Origin: Rhizophagus irregularis
Taxonomy: Eukaryota > Glomeromycota > Glomeromycetes > Glomerales > Glomeraceae
DNA length: 64,000 bases
Assembly (NCBI RefSeq): GCF_026210795.1
Contig: NC_089432.1
Location: 4,030,001-4,094,000, forward strand
Direction: 5' to 3'
Shown here: in pieces, positions 1-64,000 of the stretch
Numbering within the stretch: the stretch's first letter is position 1
How the letters are laid out: each line of letters begins with the position of its first letter
Notes under the pieces: model-generated
The model's database searches: none
Told to the model about the DNA's origin: nothing
Seen by the model: the letters and a program-made list of their open reading frames with translations, nothing else
Program-made: the position numbers and the translations under genes

Positions 1-22
1 TAATGACGTCATTTATTATTAG

Positions 23-1493
23 GTATCGTTCCACGTGCTATAAGTAAATTATTTGCCGTCCTTAACAAACGAAAAGAAAAAAATCCTACCTTTGATTTTG
101 AAGTTTATGTATCATTCTTAGAATTATATAATGAAGATCTTATAGACTTACTAAACCCACCATGTAGAGAAAATAATAAAAAAGGAAAGAGTGATTTAAT
201 GATAAGAGAAGATGTAAATAGTCAAATATATTGGGCTGGTATAAAAGAAGTTCAAGTTTCGGATCCAGTTGAACTCTTAGGGTATGTTTATATTACGTTT
301 ATAATATGTTATATAAAATATACATATAATTTATCAATTTATCAAAATTTTTTAGACAATTACAAAAGGGTTCACTGTGTCGAACTGTCGCTTCAACAGA
401 TATGAATATGGAATCTTCAAGATCACACGCTATATTTTCCGTAATACTGAAACAAACAAGAGTAGAAAATTTAGAAGAAAATAAAGAAAATGATGCTCCA
501 CCACCTGAAACTTTAACCGCTTCAAAAAGAAAGAGTAAACAAAAATCATTAACATCAAAAATAATTTCAAAATTTCATTTCGTAGATTTGGCTGGTTCTG
601 AAAGGGTAATGTATTTAATATATATATATATATTTCTTTCTTAATATTCTTGATTATTTTCTTAAATATTAATAAATTTTTTTTTTTACATAAATAGTTA
701 AATAGAACTAACGCCGTAGGTGATAGAGCAAAAGAAGGAATAGCAATTAATGGTAGTTTACTAGCCCTTGGTAATGTAATTAGTGCTCTTGGTGATGAAT
801 CAAGAAAGGTCACTCATATTCCTTATAGAGATTCAAAATTAACACGTTTATTACAAGATTCACTTGGTGGTAATAGTCAAACTCTTATGTTGGCTTGTGT
901 TTCACCAGTTGATTCTAATTTTATGGAAACCTTAAATACACTAAAATATGCTAATCGTGCTCGTAATATTAAGAATAAAGTTAGTGTTAATGAAAGTTAT
1001 GGTGGTAATTCTATTGAAATAAATCAATTACGTGGTCAAATAAGTAGATTAAAGATGGAAATTCAAACTTTACGAGCTGGTGGTTGTAATGAAGAAACAA
1101 GTCGTAAACATGAAGAAGAAATTAAGGTTCTTAAAGGAGAATTAGGAATGACAAAAATGAAACTTCAAAGTGTTGAACAAGAACTTATCTCTACAAAAGC
1201 TGAAAAGAACTCTCTTTTAATGGAAATTAGTTTTAATGATCAAGATCTTTCAGATGCTGATCGTGAACATAGGATTAAAACTCATCGTATCGTTCAAGGT
1301 TATGAATCAGAAATTAAAGATCTTAAAGATCAAATTTCTGAACTTTTAGCTACTCAAGCTTCTCAACATTCACGTAAATCTTCTTTGGCTGGAACAACAA
1401 CAGGAAGAGAGAAAGGTCATATCAAATTCTCCGATCCTCATAAATATTCATCTGATGAAGATATTCATAATTTTAATAATCATAATAATAATC

Positions 1494-1555
<62 letters not shown>

Positions 1556-4500
1556 GAGAATAATAATAATAAAGAGAATAATAATAATAAAGAGAATAGT
1601 GAGAAGAAAGGTAAAAAGAAGAAGAAACGTTCTTCGAAGAAAAGTAAGACAAGAGCTGACTTCCCAGTTTCTGATGAAACTTCTACTACTAAAATTTCAC
1701 TTATTGGCCCTTCCTCATCTCATCATCAACTTGAACATGTCGTAAATGATCAAAGTTTGGAAGAAGCTAAATCCTTATTCACACCATATGAAGAAGTCGA
1801 AGAAAATATTGAAGAAGATGGTGAAGATGGTGAAAATGTTGATAGTGAATCATTCAAATTTACTCGAAAATTGAGAAGGCGTAGCAAGACAAGAGATAAG
1901 CTTCAAAAGGCCAAGGAACAATTTAGACAAAGTTACATGATAATAAAGAATCAATTAATAAAACAACCTTCATCAACTAGGAGAACTAAGAGTGAGAGTT
2001 ATATTGATCAAATGATTTCCAATCATCAAAAAGAAAAAAGAAGATTAAGCAGTGTATCTTTCAGTGAAATTCAAACCATTGAAGCACCAGAATGGCAAGA
2101 ATCTAATCCACAACCACCACAACCTACTCGTCGTACTTCAAATTCAAGTCGTTCTGTTAGTTTCTCCGATCGACCAATTTCTCCTGGTTCAACTGAATAT
2201 TCTCAAGATAGCACTGATTGCTCATCTCAACAACAAAATGTTATTGCTCTTACCCGTATGTTACATCAAATTCAAGCTGATATGGTTGTTAAAGAACAAC
2301 TCGTTTCACAATTGGAATGTGCTGAACAAGAATATATTAATATGAGAGCTCAATATGAACAAAAATTGGCTGATATGCAAGACGCTTTAATTACCTTACA
2401 ACAAGAAAGAAATGCTGCTATTAAACGTGCTCAAAATGCTAGTACTGGCGTTAGTACTCGTGATAAGAATTCAATCCTTGCCGAACTTAAAACTCGTTAT
2501 GAACACAAGATGAAACGTTTAATCCAAGAAATTGGTGAACTTCGTAGAAAATATAATGAAGCTACTCAATCTAATACCACATCAAGGGATCGAAATGAAA
2601 CAATACTCAAGAGTATGCGTGCTCAAATTGAACAACTAAAAAGTGAAAAGATGCAAATGATGAAGCGTATGAAGGATGAAGCTAAACGAGTCCGTGAAAT
2701 GACTGAACATAATCAACGTGAAATTCAAAATCTTCGTCGTAAAGGAAAATCTGCTCAAGAACAAAAGAAACGTTTTGAAAGAACTAGTGAAATGCAAAAA
2801 ATCATGCTTGAAAAGAGACAGAAAGAAGTTTTACAAACAAATAGTAAACTTAAATCAGTTATGGCCTTACTCAAACGAACCACTACTCCAAAGTCAATCA
2901 CCAAGGCTATCCGTAATCACAAACGACAATCAATATCTAATGATGATAACAGAAAGGAATCGAGACGATCCTCCGATGATTTTAGTCCTATCTATGATGA
3001 AGTATTTGCCAGTGGTTATGATAAGAAAAAACTTCTTAATGAAGCAATCTATAAATATATTAGTGGTCGTCAAACATTGACAATGATGGATGAATGGATC
3101 GTTAATAGAAATAATTTACAAGAAGAGAAGAATGAATTACTTGAAGAACGTGAAAAAATAATTACTAGTGAAGTTGGAAATGAGTTAGGAGGAGATGTTC
3201 AAGCATTAGATGATAAGATTGAGATGATCACCTCGGAAATTGCTTATATTAATGCTAAGATTCATTCTTTACAATCAAGTATTGCCGCCAAACAAGAAGA
3301 AAAATCTGCTGAAAATAGCAAAGAATCTGAAGATAAATCACGAAAGAATAGTATCAAGTCTAGTAAAATTGAAAAGAAACTTTCTTTCATCTTACCAGAA
3401 AATGCCACACCTAAAGCATCATATGACGTTGCTGTTCGCATTCTACGAAATTTGGATGAATTTGAAAGGTATACAATATTAGAATCCTTCTTTAAGGATA
3501 TTATTGATCTTCGAACTGGAGATTATTCTCGACAAATGACCTTAGAACAACAAGAAAAGATAATTATGGAATTAAGAAAAACTTTATTGGCCATGCGAAG
3601 AGCTGCAGTTCTTACAACAAGTGAATTCGAAAAGAAAAACAGAGAACTTGAAGAAGCTTTACGTCTCGGTGGAAGATCACTAAGTCCATCAACGGAAAAG
3701 AGAGAATTGCAGATGGATGATAATGAAAATAGTACTTCCAATGCCATTTCTTTATTTGATCATAAATTAGATCAAGCTTATGCAGAAGTCGAAGCTGAAA
3801 TATCAGGAACTTCTGGTCAAATGGGATCATTATCAAGATGCAATTCATTATCTGCAAGTTCAGTGAATACTGGTAAGAATAGAGCAAATTTTTCAAGACC
3901 GCCAATACCTCCCGGTTGGTTAAATCTTCAACCACGTGAAAAAGTACTCGAACAAACTAATGAAACGACGCCGGACGTTCCAACAAATCCAAGAAGAAAA
4001 GATTCTGGAAATAGTGAATCTAGTGGTGATAACAATAATAATGTAAAGAGAAGGAGTTTAAGTGGTCGAAGATTAAAGAGACCATCTGATGGTCCATCTA
4101 CACCATCTACACTATCTACATCATCAACACCAAAAGATGAGAATATTTCTCCTTTAGAACGTACAAGATCACTTAATAGTCAACCTTTAGAACGCACAAG
4201 ATCACTCAATAGTCAACCTTTAGAACGTACAAGGTCCATTGGTCAACCTTTGGAACGTACTAGATCCAGTGATCAACATTTAGAACGCGCCAGAGCTGGT
4301 GTTCAACTTTCAAGTTCACGACGAAGTTCGCTTTGTGATGGGTCAACAATTCTTGCATAGTCGACAAAGTTGTTCAACAAGCATGGGTTTCCACTTAGAA
4401 TTTGGCGATTGTCCACGTGATAGTGGATATTTTAGCAGCGGTGATAAGCGAAGATCACAAAGCAGTATGGCACGACGAGGTACCAAAGATATAACAGCAG

Positions 4501-4640
4501 CATATCATATGCGACAAAGTTCATATGGACGTAGTTCACCCGATAGCGATGATGCAGCAAGCGTAACAAGTACGACCAGTGAACGTGAAAAACGTGCATT
4601 AATGCGGTATTATTTAAATAGTTACGTTACGATTTGTTGA
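23..4640 (+). CDS. Kinesin heavy chain (kinesin-4/KIF4-like), 5' end outside window
   Basis: Microtubule motor; the ATP P-loop exon lies left of the window. The visible exon starts at 23 after an acceptor TTATTATTAG (an in-frame TGA at 4-6 excludes read-through). Introns are 282-355 (GTATGT..TTTAG) and 606-697 (GTAATG..ATAG); then one long exon follows. Motor motifs: SSRSH (switch I, 414-428), DLAGSER (switch II, 585-605, ending at the intron), [13 protein letters not shown], and neck [11 protein letters not shown], the wording typical of kinesin-4. The stalk has long coiled coils, a poly-Asn tract with KENNNN repeats, a Lys-rich patch, a conserved-looking helical block around 3400-3670, and a tail with repeats of LERTRS. 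The main frame stops at 4358-4360. A Ser/Arg-rich reading frame continues in another frame to 4640, so I extend the gene there, by an intron 4299-4398 or a frameshift. Motor identity is firm; the subfamily is inferred; the C-terminus is uncertain. Confidence 0.9.
1474..1590 (+). repeat. AAT microsatellite encoding poly-Asn
   Basis: Pure and near-pure AAT triplets inside the kinesin stalk, followed by AATAATAATAAAGAG units coding NNNNKE repeats. The repeat is in frame, so length changes alter only the number of Asn residues. It sits just before a Lys-rich segment ([13 protein letters not shown]). Confidence 0.95.
4299..4398 (+). other. Frame switch near kinesin C-terminus: putative weak intron or frameshift
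   Basis: Removing 4299-4398 (GTGTTC..CACTTAG, 100 nt) joins the frame ending LERARA to the frame reading [14 protein letters not shown] without a stop. The donor is poor compared with GTATGT/GTAATG elsewhere in this gene. Both frames look coding around 4310-4360, which would also fit a single-base indel, real or in the assembly. Confidence 0.45.
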
Positions 4641-4820
4641 TACCGTTACGGTATGGTTGTTTATTTACAGTTATGATCACTAATTTGCCGGTATGATAAT
4701 TCATTTACTAATCGTATCGTACCTGTTCTGTCCGTAATACTGTATATATTACTTCTACTAAAGTTACAGGTATGATACGAAATTACATATACAAAGGATC
4801 ATTCATACCTGTAATATCAT
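4625..4820. repeat. Word-iterated island (GGTATGA / TCATACC)
   Basis: Just after the kinesin stop, short variants of GGTATGAT and its complement recur (ACGGTATGG, CCGGTATGAT, CGTACCTG, AGGTATGATACG, CATACCTG). No coding signal is seen. It resembles other islands of self-complementary words in this window and may be a fold-back element. The remaining bases to 5056 are plain AT-rich sequence. Confidence 0.4.
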
Positions 4821-5056
4821 AAAATTTACACAAGCGTCCAACTGATAATTAAAGACGAAGCTGAAGTCACCCAACTAAAAGTAAGGATAAACAGTTTATA
4901 AAACGAAAAATAATTATAATTTATTACTTTCAAATAGTTTGAAATCTTGATATTTTTATATTTGTGATAAAGCAGTTAATTGAGATTTTTATTGTAATTT
5001 ACGAACTATATAATAAAATTGCCGAATTTACTTTATTTGCTGTATACAAATTTTGA

Positions 5057-6174
5057 TTGATATTATGCATTTATAATGATCAAGAATATAAAAAATTGGT
5101 GGAGATAAAGAAAAAAGCGAGAGGAATACTAAATGATAAAAAAATCATAGGAACGATAAATCATCAAATTGACATAGTAGAAGAAGCACTATTAGTATTT
5201 GAATTTGGAATAAAAAGATTGGCAATCGACTTTGGAATTTGTCAGTAATCGTATTAATTTTACTCAAAGACAATGTAACCAAAAAGATACGAGAGATAGA
5301 TCGTATCGAATAAAATTTACTTAAAGAATTACCGGCCTACGATACTCTACTTAAAAGAAACACGAATAAAATAGAAAGTGATTTATGTAAAAGATGCGAA
5401 AAGAACGAGAAAGAAAATTGGGAACATATTTGGCTATGCGAAGCGAACGAGTCTACGATCGATGAAATTACACAAGAATCAATATATAGATTCGAAAGAC
5501 AACTAGAAGATAAAAATCAACACGATGAAATTAAAATTTTAAGAAATTATAATTTTGAATATTAGAACAACCTTCGATAGTTCTGAGAGGAAAAAGCTGA
5601 ATATGGGAAATTTTAAGAGGAGTATATAATGACAACTTTAATAAATTAACGAATAAAAAAGAAGAAAAGGCCGTAATCAAAAATTTATGGAATTTCGTTT
5701 ACGATGAATTCAAAAAAAGAACCTGGATACCTAGATGTGATGAAATGAGCGCAAAGATGATATACAGAAGATAGATCTACGATAAAGGAAAAGCAGAACG
5801 GATGATGATTTAGCGTTAGATAAGGAAAAAGAAAACAAAAAACAGAAGAAAAATTAAAAAAAATAGAAAAAAATAAAATCAGCCAAAATATTAAAAGGTA
5901 ACGTTAAATAGATTAATAGGAACGATAACGGAAGGATCTCGTATTAGTAATAGATGGGATTTAACGATCAAAATGTATTAATTATTAGGTTTTTATTGTT
6001 ATTAGGTAATATTAGTGTAGTTATTTTTTTTTTTGTATATATGTTTTGAATACTTAGTTATAGGGATTAGATTTTCTAAGCTCTGGTTTTAAATAATTAT
6101 CTAATTTTTTATAAATTTAAATAATTAATAAAACGCGTTTCTATTTAAAAAAAAAAATTGATATTACGCATTTA
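5057..6174 (+). mobile_element. 5'-truncated, decayed non-LTR retrotransposon (LINE) with target duplication
   Basis: The copy is flanked by a 17-bp direct repeat TTGATATTA(T/C)GCATTTA at 5057-5073 and 6158-6174, with an A-run just before the right copy: a target-primed insertion. The body has broken frames. Around 5340-5500 it reads CKRCEKNEKENWEHIWLCE, a Cys/His zinc-finger-like segment of the kind found at the C-terminus of fungal LINE reverse transcriptases. Around 5670-5760 it reads LWNFVYDEFKKRTWIPRC. Several in-frame stops make it inactive. The RT core is absent, so it is a 5' truncation. Family recognition is from memory. Confidence 0.85.
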
Positions 6175-6780
6175 AAGATTACTATCTAAATTTGAATTAT
6201 GTAATAGAAAAATAGAAAAAGTAATAGAGAAGAAAATATTAAAGAGAAATATCGTGAGAAAGAGAATTTTAATCAACAAAGCATCATATTATAATCAGCG
6301 ATAATTGTGATTTGTGATATGCAATTACTATTATTATTCGATTTTAATTGTTTTAAAATCTATCATAGTTGTTATCAAATCGTAACATCAATATTTAATT
6401 CGTGATTCATTTAAGAAGCGGAGAAAATTCATATATATTTTCGGGGGAATGTGGCCGGCTCACCTGTCTAATAGTTATTCCATGAGGGTATAAAGAACAT
6501 TTGGATTCCAAGCGCATTTTCTAGTATCTTTCCCGCCCATGAAAATGAATATAATAACAACACTGTCTACCACTCGAGTCTTTATGGATTCCAAATTATA
6601 GAAAATTTTCACTGTTTCTTGGACGAATCACGAATTAAAATATTAAATTAATAATTAAATTATTAGTATGATTAGTATCATGTCCATTCGTACCTGTATA
6701 TTATTAATAGTACCTTACCTTTTAGTATACAATATATACTGTATACTCGCATTAATGTCACATTCTTACACATACAAGAT

Positions 6781-7028
6781 CAGAAACACCGACAGGAGGA
6801 TAATGTTGATCGTTTACAAACACATTTGAGTTCAGTAACGGTGAGAGACATGGTAGTGTCGCAAGTGTTACCAGTGTCTCCACTCTCCAGTGTCTCCAGT
6901 GGATGGTGTGGAAGATACTTTAGCAGCATTAGAAGGGAGGCGAGAAGAATATGGTGAATCGTCTGAACTAAAAGTAAAAGCTCAATTTATTAATCTTAGA
7001 ATTACTAATATAGTAATATTAGATTTTT
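6781..7028 (+). other. Orphan coding-like stretch
   Basis: Less AT-rich than its surroundings. One frame reads QKHRQEDNVDRLQTHLSSV; another from 6899 reads DTLAALEGRREEYGESS before a stop at 7027. It could be a displaced final exon of the kinesin, separated by the LINE, or a gene remnant. No start or complete gene model is visible. 6175-6780 shows nothing else I can name. Confidence 0.25.
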
Positions 7029-7117
7029 AATTCTCTCGAAATTTAATATCTTTTTCAGACTACTCTCGGGACATTTAATAATTCTTTGTTCATATTAAAA
7101 TTTATTTGTAGATGTAA

Positions 7118-7345
7118 GTGTATTTTTATTTTCTTTTTTATTATTTTTTCTTTCTTTTTCTTTTATTTCTTTTGTCCTTTTTCTCCTTCTTTTCTTATCA
7201 TTCCACAACCATAGATAGTAACCAAAAAAAAATAGTTATTTTTTTTTTTAAAAAAAACAGGTTTTTTTTGATTTTTTTTTCGAGACAAAAACAATTATTT
7301 TTTTTTTGGTTAGGGATTAACTTTTTTTTAAAAAAAATTATTCCT
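7118..7345. other. Homopolymer-rich stretch
   Basis: Long T runs and A runs alternate (for example 7224-7257 and 7294-7337). Any open frame here is low-complexity Phe/Lys and not a gene. Confidence 0.7.
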
Positions 7346-7584
7346 CACCATGGGTGAGATTTGATATTAGCCCAGGTCAAATAAATTGTCAAAAATGTCA
7401 AAAATGGTATTTATGACCTTTGTAAAGGTTTTAACAAAGGTAGGATTATTTAAAACACGCAACAGGAGATTTATTATGAGGAATTGATAAAATACATTGA
7501 AATGAGAAATTGGGATTAGATTTAATAGTTATTAGTATAGATGAAATTTTTTCTTTGTTAATCACCATAATAGTGTAGTAAGTC

Positions 7585-7710
7585 GAAAAATAACTAGCCG
7601 CAACGTGATCCGGACCCGGCTCAGGCGTGGATCGTCGTGGAATTCCAAGGGATTTTCTGCGATTAAACCGGGTCCGGATGATCGGCAATCAGGAATTAGG
7701 CTCCGTTTTT
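7585..7710. repeat. GC-rich inverted repeat island
   Basis: ATCCGGACCCGG at 7608-7619 is the inverse of CCGGGTCCGGAT at 7668-7679, giving a 12-bp stem around a 48-nt loop. The outer part ATGATCGGCAATCAGGAAT (from 7677) recurs, inverted and with one mismatch, near 25032-25050. It is probably a remnant of a dispersed inverted-repeat element. Its base composition is far from that of its neighbours. Confidence 0.5.
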
Positions 7711-8515
7711 CGGCTAACTAATCACATACCATTTTTAATTTATTTCATAATAAAAAAAAGTTGACTCAAAAAAATTCAAATAAAATTGGAAATCGTTTCC
7801 TATTTTTAATTTATTTTCTCTAAAAAGTGTTTTTATAAATTCAAATATTCATGTCTTTATTCTTCTTTTTGTAAAAGAACTTCTCAATATCTCACTATAT
7901 AGTTGCATTTTATGATGATTTTGTAAATTCTAATTTTGAAAAAAAGATACGATCATTAAAATTTTAGTTAAAAAGGTCTTAGTAAAAATAATACTTATAA
8001 GGGTTTTAAAAATATGTAGTGTTCATTTTTACATATGGGACCTTCAGTTATCAAAAAAAAAAAACCTATCAAATGGATCTTATTGAAAAAAAAAGAGGAC
8101 TATACATTTTATAATAGATGGAATAGAAAATCAGGATAATTTTATAGATAATAATAAATAAAGTATTTCAATTATTATATTATAAATAAAAAAATTCTGA
8201 TTAATAAATTTCTTGCCAAATTTATTCATTTTTTTCATTGGCTATAATTTGTTGTAATTAATAAAAAGAAAATCCGTTGAAAAATAGAAGGTTCGAGGTA
8301 AGTCTCAATGTGCTTCCATTATTAATAGGTATGTTAGATCGAAAATGTCTTCTTACGATTATGTTTAATTACAAAAGTAAGTATATATAATAAAATAGGT
8401 AAAAATTTAACTATCATTATTTTAGGGCAATGTATTTAAATTTTTATAAAAATAAATACTGTAAACTAATGATCTAAAATTTTAAAATTTGAATGAGAAA
8501 AGTTTATTAAAAAAC
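7711..8515. other. Gene-free AT-rich stretch
   Basis: 3' flank of the first kinase-Sel1 gene. I see no gene, RNA or clear repeat. Confidence 0.6.
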
Positions 8516-10704
8516 TTATTTTTTTTGAAGTCTTTTTAAATTATTTTTTGCTTTCTCAAGTCCTTGTTTGGCAGATTTTTCATACCAATAAATCGCTTTA
8601 TCTATATCTTTTGCAATTCCATCTCCTTTTTCATACATTAAAGCAAGATTATTTTGTGCTATATCATGTCCTAAATTTGCAGCATCTTGATATAATTCAA
8701 ATGCTTTTTGTTTATCAATTTTAGTTCCAACACCATTACTATGGCAGTATCCTAACATCATTAATCCCGGTATATGTCCTTCTTCAGCTGATTGCTTTAA
8801 CAATTCAAAAGCTTTATTATAATCTTTTTCAACACCCATTCCATTTTTATATGAAATACCAAGATTATACACTGCATCTATAATTCCATTATTTGCAGCT
8901 TTTTCATAATATTCAAAAGCTAATTTTTCATTTATTATAGTTCCATATCCATGATCATAACACAAACCAACAAAATTTTGTGCTAATGTATGATTATTTT
9001 CTGATGCTTTAATAAACAAATTAAATGCTTTATCATCATTGTTACTTGTTATAATTCCATAATAATTAAAATATCCAAGAATAAAAATAGAATTTGAACT
9101 ATTTTGATTATTTAATAACCAATTATAAAATTCTTGTGAATTTAAATTATGATTATTAAAATATTCAATAACTTGCTGCTTTAATAATTTCAAACCGATT
9201 CCTTTATTTTCTAATTTATAAATAAAATCATTTATTTCATCAACTATAATATTAAAATCTTTTTCAGTTGAAAGATTTTCTTGTTTACTTGATATTGCCA
9301 TAGAATCAATTTCTTTAGTATTCATTTTATCAAAATTTTGAATAAGTTGAGATAAATCTCCTTGTAATTCTGAACTATTAGTACTTAAAGAAGTCTCATT
9401 AAGTTCTTGTTCATTTGATATTTCATGATTTTCTACTATTACATCTGATTTTGTAATTATTGCATTTAGCCAATCAACTACTTGATATATTGTTGGACGA
9501 TTATCTGGTTCCCCATCCCAACATTCTAAACCAAACGTAATTTAGAATTAATAATATTTAGAATATAAAATTTAAAAATTAAAATATTACTCACCGGTAT
9601 AAATTTTAATATATTCTTCAGGAGTATCAGGAACAACAGTTTCTCTAAGCCCTTGTAAAATTTCCACAGCTAAACCAATATCATATTCTTCACCCTCAAC
9701 ATAAAAAGGAGGCTGCCCACTAGATATTTCCCAAAATAATACGCCTATACTATAAATGTCACTTTTTTCATTTAATGAGTACATTTGTGTTGATTGGTTA
9801 TTATTTCTTCGTCTACTAAAGCTTTTTGGATCGACATAAGGAACCACACCAAATAATTTAGATTGAAGATTAAACGATGCTCCAATTCTTTTAGATAATC
9901 CAAAATCTGCTAATTTGATTGTGTTATTACGGACTAGTATATTACAGGAGTGCTATTAAAAAAACATATATATATATTCAATTTTTTTTAATTAATAATA
10001 CAAATACATTATGATTAATGATTAAATAATGTTAAATAAATTACTAAATCACGATGCACTATTTTTTCATTATGTAAGCATGATACGGCACAAGATAACT
10101 GGTATGCCATATTATATTTGTCATCCCAAGTAAGCTTGTTAAAATTTTTCTTTAAATAACTTCGAAGAGTACCACCGTCGGCGTATTCCAATACTAACCG
10201 ATAAATATTATGATTTTCTAATGAATAAAAGAAGTAATTACTAAATGAACTTTTGTAAAATTTTGCGATTAAAAGAATATTATATTTATCAATGTGATGT
10301 TAATAATACCTAACTCAAGTTTTGTTACTCCATAGCAACTAATAATGTTATCATGGAAATCAACTTTGCGTTGAATTTTTAACTGAATAAAAAAATAAAA
10401 TATTTGAAATAAATATATTAGATAAATTCATAGACGAAAAAAAATGTATTATACTGCATTAAAATACCTCACGAACGATTTCTTTCATGGTGAAGTTATT
10501 AAGACTAATAAACGATTTTAATGCAACTAGTTTTCCTGAATTTTTCCAATTTGCACGATATACGTTTCCGAAAGCTCCAGTACCAATATGTTGAATATTA
10601 TTAAATTCTTCATATTCATAAAAATTTAAATATTCTTTATCAACAGCTTCTTCAATCCAATTGATCCATTCATTTGTATTATTTGTATTTTCGGTATCTT
10701 GCAT
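8516..10704 (-). CDS. Kinase-Sel1 fusion protein, copy 1 (616 aa)
   Basis: Probable TKL-type protein kinase joined to Sel1-like repeats, a signalling/scaffold architecture. Model: complement(join(8516..9525, 9595..9952, 10045..10217, 10310..10382, 10468..10704)), 1851 nt, divisible by 3, all introns GT-AG. The start ATG follows AATATCAAA, shared by all copies. Seen: glycine loop GTGAFGNVY, lysine in VALKSF, HRDL then HSCNIL across an intron (most copies have HSGNIL), ADFGLSKR, then an acidic linker and Sel1 repeats of about 36 residues with the usual A..LG..Y..G.G..D..KA pattern. There are five repeats against six in the other copies: one unit (the NKNLSSGQ unit) is missing cleanly. Catalytic Lys, Asp and Asn are present, so activity is plausible; Gly to Cys after HRDLH is odd. 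Confidence 0.9.
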
Positions 10705-10784
10705 TTTGATATTATCGAACGTATTGAATAATAATAAGCTAACAGAAAGTTTTAAAAAAAAATGAGAAGCAAAAATTGTTAAAG

Positions 10785-10932
10785 TTTTATTGTGTATGCC
10801 TATTATATAAATTTTTTTCTCCAAATAGTCCAAATAGTCGCACAACGTACAGCGTGATTTAATTTAGTATTACCAAACAAAAAAGTCAATCAGCAGCCAT
10901 GGTACCGCAGTACCGCAGCAGAACCGCAGTAA
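10785..10932 (-). promoter_or_regulatory. Shared upstream region of kinase-Sel1 copy 1
   Basis: Read on the minus strand it contains TTTATATAATAGGCATACAC (TATA-like, about 100 nt before the ATG), then the complement of GTACAGCGTGAT and repeats of TACCGCAGTA. The same order occurs before copies 2, 3 and 5. A core promoter role is inferred from position and conservation. Confidence 0.5.
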
Positions 10933-12689
10933 CTTACATATAATAACGTCCGTTAAAATTTATTATTTATTTTTTTGCAAGATTTAAGAAAATTTTTTTT
11001 CTATAAAAAAATAAATCTGTTAAGAGATTATCAAAAAAAAAAATTATGATTTTTTTTTAACTTTAGTCTTACATACGAAATAGTTAAAAGTTTGTTAGAC
11101 TTGAAATCAATTTATTTATTATTTTGATGGTCAGATGACTCTCAAACTTCCATTCGAAGATAACGAAGATAAATCTGAAGGTATATTGAAAAATACTATA
11201 ACTTGTATTAATATTTTCAATTAAAAGTATTATAAGTCACAATTATTTTCGGTTCTATTATTAGAATATATACAACTTTTTTCATAGAAAGAAAATCATG
11301 ATAAATAAAATTTTTTATTACGTTATTTCACTTATTTGAATAAAATTGAATAAATGATTCCTATCACAATCATTCCAACAACATATTTGGAATTTTTTTT
11401 AAAATGTTTTATTATAAGATGAAAGAAAGAGTATTCTATTTATCAAAAAGTATCATTACAAAGTTTACATTTATATTGTTGTTTAGAATAATATAAATAT
11501 AATAAACGTTGCCTTTTTTTAAAAAAAAATTTAGAGGTTTTTTTTCATTTCTTTCATATTGAGAAAGTTTCAATTTCCAAATTAGAAATTTTCCATTCAT
11601 CAATTAAATGAATAAGGAGGATTATGATTTACAGCCAATTTTTTTGGTAAAATATATTATCAAATTTTGTTGCTATCACACTGTTAAAACTTCAATATTT
11701 GAAATATTTGAACAAGTTATTTTAATTGTATAAAAATATTATTCGATTAACGGTAGTGATAGAGTAATAAAATTCAGTAAAGAAAGAATTTTGAGTTTTA
11801 GTAAATAAATTCTTTTAAATTATTAACATCAACACTATTTTCATTTTAAACAAACTATAAATTGCACTTACATTATATTAACATTGTAATTTATCTTCGA
11901 AACTGAATTTCTGCTGCTTTTTGACACCAATGAAAGGCTTTTGAATTTTCAGATTCTATATTTTCCACACAAAATTCAAAAAACTTGTTATAGCCGGAAC
12001 ATTTTATATTTTCTAACGGTCATGTGACTATATTAATTAAGCCAATTTCATAGTATTATCTAATTTTTTTATAATTCTGGCCAGCGCTATAAATTTGACC
12101 TAAATTACCCAGAATCGAAAACTCGTTCAGTATATTTATATCTAACGGATTCAAAAAAAATCGAAAATGAAAAAATTATCATTATGCCAAATAATCTTAA
12201 ATTAAAAATAATATTACTATTATAATCTAATTTATACTCTACTTTTGCCAAAATTTGATTTATCTTCTTTTATAAATCACTTACATAAAAAATAATCCAT
12301 CAGTAAACGATTTATAAATTATTATAAAACTAACGCTAATTAACGTTTTAGATATGAAACTCTAATGTTATGAAAAATTAAATTCTTAGACTTTGAACGA
12401 TTAAAAGTTAAATTTTATTTAATTGGAAAATAAGTGAACGAAGTTATATCAGGAATGTAGTTATATTAAACTTCTACAAATTTAAATTACTGATATAGTA
12501 AATATTTCAATTTAAAAAATATACAATGATAGTATATACAGAATATGTTCAATTATAAAGATATAGTATATTAACCATAATTATATAAGACGGGTAAAAA
12601 TTTTAATAAATAAATTTATCAAATAAATATTGTAAATAAATTAAATGATTTAAAGTTTTACAATATGAGCAAAAAAAATTTTTTATAAC
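10933..12689. other. AT-rich flank, duplicated upstream of the other copies
   Basis: No gene is seen. Short blocks such as TTGAATAAAATTGAATAAATG recur at similar distances upstream of the other kinase-Sel1 copies, so this is an eroded part of the same segmental duplication. Confidence 0.5.
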
Positions 12690-13490
12690 TATTTTTTAAA
12701 GTATTTTTAATTTCTCATCCAAATCCTTGTTCGTCAGATTTTTCATACCAGTAACTTGCCTTATCTATATCTTTTGTAATTCCATCCCCATGTTCGTATT
12801 ATCAATTTTAGTTCCAGTACCATGAAAACAACAATATCCTAACAACATCATTCCTCTCCCTCAGCCAATTGCTTATACAATTCAAAAGCTTCATTATAAT
12901 CTTTTTCGTTGTCATAATAAACACCAAAGTTACATGTTGATATTAAATTCCATTATTTGTATCTTTTTCATTCCAATAAAGAGACTTTTTAAATCTCTTT
13001 AACAACCACCAACTTCTAATTGTCCACTTGGTAAATTTTTATTGGCCACTTTAATGTTCAAAGCTAATTCTTGATTTTTTTAGTTCCGTATCCATTATAA
13101 TAACAGTAACCAACAAAAAGTTGTACTAAAATATGATTTTTTTTTCTTGATGCATCAATAAAAAATTAAATGCTTTCTTACGATCGATCTTTCTTAAAAT
13201 TCCATAATAATTACGTATAAAATAGAATTTGAACTATTTTACTCTTTTTATTACTTGTTAACAAACTATAAATTTTTCGTAAATATTTTAGGGTCTGATC
13301 TAGAAAAATCGAGATAAGGGAATTTTTTGGTTGAAATTTAAAATTAATCTAGTCATATCAAAAAGTATAATCAATAAAAATCTTAATTTTGAAAAAAAAA
13401 TTCTCTAACTTTAATCTTCCTAGATCAGGCCCCTTAATATTCAATAATTCGTTTTTTAAGTCCTGACCAATTCCTTTATTATATAATTCA
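12690..13490 (-). pseudogene. Decayed Sel1-repeat copy
   Basis: Minus-strand sequence aligns by eye, block by block, with the last exon of the kinase-Sel1 genes: pieces matching KSDEQGFG, DIDKASYWYEKSDEQ, YQ/KAFELYKQ and NKNLPSGQLEVGG. It carries many frameshifts and deletions. No kinase exons are visible upstream. It is interrupted by a 143-bp inverted-repeat element at 13291-13433. It is clearly non-functional. Confidence 0.8.
13291..13433. mobile_element. PIF/Harbinger-like MITE with TTA target duplication
   Basis: It starts GGGTCTGATCTAG and ends CTAGATCAGGCCCC. The inverted ends match over about 37 bp with a few differences. It is flanked by TTA at 13288-13290 and 13434-13436. Removing element plus one TTA restores the sequence of the surrounding Sel1 pseudogene as seen in the intact copies. 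A 3-bp TWA duplication and GGG ends suggest the Harbinger group. There is no coding capacity. Confidence 0.8.
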
Positions 13491-13699
13491 TTATCCGGAG
13501 CATAGCGAAGGACTTTCTATTGTAGAGCACTTAATGATTTTGTTAACCATGGAATTTTCCTTCCTTCCATCCGCTTACGTCACCTTACTATTTCCTTTTT
13601 GATTATGTATCACTTTTTTTTGTAACTGATAATCTAAATTTTTTTTGTATCACAATTATTTTCGCGGCTCACGAAGCAAAAAAAAATTTATTATTTTTT

Positions 13700-14055
13700 T
13701 TTTCTTTCACTTTTAAGGAACAGAAATCGCAAGTGAGAGAGGTAAGTTTCTCGTTTTTTAATTATTTTCGCGTTTTTTTCTATTTGAGAAGGTTTTAACG
13801 CTCACTTTTTTTAGGACTTCGCAATTGTAAGTAAGGTGAGTTGCTCAGTTTTCTTGATTATTTTCACGTCTTCTTTTTGTTTGAAAACGTTGTTAACGTT
13901 CTTTCTCTTTCTTTTTTTTTTCTGGGAATACTCTGGACTTCAGTATAGACTTTGAAATCACAAGTAGAAAGGTGTTTCTCAGTTTTTTATTATTTTGACA
14001 TCTTTATTTTTGTCTGAAAATGTTATTAACGTCCTTTCTCCTTTTCTTTTAGTTC
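13700..14055 (+). repeat. Tandem exon/intron-like units
   Basis: About three units. Each has a short purine-rich block resembling GAAATCGCAAGTGAGAGAG, then a donor-like GGTAAGT / GGTGAGT / GGTGTTT, a T-rich body with TTAACG, and a T-run ending TTTTTTTAG or CTTTTAG. Blocks at 13717-13740 and 13815-13835 would be 24-nt and 21-nt exons. No start codon or complete gene was found, so this may be a remnant of an exon-duplicated gene. Confidence 0.45.
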
Positions 14056-14059
14056 AAAA

Positions 14060-14590
14060 AGATTGTTACTTAGATAGTTTTTAAAGAAAATGATATGGTT
14101 TGATTTTTACATATAATTTTAATAAATTTTAATTTTTAGGATTTATTCCAATATTAACTATAATACTGACTTAAACAACATATTATTCAACTTTTAACAT
14201 AACTGATAAGTAAACCTCATTTTTCTTGTAAATTTTACATGTAATAAAGGACTGTTGTTCTTTAGGCAGTTTTGAGAAAATATAAAATTTATTTTTATTT
14301 TTATTTTTAAAGTAAATTACATTTTTTACTTTTAAAATAAAAATAAAATTTCTTTTTATTAAAATTTTCCAAATTTTGAAGTGTTTACAACCTAATAATA
14401 ATATTTCATATATTTATTATTTTAATTATCTAAATTTTTGACAAGTAACTTTTAACTCTATTAACATTTGCTATAGTTACAATTACAATGATGATTTATT
14501 ATTTTCATTTGGTGATCAATACAAGTTTCTTATATAATAAGATGGCAATTTGATAGTGAGTTCAAATCAAAATAAAATCATTTATTCATT
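14060..14590. other. Gene-free AT-rich stretch
   Basis: Nothing recognisable beyond A/T runs. Confidence 0.5.
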
Positions 14591-14874
14591 TTCCAAAATA
14601 AATCTATCTTTCAAAATGCCTTCATCTATTATGATCCTTTGTTAAATAAAATTTAAAGGGTTAGATGAAGCGTCTGAACCTGGAATGTTTAAAACCCTTC
14701 ATTCACTACGGTTATTATAAAAAACAGATTTCTCTATTCCTATATGATCTACAAGTCACGGATTATGCGCTACTATGTGGAATTTAACCATGGATAAGTA
14801 TTAAAATTATTACTTTATTTTATGTAATACTATTGCATAATTTTTTAATGCGAAAAAAATTATTATTAATATAG

Positions 14875-15011
14875 GTGCTAGTTTCGATTATGATTCAATA
14901 AAAACAGATGAAGGGGTCATAATGGAATATTTTCACCTACAAGATAAATATGATAAGATTAATCTCGCTCATCTTTTGTCTATCACTACTGGAGTACTTA
15001 TAATAAAATAA
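14875..15011 (+). other. Exon-like open stretch
   Basis: After an acceptor-like AATATAG the frame reads ASFDYDSIKTDEGVIMEYF and on to a TAA at 15009-15011. The composition looks coding. Upstream (14590-14800) has only short coding-like bits with stops. No family recognised. Confidence 0.25.
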
Positions 15012-15189
15012 ATGACATTTAAAAAATTGTCTTCAATATATTTTAATTCTAACTAAACAATTTGGAAGTATTAGTTCTTTTCCTATTACATATATCTAAT
15101 ACTAATCTAATGTGTCAATAAAATAACGTAATATTAAACAAAATTTCCTATTTTGGAATTATTAAATGTGAAGTATTTTTAACTCTTAA

Positions 15190-15735
15190 TATCTAATACG
15201 TGTTTAAGATGTCCCTTCACTCCACCAAATGGGAATATTTAATTTTTCAGTGAAACTGTAGCAATTTAATGGTAATTCTTCCGAAGCCTTATTGCTTAAA
15301 TCCACAAATAGTAATGCTCCCTTTGCTTTATCAATTGAATTTGAAAATACCAGCAGTCTGAATACCTATAACTCCAAATTGATTACCAGCCAGTCGTGCT
15401 AATAAAACTATTATTTTTCTTTTATGATTTCACACATTTTTGTTTGTTACATTTAATGTGAGGAACTTGGTTGGTTGAATGCTCTTTTAATACCATGTTA
15501 CTAATGATGGATTGTCAGTATCTGTAACTAGTGATGACAAATAACCAATATCAGCAATGTAAATACCTCCAAGTTGAATACAGCTTATCTATATAACGTA
15601 CTTATAGATATTTCAAAGTATGATTGCTTTTTTTCCACGAAATTTTTCAAGAATACAATATTATTAAATAATACCAGATTCCTTCAAGACACCATCACGT
15701 TGTAACTATTACTCTCTACCCAGACGAGACGGAAT
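15190..15735 (-). pseudogene. Gene remnant of unknown family
   Basis: Several minus-strand pieces look coding but lie in different frames with stops between: CIQLGGIYIADIGYLSSLV, ARLAGNQFGVIGIQTAG, and KAKGALLFVDLSNKASEEL followed by LNIPIWWSEG. They follow one another in a sensible order, as expected of a decayed multi-exon gene. I do not recognise the protein. Confidence 0.4.
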
Positions 15736-15953
15736 TTATAATTGTTCATAAATGTTTAAAACTATAGAAAATTTTTTTTTGGATTATATATGGTTTTGTA
15801 ATATCCTTTCTTGTAATCAACAGTTGTTGTAAATAAAATAAAAAATAAATGTAAATATCAAAATAATTTTGTAATCTGAAACATTATAATCATAAATAAC
15901 TAATAGATTTATCATTGCACTTTAAATCTTATATGTCTTACGTTTTTAAAGCA

Positions 15954-16148
15954 CTGTAAAAAATCTGATCCGTGTTTTATCTTTCCATGTTTTTTCCGTG
16001 AATGTATCATTTTCATGGAATTTATAGCCTTAAATCATGGAAATTTTCATCTCGCTAACACGGATATCCGTGAATGTATCATTTTCACGGAATTTTTACG
16101 GAAGACACGGAGAAATAATGGAAATATTCGGATAAAAATTTTTTATAG
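15954..16148. mobile_element. Fold-back element with repeated CCGTGAATG words
   Basis: Ends CTGTAAAAAATCTGATCCG and the inverse of CTATAAAAAATTTTTATCCG. Inside, a block beginning CCGTGAATGTATCATTTTCA occurs twice (15996 and 16068, period 72) among further CCGTG/CACGG words. No clear target duplication was found, so class is uncertain. Confidence 0.55.
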
Positions 16149-17689
16149 GGAAGACATTAGATTAGATAAACTGGATTCATAAATAGGATATTGAATGGAG
16201 TTTATAAAGGAAGAAAAGGAATTATGGTCTAAAAAAGAAGGATCTTTTGAATTGATTTTGTAAGAATGGTAAATTGAATATCGAATGATTTTATTCAATC
16301 TTAAAAAGAATGCTCGGTATTACTTATATTCTTTTAGTCACAAAATAATGCTAACCCAAAATGCAATTTCTTCCTCATTAGCATTCAGGCGTATATTCAT
16401 TAGTAAGAAATCATGTATTTTGGACTTTATAGCAGTTTTCCATTTTCTAATATTTAGCATCACCTCTTTTAATTTTTAAGATTATTTAAAAAGTATAAGG
16501 GTAAACATTCACGTAAACTGTAAATTCAGTTTTATAAATTTGTAAATTTAAATTTTTCTATCAAGAAGTTCTAATTGTTATATATAATTTTTATAAAGCT
16601 ATCAGGAATTTTAGGATGGGAATCAAAAAAAAATTTTTAAGCATGATATGGTCTTTGATTTTTCCAAATCATCTTAGCCAAATGATAAGGGAGACTTTTT
16701 CATTCTTTAAATGCAGAAGGAAAGAATATGGTAAAGGGAAGGGAGATAAATTATGAAACAGCAAATAAACAAGTTGTATTTATATGTAAAATGCCTTATT
16801 ATTACAGAGGGCTGTGTCATAATAAATTGCAAAGTCACATTAAAAGCCACATCAGCATCAGAGATGGCCACATTTTCTTTTCATATTTGTTTGTAAAATT
16901 TGTATGATAAACACAGCCCATGCTAATAATAAGCCCATCTTTGTGTTTCTAAATCAGGAGATCAGGACTGATTTAAAAATTTATATTGGCTTTATTATAA
17001 AAATATTACTATGTTTATTATTAAGTGAAGTAAATATTGAAACTAAGTACTTGTATCAAATTACAAAAAATAAAGCAATTTAATAAATCACATTTCTTAT
17101 AAGATTTATCATTTTATTTTAGAAATAACAGAGCAGCACAATAATTATTTTAAATAAATGGATAAGCATTATTTGAAAAATCATCACAAAATTTTCAGGG
17201 TATTCAATATTTCACAAATAGTTATATTTCTCGAAATTTATGCAATATAATTAACAATATTATATGTATAATTCTTTGTACAAATTTATATAAAAATTAA
17301 CAAATTTTTCTACAATATATTGTGGAAAATACATTATATATATTAAATATGCAATTAATGTGCATTTTTAGGGTGTGCAAATCAGTTTTTTCATGCAAAA
17401 ATATTGCATATGTTTTACATATAAAAAAATTTCCTGATGATGATGAATATTATTAATAATATATACGTAACTTCCTGTGTTAATAAAATTGGTTAAAAAA
17501 TGAACTAGTCATTTATAAACGACCCTAGCATCGCCACCTGACAGTCCTGACATCGCCACCTGAAAAATTGGTAGCCGGATTTATTTGCCAGTTATACATG
17601 CCGGTTACATATGATTTCGGATAGTAAGCCAAAAAAACGATTTCCGATTTCCACTTTCTCTTCGCTATAACTTTTTTATAAACTCATAT
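16149..17689. other. AT-rich stretch with one small inverted repeat
   Basis: 16809-16919 begins GGGCTGTGT and ends ACACAGCCC, with partial matching further in; it may be a 111-bp MITE but no target duplication is visible. 17527-17563 has CATCGCCACCTGA twice. Otherwise nothing is seen. Confidence 0.4.
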
Positions 17690-17704
17690 TTAAAATAATA
17701 AGCC

Positions 17705-17920
17705 AAAACTACATTTATGTAAAGCTCCGCATGAGCCGGCTTGAGCCGAATCAGGATATGGCTCGAGCTCAGCTCAGAAAATTATGCAGAGCCAATCTGA
17801 GCCAGGCCACAAATTTTTATGGCTCGGTTTGAAGCCATGATAATTGGCTCAAATCAAGTGAGCTGAGCCGAGTTATAAAAATTTTGACTTGAGCCAAGCT
17901 GGGCTCGAGCTAATTTATTT
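17705..17920. repeat. Word-iterated island (GAGCC / GGCTC)
   Basis: About ten copies of GAGCC or its complement GGCTC within about 200 bp, with compound forms such as GGCTCGAGCTCAGCTC. It is GC-richer than the flanks. It has no frame and no clear ends. It can fold extensively. Confidence 0.65.
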
Positions 17921-18224
17921 GAATATCGTTTCAAAAAAAAGTTAACTTCTTGAGGTTTACTTTAACAAAATGAGACTTTATTATACTAAATAATAATAAT
18001 GTTTGATTATTTTTGCTTTTCTTACCAAATAGTGAGTTTTTATTGGCTAATTGTTACTCACGTGACGAACCAGAAAATTGAAACATTTTTGAATCATTGT
18101 CGAGTATAGACTTCCTGCACCATATGAAAATTTTTTAGTCACAGTTTCAACAATATTTGTGAATAATGTCACACTGATAATTTATTTAATAATTTAGATA
18201 GTAAGTTATAAAAAAAAAAAGAAT

Positions 18225-18430
18225 TATTTAAATTACAAACTAAGAAACCTGTAAAATCATTTTACTACTCTAACCCTAGTGTTTAAATAAAAAGGATTAT
18301 TAAATTACAAACTAGGAAATTTGTAACCCATTTTACTACCTCGTCTTAGTGTTTAAATAATTCTAAATAAAAAAAAAAGAAAAAGGAATTTGTAAAACAT
18401 TTTACTACTTTAACCACGGTATTTTAAATA
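18225..18430. repeat. Three tandem units of about 70 bp
   Basis: CATTTTACTAC recurs near 18258, 18329 and 18398 within longer similar blocks (AAATTACAAACTAGGAAA.. then GTGTTTAAATAA). It lies in the 3' flank of the kinase gene on the minus strand. Confidence 0.7.
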
Positions 18431-18581
18431 AAAATTAAAAAGAAACAATTTCTGTAAATCTTTAAAAAAAAAAATTTACTTTCATTTGCATTAATTTATA
18501 TCCTAATTTAAGGAATAAAATTAATTAATATGAAATTAATTGTATGAAAGTATTTCTCTTTTTGGTACATACCTAATGACT

Positions 18582-19761
18582 TTATACTATACAATCATCC
18601 AAACTTTCACTTTTTAGAATTTTATTTGATTTTTCATTTGTAAAATCTGAACATTCACTTTCTAAAATTTCATTTAATTTTTTACTGGTAAAATTAAACA
18701 AACGACTTGTATGATATGCTTGTGGATGAGATTCAGTCATAGTAGGTTTAATATATCCAATTGGCGCATTGATAAATTCCATAATGTTACTTTTTAACTC
18801 TTCACTAATATTTTTAATTTCCATTTCAGAAGGAAGATAAATCCATCTTTTAATTACATTTAAAACTTCTGATGTAGATGGTCTTTTTAATAGATCTCCA
18901 TCCCAACATTTTTTCATTAAATCTATATAGCATTGTGGAGTATTTTCAATAATTTCAGGACGTTCACCTTCACAAATACTTATACTAAGTTGAACATCAT
19001 ATGCTCTATCATTAAATGGTGAAATCCCAGATGTAAATTCCCACATAATCATAGAAAAACTATATATATCACTAGCTGGAGTATAAGGTTTACCTCTTAA
19101 AATTTCAGGTGCTATAAATGGCATAACACCATAAATTTCATCATCTTTAAAAAAAGATTTTACAGGTCTACTTAATCCTAAATCACTAATCCAAATTTCA
19201 TCCTTATTAATCAAAATATTACCATCATGAAAATCACAATGAATAAGATTTTGTTCATGCATTTTGTGAAGTCCAGCAATAATCATAAATAATTTATGCA
19301 ACTTTGATCTCCAATCATTTGTAATTATATTTGTTAAACATTTTCTTAAATTACCTTTATCTGCATAATCCATTACTACTGTATAATTTGAAGTTTTTGG
19401 ATTTTTTGTAAATCCATATAAATGAACAATTATTTTTGATCCTATACATTTATAATGATTTTTCCACTACAAATTAAATAAAAATTAAGTAAATAAATTA
19501 TACTAATTAAAGTTAAAAAGGCAAAGAAATAATATTAGTCATACTTCATCTAAAAATTCATTGAAATTTTCAGAGTCATTTAAATTGTTGAGACATTTGA
19601 GAACTACTTTCATATTTTTATCAGACCAAATAGCTTCATATATAGTACCAAATCCCCCTTTATCAAGATATTTAATATTTTTAAATTTATCATAAGGAAT
19701 CCACATCAATTCTTGAGTTTCTTTAAGTATAAATTGATCTAGTAATTCATTTCCACTATTT
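18582..19761 (-). CDS. Protein kinase (TKL-like), main coding exons
   Basis: Exons complement(18582..19466) and complement(19545..19761), intron of 78 nt (GTATGA..TTTGTAG). Reads NSGNELLDQF, then MWIPYDKFKNIKYL, glycine loop DKGGFGTIYEA, lysine in VVLKCL, HCDFHDGNILI (HRD changed to HCD), SDLGLSRP (DFG changed to DLG), PFIAPEIL, SDIYSFSMIMWE, CWDGDLLKRPS, and a C-terminal tail with two ILESE/ILKSE repeats. HCD and DLG variants are common, as I recall, in the expanded kinase families of Rhizophagus, so they need not mean inactivity. The exon at 19761 begins in phase 2 and has no ATG, so the start is further upstream; the best candidate is 24765-24786, beyond a 5-kb array of intron-like units. 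Confidence 0.9.
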
Positions 19762-19838
19762 CTAAAATTTCAAATAATAATTGATTTATAACAAAGTTCA
19801 GTTCATATTAAATTCAAAATCAAAATTTTAATACTTAC

Positions 19839-22800
19839 ACTAAAATTTAAATACAAATTTAATATTTAGTAAAATTAAGTTAGTTTAATTAAATTGTAAT
19901 TACTATTATAATGAATATTACATAGAATATAATAATATTGAATAACTTACCATCTACATTACATAAGTATTATTAAATATTTTTTTTTTAAAATAAGAAT
20001 TTGATTAGTTTAAAACATAATAAAATCGAATAACTTGTAACTTACTTCCTAAAATATTTTTTTTTAAATAAAGAATTTAGTTAGTTTAAATTATAAGTAC
20101 ATAAAACTTAATAGAATTGAATAATTTATAACTTACTCCCTAAAAAAATTTTTTTTAAAAAAGAATTTAGTTAGTTAAATAATAGATTTATTAATAGGTA
20201 AATATCATATAAAATATAATAGAATTAAACAAATTATAACTTACTCCCTAGTAAATATTTTTTTAAATAAAAAATTTAGTTAGTTTAAAGTATAAGTAAA
20301 TATTACATAAAATATAAAAGAATTGAATAACTTACTAACTAAATTATATATTATTAAATATTTTTTTAAATAAAGAATTTATTAGATCAAATTGTCAGTA
20401 AATATTGAAATATAATAGGAATTGAATAGCTTATAAATTACTTCCTAAAATATTTTTTTTTAATAAGAATTTAGTTAGTTTAAATTATAAGTAATATCAC
20501 TTAAAATATAATAGAACTGAATAATTTATAACTTACTCCCTAAAATATTTTTTAAATAAAGAATTTAGAAAGTTTAAATTATAAGTAAATATTACTTAAA
20601 ATATAATAGAATTGACTGAATAACTTATAACTTACTCCCTAGAATATTTTATTTAATTAAAGAATTCAGTTAGTTTAAATTATAAGTAAATATCACTCAA
20701 AATATAATTGAATTGAATAACTTACCATCTATTACATATTATTAAATATTTTTTTTTAAACAAAGAATTTAGTTAGTTAATTATTAATTATTGTACTGTA
20801 GGTTAATGTCACTTAAAATATAATAAAAATCAAATAACTTACTATCTATATTATGTATTATTAAATATTTTTTTAAATAAAGAATTTAGTTTGTTTAAAT
20901 TATAAGTGAATATCATATAAAAATATAGTAGAATTGAATAACTTACTATCTATATTACATATTATTAAATATTTTTTTTAAATAAAGAATTTAGTTTGTT
21001 TAAATTATAAGTAAATATTACATAAAATATAATAGCTTGTAAACTTACAATCTAAATATTTTTTTAGATAAAGTATTTAGTTAGTTTAAATTATAAGTAA
21101 TATTATCACATATAATATAATATAATTATTATAATTGAATAACTTATATAACTTACTCTCTAAAATATTTTTTAAAATAAAGAATTTAGTTAGTTTAAAT
21201 TATAAGTAAATATCACAAAATATAGTAGAATTGTATAACTTACTAACTATATTACATATTATTAATATTTTTTTTGAATAAAAAATTTAATTATAAGTAA
21301 ATGTCATATAAAATATAAGAGAATTAAATACTTATAACTTACTTCCTAATATATTTTTTAAATAAAGAATTTAGTTAGTTTAAATTATAAGAAAATATCA
21401 CATAAAATATAATGGAATTGAATAACTTATCAGTTATAACTTACTTCCTAAAACATTTTTTTAAATAAAGAATTTGGTTAATTTAAAATTATAAGTAAAT
21501 ATCACTTAAAACATAATAGAATTGAATAACTTACCATCTAGTATATTACATATTGTTAAATATTTTTTTAAATAAAGAATTTAATTAGTTCAAATTATAA
21601 GTAAATATCACATAAATTGAACAACTTACCATCTATATTATTACATTTTATTAATATTTTTTTAAATTAATTTAAATAATTTATTTTACAAGCAAATATT
21701 ACATAAAATATGATAATAGAATTGAATAGCTTACCATCTATTACATATTATTAAATATTTTTTAAATAAAAATTTAGCTAGTTTAAATTAACTATCATAT
21801 AAAATATAATAGAATTGAATAACTTACTATCTATATTACATATTATTAAATATTTTTTTAAATAAAGAATTTGGTTAGTTTAAGCTATATAAGCAAGAAA
21901 TATAATAAAATTGAATAACTTATAACTTACAATCTAAATATTTTTTTAAATAAAGAAATTAGTTAGTTTAAATTGTAGGTAAATAATATCACATAAAATA
22001 CAATATAATTGAATAACTACAACTCACTCTCTAAAATATTTTTTAAAATAAAGAATTTAGTTATTATAAATTTAAGTAAATATAACATAAAATATAATAA
22101 AATTGGATCACTTACTAACTACATTACATATTATTAAATATATTTTTAAATAAAAGGATTGTTATTTTAAATTATACGTAAATATTATTGTAAAATATAA
22201 TGGAATCAAATAACTTATAGCTTACAATCTAAATATTTTTTAAATAAAGAATTTAGTTAGTTTAATTATAAGTAATAAATATCACATAAAATGTAATAGA
22301 ATTGAATAACTTATGGCTTACAATCTAAATATTTTTTTGAATAAAAGAATTTAGTTAGTTTAAATTATAAGTTAATATCACATATATAAAATATAATGAA
22401 ATTAAATAACTCACTATCTATATTACATATTATTAAATATTTTTTTTTAAAAAAAAGAATTTAATTAATTTAAATTATAAGTAAATAATAACACATAAAA
22501 TATAATGATACTGAATAACTTATAACTTACTCCCTAAAATATTTTTTTAAATAAAGAATTTAGTTAATTTAAATTATAAGTAAATATTACATATAATATA
22601 ATAATAGAGTTGAATAACTTGTAACTTACAATCTAAATATGTTTAAATAAAGAAGTTGGTTAGTTTAAATTAAATTATAAGTAAATAATATCACATAAAA
22701 TATAATAAAATTGAATAATTTACCATCTATATTACATATTTTTTAAATAAAGAATTTAGTTAGTTTAAATTATAAAGTAAATATTCCATAAGATATATAA

Positions 22801-24523
22801 TAGAATTGAATAACTTATAACTTACTCCCTAAAATATTTTTTTAAATAAAGAATTTGGTTAGTTTAATTTATGAGTAAATATCACATAAAAATAATATAA
22901 TTGAATAACTTATAACTTACTCCCTAAAATTTTTTTTTTAAGTAAAGAATTTAGTTAATTTAAATTATAAGTAAATGTTACATAAATATAATAGAATCGA
23001 ATAACTTACCGTCTATATTATATATTATTAAATGGCATGTTTTTAAATAAAGAATTTGGTTAATTTAAATTATAAGTAAATATCATCATAAAATATAATA
23101 TAATTGAATAACTTATAGCTTACAATCTAAATATTTTTTTAAATAAAGAATTTAGTATATTATATAAATATATAGTATAGTTGAATAACTTATAGCTTAC
23201 AATCTAAATATTTTTTGAAATAAGAATTTAGTTAGTTTAAATTATAAGTAAATATTACATAAATATAATAGAATCGAATAACTTAATAACTTACTAACTA
23301 TATAACATATTATTAAATATTTATTAAATAAAGAATTTAGTTAGTTTAAATTATAAGTAAATATCACAAAAAATATAATAGTATTGAATAACTTACTATC
23401 TAGTATAATATAAGTAAGGAATTTAATCAATTTAAATAATAAGATAATAAGTATAATAAGTAAATATCACATAAATGTAGTAGAATTGAATAACTTATAG
23501 CTTACTCCCTAAAATATTTTTTAAATAAGAATTTAGTTAGTTTAATTATAAGATGTCAGTCATGTCACATAAAATATGATAGAATTGAATAACTTACTAA
23601 CTAGTATATTACATATTATTAAATATTTTTTTTAGATAAAGAATTTAGTTAGTTTAAATTATAAGTAAGGGATCACCAATTTAAAAGTTCGTTTAACATG
23701 ATCCCCAATTTTGGCAAAAATCATGAAATAATAAACAGTAAAAAACATAGCGTCACATGACACTAAGACATTGCCATATGACAAAATCTCAGTTTCTTTC
23801 AACTTTTCCCAAATTTTTATTATAAATGTTCGATTTTTACTGTTGATTATTTCTCCTCCACCCCATCTTAAATTTATGATGTTAAACGAACTTTTAAATT
23901 GGTGAGCCCTAAATATCACACAAAAATATAATATAATTGAATAACTTACCATCTAGTATATTACATATTATTAAATAATTTTTTAAATGAATAATTTAGT
24001 TAGTTTAAGTATCACATAAAATATAACAGAATTTGAATAACTTACCAACTGTTATATTACATATTATAAATATTTTTTTTTTAAATAAAAATTTTAGAAA
24101 TAAAGAATTTAATAGCAGAATCGTATAGATTTATATAAAATATAATAACTTACACCCTATAGCGTTATTTAATTATTTAGTTATTAAATAATTTTAGGTA
24201 AAATAGTCAGTTAAGTATAAAAATTATATAAATACATGAATTTAATAACCTATAAACTTACAATCTAATTATTTAAATCAAGAGGTTAGTTAGTTTGAAT
24301 TATTAAAATATAAGAATTAATAACTAATAACTTACCAACTTAGATAGGTATATGATCAAATAATTTTTAAATAAAGAATTTAGTTAATTTGAATTACAGT
24401 AAGTAACATTTAATGCGCAATAAATATAACTTACAAACTAATAGTATTATTAGTTATTAAATATGTTTTTAATAAGTTATTAGTTAAAATGATTGAATTA
24501 AATAACTTATAACTTACAAGCTA
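19839..24523 (-). repeat. Tandem array of ~46 intron-like units with 3-nt spacers
   Basis: Period 74-117 bp, about 100 on average. On the minus strand each unit starts with a donor (mostly GTAAGTTATT), has TTTAAACTAACTAAATTC in most units (ACTAAC matches a fungal branch site), an A/T tract, and ends in TAG. I located 45 acceptor/donor junctions and in all the spacer is exactly 3 nt: GGA 8, ATT 8, ATG 7, TTA 5, ATA 5, GAA 4, AGA 2, TTG 2, and ACG, GGT, TTT, CTT once each. The junction nearest the coding exon (19839) has a 1-nt spacer, T. Two unit types differ in acceptor: ATATTTTAG (usually before GGA/GAA) and ATAATATGTAATATAG (before ATG/ATA/TTA). A MITE sits in one unit. Whether the spacers are used as microexons cannot be told from DNA. 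Confidence 0.9.
23669..23909. mobile_element. Harbinger-like MITE inside the intron array
   Basis: Inverted ends starting GGGATCACCAATTTAAAAG and GGGCTCACCAATTTAAAAG, matching for over 30 bp. TAA duplication at 23666-23668 and 23910-23912. Removing element plus one TAA restores a normal array unit (..ATAAGTAAATATCACA..). It is 241 bp with no coding capacity. The splice-like junctions on either side are intact. Confidence 0.85.
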
Positions 24524-24764
24524 TAAGCAATTTAAATGAATATAATAGTTGGTTATAATGAATTAATTTACATTTTCAAGTCAAATTATTCAAAACCATT
24601 TTTTTATTTATAAATACTTTAATAGTTTAAAATTATTAAATTATTTATATTTACCTTTAGAATCATTAATAGTATTTAAAACTAGTATTATTATATTGTA
24701 AATTTATTAGGATAATTCTAATTTGTGTTAAACTGAATTCATGTTCATGCTACATGCTTTTTAC

Positions 24765-24786
24765 CTTCATCATTACTATCAGCCAT
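24765..24786 (-). CDS. Putative 22-nt first exon of the 18582 kinase gene
   Basis: AAAGAAATGGCTGATAG context, then MADSNDE plus one base, followed by a donor GTAAAA at 24764. Arithmetic: 22 + 1 (T at 19839) + 217 + 885 = 1125 nt, divisible by 3; without the 1-nt exon it is 1124 and fails. Any number of the 3-nt spacers keeps the frame, and reading all 45 in order gives no stop. The upstream sequence is an A/T-rich purine tract. The assignment is inferred; another start cannot be excluded. Confidence 0.5.
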
Positions 24787-25652
24787 TTCTTTTCTTTTTT
24801 TTTTCTTTAAACAAAGTTTATTAAAATTCATGATCGAATCTAAATGCAAACTGATATGATGAGAAGAAAAAGATGTTGAAACTCCCTTAAAATCATTAAT
24901 TTCTTATTGTAGAATTTTATGCATGCAGAATGTGGATCATATCATTATTATTTTACAAATTTGGAAAGAATGACCCGTTCTGATTAAAAAGTCTAATTTT
25001 ATCCATATAATAGTGAGTTGAGCCGCATTCCTAATTGCCGATCATTTTGACACAAATTCATGTGATGATGTATTTCAGGATCAACAAATCATGCCCCCAT
25101 TATTTGTGGCTATCTTTATGCACTGCATATTGGTTAGAGTATTACATAAACCATTACGATACTGTCGAAACTTGTTCATGTACTTTTCAGAAAAATACAA
25201 GGTAAAGATCCTTATACATTTTTGATTTGTAGCATATTTATCATTGTAGAGTGTAGAGTATTACGTAAACCAATACGAAACTTATTCTGATATTCTGTTA
25301 AAATAAAAAATTTCAATTACTATCTTTAATCTTAATTTTCTATAACGGAAAATTTCAATAAGAAATATAATATATCTCCATCTTACGTTTTGGGATATAT
25401 TAGTTGATCAGTTTTTACTTAATCAAAAATCTTAAAAAAGTGTATCATCAGATAAAGTAGAATTAAAGCAAATTTATTCAGTCCTTAACTATAAGTCGAA
25501 TTTTATAGTCAAGAGTTAGTCTTTTTTACAGCATTTCATATTATTTCATATTTAGTTGCAAGCAACTATTGCGGTAATATTGAGTTGAAAAATTGACGAA
25601 AATATTCCATATTGAATTCGGTTCTGTAATCGTACCATAAAAAAGTAAAACA
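24787..25652. other. Intergenic region between two divergent genes
   Basis: Presumed promoters of the kinase gene (minus) and of the small gene at 25653 (plus). A direct repeat resembling GAGTATTACATAAACCA occurs near 25137 and 25256. The stretch at 25032-25050 matches, inverted, the island near 7677. Confidence 0.45.
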
Positions 25653-26469
25653 ATGGATAATCTGCCATCTGGTCCTGAGAAAACGCACGGATCAAATGGT
25701 AAAAAATCGGATACACTAAATAGTTTTTCTTTATTCTTTATAGATTAATAGATATAGTATCCTTATTTTTGTAAGTTTCAGATTTGGAGACTTGAAAAAT
25801 TTATTAACAAATTATTTAGCCAAATATTCGTGACTTATAAGATAGATAGAATTTGTTAATTAATTAGTTTATAATATTATAGACGTGACTTGCCAAAATC
25901 ACTCGATTTAATAAATTTATTTTTACCAGGATAATTTTTTATGACAATTAACTTTTGTTCTGACCAGTCATACAATTTAATAACCTTGCTTTATGAAACT
26001 TAATAAAATATTATTACTTTTTTTTCTTTTAATTTTCAGTCACACCATTTCGGAAAGTATAATTTAAAAAGTTAAAAAGAAACTATATTGACTTATTGAC
26101 TTAACCTGTTAAAGGATGCGGGAGTGTAACTTTATGAAATTCTAAGAGAAATACAATTAGCTACCAGAGTGCTTTTTTCCTATAATTGTGTTGGCATAGA
26201 AAGCGAAGGTATGTACTATTGTATAAGCACTTGTAGTTTACAATCGCTTAGATCTAATAATTTTTGTTATTTCACAGATGATTGTTAAGAATACAATTGA
26301 ATTTGTTGAACAAAAGAAATATTTGGAGGATAAAGGAAATATAGACGATCAGCTTCAAAATTTACAAAATATAAATCAAGCTATTGCCCACAAGACTAGC
26401 AAAAGGGTTATTCCGAACTCTAATAACAAGTCTAAAAGTAATTCTAAGAAATTGTCTCTTAATCACTAG
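25653..26469 (+). CDS. Small four-exon gene with two microexons (87 aa), unknown function
   Basis: Model: join(25653..25698, 26040..26056, 26200..26208, 26278..26469), 264 nt, frame closed. Exons are 46, 17, 9 and 192 nt; acceptors TTTTCAG, GGCATAG and TTTCACAG, donors GTAAAA, GTATAA and GTATGT. The protein starts MDNLPSGPEKTHGSN, continues through TPFRKKAK into a charged helix (MIVKNTIEFVEQKKYLEDKG), and ends in a Ser/Lys/Asn-rich tail. No membrane segment or signal peptide. The frame only works with the 17-nt exon included, which supports the model. Family not recognised. Intron 1 contains a dispersed repeat (25826-25985). Confidence 0.65.
25826..25985. repeat. Dispersed repeat, copy A
   Basis: Shares extended similarity with 38445-38625: ATAGACGTGACTTGCC, TTTAATAAATTTATTTTTACC and ATTAACTTTTGTTCTGACCA-like blocks in the same order and orientation. 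It lies in intron 1 of the small gene. Confidence 0.6.
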
Positions 26470-27440
26470 GTCGTTGCATAAATTCGAACATGAATTAAAA
26501 CATTGATTCAATAGAATAAAATTGCAATTTAGCGTCACTTTCGTTGTGTGTCATCGAATAAATTTTTTAATTTTCTTAATCAATAAAATTTTTTTAAAAT
26601 TAGCGAACGTAATAGAGATCATGCGAATTATTACCAATAAAATAACAAAATACTATGCAAAATTATTATTTTTTTTTTTAAAAAAAAAAATTCTAGCTAA
26701 AAAGGAAATTCATTCCTAGATTTTTTAACATACCATGATTAAATTTTATTTTATTTTATTTTATTTATTACGATTGTGTATTTATAATGCACAAATCTAA
26801 TAATTTAACATGTGATTATAAATTTTGTAGTTATATTTTTTATAGAGTCTATGAAATGTCTGTAACTCTATATATCCAACATAAATTTTATAAGATCTCA
26901 TTCAACTCACCGACAACGACAATTATACAGGTATATTATACCGACAATCAAATTACTGATAAATATATTTATTTCTTTTTGTAAATGGGAATTGTTTTTC
27001 TTTCTTGAAAATCTTGACAAGCAATCTAAAGCATATGACAATTGCAAATCAAATTCACGTATAAAATTTTAATATCAGATGTATAAATATCAATTAAATT
27101 ACATCAATATTTAACTAATTTTTTTGTATAAAAGGAAATTATATTATTTTGTACGCAGTCAATAACAATTTTTTCTAATCTCTTTTCTTCGTATTCGAAT
27201 GATACCCCTTTTTTTTATTATTTTTTTTAGTAGATATGCGCGTTTCTTCATTGAATATTTATAAGAATATAACATATAATTACAAATGTCTCATTTGTTT
27301 ATGAATAGCATAATAAATAACTAATACTTGTTAACGATAATATCAGATATACTAGAGGACGATCGATTTTTATGAGTTCAGGAAGAGCAATAATGACACA
27401 AAGTGATATAATTATAATATGATAAGTTACATCAGTTATG
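26470..27440. other. Gene-free AT-rich stretch
   Basis: A T-run directly followed by an A-run at 26669-26690 resembles the 3' tails of the LINE copies in this window, but I find no flanking target duplication. No gene seen. Confidence 0.45.
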
Positions 27441-27454
27441 GGTTTTATAATGGT

Positions 27455-27600
27455 ATTAGAGATGCGATCTGGATAGCCGTAGATAATCCATCACGGAATT
27501 TATCCGTTATCCGTATTTGATTATTATTATTGTGGTTTTCAAATTTCATGCCGATCATGTGTCCGATCAAATTAATATATATTTGGATAAATAGACTTAT
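27455..27600. repeat. Word-iterated island (ATCCG / CGGAT), part 1
   Basis: Repeated GATCTGGATA, GATAATCC, ATCCGTTATCCG and CGATCATGTGTCCGATC words. Possibly related to a similar island at 28735-28865. No frame. Confidence 0.4.
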
Positions 27601-28734
27601 TTAAAGGGTATGTTTTATTTCAAACTATATACTTATAAAAGTTTAAATCACAACATTTTTTAAGATACACAATAAATCAGTAAAATCACAAATAATGATC
27701 TATCCATAAAATGATACTGAAGAAAATAGGAATCCCGATGAAGTTTTCATAATAGAAGTTGCTTTTTAACCTATTTAGAAGTGATGTGCTAGACATTTGG
27801 AATTGTTAAATTGTTTATTGCATATTTCTCTAAAAAATTGATGGATTATTTAAATAATAGAAATGAAAAATAATTTTATGAGATCAAATAGTGGTGATAA
27901 GAGAGATACTATTGTATAATTATGAGTATATGAGTTTATTTATTTTGTTATTTCTGCCATTTTTTTTTTTAGAAAATTTTCTAATAATTACTTTTTGTGT
28001 TAGATATTGCATAACATACGTAAATTAATAGATTGAAAAATTAATTTAGGTAATTTAAAGTTATAGATTTATCGTTATTTTATTTTACTCGATTTTTTTT
28101 TAAAATATTTTAATATAACTCAATAATATAATTTATTTAACATATTTTAATTTTTAGTAATTTATATTTTTTTTCCAATATTTATTATCAACAATTATAA
28201 TAAAATTACTAAATTTGATTCTTTATTTTGACTTATTTACGTGGATTTAATGGATTATATGATCCACAAAGGATCTGGTGTCAAATAAAAGTAAAAAATT
28301 ATGTGAAAAAATTATTGTAAAAAAACAAACAATTTGAAACTTTGGGATAAATATTATGTATTAAAATATGTTAAGTGTTGAATGTGTTTCACATAAAGAG
28401 TATTATTTATGGTTACTATTGATTGACATAATTTTTGCATCTTTTGTAGTTGACTCACGGATCGGATTAATATTATTGAAATCGCGTTCGATTCTATATA
28501 CAGTATAAGAGATTATGCTATAATTGATTATACCCTAGCCTTAGTTATGCCAAAGGAATATCCTCCTCCTAATTTATCTTTACTCTCTTCATTGTTAGGG
28601 GTCATTAAATGAGTGGTTATATATCACATGATTGCCAATCATTTGCGATAGTTAATATCACGTGACCCTGCATTTTGAGTTTTTTTACTTTTTTTAACCT
28701 GTAAATGAGTATTGTTTGCTATATACTATTGTAT
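27601..28734. other. Gene-free AT-rich stretch
   Basis: Nothing recognisable between the two ATCCG-rich islands. Confidence 0.5.
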
Positions 28735-28865
28735 AACAACAGATAACGGATTATCCGATGGACTAATCCAGATTTATCCATTACGGATGATGCATCCAGA
28801 AAATTATTCGTTATCTGGATTCGGATATAAAGAGGATCATCCGAATGAATGGATTTCGGTATATG
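28735..28865. repeat. Word-iterated island (ATCCG / CGGAT), part 2
   Basis: GGATTATCCGATGG, ATTACGGATGATGCATCC, TCTGGATTCGGAT and GGATCATCCGAATG follow one another, so GGAT/ATCC recurs about ten times in 130 bp. It is strongly self-complementary. Confidence 0.6.
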
Positions 28866-29162
28866 ATATACCATAAATGTTCAGATCATTATTTATATTA
28901 ATTCGGTAATTCAAAACCTTATTATATGAGAGTTTCATTTTAATCTATTTGCACCTTATGATATTTAAACGTTATACCAATAAACAAAGAATTTATAATA
29001 TTAACCAATTAATTAACTTAACTGATTTTTAATAGGTTAACGCTCTAATACTGGTTTGCAGATCTATTTTATTGTTTATCTGCATTAATTCTTAATAAAA
29101 TCAACATTTTTTTTGACTTTATTTAAAATAATTTTTTTTTTTAATTTCTTTCAAGATTTAAA

Positions 29163-30857
29163 ATGATAATTCAAAACGAAAATACTTATAGTTCTGATAC
29201 TTCATCTACCTCTTCTATTCCTCCCTCGCTTATAAATGAATTAAATAGATTGAACTTCAATGAAGAACGTCTAAAACGCTATGCCGATGAGTCAATTAAT
29301 TTAATTTCCAATAACAAAGAAAATGAATTAAGGACTAAAACTACATTTTTACGAGAAATGGCTATTTCCGAAATACTCAATAACATCAAACTTTCAATGA
29401 AAGTTGATCTTTGCTTTGTATTAGATTGCACTGATTCTATGAGGTATCATATTGCTGCTGCTAAAGACTGTATCTTTAAAGTGACGAATTATATTAAACA
29501 TACAAATCCAAGCATTGAACTTTGGGTTGGTTTTTGTGGCTATCGAGATCATAATGATGGATCTTCGCGTCTACAAATTTTCGATTTTAACGACCAATAT
29601 GACCAATTTGTACAATATATGCTTAATGTAACACCGTCTAGTTCACCAGATAATGATATTCCAGAGGATGTTCTTGGAGGTCTTAATGCAGCAATAACAA
29701 AAATGAATTGGAAAAATGACACTCGGATTCTTCTTCATATTGGTGATAATCCACCACATGGTGGGAATTTTACAAATTTGACAGATAATTATCCAAATGG
29801 TGATCCATATGGTCTAACCGCAGAAAATGTACTAGAAAAGATGAAATCAAAAAGTATTCTTTATTTTTTTGGGAAAATTACAAATGAAACTGATAAAATG
29901 CTTAAAATATTCAGTGGTATAATTGGCGAAATCCCTGTATTTGATCTTATGGAAGATGATTCAATTAAATTATTTGAAAAATTTATTAAATTTGTTTCAT
30001 CATCAATCACTACTTCCGTTACACTAGTCAGTGTGATCGGAAGCAACTCTAAAGATATATATGCTTTACAACAAAGAAAACTCAATATGAATCCAAATGA
30101 ACCCAATTGGGATAATCTTAAATTACAAAAAGGAAATCTGTTGTGGTATTATTGTATTCCTAAAACTCTGGATGATCTCAAAAATCCAGGATACTTCAAC
30201 AAATCGAACCTCTCTTATAAAAGTTTCACCTTCAAGATTGCTTCACAACCGTTTTCTGCGGGTGCTGAGAAATATGCTTACTTTGCTCGTGATATCAAGA
30301 GTAAACCAGAAAAAGAAATAGTAATGAAAGAATACCTTAAAGTTGGGCGAAATAAATCTTTTGAAAGATATCTTGAGGCAGTAGAAGTTTCTACGGTTGC
30401 ACATTTTCTTTCTACGAAATTTAATTTAATTGCAGAAAAAAAAAATATTTCTAAAGTAAATTTTCTCGAGGTGAAACTTTTACGTGTTTGTAATCGATAT
30501 TATACTATAGAACCAAAACTTAATGCAGAGTATAAACGATTCAATTCAAATACTGGTGTAATTTCAAAACTTCGTCATACTCTTGAAGCATTTGCTCACT
30601 TCACATATGAATACACTAAAGGATATTTAGTGGTTTGTGATCTTCAAGGAATTGAAATAACTGACAAATTATTAACATTTCAAGGAATTGAAGTAGTTAC
30701 TGACGAATTCTTATTAACTGATCCAGCAATACATTGTATTAATCCTTTGAGATTTGGAGGAACAAATATTGGCAAAAAGGGAATTAACGAATTGTTCTTG
30801 GCAAATCATAGGTGCAATGATATTTGTAAAAAGTTAAAATTGAGTCATGTTCAATAA
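29163..30857 (+). CDS. VWA-domain alpha-kinase (564 aa), intronless
   Basis: Atypical Ser/Thr kinase of the alpha-kinase family (myosin heavy chain kinase / VwkA / eEF2K type) behind a von Willebrand A domain, an arrangement known from Dictyostelium VwkA and fungi. VWA about residues 80-285 with MIDAS DCTDS (88-92) and a second metal-site-like GGLNAA. Alpha-kinase about 345-556: FSAGAEKYAYFARDI, catalytic-type lysine in VMKEYL (K389), EPKLNAEYKRFN, VCDLQGI, LTDPAIHC, Gly-rich GGTNIGKKG, and HRCNDIC, the usual zinc-site His/Cys. The N-terminus is Ser/Thr-rich. An internal repeat QGIEITD / QGIEVVTD (495-514) lies between DLQG and TDP, where relatives are shorter, as I recall. The ATG follows an A/T-rich leader after a T tract. 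No intron is needed. Confidence 0.93.
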   Translation: MIIQNENTYSSDTSSTSSIPPSLINELNRLNFNEERLKRYADESINLISNNKENELRTKTTFLREMAISEILNNIKLSMKVDLCFVLDCTDSMRYHIAAAKDCIFKVTNYIKHTNPSIELWVGFCGYRDHNDGSSRLQIFDFNDQYDQFVQYMLNVTPSSSPDNDIPEDVLGGLNAAITKMNWKNDTRILLHIGDNPPHGGNFTNLTDNYPNGDPYGLTAENVLEKMKSKSILYFFGKITNETDKMLKIFSGIIGEIPVFDLMEDDSIKLFEKFIKFVSSSITTSVTLVSVIGSNSKDIYALQQRKLNMNPNEPNWDNLKLQKGNLLWYYCIPKTLDDLKNPGYFNKSNLSYKSFTFKIASQPFSAGAEKYAYFARDIKSKPEKEIVMKEYLKVGRNKSFERYLEAVEVSTVAHFLSTKFNLIAEKKNISKVNFLEVKLLRVCNRYYTIEPKLNAEYKRFNSNTGVISKLRHTLEAFAHFTYEYTKGYLVVCDLQGIEITDKLLTFQGIEVVTDEFLLTDPAIHCINPLRFGGTNIGKKGINELFLANHRCNDICKKLKLSHVQ

Positions 30858-32075
30858 TTTTAATATATTAGATTCAATATCAAAAATGTGACTGTATTAT
30901 GAATTTACAATCAATGTAATATTTATAAATTTATTTAAATAAAATATTATCTGAATATAATAACCGATTAAAAAAATCATTAAGAATTTTGAGACATTAC
31001 TTGTTTTTTATTGAACTGTTAACAATCCTAAAATTAATCAAGCAATATTATAAAATCCATTTGATTTATCGTAGAATTCAGTGATGACTTTCATACAGTA
31101 TAACGATTAAGGAATAAATCTATTATAGATATTGTATTTATAATAAATTTAATAAATAAATATTGTAATTCCATGTTAGCTATAATTATTACTAGACATA
31201 AGGTATAGTTGTTTCTCTTTTGCAAAAAAATTGTAACAAATCGCAAAATTTACATATACTGTATCTTAAGTTGTATGACTTGAAAATTTTGTGTAAATCT
31301 CATCATTCCCTGAGGAAACGGTTTTTTATAGCCTAAAATTTATGTTATGTTTTAACCTCAGCAGCAAAGAGATAATAAGAAATAGAATCAGTATATCGGG
31401 CAAATATTTAAAGGTATTTAAATACATTATGATCACTAAATTTACTAAATTACTCACAGGTTTTTGAGTTTGCTAAAGTCAATTGTTAAAAATTAAACTT
31501 CTGTGGAAACTAAAATCTTTTAAATGAAATTAAGATATAAGTATGGAAATAATGAGATTTTAGAATCATGACAGCGACCATTATTTAAATTTTGTAATAT
31601 ATATTTATTTTTGGATCATTTTAACGCTCACTGGAGGTGAAATTCACCATATCACGTGATATTTATTATCGTAGAGTAAAAAACAGACAATAGCCTTTTC
31701 CTATTCGGTAATCTGTCGTACTCTCTGAAATATAGTGGTACAATTTTTTTTTATATTTTTTAAAATAATGTGCCCCATAGACTCCCGGTCAAACGATCAT
31801 CAAAACACTTGCAAAGTATACTCTTTTTTGGTTGTGATCAACACGAAAAGTTTGCCTGCGAATTTAATATCTTAGATTTTAGATTATAGATTTAATAATA
31901 AGAATAATGAATCCTAAATCTAAGAGTATAACGCCCACCCTCCCTCCTTATGAACCGATGGGCTATATATATTTTTTTTCCTTCATTTTTTTTCATTTTA
32001 AAAAAAAAAAAAAAATTTCGGGTTACTCTACGTATTACGCAATATTTACTTACGCAAAAAAAAAAATTTTATTTT
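30858..32075. other. Gene-free stretch
   Basis: 3' flank of the alpha-kinase gene. It contains a palindrome GGTGAAATTCACC at 31636-31648 that recurs near 37915 and 37978. A T-run/A-run pair lies at 31989-32016. No gene. Confidence 0.5.
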
Positions 32076-32235
32076 ATACCCAATATAATTTATTAATTTA
32101 TTCAACAAATCAAAAAAATTTTCTTCATTGTCTTCATATATAAAAAATTACTCAAATACCCAATATAATTTATCAATTTATTCAACAAATCAAAAAAATT
32201 TTCTTCATTGTCTTCATATATAAAAAATTACTCAA
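32076..32235. repeat. 80-bp tandem duplication
   Basis: Two nearly identical 80-bp copies, each beginning ATACCCAATATAATTTAT and ending TAAAAAATTACTCA, in direct orientation. The near identity points to a recent event. Confidence 0.9.
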
Positions 32236-32856
32236 TGTATTATGCAATATTTACAAAAAATAAAATAAAGAAAATTTTACGTATTACTCAATATATACTG
32301 TATTATATAATATAAAATTTGTCAATTTATGTAAAAATAAATAAACCCATATATTACTGCAATATAAAATTTATTTTTTTCATAAAAATTTTTCAAAATT
32401 AACTTATTACGAAAATTATTACGAAAAATATATTTCGTAAAAATTATTTTTTCTTCATAAAAATTTTACACATTACTCAATCAATCAATATATTTTCCAG
32501 TATAAAATTTATTTATTCATAAAAAAATAATTTAAATCAAAGAAAAAAAACTGATCTTTATTTGTTTCCTATCTCTTTTTTTTTACTCATTTACTCAATC
32601 AAATTTCATAATTTCATAATTTTTACATTTACATAAATAAATAAATCGAATAAATTCATGTAAAAAAACTGGTATAAAAACAATTTTTTTTTTCGTGACT
32701 TTTATTTGACTGTTCTAATTTCCATAAAGGTATAAATAAATAAATAAATAATTACATATAATACAAAATATTACATTAATCAAAATATAAATTATTTCCA
32801 AATATATAAGTTGTTTACGATATAATATAAATTTTTATAGGCAATTTCTATTTGTA

Positions 32857-33089
32857 CACGGGGTGTTTAAACACGGGTCATATTAGTATATTAAAAACGG
32901 CATTCAAAACCTTCTTTAATGCCTTAAGTAAACTTGCAGAGCAGGTGAAAATACATATATTTATCTGTAATATAATAAGAATAAAAAGTAAAAGAGTATA
33001 ATGTCAGTAGCATTCAATTTCAAATTAAAAAACAAAAAATTAGTCTATTAAAAATTATATTTATATGACCCGTGTACAAACACCCCGTG
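32857..33089. mobile_element. Tc1/mariner-like MITE with TA target site
   Basis: Inverted ends of about 27 bp start CACGGGGTGTTT and continue ACACGGGTCATA after two variable bases. TA lies directly outside at 32855-32856 and 33090-33091. It is 233 bp with no coding capacity. 32236-32856 is plain AT-rich DNA. Confidence 0.8.
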
Positions 33090-33091
33090 TA

Positions 33092-33701
33092 AACTTTGAA
33101 ATTTTCATTTTTATATATTATCTATATAAAAAAAGGAAAGATTCGGATGATGTGGCTTAAATAATTACAATATTACATAAATTACTCGTGCTTCTAAAAA
33201 AAAAAATCCTAAAATAGGTTTTTTTGCGGCGATCAGACTCCTTTATTTTATTATCGAAAAAAAAAAATAGATCTTTAGTTAATCAAATCAAATAAATTTT
33301 TTTTAAAAAAAACGAATCTTTATTCTGGAGTGCAAGAATGATTATTAAAAAGAATCCACTCTTTATCATATTTTTTTTAAAAACTTTAATAAAAGAATTC
33401 CTTATATTTTAATTGAAACATTTTTTTTAAGTCTTTTTTTTTAATTTTTTTAAATAAAAAAAAATTTCATGTAATTAAAATAAAAATAAAAATATTTCAT
33501 GTCGTAAATTCATACACTTTGCATTTTTTTTTCTTCAGATTAAAACCCGATTATCATTTCATCTATTTAATATTTGTATATAAATACTCTGATATTTTTT
33601 TTACTTAAAAAAAAAACGTATATTTATATTTTTCAAATATACAGTTTTATTCTTAAAAAAAAAAAAAAATTACAATATCTTTTCTACCTCCTATATCCCT
33701 A
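33092..33701. other. A/T-run rich flank
   Basis: Many A8-A13 and T8-T11 runs. It would be the promoter side of the pseudogene at 33702. Nothing else seen. Confidence 0.5.
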
Positions 33702-34657
33702 ATGCCAGCAAAGTTGAGTACGATATGCTATATTCACGATTCAACCCAGAGGTCGACAAAGGAATATAGTATAAAGAAATAACTGGAATATCCAGACTGA
33801 GTGATGAAGACCCAACCAAAATCATATATCTAAAAATTAAAGCGTTTGTTCCATTGGATAAAGAAATTGATACACAAATCGAAGAATTTGAAAATGGCCA
33901 GATAATTTACTTGAGAGGTAAATTTATTGCCTGCAATGGATGGTACACGGTAATGTTACTTATTTTTAGTTCAAAAAACAAAAATTAAAATAAAATAAAA
34001 ATTAGTATCAAATTATTAATTTTGAAAAAATTGAATTAATAGGTCAATGCTACATCCATTAAACCTATGCCAAGTCTTGATTTTGATATGATGCCAGCTG
34101 TAGGCATAAACATAATGATGACAGGTTTGACCACTCAAACTGTTAAAAATGTAGGTGACGAATCTGTTCTTGACTTTCACGTGGAAGAAAATCTTGGAAA
34201 TAGAGAACCAAAGGATTTTTGGTTAGAGATGAGACATAATTCAAATATTAATTATTTGGCCAATAAAACTAATTCTATCAATCAAACCATGAGATCTACA
34301 ATGGCAATTTTATCAGGCCTACTCTATTATCAAGAATCCATCATAGATACCAGCACAACTGAAGAGTCTATACCTGGGAAACATATCTTGAAATTAGATG
34401 ATATATCACTAATTTCTAGCAACCGACCTAATACATCTGCTCAATCCATTAATCTACCATAGTTGAACCAAGAGTCAACAAGTTCAAGGAACACACCTCG
34501 TACACCAAGAGGATCTACACCACGTTTAAAAAGAGGTCGTGTTACACTTTCACAACTATCTTCCACCAGGAAGACTCGAAGCCAATCACTAGCATCCGCA
34601 TTACAAAAAAACCCCCTTCCAACCATGACCCAAAACGAAACCTCTAGTGAAACTTAA
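33702..34657 (+). pseudogene. Broken copy of a multi-copy hypothetical family
   Basis: ATG at 33702 reads MPAK, then one base is missing near 33714. The next frame reads EYDMLYSRFNPEVDKGI, meets TAG at 33767-33769, and continues YKEITG..YLKIKAFVPLDKEI..GQIIYLRGKFIACNGWYT up to an intron 33950-34042 (GTAATG..TTAATAG). Exon 2 reads VNATSIKPMPSLDFDMMPAVG.. to TAG at 34460-34462, after which the same frame stays open to 34657 (LNQESTSSRNTPRTPRG.., basic and Ser-rich). Between the breaks the protein is well kept. From memory it resembles an expanded Rhizophagus family with an OB-fold-like N-terminal half; function unknown. Confidence 0.65.
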
Positions 34658-35394
34658 ATAATAAAATTTATTTTCTTATTCTTTTTTAAAAATATATATA
34701 TATATATTTTTTTAACCATATAATTGCTGAGCATAAAAAAGTCAATAATAAACAAAAAAAGTATCAGAGATTGCATAAAACTTATTTTCCTTTATTAAAT
34801 ATATAAAATTTTTCACATTAATTTTTAATTTATTGTATTTTTTTTTAAATAATAAATAAAATTAAAACAATACACCAAATGAAACAATTTATTTTTCTTC
34901 ATTATTCTAATGATGATTTACAACATTTATGATAATCTCGTTTAAACAAATGCATTCTTACATTTCTAAAATTTATGATCTTTAATTATTTTAATATTAA
35001 AAAATAATATGCTCCAATCCCTGATTGTTGATCCCGTGATGCTATTAATTAATACGCTCGAATTTGTCCCCATCAGTTCCGTGTTCTGTGGTGGGTACTG
35101 AAACAAAAAAAATACTGGCTAGTTATTATATTAAAATTTAGTAAAATTCATTGCATCAAATTTTTTTTGTGTTTGAATAAACATATAAAAAAAAGTTTTT
35201 TCTATTGACCATTTAAGCATAAATTTTTAAAGTTTTATTGACAAAAAGTTTCTTTTTAAATTAACATAACTTCAATTAAACTATTACACCCATCCACTAA
35301 CCATTTAATCCAGATTTTTCATTAATTTAAAACCTATAGTAATGCATAATATATAATCCTTTATAATAATGAAAAATGAAATGAAAGTGAAATA
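34658..35394. other. Gene-free stretch
   Basis: AT-rich, no recognisable feature apart from a TA microsatellite at 34690-34706. Confidence 0.5.
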
Positions 35395-35790
35395 GGTTGA
35401 TGAAAACAGAAATGGGATGATGTAAAACAAAATGAAACAATACAAAGTGAATTGAGATGATGAAAAATAATGTGGAATGTTGCAAAACGAAATGGAGTGA
35501 TGAAAAACGATATGGAGCAATATGGAGTGATGAAAACTGATATGAAACGATATGAAGCGATATAGAGTGATGAAAACAATATGAAGTGATATAGAGTGAT
35601 GAAAAACGATATGGAGCGATATGGAGCGATATGGAGTAATGAAAAATGATATGGAGCGATATGGAGTGATGAAAACCAATATGGAACGATATGAAGCGAT
35701 ATGGCGTGATGAAAAACAATATGAAGCAATATAGAGTGATGAAAAACGATATGGAGCGATATGGAGTGATGAAAAATGATATGGAGCAAT
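35395..35790. repeat. Minisatellite, left part
   Basis: Units built from GATATGGAGC/T, GATATGAAGC and GATGAAAAAC-like ten-mers, giving a 20-40 bp higher-order pattern. Because ten-mers combine into multiples of 30, several long open frames occur on the minus strand; they are artefacts of the repeat. Continues after the element at 37097. Confidence 0.95.
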
Positions 35791-37096
35791 AGGACCCCAG
35801 AAAATGCTTATATATGTAAGGTACCAAGGTGCTTAGCCAACATAGAAAAGTTTTATGATGTAAGAATTTTATAATGCTTAATTTTAAGAAAATTTTATAC
35901 TATGTAAGATAATTAAATTGCATATTTTTGGTATTATTTTAAAATACTAAGAGTTTTTAGTTGCTTATTTTTCATATTTATATAACTTTTTAAAATATTA
36001 TATATTGAATTTATAATTAATTTTTATTTTATTTTCACTAACAGTGAGTGTTAATTTTGTACTACATTTCACAATTTTATATAAATACATAAACAAAAAT
36101 TTTTTTTGATAAAATTTCATTTTTTTTTTTCAATGTTTTATTAATTCTGTCAATAGTATCTTTTTAATTTTTATTAAACTCAGTGTATTATTTTTAATAT
36201 AAAATTACTATATTATACATGTTTATTTTGTTAAATAAAATTACTATAAATATGTTTTACTTTAAAATATAATTTCACTACTCACCACTTTGATTATATT
36301 AAATTATCTTTTATGCTTAAGTAAGTTTGTTCAGCAAGTTAAATCTACTTGTATTTTAATTTTCATAAGGCTAAGTATGATATTTATATAGAAAAGCATA
36401 TTTTTTTTAACGGTAATAACTTTTAAATTTTTCACTTTTTCGTTTATAACTTCAGAGCGTAATTACACCACTTCAGTCAAATGAAATCGACTTTCTAAAT
36501 TAATTGAAAGTTGTTCAGCAAGGTCGAAACTACTTATATATTAATTTTCATGAGTGTGGGTACAATACCTATGGTGAAAATGCATTTTTCATAACGGTAC
36601 TACCTTCCGAATTTTTCATTTCTCCGTTCACAACTTTAGAGCGTAATTACACCTCTTTGGTCAAATAAAATCGACTTTCTAAATTAATTGAATATTGTTC
36701 AGCAAGGTCGAAACTACCTACATATTAATGTTTATGGGTGTAAGTATAATACTTATGGAGAAATTTACATTTTTTGTAATAGTATTAATTTCGAATTTTT
36801 CTTTTACTGTTTATTAACTTTATTAATTGAATATTGTTAATCTACTTGTATATTATGTTTAGTTTAGCTTCACAACATATTTAAAATTGGATTTAATAAA
36901 ATATATTAATTAATAAATATATTTTATAAATTATATATGTTATAATAAAAATTTAATTAGGTTATTGCTTATTTTTATATAATTTTTAAGGTTAGATATC
37001 AACAATTCTTAGCGATCATAGTAAAAACCTATGCTTAGAGCTACTAATAAAAAATATTTTTGGGACCTTACCTATATAAGTATTTTCCGGGGTCCT
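35791..37096. mobile_element. 1.3-kb inverted-repeat element with 8-bp target duplication, inside the minisatellite
   Basis: Ends AGGACCCCAGAAAATGC and the inverse AGGACCCCGGAAAATAC match over about 35 bp. Direct repeat GGAGCAAT lies immediately outside (35783-35790 and 37097-37104), and removing the element restores a normal satellite unit. An 8-bp duplication fits hAT-like or P-like elements. The interior holds 3-4 tandem units of about 184 bp (anchor TTGTTCAGCAAG near 36328, 36511, 36695) and no transposase frame. Confidence 0.8.
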
Positions 37097-37615
37097 GGAG
37101 CAATATGGAGTGATGAAAAATGATATGGAGCAATATGGAGTGATGAAAACTGATATGAAGCAATATGGAGTGATGAAAACCGATATGAAGCGATATGGAG
37201 TGATGAAAACCAATATGGAACGATATGAAGCGATATGGAGTGATATGGAGTGATGAAAAGCGATATGGAGCAATATGGAGTGATGAAAACTGATATGAAG
37301 TGATATGGAGTGATGAAAACTGATATGAAGCGATATGGAGTGATATAGAGTGATGAAAACTGATATGAAATGATATGAAGCGATATGGAGTGATGAAAAA
37401 TGATATGAAGCGGTATTGAGTGATGAAAACTGATATGAAACGATATGAAGCAATATAGAGTGATGAAAAATGATATTGAGCGATATGGAGTGATGAAAAA
37501 TGATATGGAGCAATATGGAATGATATGGAGCGATATAGAGTGATGAAAAGCGATATGGAGTAATGAAAAATGATATGAAGTGATATGGAGTGATGAAAAA
37601 TGTTATAGGAGCGAA
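37097..37615. repeat. Minisatellite, right part
   Basis: Same GATATGGAG / GATGAAAA units as 35395-35790 in the same orientation, ending near 37600. Long minus-strand open frames here (reading HHSISLHI-like repeats) are by-products of the repeat. Confidence 0.95.
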
Positions 37616-37904
37616 AGGGACAATGATAAATGAAAAGGATAATTAAAAACAAAGTGGAAGCAAAGGGAATGGTAGAAAAATAAAAATACTAGCAATAAAA
37701 GTGAGTCTTCTTGAAGTTATTTGAAATTGTTGTTTTCTGAAAAACAAGTTAACAAGTTAGCATAAGAGAAAAAGAACATTAAACTAGCGAAGTAATAAGA
37801 AAATAAAAAAATCTTACCTTAAGAAGTTCCAGTAAAAGCTGGTCATTTTGAAAATAATACTACAAGAAAGCAAAAAACAAAATATGCGTTACGCATTTGT
37901 GTAA

Positions 37905-38000
37905 TATGAAATCACCTGGTGAATTTCACCAGGGTAAATTTAAAATTTTAATAATTTTAATGCATTGCAGATCAAGGTGAAATTCACCAGAGGTGAATGT
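37905..38000. repeat. Small fold-back element
   Basis: CACCTGGTGAATTTCACC near 37912 and GGTGAAATTCACCAGAGG near 37977 are inverse copies, each itself nearly palindromic. The core recurs once at 31636. Confidence 0.55.
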
Positions 38001-40341
38001 AAAATTAATCCTTTATTTTTTTTTATAGATGTAAATGTGATCTTATGTATTATGATAAAGAAAAATGTTCCGTGGTGTAGATAATTCGCGGGATTAATGT
38101 GGAAAGAAAGATGCACGCAAATTATAAATATGAAAAAAAAATAAGTATCTCGAAGAAAAAAATACAAGAGTAGAAAAAAAAACAGAAGCTGATATTGACA
38201 ATAATTCATTTGCCTTGCTGTACTGTAACAGATAAATATAGATGAAAGATGGTTAGTGACAAATTTACTGTAAATCAGTAGCTAGAAACAAATATTTATA
38301 TGAATTCATAGTAGATAATTAAAATTTTTCCTTCTATTCAATACTAGTTTAATTTTTATAATATAGTGAATAATATCAGGTTTCTTTATAAATTTATAAT
38401 ATAATACTACATTCTTTGAAATTTATCAAACATATTATTTTAGCCAAATATATCATATACTCGTGGTTTCATGCATAAGATAGAATTCATTAATTAAATT
38501 AGATTATAGACGTAACTGGCTAAAATCACTTGAATATGATCAATTTAATAAATTTAATTTTACCAGGAATAATTTTTATGATAATTAACTTTTGTTCTGG
38601 CCAATTATACATAATTTTCTGAGTTTATTTTATTTTACTTAAAAAAAAAAGCTTTTAAAAACAATCAATAAAAAAGCAGTTAATTCAAATATGAATTGGA
38701 AATGATTAAATTTGTGTAAATGGCCATTATATAACCCAAATCTAATTAGGTATAATTTATAAATAGTTTTTGAAATGATACTTAATTTCAATTAAAAATG
38801 TGGGTATGACGATGAAAATATTATGTTATACCTAATAAAGAAAGAAAGGCGCTGTGATAACTAAAGGCACCTAAAAATTTAATTTTTTTTTTTTACTTTT
38901 CATCTTATTTATTAGAAAATGGGACATTTTTATTATTTTTTATTGTTAAAATGAGAGAAAAAATATAGATATTACTTAAAAAATGATCAATATTTTGTTC
39001 ATGATTTATAAAGGTTATTTGTAAAAGTGATTTTAATTTGTAAAAAGAGTCATATTAATTAAATATTTTTTCATGTTTATTGTTAAAAAAATTCTCATAA
39101 AAGTTCTCATTATAGTCGGTAATTTACATAATATTTAATATGTGCAAAATTTGGAATTTTTAAAACCGCAACGGGTCATACTTACAATCCACGACTCTAT
39201 AAATTATTCTTCAACTTAAAACATTATTTATCATTATGAGAAACCTTTAAATGGTGATTAAAAAATATGTTACATAATAAACGTGTATTCATTTCATAAA
39301 CTAATTTTTATATACTACAAGAAGTATTAAAATTCGACAATTCTGAAATTATATAAGCTAATAAAGTAAATTATTAAAATTTATTTTCATAGTGCAATCT
39401 ATAACTATACTATCATAAATCACTATTTGATATCATTTTGAATTTTAAAAAGTGATGCATGAGGTGTTATCGATCATTCATCAATTTTCCGCGTGACTAA
39501 AATTTAGTAAAATTATAAAGATACAAATAAACGGTCGGTAAGTAACAAGTGAGCAACATAAATAAGTGTATAATGTAAGGTTCGCATGATTTTATTGCAC
39601 CATAACGATGATGAATAAATTTCATAAATAAATATAAGCTTAATTTTCATATAAAATTGTACTTTTATCTGCGTCCATAGCGCAGGAAATTATTGCTAAC
39701 AACAACATGTCGGAAAAAATTTATAAATGAAAATTTATAGATAATGTACTATCAGCGAGATGAATTTAATAAAAAAAAAGTAAAAATTTTATTTGTTAAA
39801 ATTTATTGAATTTGATACTTAATAAAATTAGTTTGAAATAAAGTTTGGAAGTTGACCTATTTATAAATTAATTCTCGTTTATCATTCACATTACAGTTAT
39901 AAAAATAAAAATTCTCTTAACCTTAAATCTTATTTTAGATTTCGACATACTTTTTATTCATTTATTATCTTTTACGAGTTTATTTCATAAAATTCTTTAT
40001 GTTTTTACTTTTTTTAAAAAAAATAACACTGAAAATAACAGCTTACATTAAACTTCTACATATTTATATTACTGATGTGTAAAGATAATTTAATTTAAAA
40101 TAATGATATGATAGACACAAAATTTATTTAATAATAGAAAATAAATATAATAAAAATTATATAAATACGGTAGGTAAAAATTTTACTATTTATTTATATT
40201 TATAGAGAAATATATTCACTGGGGAGAACTTTTTTTTAATTAACCTTTTATCAGTTAAGCGCTATCTTGTAAATATTTAAAAAAAATAAATACTGTAAAT
40301 AAATGATTTTAAAAGTTTGACAATTTAATAATTGAAGAAAA
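38001..40341. other. Gene-free AT-rich stretch with dispersed repeat copy B
   Basis: 38445-38625 is a second copy of the repeat at 25826-25985. The rest up to the 3' end of kinase-Sel1 copy 2 shows no gene. Confidence 0.5.
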
Positions 40342-42642
40342 TTATTGATTTTTTTGAAGTCTTTTTAAATTATTTTTTGCTAACTCATATCCTTGTTTGG
40401 CAGATTTTTCATACCAATAAATTGCCTTATCTACATCCTTTATAATTCCATTTCCATTTTTATACATTATAGCAAGGTTATTTTGTGCTACCATATTTCC
40501 CATATTTCCTAAATTTGCTGATTTTTGATACAATTCAAATGCTTTTTGCTTATCAATTATAGTTCCAATACCATTATTATAACAATATCCCAACATCATT
40601 ATTGCCTTTGTATATCCTCCTTCAGCTGATTGTTTAAACAATTCAAAAGCTTTATTACAATCCCTTTTAGCTTTAATTCCATCTTCATATAAAATACCAA
40701 GATTACACATTGCCTTTAAATTTCCATTATTTGCAGCTATTTCATACCAATAAAGAGCCTTTTTTATATCTTTGTCAACACCTATTCCTCTTTCATAACA
40801 ATAAGCAATTCCAGTTTGTCCACTTGATAAATTTTTATTAGCTGCTTTTTCATAATATTTAAAAGCTAATTTTTCATTTTTTATAGTTCCATTTCCGTAA
40901 AAATAACAAAGACCAACAAAATGTTGTGCTAATATATGATTTTTTTCTGATGCATTAATAAACAAATTAAATGCTTTCTCTTTATTTTCATTTGTTTCAA
41001 TTCTACGATAATTAAAATATCCAAGTAAAAAAATAGAATTTGAACTATTTTGATTATTTAATAACCAATTATAAAATTCTTGTAAATTTATATTATGATC
41101 ATTAAAATATCCAATAGCTCGTTGCTTTTCAGATTCTAATGTAAGTCCTTTATTATTTAATTTAAAAATAAAATCATAAATTTCATCAACTATTATGTTA
41201 AAATCTTTTTCAATTAAAAGAGTTTCTTGCTTGCTTGATACTAATATAGAATCAATGTCTTTTGTATCCATTTTATCAAAATTTTGAATAAGTTGAGATA
41301 AATCTCCTTGTAATTCTGAATTATTAGTACTTAAAGAAGTCTCATTAAGTTCTTGTTCATTTGATATTTGATGATTTTCTATAATTACATCTTCTTTTGT
41401 AATCATGGAATTTAGCCAATCAACTACTTGATATATTGTTGGTCGATTATCTGGTTCTCTATCCCAACATTCTAATAACCAAATATAATTAGTAAAAGAT
41501 TAATAAAAATAATATTAAAATTTTAAAATTTAAAAGAATACTATACTCACTGGTATAAATTTTAATATATTCATTAGGAGTATCAGGAACAATAGTTTCT
41601 CTAATACCTTGTGAAATATCCAAAGCTAAACCAACATCATATTGTTCACCTTCAATGTAAAAAGGAGGTTGGCCGCTAGATATTTCCCACAATAATACTC
41701 CAACACTGTAAACGTCGCTCTTTTCATTTAGTGAGTACAATTGTGCTGATTGGTTATTATTTCTTCGTCTATTAAAGCTTTTTGGATCGACATAAGGAAC
41801 CATTCCAAATAATTTTGATTGAGAACTGGACGATGATCCAATTCTTTTTGATAATCTGAAATCTGCTAATTTGATTGTATTATTACGGACAAGTATATTA
41901 CCGGAATGCTACGAAAGAAATATATATTTTCAATATTCAAATGAATAATGTAGAATAATATTATTAATGATTAAATAATGTTAAATGAATTACCAAATCT
42001 CGATGTACTATTCCTTCATTATGTAAGCATGATACGGCACAAGATAACTGGTATGCCATATTATATTTGTCATCCCAAGTAAGTCTGCTAAAGTTTTTCT
42101 TCAAATAACATCGAAGATTACCACCGTCGGCGTATTCCATTACTAACCAATAATTATTATGATTATCTAATGAATAAAAAAATTCATTAAAATGCATTTC
42201 TTTGAATTTTGCGATTAACAAAAATATTATATTTATTAAGATCATAACTTCTGTCAATAATACCTGACTCAAGTTTTGTTATCCCATAGCAACGAATAAT
42301 GTTATCATGAAAATCAACTTCTCGTTGAATTTTTAACTAAAATAAAATTTAAAAATAAGTATATTAAATAAATAATCATAAACGAAAAAAAATTATTTTA
42401 TATTAAATTACTACCTCACGAACGATTTCTTTCACGGTGATGTTATCAAGACTAAAAAAAGATTTTAACGCAAATTTTTTTTCTGAATTTTTCCAATTTG
42501 CACGATATACCTTTCCAAAACCTCCGGTACCAATATGTTGAATATTATTAAATTGCTGGTATTCATAATATTTAAAATATTCTTTATCAACAGCTTCCTC
42601 AATCCAATTGACCCATTCATTTGTATACTCGGTATCTTGCAT
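40342..42642 (-). CDS. Kinase-Sel1 fusion protein, copy 2 (653 aa), DFG altered to DFR
   Basis: Model: complement(join(40342..41471, 41551..41908, 41994..42166, 42264..42336, 42415..42642)), 1962 nt, frame closed. Five exons at the same places as the other copies. Kinase: GTGGFGKVY (residues 38-46), lysine in FALKSF (K60), EYADGG hinge, HRDL + HSGNILVRN across an intron, ADFRLSKRI, YVDPKSF in the activation segment, SDVYSVGVLLWE, and KCWDREPDNRPT. GAC/GAT-Phe-Gly is changed to DFR by one base (GGA to AGA), which should weaken Mg binding and may make this a pseudokinase. Then a linker and six Sel1-like repeats with an extra NMGN in the fifth. Cytosolic; no signal peptide or membrane helix. Confidence 0.92.
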
Positions 42643-42739
42643 TTTGATATTATCGAACGTTATTGAACGTATTGAATAATGATAAGTTTAATAACAGTGA
42701 AGTTAGAAAAAAATGAAAAGTAAAGAATTATTAAAGTTT

Positions 42740-42845
42740 ATTGTGTATGCCTATTTTATATATTTTTTTCTCCGATGATAGTCGTACAAGCGTACAGCGT
42801 GATCCAAAACCAGTAACCATGGCACCACAATACCGCAGTAACGAA
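42740..42845 (-). promoter_or_regulatory. Shared promoter of kinase-Sel1 copy 2
   Basis: Minus strand: TATATAAAATAGGCATACAC about 100 nt before the ATG, then (plus-strand view) GTACAGCGTGAT and CACAATACCGCAGTA. Same order as copies 1, 3 and 5. Confidence 0.55.
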
Positions 42846-43196
42846 GTAATGATAGGTAATGACGTGATGATTTTTTTTTTTTGAAAAAAGTGTTTTTATT
42901 AAAGTATCACAAACCACATAATTATTTTCAGGTTACTATTAGAATATATGCAAATTCTTTTTTCATAGAACCAAATTAAAGAAAAATCATAAAAAAAATT
43001 AATTGTCGATCCGTATAATATCGGCACCGAATTACTAATAAAATTCGGGCTGATTTTGTGTTAGAACGGTGGTACTTTAAAAAGGATATTTCATATTAAC
43101 CATAAATAAAAGTCACATGATATCAGATATGATACTGAAAAAATACTTGGAAAAAAAGAATCTGCAAAAAAAAAATTATATGTTCATATGCAAAAT

Positions 43197-44850
43197 AATG
43201 AGTTTACTATAATTAAAATATCAAAAAATTGGAAGATTATAGCATATTTTATTTACTCTAAAATTGTGGAAGCAGCGATTGACAGAAGGAAACATTGCTA
43301 GAATATGGAGTGTACGTAATTTCAAGACAGTTTTTAGAGAAATAGAAACGGAAAGAAGGAAAGAAGACATCAACAAAAAAGCAGGGACGGTCATTTCATC
43401 CACGGTTCTTTATACATCACAAATTTCTACACCACGAACGCCTCAAAATAGAACATATGTAGGGTTAGACAAAATCGCTACAAGTAGAAATAAAAACAAA
43501 GATATAACAGAAGATAAATCGATTGACGAAGATGAAGTAGTGGATCTGATCAAAAAATGGAGAGTAGGAGAAGAAGAAGAATCAGAATTAGATGAAGTTA
43601 AAAAAGCGGAAATCGCACTCATGAATTCTTTGATAGAAGATGATGCCACGTACTCGTTGAAACGGGATAACATTGCACCAGACGAAGATGTTGAGGTTAT
43701 AAATAAATATCAGACGGACGAAAAAATAAAGTACAAACGATTTAAAAACTCAGGCAACAACGATGAGAGTTAATTAATCAGAAGGTTAAGGAATTAGGTG
43801 AAATTTTCAAAAGAACTTCAAATGATATGAATGGTAAGCAATTACAACTGAAGCGCAAGAAACAAGTCAAGGAAGCAAAGCAAAAATGATATAACGATAT
43901 AGGCCAGTGTGATGGCAAATGACCCCGAATGACCTTTGAATGACCTAGTCATTTGAGGTCATTTGTCATTTGAGTCATTTAAACTTACAAATTTATAATG
44001 TCACATGACATAGTATTTCATCTAACGAAAATTGAAATTGTGTATTTAATTTTTAAATGACTTAATCATTTTAACCTCGAAATGACCCAAATGACACATG
44101 ACTAATAAAGGCCATTTGATGTCATTTGGGTTACTTGCCATCACTGTTAAATAAAATATAGGCCGTAGAATTATTAGTTTAGCGAAATTATAAAGTACTA
44201 TACTATGCTAAAAGAAGATTTCACAAAGCGCCTAAAGGATGAAAAGAAAGCGACGGATGGAAAAGATACGGGAGATAAAAGAATGAAGAATAGTCCTCCG
44301 GCGAAGAAGTTTAAGAGTTGGATACTGTAAGTGTCTCCAATCGAAGTCACGTGATTTTACGTAAAATTTTTTTTTCCGTTCCGATAACAAAATTTAAGTG
44401 AGACGAGCAAGTTTTAATGTAATTTAGTTTTAGAAGTTTTTGGGTTTAGAATATAAAATATCAATAGATTTAGCTAATCACGGGATGGTAAAGTGGGGAT
44501 CGAGTTTAGTTTTATCGCAAATTAGTTACGTAACATACCGTTATGACGTTAGGTGTAAAATTGTAACACTGCATCGAGATTGAGTTCATAAAGGATTCGC
44601 CGATGATGGTTAAATCTTTTTATTTTTTTGTAGGAACATAATAGGTAATATTTGGTAAGGTAATGTTGTAGATATTGCGTTCGTTCACTTCGTTCGTTTA
44701 GTATTTTGTTTTATTTAGATAGGTACTTTATTTAACGGATGTCCTAGAGACGTCTACATTGTAATAGATCTATATATACCTTAGGATATTTTATTACGAT
44801 ATTAATAAAATTTAATTTTTTTTTTTAAAAAAAAAAATGAGTTTACTATA
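43197..44850 (+). mobile_element. Retroposed insertion with 15-bp target duplication and A tail
   Basis: Perfect direct repeat AATGAGTTTACTATA at 43197-43211 and 44836-44850, with a T-run/A-run just before the right copy. The body starts inside an open frame with no ATG (43243), so it is 5'-truncated. The frame encodes a charged protein (KLWKQRLTEGNIARIWSVRN.., ..VVDLIKKWRVGEEEESELDE..) to 43773, then shifts frame and continues to about 44329 (..KRMKNSPPAKKFKSWIL). A long 3' tail with TTAATAAAATTTAA precedes the A-run. The protein looks like a repeated Rhizophagus family that I recall but cannot name. It is interrupted by a smaller element at 43906-44155. Confidence 0.8.
43906..44155. mobile_element. 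Inner 250-bp element with 9-bp target duplication
   Basis: ATATAGGCC flanks it at 43897-43905 and 44156-44164. GTGATGGCAA (43909) is inverse to TTGCCATCAC (44135-44144), and AAATGAC/GTCATTT words fill the interior. Excision restores the frame NDIGRRIISLA of the host retroposon, which fixes the boundaries. The right end carries an extra TGTTAAATAAA, so it is not a perfectly symmetrical MITE. Confidence 0.75.
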
Positions 44851-45045
44851 CACGCGCGTCAGATTTACACCTTAAAATATAAGAAATTTCAATATTATTT
44901 TCCTATATTATGTTATTTACATTACAAAAATATATTTTATGGCTTTCTAAGCTTTTTTAAAACTTTTTTAAATTTTTTTCTTTATAGAACTAGTAAAAAG
45001 TTAAAGCTTTTTTTTTTATTATTGTTATCCCGAATTTTATTAGTA

Positions 45046-47052
45046 ACACAGTGCAATTAAATTTTTTTAAAAGTTTTAACGTTATTTGAATAAAATTGGA
45101 TAAATGATGCCTTTTATATTACATATTGGGGTCCTGTTAAAATATGTTGTTGTAAGATAAAAGTAAGAATATTCTAATTTATCAAATAAAGTTATCAATA
45201 TAAAGTTTACATTAGTCTATATTGTCAAGACTCTAGAATATTTAAAAATATAATTATGTTATTTAATATAAATGTAATAAATGTTATTTTTTAATGTAAA
45301 ATTTTTTTTGGTTAATATATTATCAAATGATTTTGCAACAATTATTTTTTATTTTTTTGATTTTTGAGCAAGACTTCTACATAACCACGCCAGAAGGTAT
45401 TTTTTAATTGTATGAAGATATAATTCGATTTGAAGATGGAGAATTGGAGATGAAGCAAAAATAATGTTGTATCAATTGTATAAGTCATATCTCTCTAAAA
45501 TTCAGTAAGAATTTCGAATTTTAAAGTATAGCTTTGCCCCGTAAAATATATTATTTTTTGAATTTTTAGGTGTATTGTAATCTGCGGTTTACATAATCCC
45601 AGATTTAAATTATTAATACCAACTCCATTTTCATAGTTTGGCTATTGCCAGATGGAAAGTAATGATTATTTTAGTTTGGTGGCTGCACATCCTCTTCGCT
45701 CCCCACACTTTCGTCTTACAACGTTAGCTGTTACTTAGGATAGGACCGTTGCCGTTCATTGCAATCAAAGCTATGAAATAAATTTTTAATTCTGCCTAAT
45801 TAATAAAATTTAAAAATTGATTGAATTGGTAAATAACTAAAGTACAAATACGAATTCTCAACGAATTAAAAAGATGTTTGAGAGTTTTCTTTTAAAAATT
45901 TTCACCATCTGGTTATAAATTTATTTCCGAATTTTCAGGATTATCCAAACACGCTTTAATTTATTGACAATCAAGAATCATTCCGTTTTAGGCAAGAAAT
46001 CATAGATCTTTATTATTAATTCTTTTATTAATGACAAAAGAAGAATTTTTGATTTCTTGTAAAAACATTTAGTTGCAGTTCTTCCAATAATATTTCAGTG
46101 GTAGTTTATTTTCTTAACTAGTATACGTATTTTTCCAAAAAAATATTTGAAAATTTTCTGAGTAATATACCGAATGTGGTATCTTAATTTCCTTTTTTTT
46201 TTAGATAAAAATTGAAAATGATAATAGTGAACGTTTATTATAGTTACAGATCTTATCCATATTATAGTAATACTAACATTGTGCAATTGGACCACATTTC
46301 TTTATTTGATATTAAGGATAATGTGTAATTATTTTAGTTTGTACACTGCCAAATTTGATTTATCTTTTTTAAAAAATTTAAAAAAATCACCTATATAAAT
46401 TCTAAGTTAGAAAAAAAATACATCAGCAAACGAATAACTATTTAGAAAGATCATTATAAAAATTTTATCACTTGGAAATGTCATTTGTAGATATTCTTAT
46501 TCGAATTACTAGTTATGAAACTCCAATATTATGATGAAATTAAATTTTGAACGATTAAATACTAAATGTAAATTAAAATAAAAGTAACAGTAACAGTTCG
46601 AAACATATACTCAAACAGAATTCAGAATCATTAAATTTTTCTATCTGTTTGTAATAAAATAGGTGTAATTAACGTTAATACATTTTATTATTTATCAGTA
46701 TTTTATTTGATAGGAAAAAGTAAAAGATGAATCTCTTTGACAAAGAAACAATTATGTCAAAGTATCAACTGACTAGCTTTTTTTAATTTTATCATTGTCT
46801 TTTCTTCTACAACTATCATTGAATTTTTACTTAAAAAGACGCAGCATATATTAAACTACCCATATTTAAATTACTCATTTATAAAGACATTTTAATTTAA
46901 AATACAAAATATATTTAGTTTAAAGAATAAATAATTATACAAAATAGAACAATTTATTTACTTATATTTTTAGAGGTGTATTACTGTAGATAAATGAATG
47001 GAAGTTTTAAAATTTGAACAATTTGATTAATTAAAGAAAAAATTATTATAAA
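45046..47052. other. Gene-free flank, duplicated
   Basis: Blocks here recur upstream of the next copy around 49700-51900 (for example TTTTTGAGCAAGACTTC, AACGATTAAATA, CAGAATTCAGAATCATTAAA), showing the gene was duplicated together with its flank. No gene seen. Confidence 0.55.
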
Positions 47053-49349
47053 TTATTGATTATCAAGAAGATCATTTAAATTATTTTTTGCTAACTCATT
47101 TCCTTGTTTGGCAGATTTTTCATACCAATAAATTGCTTTATCTATATCTTTTGTAATTCCATCTCCATATTCATACATTATAGCAAGATTGGTTTGTGCC
47201 ACATCATGTCCTAAATTTGCAGCATTTTGATATAATTTAAATGCCTTTTGTTTATCAATACTAGTTCCAATTCCTACATCATAACAATGCCCTAACATCA
47301 TTATGCCCCCTAAATATCCTCCTTCGGCTGATTTTTTAAACGATTCAAAAGCTTTATTGTAATCTTTTTCAACACCTTTTCCATCCCTGTAACAAGTGCC
47401 AAGATTACGTATAGCTGTTATATTTCCATTATTTGCAGCTTTTTCATACCAATAAAAAGCCTTTTTTAAATTTTTTCTAATACCTAATCCGTATTCATAA
47501 CAATAACCAATTCCTAATTGCCCACTTGATAAATTTTTATCAGCTACTTTTTCATAATATTCAAAAGCTAATTTTTCATTTTTTATAGTTCCAAATCCAT
47601 AAAAATAACAATAACTGACAAAAAGTTGTGCTAATATATGATTTTTTTCTGATGCATTAATAAAAAAATCAAATGTTTTCTTATTATTTTCGCTTATTAC
47701 AATTCCACGATAATTAAAATATCCAAGAATAAAAATAGAATTTGAATTATTTTGATTAGTACTTAATAACCAATCATAAATTTCTTGTGAATTTATGTTA
47801 TGATCATTAAAATATTCAATAACTTGTTGCTTTTCTGATTTCTGTTCAATTCCTTTATTTTTTAATAAAAAAATAAAATCATTTATTTCATCAACTACTA
47901 TATTAAAATCCTTTTCAGTTGAAAGAGTTTCTTGTTTACTTGATAGTACTGTTATAGAATCAATTCCTTTTGTATCCATTTTATCAAAATTTTGAATAAG
48001 TTGAGATAAATCTCCTTGCATTTCTGAATTATTAGCGTTAGTACTTAAAGAAGTCTCATTAAGTTCCTGTTCATTTGATATTTGATGATTTTCTATTATT
48101 ACATCTGTTTTTGTAATTATGGCATTTAGCCAATCAAATACTTGATATATATTTGGTCGATTATCTGGCTCACCATCCCAACATTCTAAAAACAAATATA
48201 ATTTTAAGATTATTAAATAGTACTTAAATTATAAAAATTTTAAAATATAAAATATTACTCACTGGTATAAATTTTAACATATTCCTCAGGAGTATCAGGA
48301 ACAATAGTTTCTCTAAGTCCTTGTAAAATTTCTAAAGCCAAACCAATATCATAATGTTCACCTTCAACATAAAAAGGAGGTTGCCCACTCGATATTTCCC
48401 ATAATAATACGCCTATACTATAAATATCACTTTTTTCATTTAGTGAGTACATTTGCATTGATTGGTTATTATCATTTCTTCGTCTATTAAAGCTTTTCGG
48501 ATCGACATAAGGAACTATTCCAAATAGTTTAGATTGGAAATTGGATGATTCTCCAATTCTTTTTGACAGTCCGAAATCTGCTAATTTGATTGTTTTACTA
48601 TGAACTAGTATATTACAGTGGTGCTATTAAGAAAATATATACATTCTTATGAGTAATATGAATAATACAAATACATTATTATTAATGATCAAATAATGTT
48701 AAATAAATTACCAAATCACGATGCACTATTCCTTCGTTATGCAAGCATGATACGGCGCAAGATAATTGGTATGCCATATTATATTTGTCATTCCAAGTAA
48801 GCTTGTTAAAGTTTTTCTTTAAATAGCTTCGAAGAGTACCACCATCGGCGTATTCCATTACCAACCAATAATTATTATAATTTTCTAATTATTTAAATAA
48901 CAAAATTAATCATTAAAAGAATTTTGCGATTAACAAGAAAGAATATTATATTTATTAAGGTAACTTTAAAAATACCTGACTCAAGTTCTGTTATTCCATA
49001 ACAACGAATAATATTATCGTGAAAATCAACATCACGCTGAATTTTTAACTAAATAAAATTCAAAATTTTTAAATAGATATATTGGTAAGTTTTTTAAAAA
49101 ATGTATCATACATTAAATTACCTCACGAACGATTTCTTTCACAGTGATGTTATCAAGACTAAGAAACGACTTTAACGCAAATTTTTTTTCTGAATTTTTC
49201 CAATTTGCACGATATACTTTTCCGAAACCTCCTGTACCAATATGTTGAATATTATTAAATTGGTTGTATTCATAAAATTTAAAGTATTCTTTATCGACAG
49301 CTTCCTCAATCCAATTGACCCATTCATTTGTATACTCGGTGTCTTGCAT
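47053..49349 (-). CDS. Kinase-Sel1 fusion protein, copy 3 (655 aa)
   Basis: Model: complement(join(47053..48185, 48263..48623, 48712..48884, 48976..49048, 49122..49349)), 1968 nt, frame closed. Kinase motifs GTGGFGKVY, FALKSF, HRDL + HHCNILVHSK (Gly to Cys as in copy 1, and RNN to HSK), ADFGLSKRIG, YVDPKSFNRR, SDIYSIGVLLWE and CWDGEPDNRPN. The last exon gives a linker with IQNFDKMDTKGID and six Sel1-like repeats. All key catalytic residues are present. One extra codon occurs in the Asn-rich part of the activation-segment exon. Confidence 0.92.
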
Positions 49350-49414
49350 TTTTGATATTATCGAACTTATTGAATAATAATTGATAGACAGGAAAAAAAA
49401 AAATTGTTAAAATT

Positions 49415-49530
49415 TTATTGTGGTTGCCTTTTTATATTTGACCATAGCAGAACAGCAGAACAGTCGCACAGCGTGATTTCGTATCACCAAAACAAGAGTC
49501 GATCAGTAACCATGGCACCGCAGTACCGCA
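49415..49530 (-). promoter_or_regulatory. Shared promoter of kinase-Sel1 copy 3
   Basis: Minus strand: TATAAAAAGGCAACCACAAT about 80 nt before the ATG, then (plus view) GTCGCACAGCGTGAT and ACCGCAGTACCGCA. It differs in detail from copy 2 but keeps the order. Confidence 0.5.
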
Positions 49531-50835
49531 ATAACGAAGTAGTTATTGGTAATGACGTAATCTAAACAAAAAGTGTTTTCGTAATTATTTTCATTTAAAT
49601 ATATGCAAATTCTTTTTCATAAAGTCCAAATTAAAGAAAAATCATGATAAAAAAAACTATTTTTTTAAAGGTTGACTTATTTGAGTTGAAATTGGATAAA
49701 TGATACCTACCATAATACACATTGGGTTCTTTAAAATAGGTTGTTGTACTGTAGATAAAAGTAAGAATATTATAATTTATAAAAGGTATCAATATAAAGT
49801 TTACATTTATATTGTTTAGACTTTCAAAACAATTATATTTAATATAATAAATGTTGTTAATAGACAAAAAATTCCAAAGATTTTCTTATTTCTTTCCATA
49901 AATTAAACAAATTTTCAGGTTCCAATCAAATGAATTTTTTTGGTTAATATATTATCAAATGATTTAATAATGAATATTTTTTGATTTTTGAGCAAAACTT
50001 CCAGGGATGTCGATCCTAACCACGCCGGTAAAATTTCAAGTCATTTTACAGTTACTTGTAATTGTATAAAGATATAATTCGATTGACAATAGTGATGGAG
50101 TAAAGTCAATGTTGTATCATAAGTTTCTCTCTAGGATTCAGTAAGAATTTCGAATTTTGAAACTCCTTTTGAATTATTAGAGTGTATAGTAAATATGTGC
50201 TGGAAAACAATGATTATTTTAATTTTGCTGGCTACGCAACCTCTTCGCTTCCTATGATACACATTTGTCTCACAGCGTCAGTGGTTATTTACTAGGAAAG
50301 GGCCTTCGTTGTTCATTTATAAAATAAATTGGAAATTTGAAATTGTTTGAATTGGTAAACAATTAGTAAAGTGCAAATAACACAGTAAAATTCTAAAAGA
50401 TGTTCGATAGTTTTCTTTTTAAAAATATTCCCTATCTGGTTATAAATTTATTACTAAATTTACGCGAATATTTTTTGACAATCAGGAACATTTCAAGAAA
50501 ACATAATTGAATAATTGGTTGTCTTTGTAATAATGGAAGATCTTTATTATTTTTATTAATGACAAGAAAATTTTTGATTTCTTGTAAAAATATTTAGTTA
50601 TAGTTCTTCCAACAATATTTCAGTAGTAGTTTTATTTTCTAAATCAACCAATAAATTATCTATCCGTGAATCTCTCTGTAATATTGACACAACAATCAAC
50701 AAAATAATCTATTAATAAGTATACATATTCTTCAAAAAATATTTCAAGATTTTAATATAGCACAATCTTTGAATGTGGCATCTTGCTTTTCCTTTTTTTT
50801 TAGGTAAGAAATTGATGAAACATAATACAATTAGA
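49531..50835. other. Duplicated gene-free flank
   Basis: Aligns by eye with 45046-46250 and with 61950-63300 (shared TCGATCCTAACCAC near 50011 and 62345). No gene seen. Confidence 0.5.
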
Positions 50836-51168
50836 GATGAGGAAGTTCCAAACAGAGCGGTTCCGAACCGGTCCTGGAACCGATTCTAATTTTAGCAGAT
50901 TCTGATTGAAACACTCTGAGAACTGTTCTCGGAACCAGCTCCGAACCGGTTCGAAGGAACCGCATTGTCATCAAAAATTATGACGATCACGGACCAACCA
51001 GTGACCAACCATTGTTTGATGACCAATTAAAATTTTTCTAATCGATCTTCATCACATGCTCTACCTGCGTTTTAAATTTGACGCATGTAGCTCATATTTT
51101 ACTTAATGAGAACCAAAACGGAACCGACAAAGAACCGAAATAGAACCGACGAATTGATACCCATCCCT
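50836..51168. mobile_element. Word-rich insertion (GGAACCG / CGGTTCC)
   Basis: Begins AGAGATGAGGA and ends CCCATCCCTAG, weakly inverse. It is filled with GGAACCG, CGGTTCCG, CCGGTTCG and AGAACCGA words. Comparison with the matching flank of copy 3 (around 46220-46280) shows the block is absent there, so it is an insertion. Exact ends and target duplication are unclear. Confidence 0.6.
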
Positions 51169-52339
51169 AGATCAGATTGCATTATGCAATCGGATCATAT
51201 TTCTTAATTTTGTTAAATTAAGAATAATATGACTTATTTTTACAACTATTTCAGTTTGTACGATATTCTGTCAAATTTGATCTAGTACTTTTTTTAAACA
51301 TTGTCTACATAAATGTTAAATTAGAAAAAATCCATCAGCAAACGAATAACCATTTAGAAAGATTATTATAAAACTTTATCACTTGGATATGCAGTAACAT
51401 TTGTGGATATTCTTATTCGAGAGTTATGAAACTCCAATATTACTAGGAAAGGTAACCGTTGATGCCTCCGAAGCGTCATAAATCACATGCTCATAAAAAT
51501 TAAAAGTGGATATTATGAAGAAATCACACTGTGAAATCAATTATTTATTTATTTATTTTTTTTATTTTAAAAAAACGAATACAAATTAAAAATTTTTAAG
51601 AAATTAAAAATTTATTCGTTATTTTTTAAATGCTGTAAAAAATTTTTAAGTAATTAAATCAGGGACATAAACGAAAAGGGTTACACATAAACAAATCTAA
51701 AGTTACACCTGATCCTAATATTTTGTTGGTCATGCACGCGTGCGTACAGACAACCCATACATGGTTTGCAGAGTGTCCTATGAACGATTAAATATTAGAT
51801 GTAAATTAGAATAAAAGTAACAGTTCGAAAACATATATTCAGACAGAATTCAGAATCATTAAATTTTTCTATCTGTTTGTAATAAAAATAAGTATAATTA
51901 ACGTTAATAAATTTTATTATTTATCATTAGAAAAAGCAAGAGATGAATTTCTTTGACAAAAAAACACTTTAAGTCAAAATATCGACTGGCTTTATCCTTT
52001 CTTCTTACAACTATCATTGAATTTTTACTTAAAAAGATGCAAGCACATATTAAACTACCCATATTTAAATTACTCATTTAGAAAGACATTTTAATTTAAA
52101 ATGAATGATATAATGATAGATACAGAATTTATTTAATAATAGAAATATACAATAAAGATTACATAAATACAGTAGGTAAAAATTTTACTATTTATTTATA
52201 TTTATATAGAAATATAGTATTTACTAAGGAAAACTTTTTTTTAATTAACCTTTTATCAGCTAATCACTATTCTTGTAAATACTATTTAAAAAAAATAAAT
52301 ACTATAAACAAAGTCTGAGAATTTAATAATTAAAGAAAA
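51169..52339. other. Duplicated flank with a second insertion
   Basis: 51437-51779 is absent from the matching place in the copy 3 flank (around 46530). It starts CTAGGAAAGGTAACC and ends GCAGAGTGTCCTA, with an ATTT microsatellite inside. The rest matches 46300-47050. No gene. Confidence 0.5.
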
Positions 52340-54647
52340 TTATTGATTTTTTTGAAGTCCTTCTAAACTATTTTGTGCACCTTGATTTCCTTGTTTAGCA
52401 GATTCTTCATACCAATAAATTGCCTTATCTATATCTTTTGGAATTCCATCACCTTTATACATTATTAAAGCAAGATTATTTTGTGCTATATCATTTCCCA
52501 AATTTGCAGCATTTTGATATAATTCAAATGCTTTTTGCTTATTAATTTTAGTTCCAATACCATTATTATAACAATATCCTAACATCATTATTCCACTTAT
52601 AAATCCTCCTTCAGATGATTGTTTAAACAATTCAAAAGCTTTATTACAATTCCTTTTAACATCAATTCCATCTTCATATAAAACACCAAGATTATACATT
52701 GCATTTAAATTTCCATTATTTGCAGCTTTTTCATACCAATTAAGAGCCTTTTTTATGTCTTTTTTAATACCTACTATTCCATAATTATAACAATAACCAA
52801 TATTAAATTGTCCACTTGATAAATTTTTATTAGCTACTTTTTCATAATATTTAAAAGCTAATTTTTCATTTTTTATAATTCCAATTCCAAATCTATAACA
52901 AAGACCAACAAAATGTTGTGCTAATATATGCTTTTTTTCTGATGCATTGAAAAATAAATTAAATGCTTTCTCATTATTTTTAATCGTTATAATTCCATAA
53001 TAATTGAAATATCCAAATAAAAAAATAGAATTTGAATTATTTTGATTATTTATTAATAACCAATCATAAAATTCTTGTGAATTTATATTATGATCATTAA
53101 AATATTCAATAATTTGTTGCTTTTCTGATTTCCATTCAAGTCCTTTATTATTTAATTTAAAAATAAAATCATAAATTTCTTCAACTATTATGTTAAAATC
53201 TTTTTCAATTGAAATAGTTTCTTGATTGCTTGATACTATTATAGAATCAATGTCTTTTGTATTCATTTTACCAAAATTTTGTATAAATTGAGATAAATCT
53301 CCTTGTAATTCTGAACTATTAGTACTTATAGAAGTCTCATTAAGTTCTTGTTCATTTGACATCTGATGATTTTCTATAATTACATCTTTTTTTGTAATCA
53401 TGGAATTTAGCCAATCAACTACTTGATATATTGTTGGTCGATTATCTGGTTCCCCATCCCAACATTCTAATAACCAAATATAATTAAAGATTAATAAAAA
53501 TAATATTTACCAAAATTTTTAAAATTTAAAAGAATACTCACTGGTATAAATTTTAATATATTCGTTAGGAGTATCAGGAACAACAGTTTCTCTAATACCT
53601 TGTGAAATATCCAAAGCTAAACCAACATCATATTCTTCACCTTCAACGTAAAAAGGAGGTTGGCCGCTAGATATTTCCCACAACAATACTCCAATACTGT
53701 AAACATCACTCTTTTCACTTAGTGAGTACAATCGTGTTGATTGGTTAATATCTCTGTTATTATTTCTTCGTCTATTGAAGCATTTTGGATCGACATAAGG
53801 AACCATTCCAAATAATTTTGATTGAGAACTGGACGATGATCCAATTCTTTTTGATAATCCGAAATCTGCTAATTTGATTGTATTATTACGGACAAGTATA
53901 TTACCGGAATGCTACGAAAGAAATATACATTTTCAAATGAATAATGCAGAATAATAATATTATTAACGATTAAATAATGTTAAAATGAATTACCAAATCA
54001 CGATGAACTATTCCTTCATTATGTAAGCATGATACGGCACAAGATAACTGGTATGCCATATTATATTTGTCATCCCAAGTAAGTCTGCTAAAGTTTTTCT
54101 TTAAATAACTTCGAAGACTACCACCGTCGGCGTATTCCATTACTAACCAATAATTATTATGATTATCTAATAAATAAAAAAAAATCATTAAAATGTATTT
54201 CTTTGAATTTTGTGATTAACAAGAATATTATATTTATTAAGATAACTTCTGTCAATAATACCTGATTCAGGTTTTGTTAGCCCATAGCAACGAATAATGT
54301 TATCATGAAAATCAACTTCTCGTTGAATTTTCAACTAAAATAAAATTCAAAATTTAAAAATATAAGTATATTAAATGAAATCATAAACGAAAAAAAAAAT
54401 GTATTTTATATCGAATTACCTCACGAACAACCTCTTTAATAGTGATGTTATCAAGACTAAAAAAAGATTTTAACGCAAATTGTTTTTCTGAGTTTTTCCA
54501 ATTTGCACGATATACTTTCCCAAAACCTCCGGTACCAATATGTTGAATATTATTAAATTGTTTGTATTCATAAAATTTAAAATATTCTTTATCGACAGCT
54601 TCCTCGATCCAATTGACCCATTCATTTGTATGCTCTGTATCTTGCAT
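52340..54647 (-). CDS. Kinase-Sel1 fusion protein, copy 4 (656 aa)
   Basis: Model: complement(join(52340..53466, 53542..53911, 53994..54166, 54262..54334, 54420..54647)), 1971 nt, frame closed. GTGGFGKVY, FALKSF, HRDL + HSGNILVRN, intact ADFGLSKRI, YVDPKCFNRR, SDVYSIGVLLWE, CWDGEPDNRPT, then linker and six Sel1-like repeats ending SLEGLQKNQ. The activation-segment exon has four extra codons (RDIN) in the Asn-rich part. It is the copy closest to copy 2 in sequence and intron content, but with an intact DFG. The upstream region differs from the other copies beyond about 60 nt. Confidence 0.92.
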
Positions 54648-54780
54648 TTTTGATATTATCGAACGTATTGAATAATAGTAAATTAACAGTAGAATTAAAA
54701 AAAAATAAAAGTAAAACTTATTGGTTCTTCTTTTGTTTCAAATATTAATTTAGTATTACCAAACAAAAAAAGCCAACCAG

Positions 54781-54802
54781 TGGCCGTTGGTACCGCAGTA
54801 CG
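54781..54802 (-). promoter_or_regulatory. Remnant of shared upstream motif, copy 4
   Basis: Only GGTACCGCAGTAC is kept. The TATA-like element and GTACAGCGTGAT found before the other copies are not seen between here and the ATG. Confidence 0.35.
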
Positions 54803-54831
54803 GCAAATATTTTCTTACACAGTATGCATAT

Positions 54832-55095
54832 CCTTAAATTTGTGACAGGTTATGCCGATTAGAAATACTTTTTTGGGAGCGATCGACAAATGTGCCACAG
54901 ACAGTAATCTTTTCTTTTCAAAAAAAAAAAAACTTAATAAGAGGTATAAGAGGTGTAATTTTGCCTGCTCCGCAATTTTACTTAGAACGACAAACAAGGT
55001 TTTGGCTGAAAATTTAGACTTAAGCGCGATTTTTTTAAAAAAATGCGCCACATACTTTAAACAATATATTCGGCGTAACCTGTCACACATTTAGG
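54832..55095. mobile_element. MITE-like inverted-repeat element
   Basis: Left end CCTTAAATTTGTGACAGG and inverse right end CCTAAATGTGTGACAGG, both continuing TTAYGCCGA. About 264 bp. Open frames inside are short and overlap on both strands, so they are not genes. Target duplication not clear. Confidence 0.65.
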
Positions 55096-55594
55096 ACGTG
55101 CACACGGTATAACAAGTTCGTACTAGGATTAGCTTTTTTGAATTTGTTTGGCCAATGAAAGTAAGGTTGCACAATTTAGAATTTATTTATTGACGTTTAC
55201 TTAAATAAAATTGAATAAATAATCATTCCACCAACATATTGGATTTTTTTTAAATAATGTTTTATTATGATGAAAGTAAGAATAATCTAATTTATCAAAA
55301 GTATTATTACAAAGTTTACAATTATATTTAAATAATTTAAGTGTAATAAATGCTATTTTTCGAAAACATTCCTAAGGTCGTTTTCTCATCTCGTTCTTTT
55401 CATAAATTAATTATTATTTATATTAATTAAAAAGGGGAGTACAATTTTTTTTGTTAAAATGCCATCAAATGATTTTGTGGCATAGATAATTTTTTAATTT
55501 TTGAATTAGATTTCAAAGCTGTCGATCATAGATAGCCACACCGATAAAATTTCAATATTTGAACAATATTTTAACTATGAAAGTATACTTACTA

Positions 55595-55935
55595 CTAGAA
55601 ACTAAGATAATTTTCATCAAGCAACTGTTGCATTAACCGAAATACATGTATTGTCTTGCCAGATGCTCGTGGACCTATAAGCAACAAAATTCGCCAGCCT
55701 TTTTGATATCCAAGAAGGAATTTCCTGTGATCTATATTTTCTGTTGGATTTACGAAGTAAACTGAAGATACTTGATCTGGCATAATATATCCGCTAACTA
55801 TCCATCTCTTTTTGGTTAGGACTGGAACTGATTATTAAAGTTTAGTATTTAAATTGTTGGAGAAAACAAATTTTTTTACAAATTCTTACGTTCTTCCAGA
55901 GCCTTCCTTTTTCTTTTAAGGTTTTTAATAAAATT
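55595..55935 (-). pseudogene. 5' fragment of a P-loop ATPase gene
   Basis: Exon 55595-55821 reads LTKKRWIVSGYIMPDQVSSV, then YFVNPTENIDHRKFLLGYQKG and a Walker A motif GPRASGKT followed by HVFRLMQQLLDENY, then TAG. Acceptor GTTCCAG at 55822. A preceding exon ending at 55890 (donor GTAAGA) reads KRKALEE in the required phase. Walker B and the rest of an ATPase domain are missing; after the stop there is a strong unused donor GTAAGTATAC. It resembles an expanded STAND/AAA-type family of Rhizophagus, from memory. Probably truncated. Confidence 0.55.
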
Positions 55936-56087
55936 TCACTTTTTTCAACAGAAGTGGTCGGCAAATTTTCTTTTTCATTTTTTTCAGATTTCTAGTAGTA
56001 TGCAAAGAATAAGATGTGTGAGTAAGATAATAGTAGCAGATTCTCCTTCAAAATCAGCAGAACTTAATCACATGATAGTAGGATATG

Positions 56088-56250
56088 CACGTATAGAGGC
56101 TCTATGTCTGGACGCTCTTTTTCCCTATGTACGAGAACACAGGGCGTAGCATACTCGCTACCCGCATAGTAAGACACGTACAGAGACTCTATGTCCGAAC
56201 GCTCTTCTTCCCTGTGTGCGAGAACACGGCGTAGCACACTTACTACTCTA
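56088..56250. repeat. 87-bp tandem duplication
   Basis: Two diverged copies: CACGTATAGAGGCTCTATG.. at 56088 and CACGTACAGAGACTCTATG.. at 56175, both containing CGAGAACAC and GGCGTAGCA. GC-richer than neighbours. No frame. Confidence 0.85.
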
Positions 56251-56328
56251 TTTTAAGAATGTGCCAACCTTCAAATGACGCTTTAGTATTGCCACTTTCT
56301 TCTCTCCTTCGTCTCGGGTTCTAAATTA

Positions 56329-56490
56329 CTAATCAACATATCCAATTCCTTGCCTAAATCGCGATGTTGATGGCCATTTTGACTCGTCAGGATATTGTTC
56401 ATAATAAAAAACATCCCACGTATTTATTCTCCATTGTGTATAAGGTTTTCTCCAGTATTCTGAATGTCGAAATTTTTGATAATACCTCCT
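56329..56490 (-). other. Orphan aromatic-rich exon-like stretch
   Basis: After an acceptor-like GCTAG the frame reads RRYYQKFRHSEYWRKPYTQW, then ..WDVFYYEQYPDESKWPSTSR.. to TAG at 56329-56331 (53 codons, five Trp). It looks like real coding sequence but no start or partner exon is visible. It could be a fragment of a transposed gene. Family unknown. Confidence 0.35.
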
Positions 56491-56505
56491 CTAGCAACAT
56501 GATGA

Positions 56506-57539
56506 CAAAAATGAAATAATATGTTGTATCAAGTAACAACCCAAACTTATCTTAAATAAATTCCGTGGTTTATTAATAAAATTCTTTAAGAATAAATACA
56601 AAATAAAATGAAAAATATTTTACGTCCGAAAGTTGAAAAGCTCAAAGAGATATTATAGGAAAAATAATAAAAAAAATAATAGAGATTTTATAATAATATT
56701 ATTATTATTTAAATTAATATAAATAAAAGCATAAACCGATAGACTCAAAAATTAGATATCGACGTAAACTTCTAAACATGATTCAATAAGCTATAACCGC
56801 GCCTCACTATGTTCAAAAGTCTGATAATACTGATGTATCAGATGTACACAACAGACACCTGACCTTATTCCAAATTTACAAAGCCTATTAAATGAAAAAG
56901 TACTCTAATCTAACATTAGCTTTATATTATCTAATATCATTTAGTTAATACGATCACTTAGACATGTCATTTTATTGAATACTCTTATTCAAATTATTTG
57001 TTACAATGAAATTAATTTCTGCAAAAGAGAAAATTTTCTTGAACTATTAAATGCTAAAATGTAATTAGAATTATAAATTTATAAATTGATTCAACATCTG
57101 TTTGTAATGAAAATAGGTATGATGTTAATAACTTTTTTATTCATTAATCTTTTTTTTTTTTGTGGGAAAAAAGTAAAAGAGATGAAATCTTTGATCATTA
57201 TCAACTAGCTAACTCTTTTTATTTTAGCTTTAGATCTATGATTTACTTTTTCAATGTCTTTCCTTTTACAACTACAGTTGAAATTTTCCCTATAGAATTT
57301 TTTTCAAAAAAAAATAGAAGCTCGTTGATATAGAAAACAGCTTATGGTTATTGTACGGTGTTGTATTTATATTGGTTAACATCACAAAATAACGTTAACC
57401 AATATATACAGGTAAAATTTTAATAAGAAACTTATTGTTTATTGATATTTTAGAACAAATATGTTTATCTTGTAAATTTATTAATAAAATAATGTTAGTA
57501 ATTGATTTTACAATTTATTAATTAAAGAAATTTATTATA
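56506..57539. other. Gene-free stretch with a hairpin
   Basis: Perfect 13-bp hairpin TATATTGGTTAAC at 57368-57380 and GTTAACCAATATA at 57394-57406. The flanks resemble 3' flanks of the kinase-Sel1 copies. No gene. Confidence 0.5.
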
Positions 57540-57605
57540 AATTATTGATTTTTTTTAAATCATCTTTTGCTAATGTCTATATGACAACATGTTCTTCTCA
57601 CCTTC
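57540..57605 (-). pseudogene. Relic of a kinase-Sel1 gene
   Basis: Reads LAKDDLKKINNL and a stop, the C-terminus of the Sel1 part. Immediately upstream lies ATTGAAGGTGAG.., matching the kinase segment FYIEGE of exon 4 in the intact copies. Everything between is deleted. Confidence 0.6.
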
Positions 57606-57876
57606 AATACACGCGTTGAAGTTAAACTATCCACCAAAATAAGTAAAAAAAATCACTTTTTTTATAAAAAATTATCAAAAAGAAGAGTTATTCTGCTAGT
57701 TAACTTTACGTTTATTAGATAATCCATTAAATTGTTCGCCGACCTTTTTTTAATAATGTTTTATTTAATAAAAAATGCGCTTTTAACATATAACAATTTT
57801 ATTTCATTTCTTTTTAATTAAAAAAATATAAAATTTTGACTCTATATTAAAAAAGCTGACAATTAGTTTTCTATAT

Positions 57877-58254
57877 TATCGCCGTTTTCAAAGTGATATA
57901 CGCAAGGGACTATCATAAAAAAAATTAATGATTATTTTCTGATTTTCTGATTTCTGCGAAACCCAAGATTTCCCAAATAGAAAAAATTTAAAATAGAGGT
58001 ATTTCAAGTTGAAAACCTAAGAATTCAATTATTGAAAAAACTGCCTCATAAAAAAACTAATTCTATAATAAAATTTAAGAATTAGCAATATAAATAAACT
58101 TAAGTTGGAGTTTTTTTGGGGTTTGACTTAGAATACCTCATTTTACATCTTTTTCTATATAAAGACACTGGGAAATCTCGAGTTTTCGCAAAATTTATAA
58201 AATATTTTTTTTTTGGTGAAATTTTTTTACGTACATCATTTGAAAACGGCGATA
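57877..58254. mobile_element. Inverted-repeat element
   Basis: TATCGCCGTTTTCAAAGTGA at 57877 and its near inverse ending at 58254 (TTGAAAACGGCGATA), matching over about 27 bp. True ends may lie a few bases further out. No coding capacity. 58255-58770 shows nothing else. Confidence 0.55.
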
Positions 58255-58772
58255 AAAAAAATTGAAACCCGTAGTAAATCAAAGGATAAAGTTTTAGCGG
58301 AAATTTTAGATTTGCTGCGTAAATTAGTTTAAATATTAATTTAGGTTTTAGAATTTATTTTACTTTTAATTTTCTTATTTTTTCTAGCTTGTTAGGTGGT
58401 AATTCATTTTGTAGGTGGGAGTTAATAATGAAAAAATGCTTTTCATTTTTCTAGCAAACAGAAAATTCTCTTTTATTTTAGGACTCACGTCAAATAATCA
58501 GTACATGAGCTGAATCAGTTGATGATTGATCGATAATAAAAAGCTGCGTCCTCATTCACGTTCATGGAAGGAGTAAAATAAATTTCATATTATTTTATTT
58601 TATTTTTTTTATTATAAGCTAGTACTAAAAATGCAAACGAACATATTTATTGATCAAAGAAACTTTTTTATTATTAATTATTATTATTCGTTAATAAAAT
58701 TTATATTTTTTAGTTCATTTTGTATCACAAGAGGCTATACTATGTTAGTAGTCATGCATGACTTATTTTATA

Positions 58773-59202
58773 CAGTTCACCCTTACAATAACAAATTTTT
58801 ATAGTGAATAGCTTGTTATAGTGGAGAAAGTTTCTGACAATAATTTTTTTAATATAACGAATTATAAAGTAAAATCTTTGTACTTCGTAATTTGAATTTA
58901 AATGTTAAAACAAATATAATATAATGACCCTCAGTTATGTGCGAAAGTTCTATAAAATTATACAATGTCAAAACTTCATATTTCTATGAATTGGCCTTTA
59001 TGATCATAAAGAAGAAATGTTAAATTTTTTGCCATATCAACTTGCCATACTAATTTTACGTAAATCACGTAATTATAAAAATTTTGCGATTTTTTGTCAA
59101 AAAAATGTTTTACCTTAATTCACTATATACTACAGTGAATTCCCTCACTATAACGAATTTTAATCTCCAGCCCACAGAATTCACTATAGTAAGAGTGAAC
59201 TG
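58773..59202. mobile_element. Tc1/mariner (pogo-like) MITE, 430 bp
   Basis: Left end CAGTTCACCCTTACAATA and inverse right end CAGTTCACTCTTACTATAG, with TA directly outside at 58771-58772 and 59203-59204. Further ATAGTGAAT/ATTCACTAT words inside both ends. No transposase frame. The pogo assignment rests on the TA site and CAGT ends. Confidence 0.8.
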
Positions 59203-59264
59203 TATAATAATAATTATTTTAATTATTAATTAAAAAAAACATACATTTTAAACGAATTCTAATT

Positions 59265-59395
59265 TGTTAAAACGGATAATGCAGATATCCCGATTATCCG
59301 GATTGAATAGATAATTCAAATTCGAATACCCGGATTAACGCCAGCATTTTTTTGCATTTTTACTAGTAAAAACGCACTAACGGATCCAGACTCTA
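59265..59395. repeat. Word-iterated island (CCGGAT / ATCCGG)
   Basis: CGGATAATGCAG, CGATTATCCGGATTG, ACCCGGATTAACG and ACGGATCCAG within 130 bp, similar in vocabulary to the islands at 27455 and 28735. No frame or clear ends. Confidence 0.45.
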
Positions 59396-60612
59396 TCACT
59401 AATAATAAATAATCATATTCTTCAATTTGTTTGTAAAAGATATTCCAAGATTTCTTTTAAGTAATACCATACATTTTTTTGAAAGTGACCTCTTTTTTTT
59501 TATTTAAAGGTAAAAAAGAATTGAAAACAGGTAAATTCAAATGTTTATTTGTTGATACAGACCTTATTCATATTATGTGATATAGCTTATATTATAGGAT
59601 TATATATTTTCTTTTTTTTTTATTTTGAGTCTTCCGCCGCAATAATCTTAAGAATATTATGACTTCTTTATAATTGTTTTGGATTTATTCTACTTTCGCT
59701 AAAATTTAATCTAAAAATCGCCTATATAAATGGTAAATTAAAAAAATCACTAGTAATGAATAATTATTTAAAAAATTATTATGAAAATAATTAGCTAACA
59801 TGTGTCATTTTTATGGATATTCTTATTCAAATTGGATATGGAACATATGGAACTCTAATATTATTGAAGAATTAGATTATATAAAAGAAGAAAAACTTTT
59901 GAACTATTAATTCTAAAGTGTAAATTAGAAATGAAATGTTACAATATTATTCAATCTAAATTCAGTACCACTAACTTTTCGTAATTGTTTAGTAATAAGA
60001 ATAGTTGTAATAACTAATAATTAATTAATTCTTTTTTTTTTTTGATGGGAAAAGTTAGAAAAAGCTAAAATAATTTTATCAAAATCATTTTGTATAAAAT
60101 GTCAAAAACTGATTTTGCAAGTAGCAACTTTCTTTTATTTTAATTTTAGATTTATGTTTCACTTTTTTAATTTTATATACTTAATTTAGTTTAGTAATGA
60201 TTAAAAAATTTTAAAGGTAATATTTCTATAATTGATTTTTTTCCTATATTTAATTTCTATAAATAGAAAAGAATGCAGTCATTAAATTATTACATTTTTA
60301 AATTTTCGATGTTAAACATAATTATCCGAAGCGTAGCGAAGTACACTCAATGTCTATCTGTCACGCCACGTATATGGTAAATGAAATTGTAGGATCAGGT
60401 TTAACAACAACAATAATAAATTATGGCCAATGAAGTTTTAGAATCAGGTGTTAGCATGTAATATTATTAATAATCATGTGATTATAACGCTTTTACCTAC
60501 TTAATTTTAAATTGAAATGTCATTTAAGTTTAAAAGAAAATATATAAAAAATAATTATATAAAATAGATAAAATTTTAAATGATTTATAATTTAATAATT
60601 AAAGAAAAATTA
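59396..60612. other. 3' flank of copy 5
   Basis: AT-rich. CGAAGCGTAGCGAAG at 60328-60342 resembles CGGAGCATAGCGAAGG at 13496-13511. No gene. Confidence 0.45.
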
Positions 60613-61647
60613 CTATAAATTATTGATTTTTTTCTGAAGGTTATTTAAATTATTCATTGCTAACCCATTTCCTTGATTAGCAGATTTTTCATACCAATAT
60701 ATCGCTTTATCTATATCTTTTGAAATTCCATCTCCTGTTTCATACATTAAAGCAAGATTATTTTGTGCTATATCATGTCCTAAATTTGCAGCATTTTGAT
60801 ATAATTTAAATGCTTTTTGCTTATCAGTTTTAGTTCCAATACCATTATTATAACAATATCCTAACATCATTATTCCACTTGAATATCCTCCTTCAGCTGA
60901 TTGTTTATACAATTCAAATGATTTATTATAATCTTTTTCAATACCAATTCCATTTCTATAACAATTACCAAGATTATATATTGCCATTAAGTTTCCATTA
61001 TTTGCTGCCTTTTCATACCAATAAACAGCCTTTTTAAAATCTTTTTTAACACTAACTATTCCTTTTTCATAAAAATATCCAATACTTACTTGTCCAGATG
61101 AAAAATTTTTATTTGCTGATTTTTCATAATATTTAAAAGCTAATTTTTCATTTTTCATGATTCCATTTCCATATCTATAACAATGACCAACAAAATATTG
61201 TGCTAATATATGATTTTCTTCTGATGCATTAATAAATAAATTAAATGCTTTCTCAATATTTTCATTGACTGCAATTCCATAATAACTAAAATATCCAAAA
61301 ATAAAAATATAATTTGAATTATTATGATTATCTATTAACCAATTATAAATTTCTTTTGAATTTAAATTATAATTATTAAAATATTCAATAACTTTTTGTT
61401 TTACTGAATTTATTTTAAGTCCTTTATTCATTAATTTAAAAATAAATTCATATATAATGTTAAAATCTTCAATTGGAAAATTTTCTTGTTTATTTAATCT
61501 TATCATAGGATCAATTTCTTTTATATTTATTTTATTAAAATTTTTAATAAGTTGAGATAAATCTCCTTGTAATTCTGAATTATTAGTACTTAAAGAAGTA
61601 CTATCATTAAATTCTTGTTCATTTGTATACTCCTCGGTATCTTGCAT
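60613..61647 (-). CDS. Sel1-repeat protein without kinase domain, copy 5 (344 aa)
   Basis: Single exon. The start MQDTEEYTNE is that of the kinase-Sel1 genes, with the same ATATCAAA-ATG context, and is followed at once by QEFNDSTSLSTNNSELQGDL, which in the other copies lies after the kinase domain. So all kinase exons and four introns are gone while the frame is kept. Six Sel1-like repeats of about 36 residues follow, ending NNLQKKINNL. Sel1-like repeats fold as paired helices for protein binding; without the kinase this could act as a free adaptor or competitor (inference). I chose the second Met because it is the conserved start; an upstream in-frame Met lies 24 nt earlier. Confidence 0.9.
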   Translation of the reverse strand: MQDTEEYTNEQEFNDSTSLSTNNSELQGDLSQLIKNFNKINIKEIDPMIRLNKQENFPIEDFNIIYEFIFKLMNKGLKINSVKQKVIEYFNNYNLNSKEIYNWLIDNHNNSNYIFIFGYFSYYGIAVNENIEKAFNLFINASEENHILAQYFVGHCYRYGNGIMKNEKLAFKYYEKSANKNFSSGQVSIGYFYEKGIVSVKKDFKKAVYWYEKAANNGNLMAIYNLGNCYRNGIGIEKDYNKSFELYKQSAEGGYSSGIMMLGYCYNNGIGTKTDKQKAFKLYQNAANLGHDIAQNNLALMYETGDGISKDIDKAIYWYEKSANQGNGLAMNNLNNLQKKINNL

Positions 61648-61732
61648 TTTGATATTATTGAGTGTTATCAAAACGTATTGAATAATGATGTTAACAGTAA
61701 AGTTAAGGAAAGAAATGAAAAGTAAAAATTAT

Positions 61733-61867
61733 TAAAGTTTTATTGTATATGCCTATTTTATATATTTTTTTTTTCTCCGATGATAGTCGTACAAGCGTAC
61801 AGCGGTGATTTAGTATGACCTGTAAGTCCTGTAACCTGTTAAGTCAATCAACTTTGGTACCGCAGTA
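61733..61867 (-). promoter_or_regulatory. Shared promoter of copy 5
   Basis: Minus strand TATATAAAATAGGCATATAC, then (plus view) GTACAAGCGTACAGCG and GGTACCGCAGTA. So the kinase-less copy kept the family promoter. Confidence 0.5.
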
Positions 61868-64000
61868 ATTTTCATTTTCATAATGACGTCATCATTAAAA
61901 TTGAATGTTGTAGTTGTCGTAGGTAAAAAGAATTTATTAAAAGTATTATAAGCCACATAATTATTTACTACAGAGTACTATTAAGAGATATATACTAACT
62001 TCTTTCTTGGTAAAAATCAAAATTTTTTATTCGTCTATAATGTTGGCGTTATTTGAATAAAATTGAATAAATGGTTCTTATATCAACAGTTTTACTGGTA
62101 TATAATTTGATTTAATATAAATGTTATTTTTGAAAAAAATTCTTGAAGGTTTCATTTCTTATTTCCATAAATTAAAAAATTTTCTAGTTCTAAATTAAAT
62201 AAAAATTAATTAAAGGGGGCGAATCCGGGGGATGACGATTTTATGACCAACAAATACAGAATTATTTTGGCTAAAATATCATGTGGCATGAATAATAAAT
62301 TTTTTTGTGTTATGAAGTATGAACAAGATTTTATTCAAAATTTTTAAAGATATCGATCCTAACCACACCGGTAAAATTTCAATGTTATTAATGTTATTTT
62401 AATTGTGAAGATATAATTCGATTGACGATGATTATGGAAATTATGGAGATGTATTTCATAATAACAATGTTGTACCAATTGTATATTTTGTATTATTTGT
62501 TGCCACTTCAATTGTTACATTGAACGAATAGTTAGAGTATCTTTGTGATTTCTATTAATTTAGCAATGAATATTAAATCTTTTTCTCTAAAATAAATAAA
62601 GGAAAATACCAAGTTTTGGCAAATAAATTCCTCTTAAATTATTATCATTAGCATTATCATCATCGTATAATCAAAACTATGAATGCAAACTTTCAATTCT
62701 GCTAAATTAATAAAGTTTGAAATTGCTTGAATTGGGAAATAAATTAAATAGTTGCGATTACAAAGTTCAAGAATTCCTTTAATTACTTTTTAAAAAGATT
62801 CACCCTCTGTCTGATGTATATAATGTTATTTCTCTCGAATTTTTTTTTTTTTTGAGAGAATTAATATACTTATATTATCATTATAATTTGAACTTTTTTC
62901 AGACATAATTTCTTCTGAGTCATGAGTTTGAGAGATCATTTCTAAATTATTATAAATTTTTAGATTTAATATTATCACAATCAAAAATTGATACGTATTA
63001 ATTTATGAATTATTTCTTCAGGACAGGAATCTTTAAAATTGAAAGTATGATAAAGATTTTGATGCAGAACATTCAAAAATATTCAAATTTTGGCATATTA
63101 AAATATTTAATAATTTTTAATCATTGATAATTATTTTATAATCAACAGGTGCTAATATCAAATACACTTTTGAGTCTTTGACTAATTTATTATTACTCTT
63201 GAAGAAATTATTTGAATATATAAACTAACCTTAAAAGTGGGTGTTTTTGTAATAATAAAAGATCTTTTTCTATTGTTTTTCAATAATAAATAATGAGGAG
63301 AATTTTGATTTCTTATTAAAACATTATTAGTTGTATTTCTTTCAAGAATTTCGGTAATCTTTTCTCCACAGGTAAATAAAGATTCTTCAATTTATTTCAG
63401 AAAAATATTCTAAGATTTCTTTAATAATAATACAATATATACTTTGGAAATTACCTATTGTTTTCTTTTTTATTTGAAGGTTAAAAAATTGAAACAAAGA
63501 AAAGTGACTTATTCATATTATGCCATTATGAATTATATATATATTTTTTATTTTAATCCCTCTGCCATGATAATCTTTAAGAATAATATAATGTCTATAT
63601 AATTGTTTTGCTTTGTATTCTATTTATTTTCGCAAAAATTTAATTTATCTTCCTTTAAAAATCACCTGTATAAATGATAAATTAGAAAAAATATATCCAT
63701 CAGTAAATGGATAATTAATTTAATGAATATTAAAAAATCAATTAACCAATATATGTCATTTTATGGAAATTCTTATTCAAATTAGAAGATATGAAACTTC
63801 AGTATTATGAAGAATAAATTCTGTAAAAGAAAAGCTTTTGAATGATTAAAATACTAAAATATAAATAAAATAGAAATGAAATGCTAAACGATTAAAATTC
63901 AGTAATAATCGTCGCATTTTTATAATTGTTACTTGTTAGTAATAAGTATAGTTGTAATCAAGGTTAAAAAACTTTTAATTGATCAATTCTTTTTTTGCTG
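61868..64000. other. Duplicated gene-free 5' flank
   Basis: Shares blocks with 49531-51900 and 45046-46620 (GATCCTAACCACACCGGTAAAATTTCAA around 62345, with similar text at 50010). No gene seen up to the window end. Confidence 0.5.

Follow-up and report, generated by a model that had tools for sequence, protein, structure and literature searches.

Candidate arrays of one-codon exons in a kinase gene family of Rhizophagus irregularis

The window gene and its predicted exons

The stretch of DNA analysed here, referred to as the window, comprises 64,000 nucleotides of Rhizophagus irregularis (contig NC_089432.1, positions 4,030,001 to 4,094,000). Its minus strand carries a predicted gene with a pre-mRNA span of about 6.2 kb, in which two short exons precede an array of tiny exons and the array precedes kinase exons. 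Exon 1 (24765-24786; 22 nt, ATGGCTGATAGTAATGATGAAG) encodes MADSNDE with 1 nt over and thus ends in phase 1, and exon 2 (24655-24681; 27 nt, VLNTINDSK) leads from phase 1 to phase 1. By eye, no hydrophobic stretch was found in the exon 1 peptides (MADSNDE, MALSNDK and similar). The array proper (19951-24520) consists of 45 putative exons of 3 nt, each with an intron on both sides, whose first bases on the minus strand lie at 24520 (CTT), 24437, 24338, 24264, 24156, 24048, 23952, 23600, 23508, 23399, 23297, 23203, 23126, 23012, 22923, 22828, 22726, 22632, 22533, 22417, 22324, 22228, 22118, 22030, 21933, 21830, 21737, 21632, 21537, 21447, 21345, 21246, 21159, 21051, 20949, 20845, 20728, 20638, 20539, 20444, 20338, 20247, 20139, 20048 and 19953 (ATG, to 19951). 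Translated in phase 1 the array reads AFFDWFDVRNINYYGRNDWNNYFKNYNDDGRIKNYNNGRRIRRRN, with no stop codon. Within one array intron lies a MITE-like inverted-repeat insertion, read by hand (23669-23909); it leaves untouched the exons on either side (ATG and TTA) and the GTT formed when these are joined.

The original prediction had described 45 minus-strand junctions of the form AG-NNN-GT(A/G)A, spaced 74-117 bp apart with one longer gap at an insertion, and we recovered exactly these, from 24522 to 19955, the long gap measuring 352 bp. Samples drawn from a first-order Markov model of this region carry 1.24 such junctions on average, and none of 300 carries more than 5. Every other spacer length between 0 and 12 nt is matched only 0-2 times there; an extra match at 22116, which overlaps a true junction, was left out. 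The 3-nt spacer had also been called invariant. That holds for the 45 junctions and fails at one that had been overlooked, the last (acceptor 19841-19840), where the spacer is the single T at 19839, preceded by TTTTAG and followed by the donor GTAAGT. This 1-nt exon would convert phase 1 to phase 2. The first kinase exon (19545-19761, its end read by hand) begins A AAT AGT GGA, requires 2 nt from upstream and includes GGFGTIYEA; the second, also read by hand, extends to the stop codon TAA (18582-19466) and contains the motifs HCDFHDGNIL, DLGLSR and APE. The joined protein matches Pfam PF07714 (E 5e-40), and in the hand-read gene the kinase-domain Lys, catalytic Asp and metal-binding Asp are all present (VVLK, HCD, DLG). 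Predicted tryptic peptides are NINYYGR, NDWNNYFK, NYNDDGR and NVNSGNELLDQFILK, the last of which runs from the final 3-nt exon through the 1-nt exon into the kinase exon. The array itself had been recognized, and the 1-nt exon, exon 2 (24681-24655) and the gene family had been missed.

Arrays across the genome

Exact TAG-NNN-GTAAGTTAT sites number 3,772 genome-wide, compared with 62 for a backward control, while the same motif with a 4-nt spacer occurs 40 times (control 110) and with a 2-nt spacer 35 times (control 55). Of 883 chain members, 841 have a 3-nt spacer, and in 6 acceptor and donor abut (0 nt). We sampled 34 arrays, 20 in a first set and 14 added later. A kinase lies downstream of 33 of the 34; the array at locus L014 belongs to a different gene, a 30-residue piece of which had no Pfam match. 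Conversely, an array was present in all 14 further kinase paralogs that were picked without regard to arrays. The exact sites recover 685 of the 1,188 sampled units, which scales to about 6,500 3-nt exons in the genome, and the 82 exact copies of one form of the 1-nt exon motif (backward control 0) imply at least about 80 genes, or about 135 with the same scaling; neither scaled figure derives from a random sample. In 16 of the 20 first-set arrays the peptide contains [DNK]-W-[FYW] in its first 8 residues.

Array introns (n=1,075, from the 34 arrays) are 63-134 nt long, with a mean of 95, in units with gaps of at most 140 nt. Their lengths modulo 3 are evenly spread (359, 353 and 363), in line with the earlier description of variable unit bodies. 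CTAAC is found in 652 and CT[AG]A[CT] in 895, counts to which the chance rate in such AT-rich sequence may contribute, and where a CTAAC-like branch site is found it lies a median of 41 nt from the intron end. The G+C content is 39% in exons and 11.7% in introns, and for 1,069 of the 1,075 introns retention would bring a stop into the reading frame.

The automatic parse of the 34 arrays returned 1,256 exons, of which 1,206 are 3 nt long, 32 are 1 nt, 5 are 6 nt and 13 have other lengths; 6 of these 13 are false (L022 and L011). Excluding terminal exons, 12 of 1,224 are not multiples of 3, and 5 of the 12 are again false exons in L022 and L011. Since the lowest of the controls, eight motif pairs inside introns with 2.7-37% of spacings off the mode, are fairly close to the exon figure, our case is not built on spacing alone. 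Irregular units do occur. The spacer exceptions are two of 4 nt in L015 and spacers of 2, 2 and 4 nt in L036; donors are mutated in L020 and L034; L015 and L018 have a unit with a GC donor (TTG GCAAGT) inside a long gap; and L027 contains a donor-less unit, one donor having been lost, and a direct join there creates a stop. The automatic parse leaves stops in 6 of the 34 arrays (L015, L020, L022, L027, L034 and L040), those in L022 stemming from false exons at the array start, and in L011 and L036, which scored as stop-free, it nevertheless runs through a shifted frame. A first regular-expression parse, with 5 phase-1 and 28 phase-0 stops, was rejected because it contained overlapping false junctions (for instance TAA in AGTAAGTAAGT) and missed units; the parse that replaced it has no preference for spacer length.

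Exon order, reading frame and the fate of the codons

When consecutive 3-nt exons are joined in phase 1, so that codons are split into 1 and 2 nt, the 1,075 joins in the 34 arrays contain no stop codon. Joins that skip exons do contain them (28/974 at lag 2, 31/885 at lag 3 and 22/802 at lag 4; Fisher p 7e-10, 1e-11 and 6e-9), as do neighbours taken in reversed order, with 38 stops in 1,075 (32/760 in the first set and 6/315 in the later one). Shuffling exon order in the first 20 arrays gave a mean of 24.6 stops and a minimum of 9 in 2,000 shuffles. The later 14 arrays by themselves show the same pattern, with 0/315 compared with 6/284 at lag 2 (p 0.011) and 6/315 reversed (p 0.03). Counting distinct pairs once per locus, there are 0 stops in 547 joins versus 20 in 524 at lag 2, the pairs being partly non-independent. 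Joins over gaps longer than 140 nt were excluded from these counts (58 in the first set, with 3 stops in L015, L018 and L027, and 21 in the second, with none). Phase 2 is rich in stops (121/760 and 35/315 in the two sets). However, phase 0 is almost stop-free as well (2/838 and 2/350 spacers), so it is the order test, and not the stop count by phase, that singles out phase 1. Because stops are missing solely from consecutive, in-order joins, it appears that selection sees these exons joined in order and translated.

The reading frame provides a further constraint. An ATG exon with 1 nt over lies upstream of the array in 19 of the 20 first-set arrays (14 found by script and 5 by eye), the exception being L027, whose start falls outside the retrieved stretch. 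Exons resembling exon 2 were found by script at 10 of the 20 first-set loci, and all 12 of them (24-123 nt) are multiples of 3. At the other end, the usual kinase acceptor, which is the first listed acceptor in 31 loci and the third in L029, requires 2 nt in all 32 loci with a GG(F/Y/L)G motif. A 1-nt exon is present at the matching place in 33 of the 33 kinase arrays examined, and in the window the T would put the upstream phase in register with the kinase when the usual acceptor is used. The non-kinase L014 array has no 1-nt exon and, by eye, requires no phase shift. The frame likewise stays open when exon 1 is linked through the 1-nt exon to the kinase exons without the 45 codons; as each 3-nt exon is a multiple of 3, frame alone cannot decide on the 45 codons. 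A later AG in the kinase exon is in frame with exon 1 directly in 24 of the 32 loci, including the window (CTAG, then ATCAAT), and none is present in the other 8; its use would lose the conserved SGN stretch. With such AGs available, and with the 1-nt exon alone sufficing, we dropped the argument that the frame excludes taking out the whole stretch as a single intron.

Taken together, these data indicate that the arrays are very probably coding regions of one-codon exons, in the window 45 of 3 nt and one of 1 nt followed by the kinase exons. The original prediction had left three readings side by side, and this one, 3-nt microexons, draws support from the lack of stops (0/1,075, against about 3% at other lags), from an enrichment confined to 3-nt spacers and from the 1-nt exon in every kinase array. 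The second, in which the AG-NNN-GT sites would only aid stepwise, ratchet-like removal of one 5-kb intron and leave no codon in the mRNA, would account for a donor just after the acceptor at every junction and could make use of the later in-frame AG just described. We consider it very improbable: exon 1 or exon 2 would then be out of frame with the kinase at the usual acceptor, and neither the fixed 3-nt spacer nor the restriction of stop-free joins to consecutive exons would have a cause. Still less credible is the third, an untranslated satellite formed when an intron was tandemly duplicated within a larger intron, its splice motifs kept through recent descent. The units do form a repeat family, and identical copies occur both at one locus and at different loci. 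However, the exon bases vary strongly (1.78, 1.34 and 1.99 bits, the highest of 56 flanking sites reaching 1.66) while their number is fixed, the 1-nt exon is kept throughout the kinase arrays, and this reading too offers no reason for the order-specific lack of stops. A different possibility is that the microexons are optional, each codon being taken or skipped by massive alternative splicing, as proposed for schistosome micro-exon genes. Skipping any 3-nt exon causes no frameshift, and donor-less units must be skipped or dead; yet skipping one or two exons generates stops near the unselected rate, and therefore the isoform seen by selection is the full, in-order one. We regard optional use as unlikely, though rare or tolerated skipping may occur alongside the full isoform.

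If the array exons are spliced and translated, as the signature of selection suggests, the introns (about 95 nt, with a GTAAGTTAT-like donor, a CTAAC-like branch site and an AG acceptor) would most likely be spliced out one after another, presumably 5' to 3'. Splicing of a given intron would add its NNN to the growing exon and expose a new GTAAGT donor 3 nt downstream. Such a ratchet would keep one codon per step, and no tiny exon would have to be recognized from both ends at once; the last, 1-nt exon would turn phase 1 into phase 2. The product would contain a variable segment of about 10-70 residues between a short N-terminus and the kinase, and we favour the interpretation that the array peptide is this variable segment in front of the kinase.

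Origin of the arrays and comparison with known systems

Identical array introns are mostly bordered by different codons between loci, and within a locus codons are more often kept with them. Identical introns form 60 groups with 203 members, and 11 groups cover more than one locus. In the 310 between-locus pairs from these 11 groups, the left codon is the same in 48 and the right in 47 (random expectation 6.9%), and in the 144 cases where the following intron also matches, the intervening codon differs in 119. Within loci, 122 of 261 pairs agree in the left codon and 178 in the right, and when both flanking introns are identical, 40 of 61 pairs share the codon. In 286 pairs the exon sites are 47% different while both introns are 0.8% different, and more than one codon occurs in 17 of 40 clusters. 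Either units exchanged under selection or copying at the level of the introns may account for this pattern.

We suggest, tentatively, that the arrays act as a codon-cassette generator of diversity. Homogenized introns would serve as recombination arms through which individual codons could be duplicated, lost or exchanged among units and among scores of kinase paralogs. The result would be a hypervariable, recognition-like segment, for which splicing would join up to about 70 one-codon exons and the 1-nt exon in order. The segment would thus evolve by duplication and exchange of codon-plus-intron units. Alternatively, mobile introns might be copied or inserted without codons. Introners are near-identical introns at many places in one genome, single, in many unrelated genes. 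The array introns resemble them in being near-identical at multiple loci, and differ in standing in tandem with a 3-nt exon between. That between-locus identical introns mostly have different codons speaks for such an origin; within loci, however, the codon tends to be kept with its intron, and random insertion would be expected to yield exons of many lengths. A 3-bp target-site duplication is a weak candidate for the source of the spacer: neighbour identity is 0.145 at lag 1, 0.140 at lag 2 and 0.122 at random, and adjacent exons are identical in 156 of 1,075 cases against 12.2% at random, barely above chance, which recent duplication of this kind would not lead one to expect. An introner-like origin is possible, though we think it doubtful.

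Should RNA confirm the arrays, they would be an extreme test case for the splicing of tiny exons, in which it could be tested directly whether and how a spliceosome links tens of serial 3-nt exons, plus a 1-nt one, in the right order. The genome would hold thousands of extra exons, likely missed by ordinary gene finders, and a kinase gene family would spell part of each protein codon by codon, with short introns between. A protein segment would evolve on a tandem repeat by exactly one codon per unit, and its codons would change at a pace very different from that of the introns.

In the literature, which was covered in part, we found no description of one-codon exon arrays or of microexons in this fungus, and this does not imply absence from print. 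Schistosome micro-exon genes have exons of 6-81 bp according to the text and 3-81 according to the abstract of PMC10526429, the vast majority of 15 bp; their introns span 100 to almost 5,000 bp, and their products are secreted. The arrays share with them serial short exons, mostly multiples of three, a gene family and a variable protein; they differ in having exons of 3 nt with a single one of 1 nt, introns averaging 95 nt, a kinase downstream and no signal peptide obvious by eye. Aphid bicycle genes have about 17 exons on average, with nearly all internal exons in phase 2, and one relative has more than 100 microexons (PMC9168663). Many unusually small internal exons in a single phase and a fast-evolving family are common to both, whereas here the phase is 1, each exon is one codon and the unit is a tandem repeat. 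A single 3-bp micro-exon, alternatively used, is known from Drosophila homothorax (PMC7392893), in contrast to arrays of many such exons here. Single-nucleotide exons required for frame have been described in Arabidopsis (PMC4674806) and in Fusarium CYP621A, a fungal case argued from phase and supported by reads (PMC12940212). The present 1-nt exon, predicted from sequence alone, is likewise required for frame; those reports concern a single gene, in one case together with its orthologs, whereas here it stands behind the array in 33 of 33 kinase arrays, with 82 motif copies. Stepwise splicing like that proposed for the arrays, each step creating or uncovering a donor for the one after it, is known from recursive splicing exons (PMC6224609) and stwintrons (PMC9024468), the latter including sister stwintrons of repeated, similar sequence in a fungus. 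In a recursive splice site the acceptor abuts the regenerated donor and nothing is kept, and in a stwintron a splice element is itself interrupted; in the parsed units here the acceptor and the donor that follows it are uninterrupted and separated by 3 nt, and the codon array would be retained. With their runs of consecutive symmetric microexons, all predicted to lie in phase 1, the arrays have the hallmark of microexon-rich genes, and we call them a new, extreme form of microexon gene.

Layout of the window gene and occurrence of the arrays

On the minus strand of the window, an ATG exon (exon 1, 24786-24765) is followed by a short, 27-nt exon (24681-24655), by the array and, beyond it, by a protein kinase (19761-18582); the kinase domain is recovered in the joined protein with E 5e-40. 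Between exon 1 and the kinase, AG, three bases and GT(A/G)A follow one another at 45 sites, spaced by 74-117 bp apart from a single 352-bp gap, which holds an inverted-repeat insertion. Under a Markov model of this stretch, 1.24 such sites are expected on average. This recount agrees with the original prediction as to the junctions, their spacing and the longer gap with its insertion. The predicted invariance of the 3-nt spacer holds at the 45 junctions, but directly after the 45th there is one more site, AG T GTAAGT, with a spacer of a single base (T, 19839). Elsewhere in the window, at 35488-35791 and 37096-37614, lie degenerate 10-bp repeats of the GATATGGAGT / GATGAAAAAC type, grouped into longer periods of 30-140 bp.

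A pattern spanning two successive units is matched exactly at 537 places in the 146.7-Mb assembly, and its backward control at none. For single sites with a 3-nt spacer there are 3,772 exact matches (backward control 62); 4-nt and 2-nt spacers give 40 and 35, in each case fewer than the control (110 and 55). DNA and pattern searches supplied 19 arrays besides that of the window. A further 14 loci were chosen among the 150 kinase-exon matches listed, as not being among the arrays already fetched. All 14 carry an array, a proportion that need not extend to every kinase of the genome, the query having been derived from array-bearing genes. In a parse with no preference for spacer length, the spacer is 3 nt for 841 of the 883 chain members in the first set of 20 arrays and for 350 of 372 in the second set.

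Order of the one-codon exons

Read in phase 1, as set by exon 1, a codon takes its first base from the end of one 3-nt exon and its other two from the start of the following exon. None of the 760 consecutive joins in the first 20 arrays forms a stop. When exon order was shuffled within arrays (2,000 shuffles), the mean was 24.6 stops and the minimum 9. Stops are also found in these arrays when every second exon is joined (lag 2, 22/690), at lag 3 (24/624) and between reversed neighbors (32/760). The 14 later arrays give 0/315 for consecutive joins, 6/284 at lag 2, 7/261 at lag 3 and 6/315 reversed; taken alone this is modest evidence (p = 0.011 for lag 2 and 0.03 for reversed). For the pooled 34 arrays the comparison is 0/1,075 consecutive versus 28/974 at lag 2 (p = 7e-10). 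Phase 2 contains 121 stops in 760 and 35 in 315 for the two sets. It is the order test that singles out phase 1, not the rarity of stops, since phase 0, in which the spacer is itself the codon, is also nearly stop-free (2/838 and 2/350). Our main result, drawn from sequence, is that selection appears to see the product of one-codon exons joined consecutively. Wholesale optional inclusion of exons as the main use of the arrays seems unlikely on the same grounds, because stops do arise when one exon is skipped.

In short fungal introns, recognition occurs across the intron. Once intron n is removed, its codon would adjoin the growing exon, and GTAAGT would then sit three bases on, set for the next splicing step. 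The result would be a ratchet retaining one codon per step, for which we infer a 5'-to-3' direction. The predicted array peptide is rich in R, N, D, W, F and Y, and in 16 of 20 arrays [DNK]-W-[FYW] lies near the beginning of this segment. It might conceivably serve in recognition or regulation, with its diversity maintained from one paralog to another.

The single-base exon, other hosts and irregular units

Exon 1 of the window leaves one base over, and the kinase exon at its usual acceptor needs two upstream bases. Joined straight to the kinase at that acceptor, exon 1 leads to a stop within 15 codons, and the same stop is reached if the 45 codons are kept and the single base omitted. With the base included, the first kinase exon is open throughout with or without the 45 codons, so that the frame supports the 1-nt exon and is neutral on the codons. 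A later AG within the kinase exon, in frame with exon 1, is present at 24 of 32 loci, the window among them, and absent from eight. One single-base exon ends the array in all 33 kinase arrays examined (18 of the first set, the 14 later ones and L021, where the donor after it is GTAAAT). At L017 the glycine motif is altered to GRFG and was therefore missed by the glycine-motif scan; its kinase identity is shown by a kinase-exon search match and a further check.

The array of L014 (G000:C3:1572500-1579500, array about 2446-5143) has 31 one-codon exons. By eye its host gene is not a kinase, the downstream coding sequence carrying KWHISISSDGKYF. Its exon 1 (ATGGATGAAATTG) leaves 1 nt, a phase that, also by eye, is taken up by the next coding exon; a one-base exon was looked for in this array and not found. 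The intron subtype differs from that of other arrays. Another array, at G000:C2:19526-23448, has no kinase match nearby among the 150 listed; hosts other than kinases may exist.

A fully automatic parse finds no stop in 28 of 34 arrays, two of which (L011 and L036) are read through a shifted frame. Stops are left in L015, L020, L022 (its start misread by the parse), L027, L034 and L040. Spacers of 4 nt occur twice in L015, and L036 (G000:C14:1923200-1926700) has spacers of 2, 2 and 4 nt; these would represent skipped units or decaying genes. Exons of 6 nt are found in L011 (two), L029, L039 and L040. Donors are mutated or lost in L020, L034, L027 and elsewhere, and some array genes may be decaying. 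GC-AG introns (TTG GCAAGT, ATT GCAAGT) in L015, L018 and L012 leave the 3-nt register unchanged. Array introns of L013 (two introns), L023, L041 and the window (23669-23909) harbor insertions, of which at least some are hairpin elements, and the neighboring 3-nt exons are undisturbed.

Codons, introns and known systems

G+C is 39% in exon bases and 11.7% in introns. Among 286 pairs of exons whose flanking introns are jointly one or two edits apart (0.8%), 47% of exon sites differ; with both introns identical, 40 of 61 pairs share their codon. L025 has four exons, CTC, GGT, TTC and GGT, with flanking introns that show no difference over 202 nt, and one unchanged 101-nt intron occurs on three contigs (L015, L022, L025) beside different codons. 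For introns identical within loci, the codon is the same on the left in 122 and on the right in 178 of 261 pairs. Between loci, 48 of 310 pairs share the left codon (6.9% at random) and, where the next intron is also alike, different codons lie between the two introns in 119 of 144. Because the pairs are drawn from 11 groups, this is to be taken as a strong pattern and not as a counted rate. Either units are exchanged and homogenized while selection maintains codon diversity, or the introns alone are copied and their codons are not.

The schistosome MEGs, the aphid bicycle genes, the single-nucleotide exons of Arabidopsis and Fusarium, the 3-bp exon of homothorax, recursive exons and stwintrons each have a trait in common with these arrays. 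Long arrays of one-codon exons do not appear in the portions of those accounts consulted, and on this comparison we call the arrays, as read from their sequence, a putatively new and extreme form of microexon gene.
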